A stretch of 64,000 nt of DNA from Paramecium tetraurelia (taxonomy: Eukaryota > Ciliophora > Oligohymenophorea > Peniculida > Parameciidae), in assembly GCF_000165425.1 (NCBI RefSeq), contig NW_001798998.1:114835-178834 (forward strand), read 5' to 3'. The position numbers and the translations under genes are program-made. The notes beneath the pieces were generated by a model. That model was not told where the DNA came from and ran no database searches. It saw only the letters and a program-made list of their open reading frames with translations. Below are positions 1 to 64,000 of this stretch, in pieces (position 1 is the first letter of the stretch; each line of letters opens with the position of its first letter).

Positions 1-522
1 CCTGAGAGCATAAAGAGCAACAGCAAGGCAAAGGCCTTCTATTTACTATTCATTAAAAATATTAATGATTTGCATTCACCATACCTTAAATAATATATAT
101 CCAAAAACACGTGTGTTATCACATTTTCTAGAAATTAATTAAAAAAACCTCTTTTTTATATACATTTTCAAATTCCATACGAATATTCATGTTCAATCTC
201 ATTGAATCAAACAAAAATTATTCATTCCTGAACATACTTAGGCTGATTCTTCATTTTTATTAGATTAATTAAATGGAATTTCAAAAAATAAAATAAATTA
301 ATTCGCATTATATATATATTCGATCTTAATTATTAAATCTCAAGACAACAAATGAACCTAAATCTCACTTTGAAATGGAACCCACATATTTTATGTTCCA
401 TTTAAAAAACAAAACGAATATGATCATCAATAAAATAATAATGGTTAAATCGGATTTTACGAAGTGAATGTTGATAACCAAATCAGAAATTTTTATATCT
501 ATTATTTAATTTTATGTAATTT
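1..522. other. AT-rich non-coding stretch
   Basis: No open frame with coding character was found in either strand under the ciliate code. The sequence is dominated by A/T runs and short TTAATT-like words. It lies downstream (3') of the channel gene on the minus strand. Confidence 0.5.
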
Positions 523-606
523 TCAATCATTAGATAATTTGATTGCAAGCACAATAATATTAGCGGCAAACAGGAGTAAAGCAATTAAATAGAGAATTAG
601 TTTCAT
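523..606 (-). CDS. tiny hydrophobic ORF, 27 aa (doubtful)
   Basis: A minus-strand ATG..TGA frame encodes 27 residues: Met-Lys, about 20 almost uninterrupted hydrophobic residues, then Lys-Leu-Ser-Asn-Asp. It looks like a lone signal peptide or single-pass membrane micropeptide. No spliced continuation was found downstream. In AT-rich DNA, Leu/Ile-rich frames arise by chance, so this is weakly supported. Confidence 0.18.
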   Translation of the reverse strand: MKLILYLIALLLFAANIIVLAIKLSND

Positions 607-1404
607 GTAGAATTCCCTCCTAATAATTTAATTTGTTTGCTTATCAACTCTTCTTGTTTCCCTTTATATATCTTTGTTCTAATTTTTAAGGTAATTTATA
701 CTGTATTTGCAATACCGACAATTTTTTCTCCTTAATCCAAAAGTTTCTCTTAAACAATCGCAGCAGTTTGATTAGTTTAGGCTAAAGTAGTTACAATGTT
801 TTCTATTTATTAATTCTAATTGTAAAGCATATTGTTGTTATCTAACAAGAGTTCTTTTGATTTATTCGCCATTTTTACAAAGAATAATATTCAATTTAAT
901 TATTACTTTTTTATATTCATATAAGTCTTAAAAAATTAATATTCAATGATATAGAATTTTAATATTATCTCGTCAACATCTCCTCAATCGTAATACCTAA
1001 TAACAAAATCATAGATAATATTAATTTTTTACACATTTATCATGTATTCATACTTATTCACTTAAATAATAGGTCAGGCTGAGAAATTCTCACATTTGTT
1101 TTCCTAATTAATGAATGTACATTAATTAATTTTATAAAATCTTTCTTAAATTAGTAATTCTCTAAATTGATATGTCATATAAATTCTACAATAAACAAGA
1201 TTGGAACAATTTTTCAGCATTCATTTTAGATATACTGTCTATATTTTAATTTTAAATTAATAAAATCACAATAATTAATGAATTGAAACTATATATATAA
1301 TTTGTTCAAAAAATGATAGTGAATCTAAATAAAATAAGAATTGAATCAGATAAACAAACTATTTTTGTTAATTATATAATTAATTTACAAATAAAAAAGG
1401 TTAT
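607..1404. other. AT-rich non-coding stretch
   Basis: I see no gene here. Short frames are Ile/Leu/Asn-rich and broken by TGA. It acts as the 3' flank of the minus-strand channel gene. Confidence 0.5.
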
Positions 1405-3684
1405 TCATAAAATTTTATACATAATCTGCCGTGCAATATATTGAGCAAATCTATTTTTATGACCTCTTATCTTATCCAAGACTTTAGAATATATATTTTA
1501 ATTGTTAATCAACTTAATTACTTTTGTAATATTATAATGAGGATAATAATAATCGTATTCTTCTACTTTATCGATATTTGTTTCAGAATTAAAAATTTAT
1601 GTTTGAATGTCCTCTTAATTTTCTTGGGCATTATTACCTGAAGATGTAGCTGCAAATAAACATCGATGACTCACTTGCCTAGTAATCCTATTCTTAAAAA
1701 CGAATTTTTGTTCTAACTGATTTTGTGGAGTTAACTGAGGAGCATGAACTGAAGTCTAATCAGGATATGATGCTTCGTCTTCATCATTTCTTTGCAAACC
1801 TAATCTAATGAGAAGCTTGTTGTCAACCACAGCAAGTGTTTTGTTCTACTCTAGAAATTATTCAAAGGCTCTTTCCTTAACCAATTAGGAATTAAACCTT
1901 CTTTTCTTTCTCTATCTCATATACATTTGCCTTTCGTGGTCAACACTGCTATTGTAAATTGAGATAACTTTATTCTTATTTTTCCTAAAGAAAACTAATG
2001 GACAATGTTTGAATTGATGATGACTAGAACATGCCTCGCAAATTATCTGATTGTTGTTGTCTCCAAATTAGGTTCCATCCAAAATTAGTCTATACTTTTC
2101 ATACTACCTTGTGTCTTTCTAAAGAATATTCAAGAAATCATTTTAATTGATATAAGCTACTTAGACAAATGTTTAGGCCACCATGTCAAATTGCATCTAA
2201 TCCTAAAAGAAGAATTCTCTTTCACAAACTAATTTACCACTTACATATCTTTTGATTGTCCTATCCAACAAAACTGATTTGATTTTTCCTGAGAGCACAA
2301 TGTAGAGTTTCTCAGGATGATCATCCTTCTTGATTATAAATTCTTCAGGGGCATAGGTTCTTTCATGAACACAATAACATAGTTTTTTTAGTATTTCATC
2401 TGAAAGATTTGAACCTAACAATTTCGATTTCTTGAAATAACTGAAATACATTGCTATTTGAACTTCCTATTTTAATTTTGGATTCAATTGTCCCATCAAT
2501 TCATCCAAATCTAATTCCTCCTCTTATTTAAATTACAAATAATATTCAATATATTTCCGAACTCTAAATTGCAATTAGGTATTTAATCCCCTCTATTTGA
2601 TGTGATTGCTCACTAATCTAAGTTTAGCATTATTAAGATTTTGTTATTCAGCTAATTTGTAGAATATGCTCTAAATCATTCCCAAGGCATATCCAAATGT
2701 ACCCACAACTAGAAATGTCATAAATGTTACAAGTATTTTCTCAGGTGTTGTCACAGGTACTATGTCTCCATATCCCACAGTCATTGAGGTTATGGTTACC
2801 CAATACAACGAAGTAAAGTATTTTACAAATGCATCTGATTCGTATATTCCTTGCTGATGCAGCCAAGTGTGTGAGTATCCATTATCTATTTCAAGAATGG
2901 CAAAGTAATGAAATAAACATGCACAAAAATGAGATATCAGCAAAAGCGAATAAATCAAGCAGAATAGTGAATATATTACTGCTGTCTTTTCTTTGAAATT
3001 AGAGATCTCTTCTATGACTACCATAGTCCTTCTTACCTTGGTCATGCGAATCAACATAAGGTAATTGGCAAATGAGTAGCCGAACCATGAGATTATGAAG
3101 GGTAGCACTACTGTGAGATCAAGAATGAACTCTCCTTTTACGTAATGCCAAAATATATCATGTTTGGAAGTATGTAATATTCCTCTGACATAATAGCCTT
3201 TAAAAAAATTCAAGATTAATTCGATTAAAAATATGCAACTTGGAAGAGTACTAAACAATAAGTAAGCATTTCCAATTTCTTCCTTGCCCAAATCGAATGA
3301 CAACTAGAAGGGAACATACAATATATTCACAATCGTCACAAACATTAAGATGACATCCCACACAAATAGAAATTTGTCAGCAGGTAATAATACAGTTTGA
3401 TTACTTTTAAGGAATGACCATAGTCTCCACCAAATTGCATTCATTAATTTGGCTTCGTACTTGATTTCACCAAACTATATTTTATTAAAATGCCTTATAC
3501 CCTTGTAGGCTGATTTTCTAACAGTCGACTATATAGGTAATATTAAAATGAACTAGTTCGATCCCTAATCAGGTAAAATATATTCTTGTTCAAAATCTTA
3601 AATCTATAAATAGGGGAAAAGTGTTTCATTTTTGTGATAAAAATAGCTATTTTTTGAATAATCTTGAGAGGCTTCATTTTCCAT
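1405..3684 (-). CDS. CNG/HCN-type voltage-gated K+ channel, 759 aa
   Basis: Membrane K+ channel of the cyclic-nucleotide-gated/EAG superfamily. One unbroken frame runs from ATG (3684) to TGA (1405) with TAA/TAG as Gln. N-terminal cytosolic region, then six membrane segments: a basic S4-like stretch (LMLIRMTKVRR), a pore with SMTVGYGDIVP, i.e. the K+ filter GYG, and a cytosolic cyclic-nucleotide-binding fold after S6. In that fold the phosphate-binding cassette is degenerate: the usual FGE is replaced by EREFFF and the expected Arg by Gln, so ligand binding may be lost. The Gln/Asn-rich C-terminal tail is unassigned. Upstream, a short coding-like stretch (EDKRIELEAMNNVEKEI, near 3690-3770) could be a 5' exon, but I found no junction that fits both frames. 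Large paralogue families of such channels drive ciliary behaviour in ciliates. Confidence 0.85.
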
Positions 3685-3883
3685 ACGCTACTTATTCTAT
3701 AAATTTACTCACTGTTCTCGAACTGTTGTATTTCTTTTTCGACATTATTCATGGCTTCTAACTCAATCCTCTTGTCCTCCTGATGTTGAGCTTCTTTTAT
3801 GGAAAACTAGAATAAGAATCTCGTCTTTTTTCATGTTATATTTAGATTTATAAATTGTGTTTAAAAATTAAAGCATTCCAGTC

Positions 3884-4123
3884 ATGGAATATGTTCTAGA
3901 ATATGATATAGATGTACCAATAGAAACAACCATCGCAAAAGTATTCTAGATGCAGCCATTTATGCAAAGGAGCACCATTCAGTAATTATCTTGAGGATAA
4001 CTGAACAATTGGAGATTTGAAACAAGATGCTATTGCAAAGTGATGCTATTACGCGAAGAAGACGAGTTATAAAACAAATTGTAATTGGCTATATTATTGA
4101 TGCTTTTCGGTTAAATAAATTGA
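3884..4123 (+). CDS. small hypothetical protein, about 68 aa (one intron)
   Basis: ATG at 3884 opens a frame that stops at a TGA inside a plausible 33-nt GT..AG intron (3982-4014). Splicing gives 68 residues with an acidic start (MEYVLEYDIDVP) and a second exon containing CYCKVMLLREEDELQNK before TGA at 4121. No family is recognised. It lies between divergent channel genes and could equally be a leftover piece of a larger gene. Confidence 0.3.
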
Positions 4124-4249
4124 TTAAATATTTAAGAAATATAATAGATTGTTGATATTATGAGAAATACTTATTTAGTTTTTTAGCAAGGTGGATGAAT
4201 ATAATACTGAATAAATGATTTAAATTTATAATCTTATATTTAACTTTTG

Positions 4250-7200
4250 ATGGTAATTGGAATAAAAGGCAATCTCGCTTATTACAACAAAATATAATTA
4301 ATTCATTTATTTTATGGAGGAGGAATAATAAATCTTTCGAAATATGGAGATAATATTATTCTTAGATGCATGGTGGATAATAAGATCTATTATTTGCTCG
4401 CAAGAAACGAACAGTACCTCATGGAAACAAAGCTTTAATTGGGTAATTCTTGCACATTTAACATGTACAATTTCCCTTAACACATGGTGTTCACAGTATT
4501 CCCCAAACTTTTATACGAAGCACAAAAAAAATACAATTCAGACAAGTCCATTGGAGCCTCTTTTGATGTTTAGAAACAACTTCTGTACACGAGAATGGAA
4601 ACCGAAAAAAAATATAATCAAAATCTGTTGAAGCAAACCAGAGGGTAAAAAATAATGTACGGAGATACAATAATGCTCTATTAACCATTGAGTTAAGTCT
4701 TTTTACTAAGAGCGGAGAACAATAATTCAAATTCAAATATCGGAACAATTTTGAGTTCTTCAATGTACTTCACAGTTCAACCTGATCCCTTGGCGTTAGA
4801 CATTAAATAAGGATGTCCAGTACACTCTTTCGATCAATTCCTTCTAGTTCAAAGTGACACAATATTGAAATTTGACACCTTGCAAGAAATTTACCGCCTG
4901 CCTGAAGTAGTGAAATCTTAGAATCTTGATCACAATAACGAATTCCTAACCATCCCAGCCATGATTGAGAATCAATACTAATTCAAGTTTTACAAGGCTC
5001 AATACAAGCAATTCACAACTGATTCAAAAGAGTCCATCAGCCACAACACTCTTCAAGCAATTGTATTGAAATAAGACAAAGACAAAAATCATTTGTTCTA
5101 CGGTCAGTATGTACGCATAGTGCACATGCAATAGAAGATAAAAAAAGAGAGGTAGGAATCAAGGAGAAGATCAATCAAAATTGAGGAAGCTTAAGAAAAC
5201 CAAATTAATAAAGGTTACTTGACATCATCGATTAATGCAGTTGGATGCTACCCCTCAGTTTATCTATAGATTAACGACATCTAGAATTCTGATTCAATCG
5301 AAAGGGCAGCATCTATCTTCTAGATCTTGCCAGAAAATGACCAAAAGTATAGTGATGAAGTTTAATTTACTGTTGGAAATAAACCCAATTTGGTAGGTTA
5401 CACTACTTTCCTGCTTAGACACATGTTAACAGGGGAATTCCTAAGAGTCAATCCTTTCGATAATAAGCTGTAATTATCTAAAGATGTTATCAATAAGTAT
5501 CGATAAATCAATACTACGTCATCAAAAAAACTAGAGACCACAAGATAAAATGAACCAAAGTCTACTGTGTAAAAGAATCTGCCAGGCATCAAATTATATA
5601 GAAATCTAATTACTCAATCAAATAACACCAATTAAAATAATATTAATAATATTCAAACTCAATAGGACGAGCGCATTGCAACTCAATACTAATAAACTTA
5701 AGGAAATATAGAAGAACTTGAATAAGGTTCATGTATGTCTGACCATCAATTGCTATTTGTAACTAAATTGGGCAATAATCCTATATTCTATAAAGATTAG
5801 TTGCCTTTTACAAATGATACAACATTCAATATTGCTACAAAAGATGGAAAATGTCCAATTGAAGTTGACAATTAAGAAGAGGGTGGGTATTAAGTTAAGT
5901 TAATAACCAAGTTAGGAATGTTTAATCAATATGGAGAGGATAACTTGGAGTAAACTCTGTATAGATAATTGCACGATGAGTGGATTACTTTGATCCCTGA
6001 TTTAGATTCATTCATAAAAAAGAATAAATATCAATTATCATCATAAGAAAAAGAAGTTCTTGAGTTCATTGAAGGTGAAAAGAAGAGTCAAGCAAAAAAC
6101 AAAGTTGATATGAGACATTATAAATCTGATGATGAAACCTTTAAACCTACTTTTATTAATTTGAATCCTCTCAATACTAAATACTTGGATGTATTAGCAA
6201 ATGAGGACTTTTCAGGTTCCAATTTTAAATTTGAAGTTGTAGACTAAAGTGAAATAGAAGAATTGAGTGAAGTCTTAGATCTAATGTTCCCACTCACAGT
6301 CTTAGCTAAAAACTCAATCCAACTATCAACTTTAAAATTCAAATTCAGCAATCTTAAATTCAAGGACTCCAAAGAATCCAAAGATCTAGCTTCCCAATTT
6401 CTCAGGTGTCAAGCCTAAGCCGTTCAAAATGTCAATTAGGCAGTCAAGTCACTGTTCAAAATTATGTTATGGTTAACTGCCTCTCAAGAAGCTTTGGCTT
6501 AAGAAAATTTAATCTCTGAACCTTTGGTAAGAAGATAGTGTATTGCCAGAGAAATCGGTTGCATAGACTATGTAAATAAGATAATCTATGAGTTAAATAT
6601 CAATGGGCTATTATATGAAGATAAAGATTCAATCAAGTAGGATGAGGAGATGTTTCAATAGGATATCAATCAACTAATTGATTTGCTTTCCTCGTTTTTA
6701 TAATTGGTTTGTAAGAATTCAAATGATAACTCCTTATACGTCGTCTAATGGTATTGTCTCTATAAGCACATACTGTTGAGAGGATAAGTAAACGATTTGA
6801 TGAGACTAGACATCTTGATTACTTAATTGTTCTAATAGTCAGACGTTATGGTTTCGTTTGAATTTGAAGTCACTCAATTATCGAAGGAAACCAAATCTAC
6901 AAACTACAACAAACATGCTTTTAATTTATTAATTGCCTTTTGTCTTTTCACTGAGTTTAGAAAGAAGGAGGGCATCGAAGGAATAATTGATCATATCTTC
7001 AAGCAAAATAAGGATTCCATATTTGCATAGCTCATATTTGATGGCAATATTCAATTGATTTTGAGGGAAAAGATCTAGGACTTTTAGAAAACCATAAGAC
7101 AATCTATGGATTCAGGTCTTCCCATTTCAAGTCCAATCATGATAGAGGGCTTGAATTTTTCGAACAGACTAGCATTGCACGATTACATCATTTCTTGTGT

Positions 7201-10200
7201 GAGGTTGGCTTCAGAAATTTCTAAGTCCTCCCCTGCTTTGACTCTAAAGGAAATCAAGCACTTATTTCCCTTCTATACCGTAGCCAAGATAATCCAAGAT
7301 AATAGCATTTCATCGTTAACCAAATCGTACTTTTTGGAGTTATTCCAGAATTCCTATATGGCTAAACACTTAAATCCTTTGCCAAGAGCCTAATTCCCTT
7401 AGTATTTAAAAATGGTTGTCAAATAGAACAAAGGGAAAGGATTCTTATCAATGTTTAAAAAAGAAGAGTACGACATCATTCTCTATACATTTGCATAGAA
7501 GAAGATTGCTGATGTCTATTAAAAGGTGGCCAAAAAATATTTGGTGGAAACTGATACAACTGTTGATTTTTGGTTATTTTTATCAGATTTCATCACAAAC
7601 TTTTGGAAAAGCAAATCCATATATGAAATTAAAGGCACTGATCACATTTATATTAAATAATTGATTTTAACATTCACAGAGTTCTTAAAAAAAGGATTAT
7701 TCATTGAATATCTTAGCAATGCTCACAATTTTTATAACATGTACCATAAATTCATTGAATTCCTGAAGAATTCTGTCGTTTCAGCTACTCTAGAGGAGAA
7801 ATACATCAAACATTAGTTGTAGGACAACAAAAAATCAAAGGAGCAGAAACCTTTAGAAGTGAAGGATTATTTGTTTGAGAGTTCAGTGGCATAAAGGGCA
7901 GTGTCTAGAACGACTTATGCAAAGAGTATGATATGGCTTGATGAGTTAATTGAGATTCTAATTCTGTTAGAACAATTTCAGCAATCGAGAATGGCAGACC
8001 AATTTATTATCACAGATGACAACTAAACAATGTTTGATGATCTCCAATACTTATAGAAGTTTGCCAAGGATAAAAAGTATGCAGATGTAGTTTAAAGGTT
8101 GAGATAAGCCAAACGAGCAAGTTATCATACAAGAGGATAGCAATCACAAAGTCAACTCAATCAAAAGGATATATTCACAACTCAAGAGTTGACAACAATA
8201 TTGAGAGAGTGTTCTTATGCTCGTAAGACTGTGATCTTAGAATATTTAGGAGGTATAAAATAAACTGATATATCGTTGGTTTACTTTTTGATTGAATTGC
8301 TTACATTAAATTAAATAAGACTATCAGCCAAAGTGACTGAATTATTGTGGCTGATTTATTCATCAAGAAGTAACTTTCTTTAAACATTGAACTAAACTAT
8401 CTTGATTGAGGCATTTGATCAAGGAGAGTTACAATTATAAGTAAATTAGAACATATTTACAGACTTTTCAAATATTTATTGGAAATTGCATTTTGCAATT
8501 ATAGACTTGAAAGAATCCTTGGAGAAAGACTCTAACAAACATTATGAAACAATTAATGATGCCTTATCAGACATGTTAGTGATATTCTTCCCTGATTATG
8601 CTGCTAAATCTGATATGTAAATGTTCATGGAGATTAATTAATTGGAGAATGAGGAGAAACATTACTAGGCACAAGAAGAGAAGATGGTTAAGAGCAAAAT
8701 AAAATAAGAGGTGGCTGTCATAGAATAGTTTGTATCAAGGGCAGAACTTGATCTAATTGACGTCTCAGCACAAAGTCCAATGAGGGATTAATAAAATGAA
8801 TAATTATAATCACTGAAATCGGCCACAATCGATTAGTAATAAAAGTATGTTTGGAAAATCAATAACTCTCTATCAATTGATGTGTTGACCATCTATTATA
8901 GATAAAAGTTATTGAGATACCTGGGATTTCATGATTTGATGTATAAATTGATTGAAAACCTAATATAAGAAACAAGCACTCTATTTAGAGAGAAGGATGT
9001 CCTTGTAAGCAATGCAAATAAGAAAGGATGGGAGATTAAGAGCGACATCTTAGAAAAGAGTATTCTATTCTTGATTTATTTTGTAATACGAAATGAAGAA
9101 AACCAAGAGATGATACTCAATTTAAGTAAGAGGAAGGATTCCTTTCTACATGAAATGTCTAATGTAAAGAGAAAGCAATTGTAGACTTTAATTTATATTT
9201 TGTTTGCTGAACTGTTTAGAGACAATTACAACATATTATTCTCATTAGATAAGTACAACGACGAAAATTCAATATTGGCGAAATTGTTCGGTATTTTTGG
9301 TAACAACTTTGCAAGTAAAAATTATGAAGCAGCAATCTATTTCCTTTAATTTTTATAAATCCTATTGAAAGTAAAAGAGAGTGAAGTTGTGTAAAACTAT
9401 TCAGTAATTATACAATTGTTTTAATCAACTAAACAATTGGCCACATTTGCCAAAGATATTGCAACTCTGATCCACACTATTTATCTCTTAAGATTGGAGC
9501 AATTCTTTACTGGCAGCCATGCACCTCTGCCTCAAACACCCAATAATTAATAAAGGCATGCATAATTTAATGGATTCATTGAAATGCCTTTAGAGGTGCT
9601 ATTCATGACAGAACTACTAAGATTAATGAGAATTATCTGTTCCAAGAGATCAGTTCTCGTTAATGAATTCGTCAATAAACTCTTTCCAGTTACAAGAGTG
9701 GCTGAAATGTTGAAGTAATTGGACGAATGGTACCCTTTGAAATCAGAACTAATCCTCTATTTTTAGAGTGTGTTTCTGGATAATTTACAATTCTTAACCT
9801 TTGAAGAGAAACAAGAAGTTGTTAAAACCATTACTGAAGTGATATTCAAATAAATGACATTGAGTTTTATTGAGAATTAGAATCTTAAGAAAATGGCAAA
9901 TGCAAAATTAGTAAATAACATAGTATTCAATATCTTTGGAATAAGAAATTAGTACACTAGTTAAGAGTTCATTATGTCAATATCCCACGAGAAAGCAAGC
10001 TTTATCTATGTGATTTTTGGAGTCTTGGAAGTGACTGAAAACTTTGTGAAGAAGGTGTTTCCTAAATTTTTTTAGAGTGATGAACAAGAACACTTTGAAG
10101 ATGTTTAAAATGAAATTATTTTCATGGCATAAACCATAAGTGAAACAGTTCAAAAAGTAAAAGAGTACATTAATGATGTACCTAATGGAGGCACAGGTGG

Positions 10201-13200
10201 GAAAATGAAAAATTCGAATTATAAGAGAAGAAGTGGGTAAAAAACAACTAAATTGTTTAATCTAACACATAAATTGCTATCTAGTAACTAGGATGAATAG
10301 AATCAGGAATTGAGCATTCTGGCTAAAGAAGATAATGAAATTGATAAGATCAATATAATTATGATAGTTAAAACAATAGACTCGGTCAAGCTCTCAGAAG
10401 TTTCCTTTTAATTGTAAAGGAATGATATGCAATAAGCAGAATAAGGAATTCTAAATAAATGGATAAATTCCATTAAATCCTAGAGAACCAAACTAGTAGA
10501 TGAACATCTTGTGGCTTCAGAGAGAGAAAATGAAATTTAATAGTTAGTTAATTTAATTATTACTTTAAAACGAGATGATACCACCAAATTTAAGAGAATG
10601 GTAACTGCCCTTATTTAAATGTTATCTGAAACCTCAGTATCTCCCTCTATCAAGTTGAAATCTATCAATATAGTAAGAAAACTATCTAATTATAAAGAAG
10701 ACTTTCAAGTAACCAAGTCGATACTTAAGGATTTGGGTGAACTTGGATTCACAGATTTTCTATGCGATTTAATCAAACAAGAGGTTGATTCTGAATAAAA
10801 GCTCGAATACATTAAGGCCTTTGTGGATTACATTGATGATTCATCGAGAGAAATTTAGAACTCCTTTTTATTGTATCTACAAAGGGATGTTCAGAACACC
10901 TTTATAAGAAATTTGTAAAACTTCATAACAGACATGTTCTAAGATGTCAGAATGGCAGAGATATCTAGAATAGAGAGGAATAATAAGAATATAAATAAGA
11001 TATTGAATAATAAGATCAATGGTTGCATTTTGATATTTGAAATGTTTCGTCTAGGTTGTGAAGATCATTTTAGTGACATGTAAAACTTTTTGAGGATTCA
11101 ACCTAATAGTAAATAACCAATCAACTTTATTATGTTTACAGCTGAATTATTCGAGAAATACGTTGAAAAAATGAATGAACATAACGCAGCTCTAGGTTAA
11201 AAAATACTAGATTTTTTAATTGAATGCGTTTAGGGTCCTTGTCTCGAGAACTAGACTGAATTATGTTAATCTACTAAGATTTTGGAGGTTCTCGAATAAA
11301 TTATCATTCAATAAAGAGTTGATAATGATAAGTTTTAAAGAAGAGATATCGTATTTTCAAGTTTGAGAAGTAAGGTGTTCTTACTTTAATTATCCTTAAT
11401 GGAAGGTAATAGTGATTAAGAAATTGCAAATAAGATATCTCAATATTTCAATCCTCAGATACTCTTCGAGAGAATATAATTAGTTTACTGGAAGATTATC
11501 AAAAAGATAAGAAATACATAAATGCAAATAAATTTAGAGTTGAAAGTGTTGGATAGAGTGAAAACGGAAGCTGAAGAATCTGTAAATCTGCACGGAATCA
11601 TACAGACCAAGGATACTAAGGAGACTTTACCTAATTAAAATTTATTCATGGAGTTCTTCTCGGAGAACTTTAATAGTTCTCGTGGTCCATCACATCTCAG
11701 AGAGTCATAACAAACTTAAGTAAATGCTATACAGGAAGAGGAGATGGAAGAAATGGTTGGTGAAACCTTTATGATGTATCTATTACTCAAGAAACTCAGC
11801 AATTACATTCCCCAAATCAAAAACTTAACTGATGGCGAAAACAATCCCAAATTGAGAAGAGCTCTGAATTACTACAAAAATGAGACTGCCTCCATTGAAA
11901 TTGTGAATATGAATGGCAAATTAGAGAAAATATACTTTTAGGTTCCCACTCTGATGAAATATTTGACAGAAGAAACCAAACACTAATTCATGGAAGAAGT
12001 AGAAAGAGATTCTATCAATGATAAGATCAATGGCTTGCTAGATAACATGGATAACTTTTATATGGAAATGGTGCATTTTATGAAGTTACGAAAAATCGGA
12101 ATCAGATTTAACAATAATTTTATTGTTTATCTGAGAAATGTCTGCATTATTTTGGCTCTCCTCTTGAACATCCTAATTACAATAAATGACACTGAAGAAA
12201 AGCTGGCAAACCTTGCCAAAGCCATAGCTATTGTGAATTGCATTTTGTATGGATTGATTATGCTCACCTGGGTATTTATCAGAATGCAATTGGAGTACGA
12301 TCGAATCTATAAATAGGTGTCAGATTTGATCCAATTAAATTACAATAAGAAATCGAATCAAGGATAGACTTAATAGGTCAATCCAAAAACAGTCATTTAT
12401 CCTTTCCAAATTACATTATTGCAAGCATTCTTAATTATAAAACGAATGTTATTTAGTAGTTACACCTTTTATTGGTTCTTATTGCTGGTCATCAATTTGT
12501 TGGGTTTGCTGTATAATAAATTATTTTATGGGTTTCTACTGTTGGATATCATAGATCATTCGCAAGTGTTAAGAAATGTCATCAAAAGTATTTCACTCAA
12601 TTACAAACAACTTTTGATGACAGCCTTATTGGGAGTCTTAATCATGTATTTAAACATAGTATTTATTTAGGTATTTGTACTCTTTGGTCGCATACTAAAG
12701 CACTGATTTTAAATAATAATTGAAAGATGGCAATGATAATAATGGAGATGATGAAGTTACTGATCCTTTAGATTAGACGGTCTGTTACTCTGCATTTTAA
12801 TGTCTTGTGTATGTAATTCACTAAGGTTTACGAGCAGGTGGAGGAATAGGAGATGCTCTTGAAGCACCTCCGACTCATTCAAACTTAAACTATTATTCAT
12901 AGAGAGTTCTTTATGATGTGACTTTTTTCATTCTCATTAATATCATTTGGCTGAATATCATCTTTGGTATTATTATTGATACCTTTGCTGAATTGAGAGA
13001 TTAGAAGAATCAAAAAGGTAACCTATTATTGTACTATTCAAGATTTCGATTCTCAGAACAGATGTTATATTTGCGACTTAACAAGAACAGTATTTGAAAA
13101 AGAAGGTATATCTTTCGACAATCACGTTCAAAAATATCATAACCCTTGGAATTATCTGGCTTATTTGCTATACTTAAAAGTGAAGCAGAAAACCGAGCAT

Positions 13201-13359
13201 ACAGGCACAGAATCATATGTCTATAGTAAATTCCTGCAAAATGATATAAGTTGGTTGCCCATTTAAAAGGCACTTGATTTAGAATTAATTGCAGAACAAT
13301 AGTAAAAATAAACAATTAATATCAACATCGAAGAACACAACTAAAAATCGCTACATTGA
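4250..13359 (+). CDS. IP3/ryanodine-receptor-type Ca2+ release channel, 3019 aa
   Basis: Intracellular Ca2+ release channel, presumably of ER, alveolar-sac or contractile-vacuole membranes. The frame is open from 4211 to 12645, then two 25-nt introns (12646-12670, 13018-13042) restore it to TGA at 13357. N-terminus: beta-trefoil/MIR-like region ([10 protein letters not shown]). Middle: long helical RIH-type solenoid around residues 700-2300. C-terminus: six-TM block ([17 protein letters not shown].., [12 protein letters not shown]), the diagnostic filter GGGIGD, then the family's zinc motif CYICD...[12 protein letters not shown]. Length is slightly above animal IP3 receptors (~2700) and fits the known Paramecium release-channel family. 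Start is uncertain. ATG 4250 is in frame, but ATG 4314 opens MEEEQQIFR, which would flow into KYGDN if one more A were present near 4341; that start looks more natural. Confidence 0.9.
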
Positions 13360-13736
13360 ATCAATCATTATTCTAGTTATCAAATATAAATATCATGAAT
13401 TTCAATTTTATTTACACAATATATTTGTTGATTTTTTTAGAAATGAATGCTTCATATATTATTATGATTCTAGAATATATTTTTATTGTTCATCAAAAAT
13501 TACTACCTCTTTAATTATTTTATATTTAATACAAAATATTACTTTTTTGTTTTACAGATACATTCTTCAAAAGAAATCTTTCTCTCTAAATTTTACATTC
13601 ATATTATTATTAAAAATGATAAACAGCATCTATCCTACCAAAATTATAAAAGGATTAGAGAAAACGTAATTTGAATTTAATTCACTTTTTCATTCCAAGT
13701 TTAAATAATATATAAAATAGCCTTAATTATTAATTA
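13360..13736. other. AT-rich intergenic
   Basis: Only Ile/Phe/Tyr-rich chance frames are present. It separates the Ca2+ channel stop from the helicase start and probably holds the 3' end of one and the promoter of the other. Confidence 0.5.
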
Positions 13737-16785
<3,049 letters not shown>

Positions 16786-16796
16786 TAATTATATCC

Positions 16797-17595
16797 TCAT
16801 TTTTATTTAACTTTTTTGTCTTTTTTCGCTTTCTTCACTGGACCTTATGTATTCTATTACACAAATCTCAATCCTATTAAATAAATGGTGAAATAGACCT
16901 AAAAATAAAATGACACTAAAAAGTGAAATCAAACCAGCAAAGATAATAGTCTGAGTGGTACCTGACAGCTTTGACAAATCAACTCCAAATAACCTATAAC
17001 CCTATGGTTATTGTCTTCTTCTTGGATCCATTTCTTCGTCATCGTCATCATCATCATAGCCTTGTTCTTACTTATATTTCTTTTATTATTCTTGCATGTT
17101 TTTATCGAATTGCTAAGGTGATCATAAGGAATACCTCTATCTCTTTCGATAATATCTTCTCCTAATCTGTTAATGTGAGATCATCTTCCAAACTCAGATC
17201 AGTCATCATGAAGACATCCTAGAAATCCTAATACTTAAAGGTTTATTGTCTCAATTAATTAAAGAGATCAGCCAATTATTAGTATTGGATTTTTTGGATG
17301 CACTGCATCACTAATTGAACCTATAATTTTTCATATGCATTTCTTTTGTCTTATTCGTTTGTAATCTATTTGAATAACTACATCAATTCTTGGCTTCTCT
17401 CTTATAAGTGGTACTTTGTTAAAATAATGCACCCATATTATTACTACTAATAATAATTTTGTTATGCTATCCTATTAATGATTGATTTGTACAGTCCTAT
17501 TATTAGAATTAAGATTCTTGGTCTTCCTCACTCAATTCCTCTTCCTAGGCTCTGAGTTGTATAAGAGTCAAGGCAATCAACAGTAATTTCCACAT
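16797..17595 (-). CDS. secretory-pathway type I membrane protein, unknown family
   Basis: ATG 17595 starts a clear signal peptide (MWKLLLIALTLIQLRAQ). It is followed by a Gln/Glu-rich lumenal region of about 150 residues, an acidic patch (YDDDDDDEEMDPRRR), and one hydrophobic helix (IIFAGLISLFSVILFLGLF). A short basic tail probably ends ..KKAKKDKKVKQK, resembling a dilysine-rich ER/Golgi-facing tail. Introns inferred: 32 nt after SSNNM, 22 nt after ILSKEIE (well supported, it restores frame into QFDKNMQEQQKKYKQ), and a weak 19-nt one in the tail. Without the last one the frame reads on antisense to the helicase. Its stop lies 11 nt from the convergent helicase stop. No known family recognised. 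Confidence 0.65.
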
Positions 17596-17662
17596 TAATA
17601 AATTAATATGTGATATTAAATTTATAAGGAATTCTAATTATGAGTTATTAATATTAAAATCA

Positions 17663-18323
17663 TCATAACAATTAATTTAATAGTTCTTTTATTTCTTCCT
17701 TGACTCTCTTGCCAAATTAAGGACACTCTTCAATATGTCTTTTGATTAAGCAAAAGAAGAATTTACTATCTATCTTTTTCATTTATATCAATCTTTCAAG
17801 TTGTTGCAATAGTTTTCTAACTGTTTATTTGTTATTAATACTCATTAAATTATTTCTAAATATCCATAGTAGTTTGTTTGCTACTTATTCTGTCTGATCG
17901 TTTTTTTAATTCTGGATAATCTTAAGACAAAGCTGATTTCTATCTGACTTGTTTCTCGGGCTTATCTACGCATTCTTTTATTACTAATTTCTGATTCTAC
18001 TCAAATTATTTCTATTTTGAATTGTCTTCAATGTGTTAACTATTCTTATTTTTGCTCTTTTTCTCGCTTTCTCTTTTTTAAATCTAATTATTTCTCATTT
18101 CCGACATTATATTCTTGAACTCATCTCTATTTGTGACTGATGAAGATTTAATGCCCATTTTGGTATTTTGAAATTTCATCTCATCTCTTAATTGTCCAAC
18201 GCCAATATCATGTTTTCCAACGAAGATGTCAGAATATTTAATTGTTTCTTGAGTCCTTGTATTGGAAATGTATTTATTATATCTACTCAATAATTCTTTC
18301 TCCTAATTGTTTAATAATTCCAT
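17663..18323 (-). CDS. hypothetical disordered protein, 211 aa
   Basis: ATG 18323 (MELLNNQEKELLSRYNKY) runs through a 25-nt intron (17817-17841) to TGA 17663. The N-terminal 70 residues look folded (YSDIFVGKHDIGVGQLRDEM). The middle is Lys/Gln/Ser-rich and disordered, and the last exon carries a helical tail with CLIKRHIEECPQFG. No domain recognised. It sits downstream of the bZIP gene on the same strand with its own start and stop. Good codon character and perfect phase support a real gene. Confidence 0.65.
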
Positions 18324-18536
18324 TTGTTATTGTTATTAATATAATTAATCAATGCTATATATTATTATAAAATAATCATGTTATGTACATATGATAAACT
18401 ACTCATCTGAGTGACCTATTGAAAGTTGCTAACTTCTCCACTCCTTTGATCAATTCAATTTACTGGAGGGGAGTTAATTATTAGGTGAATTAGTTGACAT
18501 TCTCCTCTACTTCTTATTGAATTAATTTCAACCTTT

Positions 18537-19691
18537 TCATTTCTGTATTGAACTTTAATAATAATCTACTTATAACAGATGAGAATACTATTAGGATATC
18601 TTTCTATGATTTAATAATTTATCAATTATGGGGAGTACTTTATAAATCAAATTCTCGTCATCTAATTTGGTTTGTTTTTTTACTATTTCAACGTAGGTAT
18701 TGAATTCGTCGTCATCTAAAATGATATCAAACACAATAGTACAATTCTTAACATCCTTATTGAAACTAATCAGTTGCAAACCATAATTTCCTTTTAAGAA
18801 ATTCCTCTGTATATTTTTAACTGCATATTTAAAATAGTCTCTCCTTTTGATTCCACAGGTACCATACCTCATCTAATAGTTAATAGCCATGAATACCAAA
18901 TATGAATCTAAAATAAGCTAAGCCTAATCAGATTATCTGCATTATATAATTTGATCAATGGCATTGGAATTCCCAATGATCATGCTGTTTAGAATGGGAT
19001 GGGAAGTGAGCAGTTAAGTCAAATACTCAAAAGACTGTCTTGTTGTTTTTTTATATTCCTGTATTTTTTAATCCAAATCTGAAACCTAGTGTTAAGAGTG
19101 CAATGTTACCTTCTTCTCCAATAACTTCAAATACACCTTCTTTCGTAAACGTGAATTCTTAGCACTTTGCCTTAATCGCTTATTCTTTGACTCAGCAGTC
19201 AACAAATCATTCGCAGATCCCAAGAGTCCGGCCAAACCGAATTTCTATTCCTTCGATACTTCCTCTGATGAACTGTCTCCTTGTAAATCCTCCTGCAATT
19301 CCTCATCCAAGAGTTTTTCGCCTTCTACACTGAGCAAGGAGGTAATTTTTTTGATGTAGGCATTTTTGACGTTACCCTTAATTTCCTGTATTTAAGGGGT
19401 CTGTTCTTTTATACTGGCATTAGATTGAATTCTCTGGAGTGTCGATTTGGTCTTCTTGATCTTTTTGCTTTCTTGAGTGATTTATGAATTTATGAAGTTG
19501 TTCTGCAGTACATTCTAAGTGAATAGACTTTGCAAATTCAGCATCCTCTACTATTCATGTAATTGCTAGAGCAGTCTAGCATTTTGTGCCAGCAATTGAT
19601 CCTACGTGAGGGCTTATTGTAGGAAGGGAATGGTTGATTAATTATTTAAGGTTTGTATAAATTAATCTAATTCTTCTGCAGGTTATTACAT
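18537..19691 (-). CDS. bZIP-like transcription factor, 384 aa
   Basis: Single-exon frame from ATG 19691 to TGA 18537. N-terminal Gln-rich region, then an acidic segment (LLDEELQEDLQGDSSSEE). Around residues 175-200 lies a basic region KNKRLRQSAKNSRLRKKVYL, matching the bZIP pattern N-x3-(S/A)-A-x2-S-R-x-R-K-K-x-Y. The helix that follows (LKLLEKKVTLHSQHQVSDL) could form a short zipper. The remaining ~180 residues form an unrecognised C-terminal domain ending DYYQSSIQK. Likely a nuclear DNA-binding regulator. The zipper's heptad Leu spacing is imperfect, so dimerisation is an inference. Confidence 0.7.
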
Positions 19692-19957
19692 ATATATATT
19701 TATTATTTATCTTAGATGGTCTATTCATTATATTAATAATGCCTATGACATTTAATTGCAAAATCATGTGAACCACATATTCAGACAGTTCCTTATTTAT
19801 ACTTTCAATTTATGACATGGATTCTGAGAATCAATTAATAGATCGAGATGATCTTTTTAATATCTGTCAATTAATAAATTTGGTGAAATAAATTGATGGA
19901 GTAAAATGAGTTATGATTCACATGAAACAAAAGCAGAAAACTAAACACAATAAAAGA

Positions 19958-20494
19958 TCAAAGTTTTTTGTAGCGAGTGTATGTAAGGATAGAGTACAAA
20001 AGCGAGATGACTAGCATTACAACTACGATTATCAAGTAAGACGTGGGTACAAAGTCGAACTGTGCCATCAATCTAACTGCTGCCTCATTAAAAAATTAGT
20101 TTACTAAAACTGTAGTTTGTATTACTAGTCAAGTTGTATTGAGTATTGATATACAAACGCTCATAAATAGTGAACTCTTCGATCTCCTCTCCATCTAAGG
20201 ATAGTTACACATCAAGCAACAGAATATCAGTTTTGGAAAACATTTGCACACTAATTGGAGGATCCCATGTTTATTCCATCGTAAATATTCCTCCTTTCTG
20301 GGATACATCTAACTCAATATAATCTGCCTATAGAACTATAGATGGAATCATTAGGGCCAGAAAGAAGAATGCTATGAGCTATTATGTTTTCAATGTACAC
20401 AGTAATATATGCAAAATTATTCTTCTACGGAATATCTAGAAGTACTCCTACAAACTCTCTACAAATGGATCTTGTCTTGAGTGCTCTTTCTCAT
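19958..20494 (-). CDS. type I membrane protein with signal sequence, 164 aa
   Basis: Model: ATG 20494, introns 20379-20398 (20 nt) and 20104-20125 (22 nt), TGA 19958; both introns restore frame. A short N-terminal exon leads into a signal-like segment (LIAFFFLALMIPSIVLQA). A lumenal beta-rich domain follows (VSQKGGIFTMEQTWDPP, LLLDVQLSLDGEEIEEF, with N-glycosylation sequon NLT). Then a strong TM helix (YLIIVVVMLVISLLYSIL) and a short basic tail TYTRYKKL. Topology and size resemble ER translocon-associated (TRAP) or p24-like small subunits, but no signature secures that. Confidence 0.6.
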
Positions 20495-20584
20495 GTAAGA
20501 AGTACTTCTATTTGATTGGTTGAAATTCAACTCCTAATTACCCTTAATGTTCTTTCATTTAATTATTATAATTTAATTATATAA

Positions 20585-20878
20585 ATGTGTCCAACCTCCG
20601 AAATACAATTGGTTATAACTTGTAGACGCAAATTATCCAACCCCTCTTTCTTCTAAGGAACCATTAAAACTCTGATCTACAAAGGAGTTGATAATCGAAT
20701 CTACTTTGATTGTAATGTAGAAATGAGCGAAGAAACCTAAAAAAGCATAGTGCAATGACGACAACAACAGAATTCAGAGTTCAACTTCTATTTGATTTTA
20801 ATTATCCGTTAGAATGATTTAATTTTAAATATAGAATACAATTTGTTAGTGTGTGAGTTTTTTATATTGGAGCAGTGA
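20585..20878 (+). CDS. small hypothetical protein, about 90 aa
   Basis: ATG 20585 opens MCPTSEIQLVITCRRKLSN and a beta-rich stretch (GTIKTLIYKGVDNRIYFD). A 21-nt GT..AG intron (20750-20770) carries the first TGA and splices into a hydrophobic second exon ending LLVCEFFILEQ before TGA 20876. If the intron is not used, the product is 57 aa. It is convergent with the CXC gene. No family recognised. Confidence 0.4.
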
Positions 20879-20921
20879 AAATTTTCAATTTCAATGATAA
20901 AATCGAAAATGGCAAAATTAA

Positions 20922-21789
20922 TCAAACTTAAGATTTTTTCTTTATCTTTTTATTTATCTAAGTATTTTATTAATTCTTTTTTTATTTCTTTTGTGGCATC
21001 CTTCTGTTTTCACATTCCGTACATTAGCAATGAGATGTGCACTTCTTTCCCCTAATGAAGCATTCACAGTAACCTTTTACACATTTTGTCTTTTTGCACT
21101 TACAGCCCCACACTTATTTAGTATCGAAGGAATCCAAATCATGATGTGATGCTCTCTGTTCTTTTATCTTAATTTATTCAACTGCCTTTTAAACTTCTTC
21201 CTCGTGTTGCCCATCATTATAACAATCGTTGCATCTGCATTCACTCATGCATCGACGCCGATTATGAAAACAAGAACAATATAATTATAAACAATGAGTC
21301 TTTGTGCAATGACAAGGTTTCATCTCGTCTTATTCCACAGGAGAATCATCAACATTATAATTTGCTTTATTCCCTTTTCTTCTCGTTTGAATCTATTAAA
21401 TAGTTGGTATTTCCTATATTTCAAACTATCTTATTTCAGACACAGCCTCCTATTGAACTTTCCTCTCCTGTTTCTTAGGAGGAGAATATTTCATTGGACT
21501 CATGCCTTCTATTGACATTGGTTTCTTTGTTTGATTTTGACAGTCATCTATCGACATTTGTGAACTATTCAAATCATGCCCATCTATACATATATAGCAT
21601 TAGTTTAGGCACTGGAACATCCTCTATTAATTCAGCAGATGACAATTAACTCTGAGTTTGCGGCCTTACTAATTCCTATTTAACGTTATCCCGCTATTCA
21701 TTATCCTTCGGCATAAATAAATCCTCATGCTTTGCCAAATCATTAGATGATGAAATATACATTCCATTTTAGCTCTCTTTATTACTCAT
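20922..21789 (-). CDS. CXC/CRC-domain protein (tesmin/LIN54/TSO1 family), 281 aa
   Basis: DNA-binding regulator of the tesmin/LIN54/TSO1 family, whose Cys-rich repeats bind CHR-type promoter elements. ATG 21789; one 22-nt intron joins the disordered N-terminus to MFQCLNQCYICIDGHDLN. Then come two CXC repeats: KPCHCTKTHCLQLYCSCFHN...CMSECRCNDC and, after a ~40-residue spacer, GCKCKKTKCVKGYCECFIRG...CTSHCQCTEC. The Cys spacing is canonical in both. The short spacer between repeats carries no RNPCKK-type consensus that I could see. A basic Lys/Gln tail ends at TGA 20922. In other organisms such proteins act in cell-cycle gene control; that role here is inferred. Confidence 0.85.
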
Positions 21790-22096
21790 TCTTTAATTTT
21801 AATAAAAAAACAATAATTTTTTAAACAGTTTCCATTATTGCATTAGAAAATGCTAATATATAAACTTTTTTATAATAATCTAACATTAACGCCACTACTC
21901 AAAAGCTATTTCTTCCTTAATCCTTTAAATTGTATCCCTCCCTCTCCTTTTCAAAGCATCTAGAATGCTCCGTCAAGATTCATTTGATGTAGAAGATCTA
22001 AATTTTAGTATTAATTCTAATTATTCTATTATTATTAAATAAAAAAAGAGCAATTCGACAAAAATACAAACAATTATATATACGTTAAATTAATCA
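21790..22096. other. divergent intergenic region
   Basis: Between the divergent CXC gene and a coiled-coil gene, so presumably a bidirectional promoter. A short minus-strand fragment near 21910-21990 has slightly higher GC and coding-like codons (SRCFEKEREGYNL) but no start or exon partner. Confidence 0.4.
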
Positions 22097-22992
22097 ATGA
22101 ATTTGGAAGAAATTCTTCTGCACCTGTTTGATAAGACCTTAGACTCTAGTTCCAATGATCATCTGTAAACCATTTTAGCCAGTCAAGCCAAGATTATACA
22201 ATTGAAAAAGGAGAATGTCACTCCAACCATTATCCATTAGAAATCATCAATATAAAAAAAATTAGATACCTTAGATAAGAAAATTCTTAACAGAGATAGT
22301 CTTAAAAGTAAGAGGAAATCAAAAAATGACAATGTTTTCAAAACTGCCTCCCAACATGAAAATGATAATACATAAAAGTTCGTAATCAATAATAATGAAG
22401 ATTAAAAAGATCAATCACTACTAAAATTATAGAACAAACAATTGTAAACTCTGATTGCCTCACTGGAATTTAAATAAAGAGAAAAATACTTACAAAATTG
22501 CAATCGCATCAGATAAATTCAATAAGAGAAAGAGAAATTATTAGAGAACAATACAAACTTGAATGAAAAATAAGAAAAACTCAATCAAAGATCATAAACT
22601 CTAATGTAGAAATAAGTGATTTTAGAAAAACAAGAAAAGTAAATGCAATATTAAGGATTATGCATATAACAAAATTAATAAGAATAGTAAAAAAATGTAA
22701 TAAATTTTATTATTAATTTTAGGATGAATTATTAAATGAAAGGAGAGAACACATGGAAGGATTGCAGATGAAACTTAATGAATTCGTTAGTCAGTTATTA
22801 AATTTGGCAAATTCAAAAAATAAAGTCGAAAATTAATTGCCTATATAATTTGATGCTATTGAATTCCTGATTCAATACATTCTAAAAGAAAGATCTATAC
22901 TGCAATCAGAATAACAATATCTAAGGAAATTTAAGTAGGATGTTCTAAATGAGAAAAAGCATGTCTTAGAATTGAAAGATTAATTTTCATGA
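22097..22992 (+). CDS. coiled-coil protein, 289 aa
   Basis: ATG 22097 (MNLEEILLHLFDKTLD), one 26-nt intron (22697-22722) with textbook GTAATA..TTTTAG ends, TGA 22990. The intron sits in phase 0 and is the cleanest in the window. After a short globular start the protein is Gln/Lys/Glu-rich and strongly helical. It is probably an extended coiled coil of the kind found in ciliate cytoskeletal or basal-body proteins. No specific family recognised. Confidence 0.7.
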
Positions 22993-23122
22993 TTTCAAAC
23001 TTTTAAACAATTTTTCATTTGTCATATCTAAATAATTAACTTATTTGTAGCGATAATGATAAATTCAATAATGAAAATTACATTTATATAAAACTTAATA
23101 AATATTATTTAATTAAACTCTT

Positions 23123-24629
23123 ATGCAATAATTGGAAACTCAATATTGCTATTATAGCAATTTCAATTTATTTGAAAGCACATCTCAATTGTTAAAGAGA
23201 GATAAGTTTGTTAAATCATTATTGCTAACTCTAGGAGAGGAATGGCGCATATATGCTGGACAAGCAATCACTATAGAATTAGATGGATAAGTACATCATT
23301 TCGCATGGCAATTTTGTTTTGAGAATTTACTTTTTGCTTGGTTAGAGAACGAAGATACACCGTATTTAGAATTTTATGATAAATCAATTTAACGCATAAG
23401 TCCTTATAATATAGGTATCAATCAAATAATTTAAATTAGATGTGGTTTATTTTAGGCCTGTTTTTGATGGTTTCTTCTATTCTGCTTAATAATTGTGGTA
23501 AAAAATGAGATTGAGCAGACCACCCTCCCAAGAATCCTTCAAATCTTTAGATCAAATTAAGTAAGAGGAAATTAAACCAATGTCAAATATTCTAAAACCA
23601 TTGGTGGTTGTAAGTGAAAGGATTATCAATTATTTCAGAAAAGAAGAGCAAGCATAGCCTTAAAGAATGGAATATCCATAATACTAATAGCCAAGTTGGA
23701 AACAAATCTCTAAACTCACAGAAGATTCTTTGCCTCTTGAATTGATCGAGAATGCATACATCTACGTCAGTTAATTCATTCAAAAAACATACAAGAATTG
23801 TCAAGTAGCAAAATCATTCATCGTTAATATTATTGAACTAAATCATGATGCGCTTAGCAAATTCCAAATCTCAAATTAACAAATCAAAATTAGAATAATG
23901 TAGCCATCTTGTTTGATGTACGATAATTTACTATCAATTTGGACGTTAGCAAATGCAGGTATTTAACCTCAATACTTTGATCTTATCGACAGGGCTAAAT
24001 CTTTATTGGGTAATAATTGGAAAGACAATTATTAATAGCCTGTGGAAGTGTTTTTTTAAATGATGTCCAAACTGCATGGCAGCATCATTCTAAATCCATA
24101 GATAAAGTCAGAAGATTAATTAAACCATTTGCTATAGAATATGAGAATTCAAATGGCTCAATTGTGGGAATAAGAAATAGTTTAATCAACTTTAGAAAAA
24201 TAATGATTAATGTTATATTGTGTATAAAATGTGAAATATTTCAATTTAATTCAGAAATGATTAACCCTCAATTGATGGAAAGTGGAGAACAGAGATTTTC
24301 CAAGATCTAGTGCTGAACAAACTCTTTGATTAACATTTAACCTTGGAGGAATTTGTCCTATTAATCTTCAAGAATTTTTCCATCAAAATTGTTTAATTGA
24401 AGGATATATTTAAATTTAACCTAAATAAATCAATCTATTTCAATGTAATTAGATCACTACATCAAAAATAATTACGAGTTGTTATTTGAGGATCTTAAAG
24501 ATGTAAGATTCAAAGTATGAAAAGAAATATTAACACTGTGATAACATTTCATAATTGAAGCCTTAAATAAACTGTAGTTAATTAAAAAGATTTAAGGAAG
24601 AATATCTCACTAAATATTGTGATAAGTGA
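23123..24629 (+). CDS. hypothetical protein; 5' part firm, 3' exon structure uncertain
   Basis: ATG 23123 (MQQLETQYCYYSNFNLFES) with a 25-nt intron (23415-23439) gives about 350 well-formed residues, including GEEWRIYAGQAITIELDG and YFRPVFDGFFYSAQQLW, to a TGA at 24204. Downstream, 24262-24629 is also clearly coding (SIDGKWRTEIFQDLVLNKLF, then after a 23-nt intron at about 24479 QDSKYEKKYQHCDNI). Candidate introns of 32 and 35 nt near 24157-24261 could join the two parts, but alternatives exist. The overlapping plus-frame 24017-24310 is a shadow. No domain recognised, and a second overlapping small gene cannot be excluded. Confidence 0.55.
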
Positions 24630-24880
24630 ACAATATAAGATATTATTTTTAAATTCTTAATCCTTTTACTTAAACTATAGAAATAAAAATAAAGTTAATC
24701 AAATTAGAGGATTATATGAATTATGTATGTTAAGTAAAAACAATCCAAATTGAAATAAATACATTAAATACGAATAATTGGATTATAAATATTAGATGCT
24801 TATATGAATTTTTTCTGTTTTAAGATATAAACTAATAATTTTATATAAATCTTTTCATTATGAGATAAAATTTTAAAGAA

Positions 24881-24951
24881 TTGACCGTCGCACATAGGAA
24901 GTGCAACTGATTGTAGCTCAGAAGGTTATGGTTCGATTCCATATGGTCAGA
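24881..24951 (+). tRNA. tRNA-like gene 1, anticodon GTA (Tyr-type)
   Basis: Cloverleaf: acceptor TTGACCG/TGGTCAG, T8, D stem GCAC/GTGC with GG in the loop, anticodon arm ACTGA-TTGTAGC-TCAGA (A:A at the first pair), T arm TATGG-TTCGATT-CCATA, B box GGTTCGATTCC perfect. A TTTTT run follows 6 nt downstream. The loop reads GTA with U33 present. Confidence 0.75.
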
Positions 24952-25118
24952 ATGTTTTTATAATCATAACTTTTTTATTTTACAAGAATAACTTGATAAA
25001 TTCAAGATAATTTCAATTATCACGCAAATCTTGTTATATTATTACTTTATGATAGTGAATAGATACTAGATTATTCTAACTTAATTAATATAATCCTTTA
25101 TGAGATATTTTTTAATGA

Positions 25119-25189
25119 TTGACCGTCGCACATAGGAAGTGCAACTGATAGGATGTCGGAGGGTTATGGTTCGATTCCATATGGTCAAG
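25119..25189 (+). tRNA. tRNA-like gene 2, loop TAGGATG
   Basis: Same body as gene 1: acceptor TTGACCG/TGGTCAA, GCAC/GTGC D stem, TATGG/CCATA T stem, perfect B box, T5 run downstream. The anticodon stem is CTGA/TCGG (one G:T). The loop would read GGA but lacks U33, which is A, so decoding is doubtful. Confidence 0.6.
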
Positions 25190-25311
25190 ATTATTTTTAT
25201 TAATACTTTTATTTTTAATTTAAGACCATTTTACATAACCAACTATTAATACATCCAAGAATTCATTAAATTATTGTATTTTAGTTATTACTTATTTATA
25301 ATATCATAGTA

Positions 25312-25383
25312 GTGATCCTCGCACAAATGGTAGTGCAACCGAAAGACAATCGGAGGGATATGGTTCGATTCCATGGGGTTACA
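25312..25383 (+). tRNA. tRNA-like gene 3, loop AAGACAA
   Basis: Different acceptor (GTGATCC/GGGTTAC) but the same D arm GCAC/GTGC, 8-nt D loop with GG, anticodon stem CCGA/TCGG, T arm TATGG-TTCGATT-CCATG and a perfect B box. The loop would read GAC but U33 is A. A TTTT run follows. First member of a duplicated pair. Confidence 0.6.
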
Positions 25384-25549
25384 ACTTTTAATCATAACTT
25401 TTTATTGTGAATTGAAGGTTATTTAAAAAATAACTTTAGAAATTCAAGAAATTCTTATTTATATTGTGAATTTTTGTATTATGATGTTAATAGATATTCG
25501 ATAATTATAAGAAAATTCAGATTTAAGCTAATGAAAAAATATTCAATGA

Positions 25550-25620
25550 TTGACCGTCGCACATTGGAAGTGCAACTGATTGCAAGTCAGAGGATTATGG
25601 TTCGATTCCATATGGTCAAT
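25550..25620 (+). tRNA. tRNA-like gene 4, anticodon GCA (Cys)
   Basis: The best-formed member: TTGACCG/TGGTCAA acceptor, loop TTGCAAG with U33 and anticodon GCA (Cys), purine at 37, TATGG/CCATA T stem, B box intact, TTTT downstream. The likeliest functional tRNA-Cys of the array. Confidence 0.75.
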
Positions 25621-25715
25621 ATTATTTTATTAATACGTATATTTTTAAATTATAACATCCAATAATCAAATAATTTATTTTATTTTTGTAATTATCTATT
25701 TAAAATATCATAGTA

Positions 25716-25786
25716 GGAACCCTCGCACAATGGTAGTGCAACCGATTACATATCGGAGGGCATTGGTTCGATTCCAATGGGTTTCG
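25716..25786 (+). tRNA. tRNA-like gene 5, loop TTACATA
   Basis: Acceptor GGAACCC/GGGTTTC, T8-C9, GCAC/GTGC, anticodon stem CCGA/TCGG, perfectly paired T stem ATTGG/CCAAT, B box intact, TTTTT downstream. The loop reads ACA with U33 but a pyrimidine at 37. It is the duplicate partner of gene 3, with acceptor changes compensated on both strands. Confidence 0.65.
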
Positions 25787-25957
25787 CTTTTTATCATATC
25801 TTTTTATTGTGAATTGAGGAATATTTAAAAAATAACTTTAGAAATTCAAGAAATTCTTAGTTATATTGTGAATTTTTGTATTATGATGTGAAAGTTAATA
25901 GATATTCTATAATTATAAGAAAATTCAGATTTGAGCTTATGAAAAAATATTCAATGA

Positions 25958-26028
25958 TTGACTGTCGCATATAGGAAGTGCAACTGATTGCTAGTCAGAG
26001 GGTCATGGTTCGATTCCATAGGGTCAAT
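25958..26028 (+). tRNA. tRNA-like gene 6, anticodon GCT
   Basis: Copy of gene 4 in the duplicated unit: acceptor TTGACTG/GGGTCAA, D stem GCAT/GTGC (one G:T), loop TTGCTAG with U33 and anticodon GCT (Ser AGY box), T stem CATGG/CCATA with an end mismatch, B box intact, T6 run downstream. Confidence 0.65.
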
Positions 26029-26260
26029 ATTATTTTTTAACTAATATAGATTATTATTTAACAATAAAAATATATAAATTAGGGTCAGTCACACTTTTTT
26101 TAAATAACCTATTTATTATGAATTTTATGCATTTGATAAAAAAAAACAATCTAATGTCTAGGTATCTTCAATTATTCTATGAAATTCGCCATTTATTTAG
26201 CTAGTGATTGAATAATTACAAATAAATTAATATTGTAATTTAAAAGAAAAATTTCAATGA

Positions 26261-26331
26261 TTGACCGTCGCATATAGGAAGTGCAACTGATCGCAAGTCA
26301 GAGGGTAATGGTTCGATTCCATAGGGTCAAT
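26261..26331 (+). tRNA. tRNA-like gene 7, loop TCGCAAG (GCA)
   Basis: TTGACCG/GGGTCAA acceptor, GCAT/GTGC D stem, loop TCGCAAG: anticodon GCA but C at position 33 instead of U. T arm AATGG-TTCGATT-CCATA, perfect B box, T6 run downstream. Resembles gene 4 most. Confidence 0.65.
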
Positions 26332-26665
26332 ATTATTTTTTAATTATTTAGATTATTATAATTAATTAGAATTTAGTGAAAAAAATTTATTTAAGAAATT
26401 CTAGATTATTTTTGAATTATTTAATAATTATAGTGAAATAATTAAAAGAAGTAATTACAAATATCATTTGGGCCCATTCCTTTATTTATATTTTTCAATC
26501 AAACTAATCATAAACAGGATTCAATAACAGTATAATACTTTTATTGAAATTAAATAATAGATTTTTGTTCTCAATAATTCATAGAATTACTATATATTTA
26601 GAACTATAATCTTGAATTGAATAATTATGGTGGATATATTATAAAATTTAACATAAAAAATCAAA
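26332..26665. other. AT-rich intergenic
   Basis: Between the last tRNA-like gene and the nucleoporin stop. No further B box or tRNA fold and no coding frame noticed. Confidence 0.5.
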
Positions 26666-27817
26666 TCAAATTTTTTCTGCAATTATTTGATCTAGCAGAT
26701 CTTTGTGTGTATCGATGGTATAGAATTCATCAATCTTTTTATCTGGCATAATTTAAGAATAGGTTTTGGTTTAGAATGTAGAAACTAATTTTAGGAAGAA
26801 TAATACTTTTTTCTTAAATATTTCTGATTCTTGATGAAAGCATACATTAGTAATTGGACAAAGTTTAAAGATGCATTAATTTATATTGCAAGGCTTCATC
26901 TACGTCCATATTTGGTTGTTTTTCGTAATACTTGATCATATTATTAACAGTGCTAGTCAATCGATCTAATTATTCATATTATTGAATAATTAGTTGTTCT
27001 TAATATTTTTAGGGAACAGAAAACTATTAATTAAGTCTAACTGTGCCGGATAATTGATCATATGATTCCTTCATAGTTTGTTAAGCTTTTTAATAATCAT
27101 TGCATTGAGCCTCTTCTTTTTTTAAGACTTCAAGCCCATCCTCTGTAATTTTCTAAACCAATCCAACAGTCGAAATGTATTCATTTAGATTTTTAGACAA
27201 ATCCTTTTAACCAGCTAAAATCTATTCAGAAGTATCTAGAACAGATTTGGTATCAATTTGAAAGACTATTTGAGAAATTGGCTAGATCATTTATTACCAT
27301 TATTAGTTTTAAGCAGGTTGATTAATAAAGGTTTTTTCTGTTTCACCGATCTTTAGAGTCAATGCATTATATTTTTCTTTAAAGGCATTAGAATCATTAA
27401 TTAAAGTTTGAATCTAATTTTATTGAGGATATTATAGACCATTCTACATCATTCCTGGTTACTATTATTAAGGCGTGGTAGCAAATAAATTAGGTTATTA
27501 TCCAAAGGCTGGTTATGTGTTTCCAAATAGGTTAGGAGTTGTCGTTGATGTAGGACCAAATAAACCTTAATTTTGAGCTGGTTATCCTAATAATGATGTT
27601 TATCCAAATCCACCTATAGAATAATATATATGGAAATACCTATCCCTTGTTAAGTTTAAGTATTTGTCTATCCAAACATCATATTATTTTATTGCGTTGT
27701 TTATGGATTGTTAAAGAGGTTATTTGATTATTGAGCAGCAGGTGCAGAGAATATGGAATTTGTTTAAGGAGGTTAATTTCCGAATAAACCTTATTATGTT
27801 GCATTTGGATTGAACAT
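26666..27817 (-). CDS. FG-repeat nucleoporin, Nup54/Nup58/Nup62-like, 367 aa
   Basis: Central-channel nuclear pore protein. ATG 27817 starts MFNPNATQQGLFGNQPP. The first ~120 residues carry FG/GLFG motifs (GLFGN, MFGQ, GGFGQ, GLFGP, LFGN, AFGQ) in a Gln/Asn/Thr/Pro-rich linker. Then ~240 residues of coiled coil (NDSNAFKEKYNALTLKIGET, EALQYKLMHLQTLSNY). Two introns (26 and 22 nt) restore frame, and the last exon ends DLLDQIIAEKI. FG repeats plus a C-terminal coiled coil fit the Nup62-Nup58-Nup54 trio; Nup54 or Nup58 is favoured by the repeat type, but the exact member is not settled. Confidence 0.75.
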
Positions 27818-27986
27818 ATTAAATGCTTTAATTATTTGTTTAAATTATTTGAATATTTATTTTAGTAAAATAATGAATAATACTCAATTCAATGGATAGT
27901 TTAAATATTATGTGAATTGAGGAATATATTTCTGAGGATAATGATGACCATATGATAACAAGAGAATTTTATTTTAAAACCTTTCA

Positions 27987-28189
27987 ATGTCAGTCCAATT
28001 AAGTGGCATCAGTTTAAAAACTAATGATGTTAACCCATTTCTATCAAATGAACCACTGCAACTGGAGAAAGTATCACCTGGATAATTTAAATAAAATACC
28101 ATAATTTTCAATGTTAAATGACTCTCCCAAACAAGATGCTTTAAAGTGCATAGATTAACCGTTATACGTCACAAATTATAAAGAGGTGA
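27987..28189 (+). CDS. small hypothetical protein, about 59 aa (5' end uncertain)
   Basis: ATG 27987 opens MSVQLSGISLKTNDVNPFLS and a 23-nt intron (28113-28135) joins a last exon ending YTSQIIKR before TGA 28187. An upstream ATG at about 27881 (MNNTQFNGQFKYY) with a 25-nt intron may belong to the same gene, but the frames do not meet cleanly. Its stop is 11 nt from that of the convergent minus gene. No family recognised. Confidence 0.4.
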
Positions 28190-28200
28190 TGTACATTCCA

Positions 28201-28482
28201 TCATAAGTGCCAGTCACCTACTATAAATCTACATAACCCATTAAAATTACAATCATCCTTTTCTATAACGAACTCTTCTTCCCATACATAGAAATAAAAC
28301 TTGCTGAGACTATTGGCACAGAAATTATGATCTTTATAGATTTATCTCTATTCATAAAATATTCCTATCGCTACTATATTTTGTTTATTGTATTGGATTT
28401 TGACTCTAGTTATTTTATCTATCATTCCATCATCAAAATCATCCCCCTAGGGTTTACCAATCGATAGATATTTGCCTTCCAT
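28201..28482 (-). CDS. hypothetical protein, 93 aa
   Basis: Single-exon frame from ATG 28482 (MEGKYLSIGKPQGDDFDDG) to TGA 28201. The composition is typical of a folded, acidic beta-rich protein (ITRVKIQYNKQNIVAIGIFY, FYFYVWEEEFVIEKDDCNF). The opposite strand is also open for a long way but has a hydrophobic, non-coding look. No family recognised. Confidence 0.55.
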
Positions 28483-28527
28483 CTTTTAAAATCAATATTA
28501 ATTTAATTATATATAATTTATCAAAAG

Positions 28528-30011
28528 TCAATTGATTTATTCCTATTTGATATCCGATTAAAAGTTAGTTTGAGGATGCTACTGCTTATTCTATATCATT
28601 GATTGATCAATGTCACCTACTTTTTACTCAATAGATGCCCATTAAGGTAAATTAAAATAAATAAGATCAGAAGTGACCCATTAACGTTTCGAATCATCAT
28701 CCTTATTCTTTAAACATTGCTGCAATATTGCTTATTATGAAGCTGGAGATTTCCCTCTTTTTGGACTATTCTTTATCATCGATTTTGATGTATTTAATTT
28801 CGATTGAACCTTCTTCCTCTTCTTAGGTTATTGTTCTTCATCACTTGAATTCTACACCTCCAATCTAGCCTTATATTTATGCTTATCACAAAAAAATTTA
28901 AACTAATTCTCTATCAATTTGCCTTATCATAACATATTTAGCTTTACCTGTTTGGGAACTCTTCATTAGACAGGTAAAATGAAATGATTAAGGACACACT
29001 GCACAACAAATTGTTGCTCCCGCTCTACTACACAAAAAACACCTCTAAAATTAATGATATTCTTACAGTTTTCTTAGATTTCTCAACCTCTTCATCTATG
29101 TTCTTTGGATCACTTTATTCTAACCCATTAAAAAACACCAAATTCTAACTCCATAATCCACACATCTCATGTATTTAATACTTCTAACTTGAATTATTGT
29201 TTGAAGGTATTAATAAAAGAGACCCTAAATTTTAATCATTTGCTTCCAACCCACAAAATGCACAATTACCCTCATTTTACTTTGGATATATTAATTTCTA
29301 ATATTAAAATTTCTATAATCTCCCAAAGGTTATGACCGATTCCTTTATTTCTTGCCTTTGTTTCAATATTGGCTTGATTGTTTCCGTCTACTGTTCGGAT
29401 GAATTTTAAATTTAAGTTGTAACCCTTTATTAGTTATTTTCTTTTTAAGTATTTTAATTTTATTAAGTCTAAAATTATGTCGAGTTCTATGCTTATAATT
29501 ATTAGACTTGCAATTAGAGATGTGTTTATTATTGACCTAAAGTAGATTAACTCTGGTTATAAGAATTTTGGCCTGGCTGACCTGGATTCCTTGTTTATTT
29601 GAACAATGGGTAAAATTTTTAATCTTGCTGTACAATTTTTTAAGGGACTTTTTATTCAGTCTATTTATTTGTTTACTCTTATTGATTTAATTCCTCAATT
29701 ACATATGTTTATGGATTGGAGGGAACCATCTCTTTCAAATCTCTTAATTATTTATCCACTTCCTTATGAAACTTATTAAAATATTCCAATATCTTCAATT
29801 GATTATATGATTATTTATCTAGTTGTTTCATGCTATTAGAGTCCTCTGTAATATTATTCAAATGATATCTTCGCTCCATTTTTTCTTACTATTTCCTTTT
29901 CAGATAATTTGTAAATTTTTGAAGAGTAGCCTTTGTTAATGCTAACAATTGATCAGCGTCTGAAATGGCTTATTCGAACTCTTCAGCGGCTTATTCTAAA
30001 TACAAATTCAT
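28528..30011 (-). CDS. extended-PHD (ePHD) zinc-finger protein, 478 aa
   Basis: Probable chromatin-associated protein. ATG 30011, introns 29045-29066 (22 nt) and 28923-28947 (25 nt), TGA 28528. N-terminal ~110 residues form a coiled coil, then a Gln/Thr/Asn-rich disordered segment. Next is an extended PHD: pre-PHD C2HC (NCAFCGLEAND...HEMCGLWSQNL) followed by an atypical PHD (RCFLCSRAGATICCAVC..SFHFTCL) and FKFFCDKHK. A basic KRKK-rich stretch follows (QQPKKRKKVQ, SPKRGKSP). ePHD domains occur in JADE/BRPF and MLL-type readers, but no other domain of those families is present, so the complex is unknown. Confidence 0.75.
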
Positions 30012-30372
30012 TAAATTATTTATATTAATTTTTTCAAAAAATAACCATGACTTTGAATTGAACTTATTAAATTTTAATGTATTGTATTTTTTTTATGTTT
30101 TTCGTTTTTTATGAAGTATATATTCCCTATATATTTATTATATATTCTATATATCAACATACACACAAAAATAAAAATTGGCTACTTAATTTATTTTTCA
30201 ATCTTTTTCCTCATTTTCTTCTTTTTGATTTACAGACTTTTTTTCTATAATAATATAGTAATATTTGATAAATCAAACGTATTATTATTTGCAATAGGAA
30301 ACTGCTTCAGACTTGAATAAGTAAGGAATCTCAGAATTTTTAATTACATGAGACCCATGTTATTTAGCTTGA
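30012..30372. other. AT-rich intergenic
   Basis: Upstream of the ePHD gene. Contains a hydrophobic plus-strand chance frame (from 30111) made of Ile/Phe/Tyr codons from T/A runs; I do not consider it a gene. It may hide a 5' exon of the membrane protein that follows. Confidence 0.4.
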
Positions 30373-30952
30373 AATCAGTCATCAAATAAGATACTTAATG
30401 ACTTGAATTTAGTTTCATTAAATATTTAACGAATTAAAAATAATTTGTTCAGAATTATTAAATATATACTCAATCTATCATCAGAGGACTTCATACAGTT
30501 TTCAATCCTTGATATTAATCATTTTGTTAAAAAAAAACCTTAAATTCCTTTGAAGATACAACCCTACTTGAAAGAGTGGAAATAATTTTGTATTTTAGGA
30601 TTCTATTTTCCGATATTGAGGTATATTTGCAGTTTTTGGACTTTATCTTCATCTTTTTCACGTTTTCTTTGCGCATATGGAATATTATGGTCTTAGCCGT
30701 GGCGTATTTGATGCCCAATTTTTTAGCAGCCTATTTAATACTTAATTCAGTAGTATACATCTTTGATTTTAAACCCTTCCATGAATACCAACTAAGCAAG
30801 CTATTCCTTTGCATTAGACGGTACCTTAACGTAAGTTCGTTTATATTCTTAAAAAACACCAGGCCCTAAATTATTTCGAGGTCTAAGTTCCTTCTTTTCT
30901 TACGATTTCTCAACTTCAGAACTAGCATTATTTGAATATTCATTTTCATTGA
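30373..30952 (+). CDS. putative multi-pass membrane protein, 5' end not found
   Basis: The frame is open from 30373 with coding-like content (NLSSEDFIQFSILDINHFVK, then PLKIQPYLKE). A 23-nt intron (30571-30593) leads into ILFSDIEVYLQFLDFIFIFF and two or three hydrophobic helices (IWNIMVLAVAYLMPNFLAAY, LILNSVVYIFDF). A second intron of 32 nt (GTAAGT..CACCAG) may join YLN to ALNYFEVQVPSFL before TGA 30950. No ATG in frame was located, so the 5' end or an upstream exon is missing. GC is locally higher than in the flanks. No family recognised; it could be a fragment. Confidence 0.4.
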
Positions 30953-32614
30953 GACAACGAATTATGTTCATTATAAATAATAATTTTGATCCCTTCAACA
31001 TAATCTTGAATATAAACAGATATTTTAATGCGTCATAATTAATTAACGTGTGTAAATTTTATAAATCTCGTGTAATTGATTGATATCAACTCGTCGTGTT
31101 GAAATTTAATGATTTAATAGTATCATTTTTTATGATATTTTTGTACAATTTATAGGAAAATATAGGGTATCAAATAAAATTTAAAAATTAACTCCATAAT
31201 TAATAAAACAAAAACTCGCATTATTTAATAATAAAATGAATTAAATCTAAGAGGTTGTCTAGCGAAAGAAATAAAGGAATATTTAAATTCTCATGATATT
31301 AAATAAATTAAACATTATCCTATTTTTATATTTATTCCTTAGTTTTACTCAATACTGCAACTTATTCAATAAAAAAAAGATACCATATTTATTCTTTCTA
31401 ATAACTCAACCTAATTATAAAAATATAATATTGTCTCATCTTAGGCTAAATAGAATAATATTTTTGGTAAATTTTAAGAAAAACCAAAAAAAATAAATTA
31501 TTTATGTTTTCAATATATGAAAGTAAAGTTGAAGCAATCTTCAAATCCGATAGTATATTATTAACAATAATAGATAAATTAAAAATTGAAACTTTTAAAG
31601 GTGTAAGTAATAAAAAAGGTTTGGACTTCTTAAGTAGTTTTATTTTATAATACTTATCAATTATTTCATAAAACACAAGCATTTTCAATAAACAAGTTTA
31701 CAATTGCTTAGCAATGATAAATTACATAAAGTAAATATAAGAAAAGCTAGAAAAAACATTAAAAATAAATGAGGAATAAAAAAAGGAGAAGAATTTAGGT
31801 AACTAAGAATAGAATGCTAATATAGGGGTCAAATTTTAATTCCGCACCTTTTTAATTATTTCTTACCCAGAAATTCTTAATTTATTTAAGTTTCAGATAA
31901 ATATCTTCATATGCGTTAAAAAATGCGATATTGTCAAATCCAATATAAAAGCGATTACTGTACATCTTTACCTAATTATTAATGAATAAACTAAAGATTA
32001 TCAGTTAATAATTTATAGTTTTGCTTAAGTTAGATTAGGATATAATTCTTAGAACAATACATCAGGATTTTTACTTCTTGAAAATAAATGTAAGACCCTA
32101 AAACTGGAAGATTTCTTTTTTCAGTTAAATACTTCTTTCAATAAGAAATTATCTCCTTTTAGTACATTAAGACATTATTATTACATCAATTTCAATTTGG
32201 TTTGATTACCATGTAATTTGTGGAGATAGCTTAGTTTTGCAGAGAAATAAATGTTTGATTAAATTGTGATTATGTATGTAATTTTCTTATGAGGTTCGAT
32301 AATTGATCTAGAGCAGCAAGGTTATAAAATATAAAAGATTTCAATAAAAAATACAATGTTTTATTTTTCAAATTCTTTGAAATAGATTGATTAAAAGGGG
32401 ATGATTAAATTTGTAAAAATTACAGTTTCTTTGTTTATTTAATGAGTTTGATTGAAATTGATAATCTGATTAAAATAATCGTTGATTATAATGGAAAAGA
32501 TAAAATCAATTTTTAATAATTAATTGTATAAGAGGAGAATGAGAGTTACATAATTAAGAAAAGAAATATAAAAATAATAATTATATAAATCAAATTTAGT
32601 TGAAGAAACAATTT
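30953..32614. other. long AT-rich region with one decayed fragment
   Basis: Apart from the pseudogene fragment listed below I see no gene. Frames around 31293-31690 on both strands are Ile/Leu/Asn-rich and look like chance. Confidence 0.4.
31934..32212 (-). pseudogene. decayed coding fragment with in-frame TGA codons
   Basis: One frame from ATG 32212 to TGA 31934 (93 codons) reads convincingly in parts (TEKRNLPVLGSYIYFQEV, NLQFIHQQLGKDVQQS) but contains three internal TGA codons. Two are in an Asn-TGA-Asn-TGA-Cys context and one precedes Lys-Lys-Tyr. No short introns remove them. Best read as a gene remnant of unknown family. Confidence 0.3.
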
Positions 32615-33909
32615 ATGATGAACATGGAATCTCTCAGTTTTAGTTGTATTAGACCACATACGTTTTTTTCTAAAACATATTTCTTAAAAGTAATGGAGGA
32701 TGAAGTATAGATATCGGCTGTAAATTCTTGATCACAATATTCAGTTTAGCAATTACTAGAACCCAAAATATCGAATAGAACTTAAATTAACGACATAAAT
32801 TTTATGGAAAATGGGAAAGCAATCATTAAAAGCCTTTGGAATAATTTACCAGAATAAAATTAAATATTTTGAAGCCTAATAGATACATCTTGAATCCTTA
32901 AAAGCAACTATTGGAGCCAAAGTTATTTACAGGAACATGGCATCATTTTATGAACCAGTTGAATTTATAGGAGAAGGATTGTCAGCCAAAGTAAATCCAA
33001 TTATTAATTTAGGTATTCTAAAGTATTGAGAAGAAGACCAAAAAAGAAGTGGCTGTGAAAATGATAAAATAGGAATTTGGAAGAGAAGATCAAGCTTTGG
33101 TAAGTAAACTAAATTGATTTTATGTTTTTAGGACATTGTCAAAACTGAAGTATCAATTCTAAAGTCACTTAACCACTAGAACATTATAAAGGTACTTGAA
33201 GTTTATGAAAACGATCAAACTTTTTGGATAGTTCAAGAATTTGTAGCAGGCACTCCATTAAGTCAAATATTAAAACAAAAGCTTCCAATCCATCAAATTA
33301 AAACAATTATGATTGTAATATTAATAAAAATAGGAATAGGGGTTATTGTAAACAGTTTGTTATTTATAATCTTAAAAAATTGTACATAGAGACATAAAAC
33401 CAGAAAATATCATAATATAAAAAGATAATTCAATAAAAGTTATAGATTTTGGATTTGCAGCAAATTTAAAGTTTGGATCGGTTAGCAGTGTGTGTGGTAC
33501 TCCAGGATATTATGCTCCAGAAGTATTGAGATAGAAGGAATCAAGTTTTAATTCAGATATGTTTAGTGTTGGGGTTGTTTTATTCAATTTGTAAAGTATT
33601 CTCTTAACTAATAGAATAACAAATCAACCCATGTTAAAATCAAAAATGTATAATGCCTAATAATATGTTGCTGATGAAGAAGCAGCAGATCTTTTGAAGA
33701 AAATGTTAGAAGTCGATCCAATTAAACGTATTACTGCTTAGCAAGCTTTGGAGCATCTATATTTCAAAGATGAAATGGAGAAAATTATTGATGAAAAATA
33801 AATCAGCTTATTTCCATCCGAAAAACAAATTCCAATGTAATAGCAGTAGGTAAATATTCAATAGTATCAAATTAGAAAATTAATAAATGCCCAGTTGCAA
33901 AAACAATGA
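32615..33909 (+). CDS. Ser/Thr protein kinase with N-terminal PH-like region, 398 aa
   Basis: ATG 32615, introns of 25, 22, 32 and 19 nt (32720-32744, 32991-33012, 33100-33131, 33315-33333), TGA 33907; all restore frame. Residues 1-110 form a PH-like module typical of ciliate CAMK-group kinases (FSKTYFLKVMEDEVQISA, LKAFGIIYQNKIKYFEAQ). The kinase domain has all catalytic elements: glycine loop GEGLSAKVF, VAVKMIK lysine, HRDIKPEN, DFGFA and CGTPGYYAPEVL. The C-terminal lobe is short, with a slightly shortened region after the APE motif, and ends in a Gln-rich tail. Expected to be active. The substrate is unknown, and the family is greatly expanded in Paramecium. Confidence 0.85.
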
Positions 33910-34917
33910 AATCTCTCAGAACTACCAATATTATTGACTATTGAATTTATGATTTTTCATTTCTACTATTTCTTTGCTCTCAATAATTAATATATTTCAA
34001 TTTACTTTATCTTTTTAATTTAATTATTAAACATATATATTTTGTTATTAATCTCTTTATAATACTTAAAAAATTCAGTAATCCTAACTGATTAAAGCTA
34101 TTATAGTTTGAACAAAAGGATTTTAGAAACCAAAATTAGAAGGAGATGTTTTAAAGTGACACAAACAAACAAAAATAATGAATATCAAAATGGTTCTGAT
34201 AGCAGAACTACCATTTAAGAAAAAGATTAATACAAGACATCAAGTTTAAATTTAAACTTTTATCTAAATCTTTTCTAACATCTCAAGGAAAAAGAGAGTG
34301 ATATATTAAATTTAAACTAAATAGGAATAAAAAATGAGATATCTTATATAAACGGTTCAATAGCCTATCTACTTATTAATATCTTAAAGGATAAGATAGT
34401 AAATATATCAATATAAAGTGTAATTTATTCAATACATTGCATTCATTTTAATTTCATCTTTTAGAGTAATATTTAATGAGATCGAAAACTACTATGAAAA
34501 ACTCTTATTTTGATAAAGAGATACATTAAAACAGAGTGATAATTAAAATAAAACAACTAATACATTCTATAATTCAACTTCCATACTCATCAAAATTTTT
34601 GAAATAATCTACATCTTACAATTTATTTTTCTTAAGCAAGTACGGTTCTAATTACTCATTATATCTCAAAACATTCTAAAAATGATAATTAAGATAGTTG
34701 ATATTCTTCTTATACTGAGATTGTCTCAAATTGTATATAACTGTACTAAAATTAAAAATCTGGTAACAATCGAATTACTATTAATAGAGTCAATTCGCTT
34801 TGAAATATTGTTAGTGTTTGCATCCTTAATATTTCTAATAAAAATAGAGATATTTTGCATTAATTTTCTAAATGATATACTAATTGCTTACCTGCTATAT
34901 AATTTAATTATTTATTA
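33910..34917. other. AT-rich intergenic, about 1 kb
   Basis: No convincing gene. A 76-codon minus-strand frame (34429-34659) and a plus frame (34682-34918) are low-complexity and unsupported. It includes the promoter of the Tim22 gene at its right end. Confidence 0.45.
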
Positions 34918-35404
34918 ATGGCATAAGAACCTAATCCATTTAGTAATAATATACAATATTATCAAGAGCATGTGACATTTATGGACACTAATTGTGCAGC
35001 AAAAGCAGGCATGGTCACTGTAGCTGGAGGTGCAATGGGATTTTTAATGGCTTTGTTCATGAATGCAGTAGAAATGAGAGACATGGATTATGGTAGAACC
35101 AAATAATCAACTCGATATGTGTTAAGAGTAAATAATAATTCAATACTAGAGAGATATAAACAAGATGTTTGGAATGGCAAAAGGGTTTGCTATTTTCGGT
35201 GCTTTTTACTCAATATTTGAATGTCAATTAGAAAAATTAAGAATTAGAGATGATGCAACTAACTCATTTCTCTCTTGTATGTTTTCATCTATGGTACTGG
35301 CTGCTGAATCAGTGGGATGGAAGGGTTTAATGATGTCAGGATTAGGTGGAGGTATGTTTGGAGGGGTTATGTATTATGTTTAGATAAAATTTATGAATCA
35401 CTGA
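34918..35404 (+). CDS. TIM22: mitochondrial inner-membrane translocase Tim22, 154 aa
   Basis: Pore subunit of the carrier translocase that inserts multi-pass proteins into the mitochondrial inner membrane. ATG 34918, one 22-nt intron (35128-35149) joining YVLR to RDINKMFGMAKGF, TGA 35402. Tim17/22/23 family features: glycine-rich helices (AGMVTVAGGAMGFLMALF, AKGFAIFGAFYSIFECQ, WKGLMMSGLGGGMFGGV) with GxxxG spacing, four predicted TM segments, and paired Cys (DTNCAAK and IFECQ) as in Tim22. The length is normal. Tim22 is favoured over Tim17/23 by the N-terminal segment and the Cys positions. Confidence 0.8.
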
Positions 35405-35421
35405 TATATTTTATTATTAAA

Positions 35422-36045
35422 ATGAAAAAATAATTTCATTTCTAAAAAAAAAATAAGGAATGGCAATAAGAATTTCAAGATTTAGATGATTAAGCAGTTC
35501 TAGAAAAAGTGCAATTGCCACCTTCTGAAGATGAAGAATAAGTAGTTTAAGAAGAATAATTAGTAGAGTAAACCAAATCGGATGAGGAAAACGAAATTGA
35601 AATTATAGAAGAAAAAGAAGTGATTAATGAATAGCCGAATGAAAAGTCCAAGAAAATTGAATGGTTAGACTCCGATATTGAGGGTGTTGATGATATAGAT
35701 GATGAAGAAGAATTAATTGACGATGCTAATGAAATAGATCATGATTAAAAAACTATTTTTGTATAAGGACTTCCACTCAAAATAAGTGATAAAGAGATAG
35801 CTGATTTCTTTTCAGAATACGGGACAATTGTGTCACTTGAAATTCCTCGAAATGAGGGATCTTAATTTACTAAGAGAAGAGCATTTATTGAATATAGCAC
35901 AGTTAGTGAAGCGTAGGGTATTGCTATGCTTGATCTGGAATTGAAAGGCTGTCAACTTAAATTGAGGATTGGGATATAGCAATAATAAGATAAAGGACAA
36001 AAGATGTAAAATGATAGAAGTAGAAGTAGAAGTTAATCAAAATGA
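35422..36045 (+). CDS. RRM-domain RNA-binding protein, 207 aa
   Basis: Single exon, ATG 35422 (only 17 nt after the Tim22 stop, same strand) to TGA 36043. N-terminal ~110 residues are very acidic (DGVDDIDDEEELIDDANE-like run). One RRM follows, with RNP2 IFVQGLP and RNP1 RRAFIEY, and a short SR-like tail (NDRSRSRSQSK). The acidic plus single-RRM plus SR arrangement resembles nucleolin-like or nucleolar RRM proteins. The role, probably in nuclear or ribosomal RNA handling, is inferred. Confidence 0.8.
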
Positions 36046-36127
36046 AATAAACAGAATGATTTATTTATACAGTTTATATATTTCTTTAATTAATAGAGTA
36101 TCATATAAATTTTTTAATTAAAAAATC

Positions 36128-36600
36128 ATGGACTTCTTAGGAATCAAAAATAATAAATTTGTTAGGAATAAAGAACTTTATAGATAATAAGAGGAATTGT
36201 GCATGAGAGATGATTACCTATTATAAATAGATAACGACACTCATATTATTGTTCCAGAATCTCCAGATTTTAAATTCATATAAACGATAAAAAGAAAAAG
36301 AAATCATTGATTACCTTAAGAAGGAATTGAGCTCATTTTTATATTATTTTGTACTAAAATTCTAATTCTAAATATTATACACATGAAATTTCTTCTTTAA
36401 ATAAGATCAGGTAATTCGTTTTGTAATCTGATGATCTGCGAAAAGCTAAAGAACACATTTTCATTAGAAGCGATCTCAAAAAAATACATTTGGGAAAGTA
36501 TTCCATGTGTTCAAATGGGACTCAATTCAAAACACACATAAATTAGATACTTTGGAAATTTAAGTTGAATATTCAATAATAAATTACTCATATAAAAAAG
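36128..36600 (+). CDS. hypothetical protein, frame unresolved (possibly decaying)
   Basis: ATG 36128 opens MDFLGIKNNKFVRNKELYRQ and runs 60 codons to TGA 36308. Coding continues in a neighbouring frame (KRQKEKEIIDYLKKELSSF), then again in another (SDDLRKAKEHIFIRSDLKKI, LGKYSMCSNGTQFKTH). A 16-nt GT..AG at 36241-36256 would fix the first switch but is shorter than other introns here; no intron was found for the second. Either several indels have damaged it or the assembly has errors. The right boundary is approximate, and the product is unrecognised. Confidence 0.35.
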
Positions 36601-36817
36601 AATAAAATTCGGGTAAAATTAAAACATCATTTACTTTTTATGCAGGTTAGTTTCCTTTATAACTTTATAATTTTATCTAAAGATCATTCGCAAATATTAG
36701 TGGATTTTCCTTAAAGCACTCTTATAGAATTTGTCAAAGGTTTTACCATCCTTTGTCTATTAGAAAGCGTAATCCTCCAACAGTATCATCAATAAACTCT
36801 CCTATCTGAGAATACAT
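36511..36817 (-). CDS. small hypothetical protein, up to 93 aa
   Basis: ATG 36817 (MYSQIGEFIDDT), 25-nt intron 36757-36781, then TKDGKTFDKFYKSALRKI and HQYLRMIFRQNYKV. The frame stays open to TGA 36511, but the last third is hydrophobic and overlaps coding on the other strand, so the true end is probably nearer 36640. No family recognised. Confidence 0.4.
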
Positions 36818-36829
36818 TAACTGATTTAT

Positions 36830-37395
36830 GGATGCAATGGAGGTGGTTAAATTAACCAATCAGGCGACTCAATTCTAAATAATCTAAAAATAATTCTTCT
36901 CCATCTTTAATAACTTTAATTCTTGTAAACTTAGGTCTCTTATGTGATTTTTATAATGATGATCAAGAAAAGATATGCTCTACGAAAAATTTTACATCGT
37001 GGAGAAATTTTAAGTTGGCCAAAATTGCATCAATTCTTGAAGAAGTTTTTAGGGACAAATATATCGATTAAACGTAAATTAATTGATTTTTTTCTTGGAG
37101 TGTGATTGATTTTGTGACCTAGAGCATAAGGATTTATGTCCTCTTCTTTTCCTAGTTGTTAGACTCTTTCAATTTATTTCTATATGGTCTATTAGAGTGA
37201 GCAGCTTATTCTTATATTTCTGATATTTTTTGTTCATATTCTTCAAAACCAAATCCTGAGATGCAAGATAGTATAAACTGGATGTAAAATCAAAGATGGG
37301 CCGATCGAATCAAAAGAAATGCTATTGAGATTGGTGTACTCTTTAATAAGGATTTTAGATAAAATGTTTGGATTTCGATATAAATGTCTAAACAT
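36830..37395 (-). pseudogene. SET-domain protein remnant (SETD9-like)
   Basis: ATG 37395 (MFRHLYRNPNILSKILIKEY) lies 8 nt after the peroxidase-like gene stop. Further on, three different frames carry parts of one SET domain: DFTSSLYYLASQDLVLKNMN; then EEDINPYALGHKINHTPRKK with FVPKNFF, the Asn-His pseudoknot region of SET; then RIKVIKDGEELFLDYLEL, the closing GEEL..DY motif. Between them the frame shifts by single bases, and one TGA lies in frame near 36950. No introns of the usual size repair these. Human SETD9 has the same order of motifs. The gene is probably dead or badly assembled. Confidence 0.5.
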
Positions 37396-37402
37396 AAATA
37401 AT

Positions 37403-37876
37403 TCATAATTTCTCATTTTGTAACAAGTACTTAATTGGTTGGCCTTCTTCTGAAATCAAGAATTTGCAGAAGTCTTATTTGATTTGTCTTCCATTAGCCA
37501 GCTTCTCATCATACAATTAAGGGGTTTGTCTTTTGAGAAATTTGTACAATGGATGAGTAAATTAACCATTCAATTCCACTTTCTAATAGACTTTGAATCC
37601 TTGTAATTTATCGGCAATCTGCTTATAAGTGAATGTGTGATCGCATTTAGGAAAGAGGAGCACTTAATACGGTAGAGATTTCAAATAATTCAATTGATCA
37701 TTCAATTCAGGTGAGTCGATTGCAACATTAACTATGACTACTTTTTGACCCTTATATTGAGAGAGTGATTCTTCAGACTTATTAATATCGATGACATTGA
37801 TTTCATGAATGGATTTAAATGGAGTTTCAACAGGAGAATCCAAAAACCATAACTTTCTTATTCCTGAATTTCCCAT
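37403..37876 (-). CDS. glutathione-peroxidase-fold protein without catalytic residue, 157 aa
   Basis: Single exon, ATG 37876 to TGA 37403. Thioredoxin-like GPX fold: KVVIVNVAIDSPELNDQ corresponds to the strand-loop where active enzymes have NVAS-x-(Cys/Sec)-G. Here the position is occupied by Asp-Ser and no Cys is present. Downstream landmarks are kept: FPKCDHTF, NGQFTHPLYKFLKRQTP and a C-terminal FCKFLISEEGQPIKYL matching the W/F-N-F-x-K-F-L-I-x-x-x-G motif. The catalytic Gln/Trp tetrad is also not evident. Probably a catalytically dead paralogue with a structural or binding role. The frame is intact, arguing against simple decay. Confidence 0.7.
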
Positions 37877-37957
37877 AATTAATTAATTAATTTTTATATT
37901 TTTCCCGTTATTTATACTTAGTATATATAAATAAATATATATATTAATTCGTTAAAG

Positions 37958-38893
37958 ATGGACGACAAACTATACGAATTGTTCCAAAAAACACTGATAG
38001 AAAATTCGAATGTGAATATCTAGAAGATTGTATAAGGATAAGCAAGAGTGATACAATAGAATACTCAACCATTAGGTTAAAAAAATGAGTCCATTTCAAT
38101 AAAAGATGTTTAGAAGAAGTTGGAAGCCATAGAAAAGAATTTAATGATCTAGGATTCAGCCAGGAAAAGGAGAACATCTCGTTATCATTCTAAAAAGTGT
38201 AGCATTAAAATTAATACTCAAAATGGGTCGGATTCTCCATCTCCATATTAATTGGACTTTGAAGATGCAAAGGAATACGAAGTTGATATTTTAAGAAAGG
38301 AGAATCAAAGACTATAAGTATGACTTAAGTAATTAATTAGGAACGCTTAGAATAATTGAAATCATAAAATGGTGATGAAAATTCAGAGGATTTGAATCGT
38401 GAAAGAGAGACTCTTCAAAAGATGAAAAAGGATTACTAAATCAAAGACGATGAATTGAAGATTCTAAATAACAAATTAGATCTCTTGGAAATTGATTTAA
38501 ATAAGAAACATTCACTATTATTACAGAAATCTAAGAAACTGGAAGTTTAACAATAGACTCTATAAAAGAATGTATATTATTAGATTAATATATAATTAGG
38601 AAGAACAAATCAAAGAAAAGAGGGATTGCATTGATGCATTACAATAACAAATCAATTTAAATATTTCATAAGTGATTTCATTGAATAAGTTTTAATTATT
38701 TTATTATTTTAGAAATGAATTAAAACTAAAATTACCACAGAAACTAGGAGTTCAATTAGATGTTATTGAATAACTCATTTTATCAACCTTTAAAGAAAGA
38801 CAAGTAGCTTAACAAGAGTATCTATGTTTAAGATAATTGAAGAATGTTATTAAAGATCAATAAAAAGAACTATTAAAAAAGATCTAAATCTGA
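37958..38893 (+). CDS. coiled-coil protein, 286 aa
   Basis: ATG 37958 (MDDKLYELFQKTLIENSNV), introns 38318-38340 (23 nt), 38572-38599 (28 nt) and 38689-38712 (24 nt), TGA 38891. After a short N-terminal region and an Arg/Lys patch (SARKRRTSRYHSKKC), the protein is a long Lys/Glu/Gln coiled coil ending KVIKDQQKELLKKI-like. Probably a cytoskeletal or basal-body component; no specific family. Its stop is 8 nt from the stop of the convergent LRR gene. Confidence 0.75.
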
Positions 38894-38901
38894 ATAACTT
38901 A

Positions 38902-41900
38902 TCAATCATCATGATCCACATGAGCTTATTAAATACTTTTAAAGTACTAAACAATATTAATTGCAGAGAACTTTTATTCTTCTCTCTTTACTTATTTTAA
39001 TTATTATCGCAAGGTTTGCTTTTTGCCCCCAACTGTGTTACCTAAGAGATTTGTTATTTGACTGGATAAATGCGGTAATTCAACCCTAGGATCGTAAGGT
39101 GGTTCATCTCCATCAGTAAATGAGTCTTCTAATTTCTACTTCAAAGATTTGAAATCATTAATCATACACTTGTCTACTCCGCGTATATCTGGGTCATTGG
39201 AAGGCAGCGCTTGTTTCATATCATTTCCTATGACCAAGTAAACATACAATAGAAATCCATCTAATTTTGGAGTTAGATCTTTGGCTCTTCTATCGTCTAT
39301 ATCTATCGGTTTATCTCCCCTGATTATGGATAGCCTTTCTGCGAGTCTGCCTATACTTTCTATGAATTCATGGAAGTTCATCTAATAGTGTTTGCTAGAA
39401 TAGAGTTCATCTTTTTGAGTTATCATTGATAGTAAATAGATTAGATAGCACTCTCTTTCACTCAAGTCATCGCATATTAATTTTGATTGCACAATCCAAT
39501 CCTTAAAATCCTAGACAGAAATATAATCATATCTGCACACTTATTTATCCTTCTTACTCAATTTGCATATATATTTAAATAGAGATTTCAACATAGCCAA
39601 TCGATCATTGAGTATGATATCACATTTCTAATTCCATAATCTAGTCTTCCTCCACATCTAAGCCTAATCAAACTTTGCAAAGTAGTCTTAGGCTTATTTG
39701 GTCACTAGAGTTATAGCCTCAGTCATCGTGGCACAGAGTCCTTGTCTGAGAAATTTATCATTGCACATTCTTATCATTATTTCCAACAATTAACATCGTA
39801 CCAATCCCTTATCAAAGGCTTATGGAAATGGCACATCCTTAGCTGCAGTTGTTGATGTGAAACTAATATCAATATCATTAGTCTTGTATCCATCCATCAA
39901 TGAAGTCTAGACTAAAAAGTCGATATAGTCTTAAATCATTATGGAGGGAATAGGGGCTGCTAATGAACCAGAGGCATGATATTTGTAAACATGAAACAAC
40001 TGTCGGTACAAAAGCTTTAAATTCTCTTTTATTTCTAATAATTCCGTTTCCTTCACTAATCGAGTAACTTTAGAATTCTGAAAATCAAATTCAAAGCATT
40101 CATCAATTAATTAGGGTGTGTCTGGTTAAAAATGTTTAAATATTGAATTTTCAACTGACCATCTATGTTTCTTTATATTCAAATAGGGAGAAAAATCAAA
40201 TTTCGCCATTGGTTCTCTAGGCTTGCATTGTACCATTGGCATATATTTATCAAACAATTGTTATTTAATGGTGGTTCTTAAAACGTTAACATACTCCATT
40301 ACGTTCCCATCAACCAGAATTTCATCATTGTACAAAAATGGAATCGATTAGATTTACATATTCTTAATATTCTAATCCATAGCTGGTTGTTGAACTCCGA
40401 GTATTGGATTAGTAAAGAAGTAGTGTATTTCCTTGTTTGGAGGACACATTTTAATAAAAAAGAACTCATTATTAAGAAAGGTCATTAATAAAGGTCGATA
40501 ATCCTCAAAATCAAAATGAATAAAGATAGGCTCATTGTATAAGCTTCCAGATTTGTGAGCTGTCCATTCAAACTTAATTTCCTACCACCCTTCGCATATC
40601 CAACACGTATCTAGTTTATTTATTTCATTCACTTTCTAAACATTCATTTTAGTAGATCGGATTTTCCTTGATCTACTAAAGGGCATTACAAGAGATTCCT
40701 CTCTCCTTATTATAGTTTACTCTACTTTGGCTTCTTCCAACAATTTGAAATATTATGGTTATTTGTAGAGTTGAGTCAATTTATCCTTTAATTGTGAATG
40801 GTATACGATATTGTTAATTAGAAATCCATTGGGATTGACACACAATTCAGCTTAATTGCCTTCAAAATGAAAACCATAGATAGTTTCATTCTTTTGAAGA
40901 GCATCTGAGATGATTTAAGCTTGCGGATATGTAAATTTATTAAAAGAAAGATCGACATGTAAAAGTTCATTATAAGGCCTTGATACAGCTTTATTGATTG
41001 ATTAAGCACATTCAAGAGATGCAATATTGTTGTGAGATAAATCTAAAATTTTAACACTAGTATTTTTATACATAGCTTTCCAAATAGTAGTACCAGCACT
41101 TGCATTTAGATAATTGTAACCAAGATACAATTCTAAAAGTCGTTGAGTCTATTTCAATAGATTAGAAATAGATGTACTTGCACATTCTGTGATTTAATTA
41201 TTGTTAAGATTGAGTGATTATAATGTATTATTGTTGAGTAGATGTTTCATAATTATTTGCGATCCGAGATCACGAATATTATTACATTCAAGATTCAACT
41301 TGTAAATTTGATTCTTTCCTACGAATGACATCAAAATCTCCATATGCATATAATTTAATTTACAATTTTATAATTCTAAGTCTTTCAATGTAATTGGAAA
41401 TGTAAGCAAGATATCTCTTAACTATTTGGGAGTAAATTGATTGTGATTCAATTACATGACTTGAATTTACCTGCTCTATTGAGTAAGCATGGCATTAGAG
41501 AAGGCATTCCCATCATCAAGGTTTCTTATTGATCTGCTAGCATTTGCAGTTACTAATGATCGAGTATTCTGAATCAAACCAAAGGTTTTAGGGACTCGTT
41601 CGGCTTATGAGAAGTTTAGACTTAAGTATAGATTTTGTGGTTGTTGTTTATATAATTTTGAATAATCTTCCAATTTCTAGGAGTACCGAACAGTCTTTAA
41701 AAAATCTTGTGTACTGATAACAGACAATTGCTTGCTTAAGATGATTAATGAAATTTTACTTGCCTTGTTTCATCTTATAAAAATAGTTAGTTCTATCATT
41801 TATGGGACTTACCATACTTGGGGATGTCTTCATCTTTAGGGTTAAAGGAGTCTTGATTTCTGCTTTAGTTATGTCTTCATTATCGATTTATTAAATGGCA

Positions 41901-42166
41901 TGATGTTCCTTTTCTAAGAATCCTTACCAATCGTTAACTTCCATATTAAGCAATTCCTCTTAGGCCTCAAAGCTCTCATTTCTCTCTTGTTTAGATTGGA
42001 ATCTCTTCTAAAAGAGTTATTTCTAATTTTTCTACTAAGAATTTCGCTGATTGGTCAAATCTGTGTACAATTCTGAAGCCTCATTCTTTTACTTAAAAAC
42101 TAATCTACGATAGGCAGAAGGAGTTGAAGTACCCAAAGTTGTAAGTTCTGAATAATCATCCTTCAT
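38902..42166 (-). CDS. long leucine-rich-repeat protein, copy A, 1079 aa
   Basis: ATG 42166 (MKDDYSELTTLGTSTPSAY), one 25-nt intron (41735-41759), TGA 38902; the rest is one frame. N-terminal ~200 residues are helical and Gln-rich. Then RNI-type leucine-rich repeats (YKLNLECNNIRDLGSQIIM, LQSLNLNNNQITECA, KILDLSHNNIASLECA). A middle domain follows with a conserved aromatic patch (CWICEGWQEIKFEWT, ILGVQQPAMDQ) and two helical domains rich in Arg/Asp contacts (LVRCQLLEIMIRMCNDKF; MNFHEFIESIGRLAERLSII). The layout is shared with the neighbouring copy B. Such long LRR proteins occur in ciliary/axonemal proteomes; that assignment is an inference. Confidence 0.8.
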
Positions 42167-42206
42167 GCTATTATTATATATAAATAAATATATATAAAAT
42201 CAAAAG

Positions 42207-45200
42207 TCATCCTTATTCCATCTCATTTTGTAACATTTCCTCCTCTTTTTACTTGAAGTATTAGACAACATTGGTCAATAAGAAATTTGATTTCAATTGC
42301 TTCTACTGTTGCATCTACTTTATAACCGAGAAGAAGGACAATGCTTTCTTTAATTTAGATCCTGTTTGAATTGTTTAGACTGGCACTTGTTTCAATTACT
42401 CTTCAAGTGCTGATGCTTCTATAGCTGGATTATATGGTTTTTCTTCTTCCTCACTCCCCATCTCCTCTATTTATTGTTGCAAGGTCTTTTGCTTTCTGGT
42501 CATACACTTATCAAAATCAGTAAAATCTTCAGCTTCCTTCAATTGCTATTTGATAGCATCTCCAGCCCTCAAGTAGATGAGGAGTAAAAAGGCATCAATC
42601 TTCTTATGGAGGGGTTCTTGTCTCCTGTCATCAATGCTCAAGATGTCCTTAGTTCTAATCAAGGATAGTTTCTCAGCACACCTACACAAGGCTTCAATAA
42701 ATTCATAGAATTCCATTTGAAAATGTCTCAGACTAAACAGCTCATCTACTTGAGTTTGCATTGATAACAAATATGCCAAATAGGCATCTCTTTCAACAAA
42801 GATGTCACAATACAAATCACATCTGAGCATTAGATCTCTGAAATCCTTGAATTGAATCCAAGTGTGTTTATAGAATTTCTACTTGGGATTCAACTTGGAT
42901 GTAAATTTAAATAACAATTTAAGCATGGGCAATCGATCCTCTATATTATTTAGTGTACTTTCTTACTTATTAACATGTCACTCTGTTCATTCCACAATCT
43001 CATATCTCTCCAATCCTGAGCTCGATCAATCTCTTGCAATCTGGCCTTAACCAAATCATCCTCAAATAATTTCAAGACACTTAATTTCATTGATTTACAT
43101 ATTCCCGTTCGTGTATACTTATCCAAAGCAATTCTTACGAGCACTTCCATAAATTGGTATCTTACTAATGCCTTCTCATAAACATTTGGATATTGAATGT
43201 CCTTAACATTTGAAGTCGAGATGAAATTCAAATCAATGTCTCCTGGTCTGAATTTGTCAGTCAATACTGTAGTCTAACCGATAAAATCAAAAAAACGCAT
43301 TCGATGATATGCAAGGGAATCTATACATATAAATCAACTATTTTACACTGGCTCCGATTAGAGTGGAAGCATAGAATTTATAACTAGCAAAGATATACGG
43401 ATAATATTCCCTCAAGATTTCCTTTACTTCCATCAACTCTTGAGGATCACGGACTATCCTGTTTATTTTCGAAGTCTGAAAATCGTATTCAAAACATTCA
43501 TCAATTAATTCATCATTATCTGGCTGATAGTTTTTGAATATTGAAATTTCATAACTCCAAAATGCCTACTTTTTATTCATGTATTAAGTTAAGTCGTAAG
43601 TTCTCTCCTCCTCTCTCGGTTTACTGAATATCTTCGGAACATATTTATCAACCACAGTGTGTTTGCCTTCAGTGAATACTTCATTCACAAATGTCATCTT
43701 GTTACCCTCAATCAAGATGTCTCCATTGTAAAGGAATTCCTACAAGCCCTTGGGCAATCGGATCATTGGCTGGAGTTTGCATGATCATCTAATTTTTTGC
43801 AGTTGTTTGGATCCCCAGTATTGGATTACTGAAGAAATACAGAATCCTTTGATTGGGTGGACACATTCGATATAAATGATATTCTCCTTGATGAGGATTC
43901 ATTAGAACAGGACGATATCCATCGAAATTGACATGTAAGAAGATAGGATCATTGTTCATACCACCTGATTTGCCTGGACTCCAAGTGAATTTTACTTCCT
44001 CCCATCCTTCACATATCCAACAAGAATCCCGTTATTTATCAAACTATTGATTCTATTTGACTGGTTTCATTCCCCAAATTCTTCTAAATCGATGAACCTA
44101 CTGAATCTCTTCCTTCTTGTGAATCGTCTTCTTTGGCTAAACAACCACATCATCATCCAGTAATCTGAGTGAAGTTTATGGGTTTTTCCTGCATTCCTCG
44201 ATTTTCTTCTATCTTGTTTATTCTTCCGAATCCCTGTCTCTGAGATGGCCAGTAGCATCAACTGCAAATTTGGGACAATTCCCTTCATAATGGAATCCAT
44301 AAATATTTTGATTTACATTTAATGCCTTCATGATTTCGATTGAAGATGGCTCATCAAAACCGTTATGCGATACATCTATGTGCATCAACTCAGGATATGG
44401 TTTTGCAATCACTCTGGCCATCTATTGAGCACACTCAAAGGAGGCTGTTCGATTGTAAGAGATGTCAAAGACCTTCACACTTGAATTCTTGTATAGAGCT
44501 TTCCATATATTGACACCTCCCTTGCTGTTGATGGAATTAAAGTGCAGATACAATTCAAACATTACATTTGACTTTTTCAAATAATTTGCTAAATCATTAG
44601 TACAGTTGTCTAAATTAGAATTATAGTAGAAGTACCTGTCAAATTGTTGCGACTTAGATTCAACAAAGTCAAGTAATCATTATCTTGCAAAGCCACGAAG
44701 AGATAATTGGCACCTAGGTCTCCTATTTTATTGTTTTCCAAGGAGAGCTTCTTCACTCTTGATTTCTGCATGTACTTGGCCAAGGTTTCGCAGGATTTGG
44801 AATCCAATCCATTGTTATTCAGATCCAGATCCTGAATTTGTTATGGAAAATTTTCAACCAAACTCTTGATTTTAGGAGAGGTTAATTGATTGTGGCTGAG
44901 TTTCAATTGCGTGATCTATTTACATTGAGGAGATTAGAGAGCTTCTGTGAATACCCTGATTTTAGACTCGTTCCTCAGCATTCCTTGGGATTCAGCAGTT
45001 TAGATGGTGTAATTGGAGTTGATCAAGCCAAGGCCAGATTGAAAGATATTGTAGACTGAGACTCAATATAAATTAATACCTTGAGAGCTCTTATTTAATT
45101 GCAGATAGATGTTGGGTTGTTGTTTATAGAACTAAGCATATTCTTCGAGCTTCTTAAAATTTTTGGTAGTGCTTCTAAAATCCTTTTGATTTATCTTCTG

Positions 45201-45920
45201 TAGGTTTTTACTATTCATGTAGGATAAAAGTAACTTACTTCCCCAATCTATAATTTTTCAGAAACTTTCCCTCGATCTGATAAATCATCGTAAGGCTGAT
45301 CCAGACGATCCTCATAGAGGTAAGGCTATTGTTTCTTGAGATCTTCAAGTTTTGTAGGCGCGATGAGCGTAGCCCCTCTTCTTTATGGCCTTTGGATTTG
45401 GTTTGGTTAATGATGTTTACGATTTAAGGGGCGAACTGGACTAGCTTCCTCTTTAGTGGCAAGCCTTTGTGATAGGACTTAGGCTTCTTCGTTTAGTTGA
45501 TCGATAAGTTTCTGATCTCCTTGGTAAAGATCATACATGGTTTCCATCCTAAGGTTCTATTGCATTTCCTTCAGATCCTCGTTGTCATTGTAGCGAGCAG
45601 TATGCATCTGCATCCTCTGTCGAATGGGTATCTCTGTAATCCGAGTACATGAATTCATATTGGTAGATGGCATTCGCATTTTCACTATGTCAAGTTGCGA
45701 TTTAACAATGGGAGACTTTTGATTAAGGCCAGTCCACGTACTCCGTAAGCTCGTTTGCCGCACTAGATAAGGGCTATGTCGTAGTACCGATCTTCTATTT
45801 TTCTGGCTCCTTATTTTGGGATCCCATTTGTTCCTCCTGTTCTTGTTGTCTGCGAACTTCCCGTAACTTCTCCAACAGTTTGGCTGGAGTGTTGTAGATC
45901 TTGAGTTTCTCAAACAACAT
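42207..45920 (-). CDS. long leucine-rich-repeat protein, copy B, about 1180 aa
   Basis: Tandem paralogue of copy A. ATG 45920 (MLFEKLKIYNTPAKLLEKL) with introns of 22, 24, 26, 28 and 26 nt that restore frame, and a less certain 41-nt one before KINQKDFRSTTKNF. LRRs (VKKLSLENNKIGDLGANYL, DYLTLLNLSRNNLTG), the aromatic patch CWICEGWEEVKFTWS, ILGIQTTAKNQ, and the C-terminal domains (LVRYQFMEVLVRIALDKYTR; MEFYEFIEALCRCAEKLSLI) follow copy A in order. Around 43765-43780 the frame jumps by one base between ..IMQTPAN and MIRLPKGLQEFLYNGDILIE, with no intron. Either a real lesion or an assembly error. Stop TGA 42207. Confidence 0.75.
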
Positions 45921-45930
45921 AATTTTATTA

Positions 45931-46860
45931 ATGAAGTAAATTGGACATTATACATACGATGAAATAAATTGTCTTTGATAAGGTCTATGAAGGATTCCAC
46001 ACTCTCAACGACGAAATAGTTGCCATCAAACAATTAGACTTGATCATCCTCCAAAAGGACAAGTAATTAAACAAACCAATAGGTACCACACCAATTCAAA
46101 TCAACTAATTGCAGAGGATAGAAATCATGTGTAAATTGAGTCACAAGAATATTGTCAAACTTTTTGAGCTCTTGAATAACAAGAAATCCTTATTGAATAT
46201 GTCTGAAATGTGTTTTAAGCAGATATCTTAAACTATTGATCGAAAGCAAGTTATTAGTGAGTATCAAGTAAACTCTTCATTCTATAGCCTAGGCTATCGA
46301 TATTATGCTCCAAATACTAGAAGGTTTCAAATGATTAATCAAGAGCGGCGTTATTCATCTAGATATGAAACCAGCCAAAGTTTTCAGATATAGTCATTGT
46401 CAAATTTACTAATTTTGGAATTGCTAAATATGTTGAGAATTATTCATCCCAATTACTTATACCTGAAGTTGGAAGTCCAGTTTATATGGTACTTCAAGTA
46501 ATAGAAAAGATAGCATTACAGTACTAAATGTGATATTTGGTCGCTCAGAGTTATTTTTATTGAAATTTTACACTTCGATGTAATCTTTTATCCCATCTAC
46601 AATACCTTGAAAAGAGATGGATGGAGTAGACCTTTTACTAAACATCAAAACTTAATATTTATAATTCAAAAATGAACTCAAAACGTTTTCAAAACAATAT
46701 CTTACCATGGTAGTTATAATATTATCTATTATAGTCTTTTGTAATTGAACAAGAAAATAGAGCTTCGTTGCATCAAATATTGATCTATCCAATAATTGTG
46801 GGTTATAGAAGACATTCTCTGCTAAAGATATCAACGAGGTAAGCAATTACCGACTTGGAT
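45931..46860 (+). pseudogene. decayed ULK-like protein kinase
   Basis: Starts MKQIGHYTYDEINCL and then, in a shifted frame, KVYEGFHTLNDEIVAIKQLD; the glycine-rich loop is missing. It continues LQRIEIMCKLSHKNIVKLFE, then in other frames HLDMKPAKVF (degenerate HRDLKPAN), FTNFGIAKY (Asn for the DFG Asp), VGSPVYM, TKCDIWSLRVIF and IEQENRASLHQIL. There are several TGA codons and frame jumps. Essential catalytic residues are altered, so it is a dead kinase gene related to the ULK/ATG1 family. Its start is 10 nt from the divergent start of LRR copy B. Confidence 0.7.
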
Positions 46861-47546
46861 TCAAAGACCTATCATTTTATAAAAATTACCCCAAAAAAGT
46901 AGGATGAGCATAAAATACAAAAAATTAGATGAATTAAATTTAATTGAGAAAATAGAATAGCTCATTTACCACTTTTTAAAGGAACAGAATACCTATGTTG
47001 AAAAATTTCGTAGAAATAATGTATAGTATTTAAAAATAAATAAATTAATTTGAATTAGAATATTGTTAAAGAATAACAAATTTGAGTTTGGTATTGTGAA
47101 GTTTAAAATAGACTAGCATCGATTTGTATGAAAAATTCTCATTTCAAAAATTGCTTTTGAAATTTCAAGACTAATTCAACAGTGAATACATTGAATGCAT
47201 AATTATTTGTAAAAGTAGATTGATTTAAAAATTGGTTGTCTTTCAATTAAACCAAACGATAAGTAAATAAATGAAGCACAGAATTAATTGAAAACACGTA
47301 ATAATTCTAATATAATTATTGATACATGAGATAAGCTATATAAATTTATTAGATTTGATAAATAATTATAATAAAATAGCTTGATTTTGTATAATATAGA
47401 AATATCATAATTACAATTACATTAATTTCAGTCAATGTGCTTCAAATTCACCCTGTTTATGATACAACCTCCAATCTAGAATTATTTTAACTCAAACTTA
47501 TTATAATTAGAATGATCTAATATTGATTATTAAATTTAAATATAAA
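46861..47546. other. AT-rich intergenic
   Basis: Includes possible further debris of the kinase pseudogene (to about 47040) but no readable frame beyond it. It also contains the upstream region of the next gene. Confidence 0.4.
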
Positions 47547-47966
47547 ATGGCTTCTGCAAATTAACAATTTTCTTTTTTCCAAGAATATGCCCTTAAGAAA
47601 ATACAGTTTGTGGTGGACAATATTAGATACGAGTTTGATAACCATAAAATGTTATGGTCAACTGATGTTATTGAGGAAGATGATAATCCAGATGATGAGG
47701 TGAATAAGGAACAACTGAAAAAGAGAGGATTAAAATAAATAGAGTTGAGAGAATAAGTAAGATAGAATGAACACACCATTTCTAAATTAGCATCAGAGAT
47801 TCAGTTGCTGAATGATAATATAAATAAATATTAAGAAAAATTATAACAAAGTCAAGCAGAATAGAATCAATTAATAGATGAGTACATTCATGAGCATTTA
47901 GAAACTGAGAAGATTAAGGGTGCCAGAGAGAGATTGGATAAACTCAAACGTGAGTTGGGACTATGA
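47547..47966 (+). CDS. small coiled-coil protein, 139 aa
   Basis: Single exon, ATG 47547 (MASANQQFSFFQEYALKKI) to TGA 47964. N-terminal segment with FVVDNIRYEFDNHKMLW and an acidic stretch (VIEEDDNPDDEVNK), then a coiled coil to the end (LASEIQLLNDNINKYQ.. LDKLKRELGL). Only 14 nt separate its stop from the next start on the same strand. No family recognised; it could be a subunit of a complex (e.g. a spindle or transport small subunit). Confidence 0.65.
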
Positions 47967-47980
47967 ATATAATAATTATA

Positions 47981-48927
47981 ATGAATAATATTATCGATTT
48001 TATAAAATAAAATGGCAGTCCATTTGAAACTTTAGAACTTGACATGACAGCAGATAAAAAAGAGATTAAATCGCAATATAAAGAATTAGCCAGAAAATAT
48101 CATCCTGATAAGAATTTGAATACCAAAGAGAAATTCATTAAAATTTAAAAAGCCTATGAGTTCTTAATCCACAATTTAGCAGATATTCATAAATACGTTG
48201 AGCATTAGAAATTCAGATAATAAGAACAAAAGAAAATGACTAGTGAATAGAAGTAATATGCGGAAGATTTAAAGAGAAGAGAACAAATGGCTGAGAGGTA
48301 GAAACAATAGGAAGATATAGTAAAGTAGATGAGAGTGAATGAAGAAGTATTAATGGCTAATATTTTAGATGAACAGACTTGAGGAATAGAGAAAATTTGA
48401 AGAGAATGAGAAGAAGTAGAAGCAGGAGAAATTAATTTAATTTGAGTTGCAAAATCAAGATCTGTATAAGAGATTAAATACAATTAAGATCAAGTGGGCA
48501 AAAGATTAATTGTATACTCCTGATTTGTTGAGTTTGTTATTCAAGAACTACGGTGCTATTCAGGAGATTAAGGTTCAGGATAATAAGAGGAAAGCAACTA
48601 TCACTTTTCATACGACTGAAGCAGCTGTAAACATATAAATAAATTTAGAATAATGCAGTGATTCAATAGAGTGATGGATTTTTGAAGGTTAAGCATTTTA
48701 TGAAAAAAGAAAAGAGACAGTAGGTTCAGAAACAATTGCAAACAGAGAAGGAGATGATCAATAGGAATGATCAAGATGTTTATCAACTCAGTACTGATAC
48801 TTTGAATAGGATTTCACATTTTTATAATAAGGATTCTAAGATTAAGGAAGGGTTGGATGAACTTAAGAGGGAGCAGGAGAGATTAAAATTAATAAATTAG
48901 ATTTATGAAGAGGAACTAAATAAATGA
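47981..48927 (+). CDS. DNAJC17: DNAJC17-like J-domain/RRM protein, 300 aa
   Basis: Spliceosome-associated J-protein (DNAJC17 in animals, Cwf23 in yeast). ATG 47981, introns 48347-48368 (22 nt) and 48627-48648 (22 nt), TGA 48925; both are phase-0 and restore frame. N-terminal J domain (FETLELDMTADKKEIKSQYK; HPD present in KYHPDKN). Central coiled coil (MNRLEEQRKFEENEKKQKQ). C-terminal RRM (WAKDQLYTPDLLSLLFKNYG, IQEIKVQDNKRKATITF). The order and length match DNAJC17. It may act together with the DHX16-type helicase in this window; that is by known pathway, not by linkage. Confidence 0.85.
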
Positions 48928-49058
48928 GTCTGATTTTGTATTGTCATTTATATGATTATTGATTTAAAGAGGGTGTTTGATTGCAACTTTGATGAATGGG
49001 ACTTAATATTAATTAATAATTAGGTTTATAGTATAATAATTAAAAAACGTATACGATT

Positions 49059-52000
49059 ATGGATTAGTAGAGATTTTAGATATCTTATCCCTAATTGTAA
49101 AGCATGTTTGACACAGGCAACTTGCAATCTGGTCAATCGACTGAAATATTAGATCAAATAGGGTAAGTTGTAATGTAAATAGAAGGGGTGTTGAATAAAT
49201 TTTCAGGAGTTTGGAAAGTGATCCCAAAAGTGGAGTGCAAGATGTGAGCGATAGAGTAGAGCAATTTGGTAGTAATAAGTTGGATCCACCTGCTTTATCT
49301 CCCTTCTATATGTGCATGTACAAATAGAGCAAAGATTTCTGTATTCGAATATTAGCACTTGCAACTGTAATAATGTTTCTGATGGCTTTATTCTCTGAAG
49401 AACCATTCGAATAGATAGTGTAAGCATTTTCAATTCTTATTGCAATTTGTGCAGTGGTGATTATTGGAGCGTTGACTGACTATAGAAAGGAAAAATAATT
49501 TAGACAATTGTATTTGGAATAGGAAGAACAATAGAAGAAACTATTTTAAGTAGTTCGAAATGGAGTGATCTAATAATTGAATCATCTTGACCTTGTTGTA
49601 GGAGATATCATTACAATTAAACCAGGAGATAATGTGACTGTAGATGGAATACTCATTGATGGTACTGAGACAGTAGAAGTGGATGAAAGTATGATAACTG
49701 GTTTAACTGATTCATTATCTAAATAACCTATTTCAAGAGGCAAGAATTGTTTTATAAGAGGAGGTAGCAATATTTTTGAAGGAACAGCAAAAGTGATAGT
49801 TTTAGCTGTGGGTAAATTTACGTATTCAAACAGAATGAAGAATGATAATTAAATTAAAGAAGAGGGGGAAGAGGAATTGATTCATGATGAACGATCTCCA
49901 TTGTCAAAAGCATTAGAAACATTGGCTAAATTCTTAGTCTTCATTGGTTGCATGAGTGCTTTAGCCATGTTCATTATTTTGGAATTGTATATGGTCAGAG
50001 AACTTTAAGAATTGCAAGAGAAAATATTCTCTTAATTTACTTTAAAGAAGGTCTTATCAGATTTTATTGATGCATTCCTAATCATAGTACTCTCTATTCC
50101 AGAAGGATTGCCATTAATTGTGACATTGTCTTTGGCATTTTCGATTGCCAAATTGAGATAACAAGATATTGTGATTAGAAATTTGCATGTTTGTTAGGTG
50201 TTGGGAGGTATTGACACTATTTGCTTTGATAAAACTGGAACATTAACTTATAATAATCTCAAGGTTAGTAATGTTCACATAGCAAGTGAAGAAAGATATC
50301 ATAATTTAAGATCTAATGATCCTATTTTTAGAATGCTAGCTGAGGCAGTATTATCTACAAATTCAGCCTTTTTATCAGAAGATATTATTAATCAAATTAA
50401 ATAGGGTGAGCAAGAAGAGGGTCAATCTGAACATAGTGGGAAATCAAATAAGAAATCTTAAAAATCAAAGAGTTCTTCTTCAAAATCTATTAAATCTAAT
50501 AGTGTTTTCGAGGCAACCATAAAAAGCGATTGGAGTGGTAATAGATTGGATGTTGCTTTAATTGATTATGTGGAATTGAAACTGAAAAGGGAATTCGTCT
50601 ATGAATATTTATAGGATCTAAAGAATCAGATAAGAAAAACTATTCCAATTAATAATTATGGATTCCATACTGAAATTTTATAGATAAGAGGTGATAAATA
50701 CAGGATCATTCTGAAAGGTAAATCCAAAGAAATCATTGAAAAATGCACTTAAATCAATATCTCAATTCCAGATAATAGGGATTTCGAATTATATGAGCCA
50801 GGACAATTCAAGTTGCAAGAATGTTGTAATCAAGTTATGAACTAAGAATTTTCGGAATTAGAAAAGAAAGCAGTATTAAATTACAATTCATAATCACTAA
50901 AAACTATATCATTTGCATATAGAGATGTTTAAATAAACAATTTGATTGAATAAGATTGGAATCAATTAATCTCTTAGAATAACTTTACTTATATTGGAAC
51001 GATAGCTATGAGAGATGACATTAGACAGGAAGCTAAGAGATTAGATAGTGCTTTGAAGATGGGTAGTATGAGTGTGATGATACTGACTGGAGACACTAGA
51101 GTAAATGCAGTTAATGTAGCCAAACAATTAGGATGGGTAAGTAGTGATTAAGCAGACCATGAAATATAAAGAATAAGCGAACATTTACCAAAATCTTCTC
51201 AAATGGAATAACCTAATATCATTGAACCACCATTTATCAATAACGATGAATAATAAGCAATCAAGATTACATCAGCAATAATGGAATGTCCACAAGATGA
51301 AATTGCTCCACTCTTGAATAATAAATTTGAGCAATAATAAAATCCATCATCAGCTGCGCTAAAAACTATATTGATTTTGAATTTCTAAGAATATGTAATT
51401 AGAATTAGAAAGATCTTAAACGATTCTAAAATCTATTATACTCATTAAGAAGTTAATGAAAGAAACATAGTATCTAAAATTCCTGAGATTCTGGATGATG
51501 CCATCGCAAGCAAGGTATTATTTTTACATTTAAATCTAGTCAGTTTCAAATATGAATAAAGTATTACAAATTTTAGCAGATCTCAATTAACATTAAAAGC
51601 ATCAATTTTTGGAGGTGTATTCCAATATCAATGAATCCACTATTGGATATGTTGGAGATGGTAACAATGATGCTATTGCTTTGTAAACTGCAGCTGTAGG
51701 AATCACATTAGGAAAGACTGCCACTAACATAGCTCGAGAATGTAGTGGAGTGATCTTGATGGATGATAAATTAGATGGTATAGAACTCTGTATGAAATAC
51801 GGCAGAAACATCTTCTTAAATATCAAAAGATTCATCTATTTCTAATTGAGTTTCTTTTTGAACTCAATTGCCATCATGCTTACTGCCTCCATTGTTTTGA
51901 AATAATAACCGTACACTGTCCTAGAAGTCATTTGGTTGAGCTTGTAATTATAAAATTTCATTATTAGAGTACAAGATATATTTTCAGCTGTCGCCCTTAG

Positions 52001-52545
52001 TACTGAGATACCTTAGGATGATATCCTAAATAGAACTAAACCTGCTAAAAGAGGAGAAAACATCATAGACAAGTTTCTATTATAAATGACTTGCACATAA
52101 GCTTTATTTCAATACTTGGCTACTTTGATTGTTCTCTTTTTAACTCCGTTGATTTTTGGCATTGAGTAATGTTATTTATTTATAAAATAGGCCTTCTTAC
52201 AATCATGATTTACATGCATTAGGAGCAGAATTTGTTTCTGAATGGGCTGTTCATTATACTCTTGTCTATCATTTAACTGCTAATTTCTAGATTGTCAATT
52301 TAATATGCAGTCGTAGAATTGGATAACATGAATACAATGTCCTTGAAGGTATCCAAAAGAATAAACCATTTACGGTGATGATTATTGGCTTGATAATAAT
52401 TCAATAGGTTATCATTTATGCTGGAGGCAAGTACTTTAAAACTGCTCCTTTAACTATATTTGAAAATCTGTTTTGCTTAATTTTATCTTTTGGAGCCATG
52501 ATTGTCTTTTGGTTGTCTAAATATTTCTATTCAACTACGAAATGA
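49059..52545 (+). CDS. plasma-membrane-type Ca2+ ATPase (P2B), 1138 aa
   Basis: Ca2+-exporting P-type pump. ATG 49059, introns 49163-49182 (20 nt), 51515-51539 (25 nt) and 52166-52190 (25 nt), TGA 52543. Motifs: DQIGRGVEQIFRSLES N-region, PEGLPLIVTLSLAFSIAK (TM4 Ca2+ site), DTICFDKTGTLT phosphorylation site, LKGKSKEIIEKC nucleotide domain, ILTGDTRVNAVNVAKQLGW, GDGNNDAIALQTAAVGITLG, then TM5-10. The actuator motif normally DESSLTGES reads DESMITGLTDS, so the catalytic Glu of TGE is absent; dephosphorylation may be impaired. The protein ends right after TM10 (FWLSKYFYSTTK), with no C-terminal calmodulin-binding tail. A long Ser/Lys insertion (SEHSGKSNKKSQKSKSS) follows the P site. Confidence 0.9.
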
Positions 52546-52596
52546 GATATCAATATAGAGATATATGTAAATAAGAAAATTAAATTTAATTTATAA

Positions 52597-53202
52597 TCAA
52601 TACACAACATATTACTTAATCTCGACATTATTCAATTATTCTTATTTCAATATCTCGGAAGAGAGTTGTTCTTCCCTTCTTATAAAAATTAGACTGGCAA
52701 ATAAGATTAATGAGACAAAAAATTAAGACACAATCACCCATGCTTGGAGATCGTAATTGTTAATTGCCGACATCAAAATTATTGACAGCACAATTAATGT
52801 CAATCCTGAGACTGCAACTGAAATAATGGATATGTAGTTGAAATTTATAGTATTCCCTGGCAAATTCGATTGTTTCAATAAACACATTGTTAGTGCTATC
52901 ACAATTAAAACTAAATCAATAATTGTAATAGGATAGGCAGCTAAAATCGTATTACATACATATTAATCCTGACAATCTGATGAATTAATTCTTTCTTTAT
53001 ACAGCAATTTATTATTGAGCCTGCATCTCTTATACCCATCATATTTTAATTTGCATTCCAACTATTCCCCATAATACTCCTATTTTGAAAATTGATAATT
53101 TGAAAATAACAAAATAATCAACCACACACCAGCACTTGCCAAAAAAACAATTTGCAATGTCGTATTTGTTTTTGGATTTATCCTATTAATGTATGAATTC
53201 AT
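52597..53202 (-). CDS. four-TM membrane protein, tetraspanin-like topology, 201 aa
   Basis: Single exon, ATG 53202 (MNSYINRINPKTNTTLQIV) to TGA 52597. TM1 at about 16-36, then a ~55-residue hydrophilic loop with four Cys (QLECKLKYDGYKRCRLNNK, INSSDCQDQYVCN) and an NSS sequon, TM2-TM4 between about 88 and 180, and a charged tail (FIRREEQLSSEILK). This is the general plan of small 4-TM proteins. There is no CCG motif, so it is not a canonical tetraspanin, and the large loop is between TM1 and TM2. No family recognised. Confidence 0.65.
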
Positions 53203-53229
53203 AAAAATTTTATTATTACAATCAATACT

Positions 53230-53936
53230 ATGATGTAATTACTTAAATTTAATACCATAGAATGCACTCATTTTGATAAACATATTTAATACTAATTCCA
53301 AAGTGATACCAAAAAGAGATAGTTCTTAAGATAAGTCATTGTACTAAACCAGAAAAACCAATATGAAACGAGAAGAAGATTTATATTGAAGTTCAATATG
53401 AAAACCTTGGCTCAAATCAGAATTGCCTATACTTAATCTAATAATGCATTAAGATTCCCAACGAAGAATGAGAAGAAAGTGGAAGATGCACATCAATATA
53501 TTAACTGAAAAAATAGGGGAAGTATAGAAAAGGATGAGAATATGACTCAACAAATATAATAGGGCCCAAGATAAATCTACAAAATGGAATACAAAAATAA
53601 GATTATTAAAGATTTATTTACTAAAATCAGAAATTATCAGATTCCATTTATAATTTAATTTGTTAATTGCATCTAAAAGGAAAGGTGAAGCGGACTATAT
53701 ATTTTATCTAACTTAAACCTCATCAGACTTGATCTATTGACACCATTTAAGAAGTAAATATGTAATTTTTGATTTAGTTTTAGAAATTAATTGTCCTCAA
53801 ATAATTATTTAATATTGGCAAACAGAATTTACCTATTTTTTGAACTAGCTGTTAGGATGGGTGAACTTAAGTAAATAACATTTTATTCTAGAACCTTTAG
53901 ATCTTAAATTTTACATCCTCAATTGATAAAAGACAC
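53230..53936 (+). pseudogene. interrupted gene of unknown family
   Basis: ATG 53230 (MMQLLKFNTIECTHFDKHI) gives 92 codons to an in-frame TGA at 53506 (..DAHQYIN). Beyond it the same frame continues as clear coding (GSIEKDENMTQQIQQG, FTKIRNYQIPFIIQF). After a one-base shift near 53680 it continues through another in-frame TGA to LVLEINCPQIIIQYWQTEFT and LLGWVNLSKQHFILEPLD, ending at TGA 53934. No introns of the usual size remove the interruptions. Best read as a recent pseudogene, or a gene with UGA readthrough plus one indel. Confidence 0.45.
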
Positions 53937-54465
53937 GGAAGATTTAGAGTATAAGTTTAAGGAGAACAGATTAGATACACATCTTTAAGAATATTTTATT
54001 TTAAAATTTTTCTTTTTTCTAATTGTTTTGTTCATTCTTACCTGACCTACACTTAAATTAAACTGAGCTGAGATTACAGAATTTTCAATCCTTCTTTTAT
54101 AACCCTTAAATTTTTTAGTTATGCTTAGATTAATGGAGAAAATCTGAACTTTTTTGTTGTTGTTAATTTCAATTTATTATTAAATTTTTCTTTTCTATTT
54201 TTTCACATGTTTCAATCTAACTTATTAATTCATAACTTTTGTTATAAGGAGATTGGTTGAAAAATAGAATATTAAAACTCAATTGTGTTTTAAACACATC
54301 ATTTTCATAAATGATAAACAGTATGTTGTACAAACCATATGCCTATTTAGCAGTGTTTGACTATTGTATGAAAAAGGTTGAGATTCATCTTTATTTGAGT
54401 TGACCGTTCTTGACTTTTTAATATCAGACTGGAAATTAAATTCGATTATGTAATTAGAAATCAAA
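53937..54465. other. AT-rich intergenic
   Basis: No coding frame recognised. The short minus-strand frame at 54279-54464 is unsupported. Confidence 0.45.
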
Positions 54466-54936
54466 ATGTTTTAGGAAGATTAAATATTTTAATTTGACTT
54501 AAGAGAAAAGATCAGTTGATACGATTTTTTCGAGTAGCAAAGAATAAGTCAGCTCAAATTTAAGAATAAAAAAAGTCTGATTATAAATAAGTATTGGAAA
54601 AAATAAAATATCAAAAAAATACAGATTAAATTAGGAGCAAGAAAAGAATTAGAGACCTGATTAATCATTTGAAACTAAATTACAAAAAACTAAAATAAAT
54701 TAATGGAAACCTCACTTCGTTAGAATCGAATAAAATGTCTTAGAAAATGTTCAAGAAGTAGGACTAAATTTGGATACATTGATTTTTGCAAGCTGGAATC
54801 AGTAATAATCTTAGAAATATAAGGAAAAATAAACACAAATTAAAGTGCGAAAATGTCCAAAGAATTTTGTTCATAAGACTATGTCCACAGAATAATAATT
54901 CTCTAGACAAATAAATAATTTTCAAAAAATCATTGA
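54466..54936 (+). CDS. Lys-rich hypothetical protein, 140 aa, possibly continuing past TGA
   Basis: ATG 54466 (MFQEDQIFQFDLREKI), introns 54515-54537 (23 nt) and 54719-54743 (25 nt) that restore frame, TGA 54934. The middle is basic and helical (TDQIRSKKRIRDLINHLKLN), then RSRTKFGYIDFCKLESVIIL and CSQDYVHRIIILQTNKQFS. After the TGA the same frame remains coding-like for ~80 codons (HYNGLEFYNLFFQRLYDKSF, KDGGLLKQIFSIFKM). The stop may therefore be a lesion, an error or readthrough. An alternative frame across 54760-55096 is also open but would need an unsupported junction. Confidence 0.45.
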
Positions 54937-55096
54937 TTTGCCAGTTTCCATTTCTACTTTTGGATAAAATCCTCTTGTAAAAATAGAAAAAATTTAGAAC
55001 ATTACAATGGTCTAGAATTCTATAATTTGTTCTTCCAAAGACTTTATGATAAATCATTTTTATAGGAGAATTTCATAAAAGATGGAGGACTTTTGA

Positions 55097-55363
55097 AGCA
55101 AATTTTTTCCATATTTAAAATGATTATTGTTTTTAGAACCTAAATTTCAATATATAAGTTTTGGAATGACCTTAAATTAGGATTTTAGGTTCTCACAATA
55201 TCAATTTTAAGTTAAAAACTATTTATTTCAAGGTAAGTATTAAATTATATCATTGTTGTTTTTAATTTATAATATTAGTTTACCAAAACACACTCTTTCC
55301 TACAAACACAAATTGTAAAAAATTTCCTGAATTGATCATAGTAGAAATGTAAAATGACAAAAA
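55097..55363. other. AT-rich region after the Lys-rich gene
   Basis: May contain the continuation of the preceding interrupted gene up to about 55240; nothing else seen before the tRNA-Met. Confidence 0.4.
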
Positions 55364-55437
55364 CTTGACCCTTGAGGAATTGAACCTCGAGCTTCCAATT
55401 ATGAGTTGGTTGCACCACTATTGTGCGAAAGAATCAA
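55364..55437 (-). tRNA. tRNA-Met (CAT)
   Basis: Minus strand: paired ends (TTGATTC with GGGTCAA, or GATTCTT with AAGGGTC in an alternative register), D stem GCAC/GTGC, anticodon arm ACCAA-CTCATAA-TTGGA giving CAT with U33 and A37, T arm GAGG-TTCAATT-CCTC, and a T5 run on its 3' side. It shares the D arm and the A:A first anticodon-stem pair with the array at 24.9-26.3 kb. Exact ends are uncertain by 2 nt. Confidence 0.7.
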
Positions 55438-55666
55438 TATATAATAGCCATCCAAAGATTAAGTGAGAATATAAAATTTATATATCTAGGCTATGATTTA
55501 GATGTCTCAATCTCATTAAATTATCTAAGATGATCAAGAGTTCTTGAATTATTTTGTATATATATTTTGGTTCTAAGTAATTTAAGAATGCTTTTGGTTG
55601 CTTTAATACATAAAAATAATTATTGAGATAAATATTATAATAGTAGTGATTTAGACTCATCATTTC

Positions 55667-55831
55667 CCTTATTTTGAACTATAAATTATTATTTTGGAGA
55701 ATTCATTAATGAAAGGATAAGAAATATGTTAAGCTAGCCCTCCTAGCTCAGTTGGTCAGAGCGTTGGCCTTTTAAGCCAAATGTCAAGGGTTCGACCCCC
55801 TTGGAGGGCGGTTCTTTTTTATTTTTTAATT
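55667..55831 (+). repeat. inverted repeat, left arm (contains tRNA-Lys)
   Basis: About 165 bp, nearly identical (about 97% by eye) to the reverse complement of 56712-56877. It covers the whole tRNA-Lys plus ~70 bp of 5' and ~20 bp of 3' flank. The arms face each other across an 880-bp spacer that includes the assembly gap. Confidence 0.85.
55737..55810 (+). tRNA. tRNA-Lys (TTT), copy 1
   Basis: Canonical cloverleaf: acceptor GCCCTCC/GGAGGGC, A box TAGCTCAGTTGG, anticodon arm TTGGC-CTTTTAA-GCCAA (TTT, U33), T arm AGGG-TTCGACC-CCCT, B box GGTTCGACCCC, and a T6 run right after the 3' end. Reads AAA/AAG lysine codons. Confidence 0.92.
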
Positions 55832-56029
55832 ATCATAAATTAAATGTAAATACAAGCTGTAATTATCAAACAATTATCGATTTTACTACTATTTAATATA
55901 AAATAACGCATATTGAACTGAAAGTATTTGTATATTCAAAGCATTCTACCATTATTAAAGTAATTCAAAAATATATGAATTATCAAATGGTTTCCAATAC
56001 AAATAATTATTATTAGAGATATTATAAAT

Positions 56030-56179
56030 NNNNNNNNNNNNNNNNNNNNNNNNNNNNNNNNNNNNNNNNNNNNNNNNNNNNNNNNNNNNNNNNNNNNNNN
56101 NNNNNNNNNNNNNNNNNNNNNNNNNNNNNNNNNNNNNNNNNNNNNNNNNNNNNNNNNNNNNNNNNNNNNNNNNNNNNNN
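56030..56179. other. assembly gap (150 N)
   Basis: A run of 150 N between the inverted-repeat arms. The true length is unknown. Confidence 0.98.
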
Positions 56180-56690
56180 TGACCCCCTTCCAATTTGCTA
56201 ACTTGAATAAACTACTGTACCTGACTCATCTCCACTCATACTGCTTCTCCTTCTTTGGCTACTCAAATCACCGTCGCCTTCTCTGAACTTGCTCTTTTCG
56301 CCCAGCCTTTTCCCTCGCTCTTCCGCCCCCGCTTTGTCCACCCACTCCCCCCTGTGTTAGCATGATTCTGGCCTTCTCTCCTCTCACCCCTACTATATCT
56401 TCGCCACCCGTGTAATACAGAGCTTTCCTCTTTACAACCTACTAGTTGCACTTGGCTTTTTCCTACATAGAACCATAACGTATCCAAACCTCCTTAAACT
56501 CGCATATCTATCCACTAATCACCCTTTAGGAGTCGGCTAGAATTTTGCGACTAGGCTCCTTCGCGATCGACACAACAGTAGCATGTCTAACCCCCAATGC
56601 CGCATTAAGTTCCCACTTTGCTCGTCCCTAAGGTGCCTCTTTCCCAATTTCGCGCTAACCTAGCCACTCCATAATCAGATCTTTAGTTTT
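56180..56690. other. GC-rich island of unknown nature
   Basis: About 510 bp of roughly 50% GC, against about 25-30% elsewhere, directly after the gap and inside the inverted repeat. The minus strand is purine-rich with G runs; the plus strand is pyrimidine-rich with C runs. The minus strand is open for ~140 codons under the ciliate code (with many TAG/TAA as Gln), but the translation (e.g. GVGGQSGGGRAREKAGRKEQ) looks unlike a folded protein, and such a run is expected by chance at this GC. No rRNA, SRP or RNase P core recognised by eye. It ends sharply at AT-rich DNA near 56690. Confidence 0.7.
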
Positions 56691-56711
56691 TCAATTAAAA
56701 AATTAATTAAT

Positions 56712-56877
56712 TATTAAAAATAAAAAAGAACCGCCCTCCAAGGGGGTCGAACCCTTGACATTTGGCTTAAAAGGCCAACGCTCTGACCAACTGAGCTAGG
56801 AGGGCTAGCTTAACATATTTCTTATCCTTTCATTAATGAATTCTCCAAAATAATAATTTATAATTCAAAATAAGGAA
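56712..56877 (-). repeat. inverted repeat, right arm (contains tRNA-Lys)
   Basis: Reverse complement of 55667-55831 with only a few differences (e.g. GAACT versus GAATT at the outer end). The inner boundary falls within a T/A-rich tract, the outer one at TTATTTTGAA. Confidence 0.85.
56732..56805 (-). tRNA. tRNA-Lys (TTT), copy 2
   Basis: Identical in sequence to copy 1 over the tRNA body, on the opposite strand, with the same T6 run downstream. All stems pair perfectly, so both copies could be functional if both exist in the genome. Confidence 0.88.
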
Positions 56878-57352
56878 TTATTCTCTTTTGATAAATTCCT
56901 ATATAAAATCTAAACAAATTATTGATTATAAACTGGCTTGAATTAGCTTTTCTATAGATTTACTCATTTATGCATAATCCATTATTGAATTTATGTAATA
57001 TTTATAGATAACCCTAAATCAATTTATTGAATTATTAATATGAATAAATTATTTCGCTTTGCCAAAGTGATTGCAAAATCGATTTTCAAACCTGTTTAAA
57101 CAAGTTTTTATAGGATTCCTTAAATTAATCAAGTTATAAGTGATGATAATAGAAAGAAACACTCATTTAATACACTCGCATTCTAGTAATTTAAATTAAT
57201 ATATATATTTCTAGGAATCATTTGCAAATAATTTACTTATAAAATTAAGTACAAATACAATAAAAAGTATAAGCAGGCCTCTCGGAATTAGGTAATTAAT
57301 TTTAAACTATCCCAAGTAAAAATCAATGCCTAGTTATTAAAATAAACAAATT
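56878..57352. other. AT-rich intergenic
   Basis: No gene seen. One short stretch near 57050-57115 has mildly higher GC and a small palindrome-like TTTAAACAAG context, without further support. Confidence 0.4.
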
Positions 57353-57664
57353 ATGTCAGGTTTGCAGGAGACTATAGTCCTTGCGTTAACCCCGAATAGT
57401 TTGTTCATGCTTTATAGTTTTATAGATATGGAGCCGTGGCTTAATTCTATAGTATCGACGATTTGGAGACAACCAACAGCGGTTACGAATCAGACCCAGA
57501 GGTTGAATTTTAGGATAGCCAGATTCTATGAAGCAATGGCTAGCCAATGGATTTATTCTGATGGTTTTATTTAAAATGGCTTTTATTTTAATCATCTTTT
57601 AATATTATAGAATTTTCTATCAATAAACTTAAACATAGAATAGATGATCTATCTTTTGGATTGA
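57353..57664 (+). CDS. ORF of unknown function, 103 aa (higher GC)
   Basis: ATG 57353 (MSGLQETIVLALTPNSLFML) runs 73 codons free even of TAA/TAG, then continues under the ciliate code to TGA 57662. The first 220 bp have clearly higher GC than the flanks, with rare codons such as GCG, CCG and ACG. The opposite strand is also open (RNRCWLSPNRRYYRIKPRLH). Codon use is unlike neighbouring genes. It could be a transferred fragment or an organelle-derived insert; no family recognised. Confidence 0.35.
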
Positions 57665-57772
57665 TAAATTTTCATATAATAGTTTGAATAAAGCTGGGAA
57701 TTAGGAGAAATGTAGCTGTATACCATCTTATTGGATTTTGATGATATTATCAATTAAAAATTTTATTATTAA

Positions 57773-58532
57773 ATGAATAAAGAGAGTGTGCCAATGTTTA
57801 AGTTTATAGTCATAGGCGATCAATGTAAGTGGGTATGTCAGACTTAGCTGTGGGTAAAAGTAGCTTTGTAAAATAATATTCCGAATCCATTTTCATTGAA
57901 ACTCATAAACCAACTATCGGAGTAGAATTTGTAAAAAAAATGGTAGTTGTGGATAAACGCAAGGTTGAATTATAAATTTGGGATACTGTATTTCAGGTCT
58001 TATAAAATAGGCTGGATAAGAATAATTTCGTAGTATGATTAAGAGTTTTTATCGTGGTGCAGCTGCAGTTTTTGTTTTGTATAGTGTAAATTAAAGAGAT
58101 TCCTTTGAAAAATTGCATGAATGGTTAGGAGAATTACAGGAGAGTGCTCATGAAGAAATTGTTAAAATTTTGGTTGGAAATAAATCAGATTTGGATAGAG
58201 AAATTTCAATATAAGAGGCAGAAAAATTCATGAATGGAAATAATTTTAGTTTATTTTTTGAAACATCTGCCAAAACAGGATAAAATGTAGAAAAAGTAAA
58301 TATAGTTATTGATTTTAAGGTTTTTGTAGAAGCTGTCAAATTAGTAATTATGCGTATGTTTACAAGTGAATCCTTTAAAAACTCTATAAAAACAATCAAA
58401 AAGACACCTGCAAATTCTAGACAAAATACTAGTAGAAACGAGCTATAAGATGATTCGAATTAAATACAGAAACCAATACAATTATAAGTTACTCCACAAG
58501 CACAAAAACAAGAAGAAAAGTAATGTTGTTGA
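57773..58532 (+). CDS. Rab-family small GTPase, 229 aa
   Basis: Membrane-trafficking GTPase. ATG 57773, introns 57825-57847 (23 nt), 57988-58010 (23 nt) and 58296-58319 (24 nt), TGA 58530. G motifs: GDQ-x-AVGKSSF (G1; the Cys at the exon joint is normally Gly/Ser), T of KPTIGVEF (G2), WDTAGQEQF (G3, restored exactly by intron 2), NKSDLD (G4), ETSAKTG (G5). A long Gln/Ser/Thr-rich hypervariable tail ends KQCC, a geranylgeranylation signal. Closest by eye to the Rab5/Rab2-like group (IGVEFVKK, FRSMIKSFYRGAA); exact subfamily uncertain. Confidence 0.85.
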
Positions 58533-58768
58533 ATATTAAAATATTGTCATGTATTATATATAACATTATTGCATCCAATTAATTTAAAAATTAATACTCA
58601 ATTAGTTAAATTTAAGGAAAGAGTTTTAATATGATATTATCTGAGAAAAGAGAGTTTATTTCTAAAATGATATGAAAAGGAATTTTTAATTAAAGAAATT
58701 AACTTTTGAATTATTTTAAAATATTTAGCATTACTTAATTTTATAGTAACCATAAATTACTAACAATT

Positions 58769-61700
58769 TCATAAATTCCTCCTAATATTCTATCTATGTT
58801 AATCATGTAATGCATTTCTCACAATATGTTAATATTAATTTAATAAAATAATCTTCGAAATTTAGTCTACTTTATCCATATCTAATTTATATTTATCCCA
58901 ATCTAGATCATCATCAGTTATTTATTCTAATTCTTGACCTAGGTTATTATAATATAAGGTGAAAAAATTAACTAATGATATTGGATAAGATGTTATCACA
59001 ACTTTGCCAGAACTCAAACAAACATAGAGTGAATGGCCGTTGTGTTCCTCTTCAGCATGTAAACTCAAGTTGCCAGATTAATTGTTATTACATGAACCTA
59101 AGCAATATGTTTTCAAACAAAGTAAACAAACAGAAATATCTTTACTATTTTGAAAGTTTAAGTTAAAAAAGCCACACTTTTTGCATAAGTTCTTGATATA
59201 TCTAAGTCGAAAAATTTCAAAATTATTTCCCAATAGTGTGGCTATTTAATTTGATATTTCATTTTAAATTTGATAAAAATCTGCAATACATTTTGATGAT
59301 ATTTTATATTATTAACTATGAAAGAGTTTCTCCTTGAATTCTATTTCGAAAAAGTTAAAAAATATTTTAACTATGTCATCATTTTGTATTGGCAATGATA
59401 ACAATATATTTTAGACCCCCTATTAGAACTCATTTTTACTAATTACTTACATTACATAATTTTCGATCATCAGCATTATATCCAAAATAAATATTTATCC
59501 TTCTTTAAAATTGAGTATCTTTTACTGATATTTTACATTGCTATAATTATACCTTAGAATTTTTAAAAGTTGTTAAAAAATCTAAATCTTTCCAGATCTC
59601 TAAAAGTCAACTTTTGACACTAACATTTAGATCAAAATATTAATAAGTAACTAATAAATCATTTCGGGTACAATTAGCTCCTCATTACCTTGATGTTTTG
59701 TTAATAATTCTTTATCTAAATTTAGCTCAATTAAAGTTGCCGATGCATCTTAAATAAATTAATCAAAATGAACCTCAAGTAAAGTATTTGGAAATAAAAG
59801 ATTGCAACTTTATTAGCAAATAGGACAATGAGATATTAACCATAATGGTAAGTCTTTATTGAATTTATTTAAAAATGAGTTTACTAGGCATTCAAAATGA
59901 AACTAATGCTTGCAACTAGATATATAAAACAGATTTAATTTCGAGTCATTTAATAGGTTTTATAATGTAGTCGGCATAGTCTCATATAGGTCTTATTTTG
60001 CAAATGTTTAGATTAAAATAGGGGTATATCTATCATTGTTGGTTAAGATCAATTTACATGACTAGCAGTAATCGTTTTCATCATATTTTTCTTATGGTAT
60101 TTCTAATTGAACGTTGAAATCTAATTATTGATTAAATTTAGTCTATTTCTAAAGATATTTATTTTTCATCTTGCATTTATCTGAAACCAATATTTAAGTA
60201 TTTTATGATTATAATGTGCTTGATCCTATTTAAAATATTTATTTTAAATTATCAATAATACGAGTCATATGTGTTACACAGGTTTAATCATTAGAATTTT
60301 ATTATTAAGCAAGTGAATGTATTAATGCAAATACCTCTTAATCAATCATATTTTATTATTTAAATAAAATAATAATCAAATAATTTAGTAGTTGATAAGT
60401 TTATATGGGTTATTGATGATTCTATTATATTTAATAAATCAACTATTAAATAAATGGTTTATTAGCCAGTAGGAGAAACTTATCAAAAAATATTTAATTT
60501 GCATTTGGATTAATTTACCTGATGATCTCATCAGCTTTATATTGAATGTAATTTCCATAAGTGATAAATTCTTATGATTTTCTTTGATCTATTAATCTGT
60601 CTAAGAATTATCCTTAAATTGTTGTATTTTTCTAGAATAAGATAGGATCAAAATATTATGGAACATCCTTTTTTAGAGTAAATTTTTTAGATATCTAGTC
60701 CAATTGACATACCTCTTAAACAAAATTCTGTATTTATTAATTAGTTGCTATTTTTAATTATGATATGTATTTCTTTATTTCATTATAGCTCAAACTTGAG
60801 GATTGATTGAATATATTTATTATTGCATAATGAATGGTCGATTTAAGCTAATCAGGATATAAGTCTATTTTTTCTTCTAACATTTATAAAACATTCCAAA
60901 AATCTATATCTGATGATATTACGTTTAATAAAATGGAACTATAATTTATGAGGATAATTACTTATAAATTTAAGATGCTACAATTTAAATAGGAATTCTG
61001 AAGTTTTAAAATACATCATCTAAAATCAATAATCCATCCTGCTAAAATAAAAATAGGAATAACTTTATGAAAGCAAGATCAATAGATTCCAGTTAGTTAT
61101 TTATATTTGAATATTTAAAATATAATTTCTTTTATGAATCAAAATTAAAAGAAATAAAATTTTAAAGGCATTCAATTAGTAAATAATTAAACAATTTCTT
61201 TAAATCCTTCAAGCATTCTATTCTAAGAACTTACATCAAATGTTTTAGAAATCCTTATTTATCAACAAATTAACCATCAAAATACTCAAGAATTAACATT
61301 TCAATAAAAATTAGATTTGTAACTATGGGTCTTTTCAAAAGTTTTAGACTTAATAGCAGATATGCATCATATACTTCTTTCTACTTTTATGGAAAGGCCT
61401 CAGTGTTTATGTAATCTGAATAGAAATCATCAATTTATTCAAAATTTCTATAATTTTCCATGTCTTAGATTAATTGTAAATAACATTGATACAAAATTAT
61501 TCTTGATAGATTTCTTTTTCCAATCTGTTTGGGCATCAGACTTCTCAAGCTTTTAAGCATACTATTAAATATCTTAAGTTGAAGTGAGATATAATTAATA
61601 AGAATAGCAACTGTAATTAGATCATTTTATTAAACAACAAGTTTATCGAATTTGAATCTCCTCGTTTCCTTTTTAACATTATTATAGGAATGGAGCAATT

Positions 61701-63087
61701 ATGTTAAGAAAAATTGCCTTTATTAAAAATCCTCATAATCCTTTTCGGAAATGATTGTCATTTAAAACGAATCAAATTTATCATCTAAAATTTATTTGAA
61801 TGAGTTCATGATAGCATACTTAAACCATTTGATTTCAATTCTAAATGTTAATAGATTTAAATGTAAATATGAAAAATCTTAACTATACTCAACATTTTAA
61901 AAATATAGTTATTGACTCAAAATAAGGCTTTGTAGATAAGGAGAACAAATTTTAGGATTTAAAAAGGTTTCTATCGTTTCTTAAGGACAAAATTGTGTAT
62001 GTTGACCTCTAAATAATGTTATGTATAAATAAACAAAGTTCTTCTCGTTTTCTAATTGATGTTTTTGCAAAGAAAGAATTTCTTGTGATTCGTTATATTC
62101 TGTTGCCTTTAGAGTAACGACATTTTTCCCTTTATCACAATTTTCTAATTTCTCATGTATAATTTTTAACTTATTGAAGACATCTTAATTTAGTTAGTAA
62201 AATTTATGAAATTTGTGAAAATTATTCATAAAAATTAAGTGTGTTAGCTATTTAAATTAATCGTCAGCATGAAAAGCATAAAAAATTTATACTATTTATT
62301 CTCCTTTATAAGGTCCTAATGATTCTAAAACTAATTATCTTTCAAAAATGTCTTGCAATATTAATTGTTTGGAATTCGTATCAATTTGTTATAAAATAGT
62401 AGTGATCAAAAAGATATTCTTATGATCAACTTCTATAAACCAAGATATAAATTTAATTAATAGCTGATGAAAATAAAGTGCTTTGCAAAAGCTTACATAA
62501 TAGTCCTATATACCAATGGCCTCTTATATTTTTTTCAAGTTCCATCTAACAGCAATATCATAAATCTTAACATAAGTTGGAAGGATGAAAGTCTTAGGTT
62601 GAATTTCAAGGTATAGCTAATTTAAGATATTATTGAGACATTTAATAAGCATTTAAGTATTATTTTGGATCTCATCAGGTATTTATGATAGAATTTCTTC
62701 TTTATTTATATGAGCATGACCCTGATGATGATCACAAATTCCTAATTTAAGAGAATTAATATCTCCGCAGTCACAACATCCACTAGTGTCCTTAAGAACA
62801 AATTTATGATCTAAAATATTATTCATAATACTTATGTGTTTGTTAATATCAAAGCATTTGACGCAAATCATATGATGAGTGTCTCCAGAGCAATCAAAAC
62901 ATTGAAAACTCAACTCTCCTTTTGGAATATGAGCTCCACATACAGAATGTACTTTTTATTTATGATCTTATAATTATAAAGATTTCTTTGAAATCAAAAG
63001 ATTGTACAATTACTCCATTTCTACTTGTTGTTGATTATTATTGTAGAGACTTTACAATTCTGATTCGATTGTTTCCATTGACATCAT
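58769..63087 (-). CDS. UBR1/UBR2-type E3 ubiquitin ligase (N-recognin), about 1430 aa
   Basis: ATG 63087 (MMSMETIESELQSLYNNN) to TGA 58769. The N-terminal UBR box has the full zinc pattern (HSVCGAHI, FQCFDCSGDTHHMICVKCFD, HKFVLKDTSGCCDCGD, CDHHQGHA) that binds destabilising N-termini. A long helical middle follows. Near the C-terminus is a RING-like module (ISSCKHQFHFECLVNS...SHCPICQQSC; the first Cys pair is less clear), and the family-specific C-terminal UAIN-type domain (LCKKCGFFNLNF, CLLCLKTYCLGSCNN, EEHNGHSLYVCLSSGKV, FTLYYNNLGQELE). The length leaves room for one or more short introns (span minus frame leaves a remainder of 2); I did not place them. Somewhat shorter than animal UBR1 (~1750). 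Confidence 0.85.
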
Positions 63088-64000
63088 GATTGATTAAAAT
63101 ATTTAATAAAATATTTTTATTTTTGCAATACTTTTAAAATGAAAAGCCTCATTTCTGATGAAGTTAAGAAAACTTAATATAATTTTTTTTAAGTCTTTAA
63201 AATTAAAATTATACATATTTATTCTTTCAATATTTCATTTATATTCAAGAAAATCAAAGAGAATTTTTCCCTTTAATTTTTGAATGAAATATAAAATTTT
63301 AATTATTAATATAAATAAGGAAACTAATATAATTTAATTGATAGAAATAATAGTGATATGAAATACATTATTGTAAACCTAGATTAATTAATATTCAATT
63401 CTTCCCTATATATAATAACTTAATTTATAATCTTGTGAGGGATTTAGAATGATATATCACATAATTTTATTTAACTCAAAGTGAATAGTAAATTATAATT
63501 GTTTATTAAATATTTGTGATGACTTATTAATAGCTTTATTATATATTGTAAATCAAATTCATAATCTAAATGAACTTAATCTCTTTATTTGCATAAATTC
63601 CAATTTTAATTTATTAATACAATTTTATAATGGTTCAGTATATATGATAATAAGAATAAAGTTTAGAATAAAGTATTTAAAGGGAAAAACACACATATCC
63701 TCAGAGTATATAATTTTCCACTTACCTAATAAATAGAAGATTTTAAAAAAGTTAAGTTGATATCACAAATTAGACTTAATTTAAGGTACAACATAAATTG
63801 TTTTCAACCATTCGTATAATCTAAATATCTCTTCGTTATTTGAAAGGAATAGTAAGTTTGCAAAATTTGAGTGCATTTATTTCCACATTGTTTATTAAGT
63901 ATTTTAAAATATGTATTAAACTCTTAGAGAAATGAAGTTAAAGCAATTGATCTCCTGATAGATGTAAAATATAAATATAAACATAAAGTCATTTGTTTTC
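63088..64000. other. AT-rich intergenic to window end
   Basis: Upstream of the UBR gene. No coding frame, tRNA fold or repeat noticed on either strand. Confidence 0.45.

Follow-up and report, generated by a model that had tools for sequence, protein, structure and literature searches.

A tandem array of seven tRNA-like genes

Seven related tRNA-like genes, c1 to c7, lie in tandem on the forward strand (+) at positions 24881-26331 of the window, the 64,000-nucleotide stretch of Paramecium tetraurelia DNA that was analysed, in surroundings of about 25% G+C. The genes are of two types. The A type comprises c1 (24881..24951; anticodon GTA, with U33, T1.G72 and A73), c2 (25119..25189; loop TAGGATG, giving anticodon GGA with A33 and T37, and G73), c4 (25550..25620; loop TTGCAAG, giving anticodon GCA with U33 and A37, and U73), c6 (25958..26028; anticodon GCT, U73) and c7 (26261..26331; anticodon GCA but C33, U73). 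The B type comprises c3 (25312..25383; loop AAGACAA, giving anticodon GAC with A33, and A73) and c5 (25716..25786; loop TTACATA, giving anticodon ACA with T37, and G73). The A-type acceptor sequence is TTGACCG, or TTGACTG in c6, and discriminator base 73 reads A, G, A, T, G, T and T from c1 to c7. The location of the array, the anticodons of the copies (GTA, GGA, GAC, GCA, ACA, GCT and GCA) and the lack of U33 in three of them agree with an earlier note on this DNA; position 33 is A in c2 and c3 and C in c7.

In an alignment of the seven copies, 40 of the 72 columns are invariant, and the D-arm and T-arm letters are nearly constant, in line with the earlier statement that these arms hardly vary. 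The B box, which had been described as perfect, is identical in all seven copies, as is GGTTCGATTCC, and the A box is mostly invariant. A run of four to six T residues, also noted earlier, begins no more than six bases from the 3' end of each copy. Transcription of the copies by Pol III is predicted. The array has the form of a tandem tRNA gene cluster, with head-to-tail repeat units each carrying a tRNA gene, and unequal exchange between units would be the expected process. Part of it is a segmental duplication of about 400 bp: one copy, at 25245..25635 (+), holds c3, a spacer and c4, and the other, at 25649..26043 (+), holds c5, a spacer and c6. The two spacers are identical at 156 of 165 aligned positions (9 differ), with 7 gap positions.

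Folding and recognition of the copies

Positions 27 and 43 are both A in 7 of 7 copies, leaving each with an anticodon stem of 4 bp; the 20 remaining stem pairs were scored in each copy. All 20 form in each of c1 to c5 (three of them as G.U in c3), and 18 form in each of c6 and c7, where pairs 7-66 and 49-65 are broken. The cloverleaf that had been claimed for all seven copies is thus complete over the scored pairs in c1 to c5 but not in c6 and c7, and 27-43 is unpaired throughout. ARAGORN recognizes five copies (c1, c2, c4, c5 and c6). Five also pass the Rfam model RF00005, an Infernal-type check that the earlier note had proposed: c5 with the highest score of the array (51.1 bits), c4 (48.3), c1 (46.6), c6 (33.1) and c7 (30.7). 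No RF00005 match was obtained for c2 or c3 even at E<=1, and c3 was detected by neither program.

Additional evidence for a common fold came from covariation. Seven pairs show two-sided change across the copies, compared with a mean of 3.0 after shuffling, in line with the earlier observation of compensated acceptor changes, and 92.5% of cells are paired, compared with 24-37% for slid versions. These figures should be read with caution, as they derive from only seven rows, all of them related. The two-sided changes fall between the A and B types.

c4 and the search for other tRNA-Cys genes

The cloverleaf of c4 has canonical stems, a T loop and GG in the D loop, with 27-43 as its sole unpaired position. 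The gene combines a GCA anticodon with U33, a purine at position 37 and U73, the base required by cysteinyl-tRNA synthetase, and its product would be charged with cysteine. The other six copies lack the combination of GCA or ACA, U33 and U73: c1, c2, c3 and c6 have another anticodon, c5 has ACA but G73, and c7 has C33. The earlier note suggested that the copies may be Cys tRNAs with relaxed decoding. This description suits c4, which is a good tRNA-Cys; against extending it to the array are the three copies without U33 and the retention of U73 only in c4, c6 and c7. The other copies are not expected to decode.

The genome (69 Mb in 231 contigs) was searched with patterns for further tRNA-Cys genes. 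A strict pattern of a GCA anticodon arm and a T arm gave five matches, namely c4, two tRNA-Leu(CAG) genes and two sites without a tRNA call. An intron-tolerant pattern, allowing about 28 extra bases, gave 21 matches genome-wide and no further tRNA-Cys; those outside the array, checked with ARAGORN, include an Arg-like gene and the copy with a CAT anticodon described below. A pattern with a relaxed T arm gave 65 matches, among which only c4 folds as tRNA-Cys. Four of these are the two tRNA-Leu(CAG) genes and two non-tRNA sites; among the other 61, the pairing score is 20 of a possible 21 for c4 and at most 15 for any other site, and ARAGORN found no tRNA among the 60 apart from c4.

No recognisable tRNA-Cys(GCA) other than c4 was therefore found among the pattern matches, which come from a possibly incomplete assembly and would let long introns or odd T arms escape, and on these searches c4 is probably the sole nuclear tRNA-Cys(GCA) gene of the genome. 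The same approach gave 6 matches for Phe, 6 for Asn (five identical strings and a variant), 7 for Asp and 3 for His, counts read off the matched strings, seven of which were examined as tRNAs. Translation would be exposed at this point if the only tRNA-Cys gene lies in a tandem array with rapid turnover, given that Asn, Asp, His and Phe each yielded three to seven near-identical genes.

Relatives of the array and its origin

A family signature combining the GTGCA D arm with the T arm has ten matches genome-wide: the seven array copies, the CAT relative, a Tyr-like gene on contig C210 and one site without an ARAGORN call. DNA searches with c4 and c5 returned five and two array copies, respectively, and nothing else. 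The CAT relative is a Met-like tRNA at 55364..55437 (-), 29 kb from the array, with an RF00005 score of 44.5 bits and 0.69-0.72 identity to the array. It has the family D arm (GCAC..GTGCA) and the A27.A43 mismatch and, when read by hand, an additional base between the acceptor and D stems; it is probably a distant member of the array family. The possibility that the D-arm motif came from bacteria or viruses found no support, as one exact pattern had 0 matches in collections of genome contigs and viral contigs.

The window has two sister regions derived from genome duplications, a younger one, L034 (contig C212), and an older one, L035. Neither contains a tRNA, and the array is absent from both. 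In the younger sister, the neighbours on either side align at 80-83%, and the array interval is replaced by other sequence. The simplest explanation is that the window's branch acquired the array after the younger duplication; its loss from both sister regions is possible but less simple. The alternative that the array was conserved through the recent genome duplication is unsupported.

A separate observation concerns the sequence that stands in place of the array at L034 4591-6697, which is coding-like and in part common to the older sister. Positions 5585-6175 of L034 align to 8961-9551 of L035 (66%, E 6e-35), and the window gives only short weak matches. Because this stretch is common to both sisters and so poorly matched in the window, it is probably ancestral and was lost in the window, where a gene seems to have disappeared from this interval.

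Changes concentrate in the anticodon loop

It had been proposed that variation among the copies is confined to the anticodon loop. It is concentrated there instead, and base 73 varies too. The five A-type copies require at least 20 changes, 8 of which fall in the seven-column loop (P=0.0004 in a binomial test; P=0.014 in a best-window scan), and for all seven copies the count is 13 of 42 (P=0.0001; scan 0.006). The comparison of c1, c2 and c4 places 6 of 13 changes in the loop (P=0.0009; scan 0.028). Between c3 and c5 the count is 6 of 17 (P=0.004), which is not significant in the scan (0.12), and c4, c6 and c7 give no excess (2 of 9; P=0.22). Because the excess lies in comparisons that involve c1, c2, c3 and c5 and is missing from the c4, c6 and c7 comparison, it is the former four copies, not c6 and c7, that carry the loop pattern. 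Five within-isotype pairs of native tRNAs, with 34 differences between them, have identical loops in 5 of 5 cases, a weak control since the pairs were picked for a common anticodon.

Selection for a higher dosage of Cys genes fits this pattern poorly, because GCA would be expected to be kept, yet only c4 and c7 of the seven have it, and c7 lacks U33. A different possibility is that the altered copies are functional tRNAs with shifted anticodons, such that c1 reads Tyr codons, for example, and c5 (ACA) reads UGU. One candidate is c1, which has a plausible Tyr loop together with Tyr-like G72 and A73: of the six changes that set it apart from the other A-type copies, four (T35, G37, G72 and A73) match the genome's two Tyr genes. 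In primates, a tRNA-Cys(GCA) gene was remolded into tRNA-Tyr(GTA) and has persisted (PMC4981973), with a change of alloacceptor and the rest nearly unchanged, much as c1 compares with c4; it differs in being a single event dated from orthologues, whereas the array holds several altered copies. The agreement of four of six changes in c1 has, however, a P value of about 0.1 by hand estimate, at which a simple Cys-to-Tyr identity conversion is suggestive, and other Tyr genes are present in the genome.

The remaining copies fit less well. While c5 has the best RF00005 score, it carries T37 and G73; U33 is missing from c2 and c3; and the Ser anticodons of c2 and c6 are not accompanied by the long variable arm that Ser tRNAs of this genome have. 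Judged by U33, a purine at 37 and identity elements, c1 fits in part and c2, c3 and c5 do not. The array resembles anticodon shifts catalogued across eukaryotes in that anticodons are substituted in otherwise conserved tRNA genes. In that survey, the middle base is the one most often changed in alloacceptor shifts (PMC3923123); 71 of the 75 recorded shifts are of a single base and unstable tRNAs were filtered out, in contrast to the array, whose loops vary at several positions, including 33 and 37. Functional anticodon shifts are thus a distinctly improbable account of the array.

Conservation of the tRNA body

Pair retention was compared with a null in which an equal number of changes is placed at random, which leaves about 13-17 pairs. 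c3 and c5 differ from each other at 17 aligned positions, and both keep 20 pairs (P 5e-5 to 1.5e-4). All 20 pairs are also kept in c1 (P 0.007) and in c2 (P 0.013-0.014). The losses in c6 and c7 are what random change would produce (P about 0.33 and 0.45, respectively). The neutral-rate pair loss of a tRNA pseudogene is therefore seen in c6 and c7 (18 of 20) and not in c1, c2, c3 and c5 (20 of 20). The earlier judgement that the array is not ordinary decay stands for the latter four copies but not for c6 and c7, which lose pairs at the random rate and add no loop excess. Plain drift of dead copies is a poor fit, because four non-Cys copies keep 20 of 20 pairs when random change would leave 13-17.

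Flanking sequences (60 bases upstream and 50 downstream) were compared with shuffled sequence. No copy pair reaches the 99th percentile of shuffled sequence except c3/c5, with flank identities of 0.82 and 0.90, and c4/c6 upstream, with 0.95; because the flanks of other pairs lie in the shuffled range, flank age can be judged for c3/c5 and c4/c6 only. Between c4 and c6, 7 of 71 body positions differ, against 9 of 165 in the adjoining spacer, so the body shows no slowdown in this pair. The body of c6 is nearer to that of c7 (4 differences), and c6 looks like a mosaic, its upstream flank resembling that of c4 and its body that of c7. This combination makes exchange within the array likely, and conversion within the array could account for part of the body conservation. 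The origin of c3 by a single tract of A-into-B conversion was ruled out, as A-like and B-like sites interleave.

These data bear on the proposal that the array is an ordinary pseudogene cluster, in which all copies but c4 are dead and their bodies are similar only through recent duplication and gene conversion. The random rate of pair loss in c6 and c7, the lack of slowdown between c4 and c6 and the loss of U33 from c2, c3 and c7 are all consistent with such a cluster, and PMC4981973 considers recent changes of alloacceptor in primates and flies to be mostly non-functional. The proposal is nonetheless improbable for the array as a whole, given the full pairing of c3 and c5 across 17 differences (P about 1e-4), the full pairing of c1 and c2 (P 0.007 and 0.013) and the loop excess in the A-type copies (P=0.0004).

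A somewhat stronger contender, though still an unlikely one, is that c1, c2, c3 and c5 are tRNA-shaped RNAs or tDNA elements with a job other than decoding, retained because of their fold, or because their A and B boxes bind TFIIIC, with the loop left free. Roles of tDNAs in chromatin are reviewed in PMC8007984. This idea would explain the loop excess, the retention of pairing while most flanks became unalignable, the invariance of the B box in all seven copies and of most of the A box, and the two-sided pair changes between the A and B types. TFIIIC binding alone, however, would not need the acceptor stem, which is conserved too; the absence of the array from both sister regions means that such a role would be recent; and conversion with c4 could yield the same picture. 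In a more specific form, which we consider a little less likely again, c1, c2, c3 and c5 would be recently born, Pol III-made, tRNA-folded RNAs freed from decoding, whose fold and promoter are selected and whose loop is free or diversifying. If this is true, a family of decoding-free RNAs lies beside the one tRNA-Cys gene that the cell relies on.

A proposed birth-death cluster of tRNA-Cys genes

The reading that we favour, with a probability of roughly 55%, is that the array is a local birth-death cluster of tRNA-Cys genes, with one working gene, four structurally intact copies whose loops have drifted and two copies in decay. The organism's tRNA-Cys gene would have been amplified locally in tandem, c4 being the working gene, and new copies would have arisen by unequal crossing-over and by segmental duplication, as suggested by c3-c4 and c5-c6. 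Once a copy is redundant, constraint on its anticodon loop and discriminator would be lost, such that the decoding constraint goes first. The bodies of c1, c2, c3 and c5 may have stayed intact through selection on a transcribed, folded RNA, through conversion from a sound copy, or through both, and c6 and c7 would now be losing pairs. Counting against this reading are the full pairing of the four intact non-Cys copies, which drift of dead genes would not produce, and the anticodon changes, which would be unexpected if additional Cys genes had been advantageous. The array would offer neighbouring copies in which the constraint on decoding is uncoupled from that on structure, a system for studying how a tRNA body is maintained after decoding stops.

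The tRNA-Cys cluster of Arabidopsis and the primate Cys-to-Tyr remolding are close precedents (PMC10701932, PMC4981973). The Arabidopsis thaliana cluster on chromosome 5 consists of tRNA-Cys-GCA genes in tandem units of about 0.4 kb (PMC10701932). Its repeats share 84-94% identity, a tRNA-Cys pseudogene flanks it, variants with mispaired stems are numerous, and whole units have been gained and lost. The Paramecium array is alike in having tandem tRNA-Cys-related genes in units of about 0.4 kb and mispaired variants. The two differ in that the Arabidopsis cluster genes are tRNA-Cys-GCA and further tRNA-Cys genes are located elsewhere (13 sequence variants in Col-0), whereas in Paramecium only two of the seven copies have a GCA anticodon, one of them without U33, and the searches detected no tRNA-Cys gene beyond the array. 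A literature search by title and abstract opening returned no description of the array among the best-ranked papers, with most subscription papers outside its coverage.

The 27-43 mismatch and tRNAs that neighbour stop codons

The mismatch at 27-43 touches a current question, namely whether 4-bp anticodon stems loosen the reading of stop codons. Anticodon arms of native tRNAs were sampled at 44 loci and at the 13 of 14 further loci that contain a gene, with Ala, Val, initiator Met and others outside the sample. The 27-43 pair is present in the main copy of the 28 sampled anticodon types other than Cys, Tyr and Trp; a variant Lys copy (L142, C27:223686) has 27-43 unpaired. In Trp(CCA), 27-43 is C.A in both distinct copies (L071 and L176). 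An intronless Tyr(GTA) gene (L074, C210:311515-311586) also has C.A at 27-43, together with C.T at 3-70 and a D arm resembling that of the array. In an intron-bearing Tyr gene (L168, C3:478465), 27-43 is A.C, and all other stem pairs form after removal of the 13-base intron called by ARAGORN. The Trp, Tyr and Cys-family tRNAs, all neighbours of stop codons, thus all have 4-bp anticodon stems, a grouping made post hoc that has a chance of 1 in 4495 by simple counting.

Long reading frames are open only with TAA and TAG as sense codons, with 42 TAR codons in one frame of 417 amino acids. Together with the low G+C around the array and the duplicated sister regions, this is in keeping with a macronuclear genome of Paramecium, and on that ground UGA is taken by us to be a stop codon. 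PMC13092985 describes tRNA-Trp(CCA) with a 4-bp stem as promoting UGA readthrough, and reports that ciliates in which UGA encodes Trp have it, while Stentor and Fabrea, where UGA is stop only, lack it. A ciliate that uses UGA as stop and has a 4-bp-stem tRNA-Trp would bear on this rule, at least as it is stated there. Among the best-ranked titles from 2022 onwards on the tRNATrp anticodon stem and UGA, no work on Paramecium nuclear tRNAs was found.

Other tRNA genes and features

Several odd tRNA-like genes are scattered through the genome: a Lys-like gene of 41 bits (L156, C211:24656), an Arg(CCT)-like gene (L040, C18:249761), the variant Lys (L142) and a Pro-like gene without an ARAGORN call (L178, C39:126047). 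They are possibly a pool of decaying tRNA copies. Within the window, tRNA-Lys(TTT) occurs twice in inverted orientation at 55680-56860, with 57 identical bases upstream and 16 downstream. Between the two copies lie an N gap (56030-56179) and a block of 49% G+C (56180-56660) in AT-rich surroundings, and the region is a possible assembly artefact. At 20922-21785 (-), a gene encodes two Tesmin/TSO1-like CXC stretches (PF03638, 2.4e-21).
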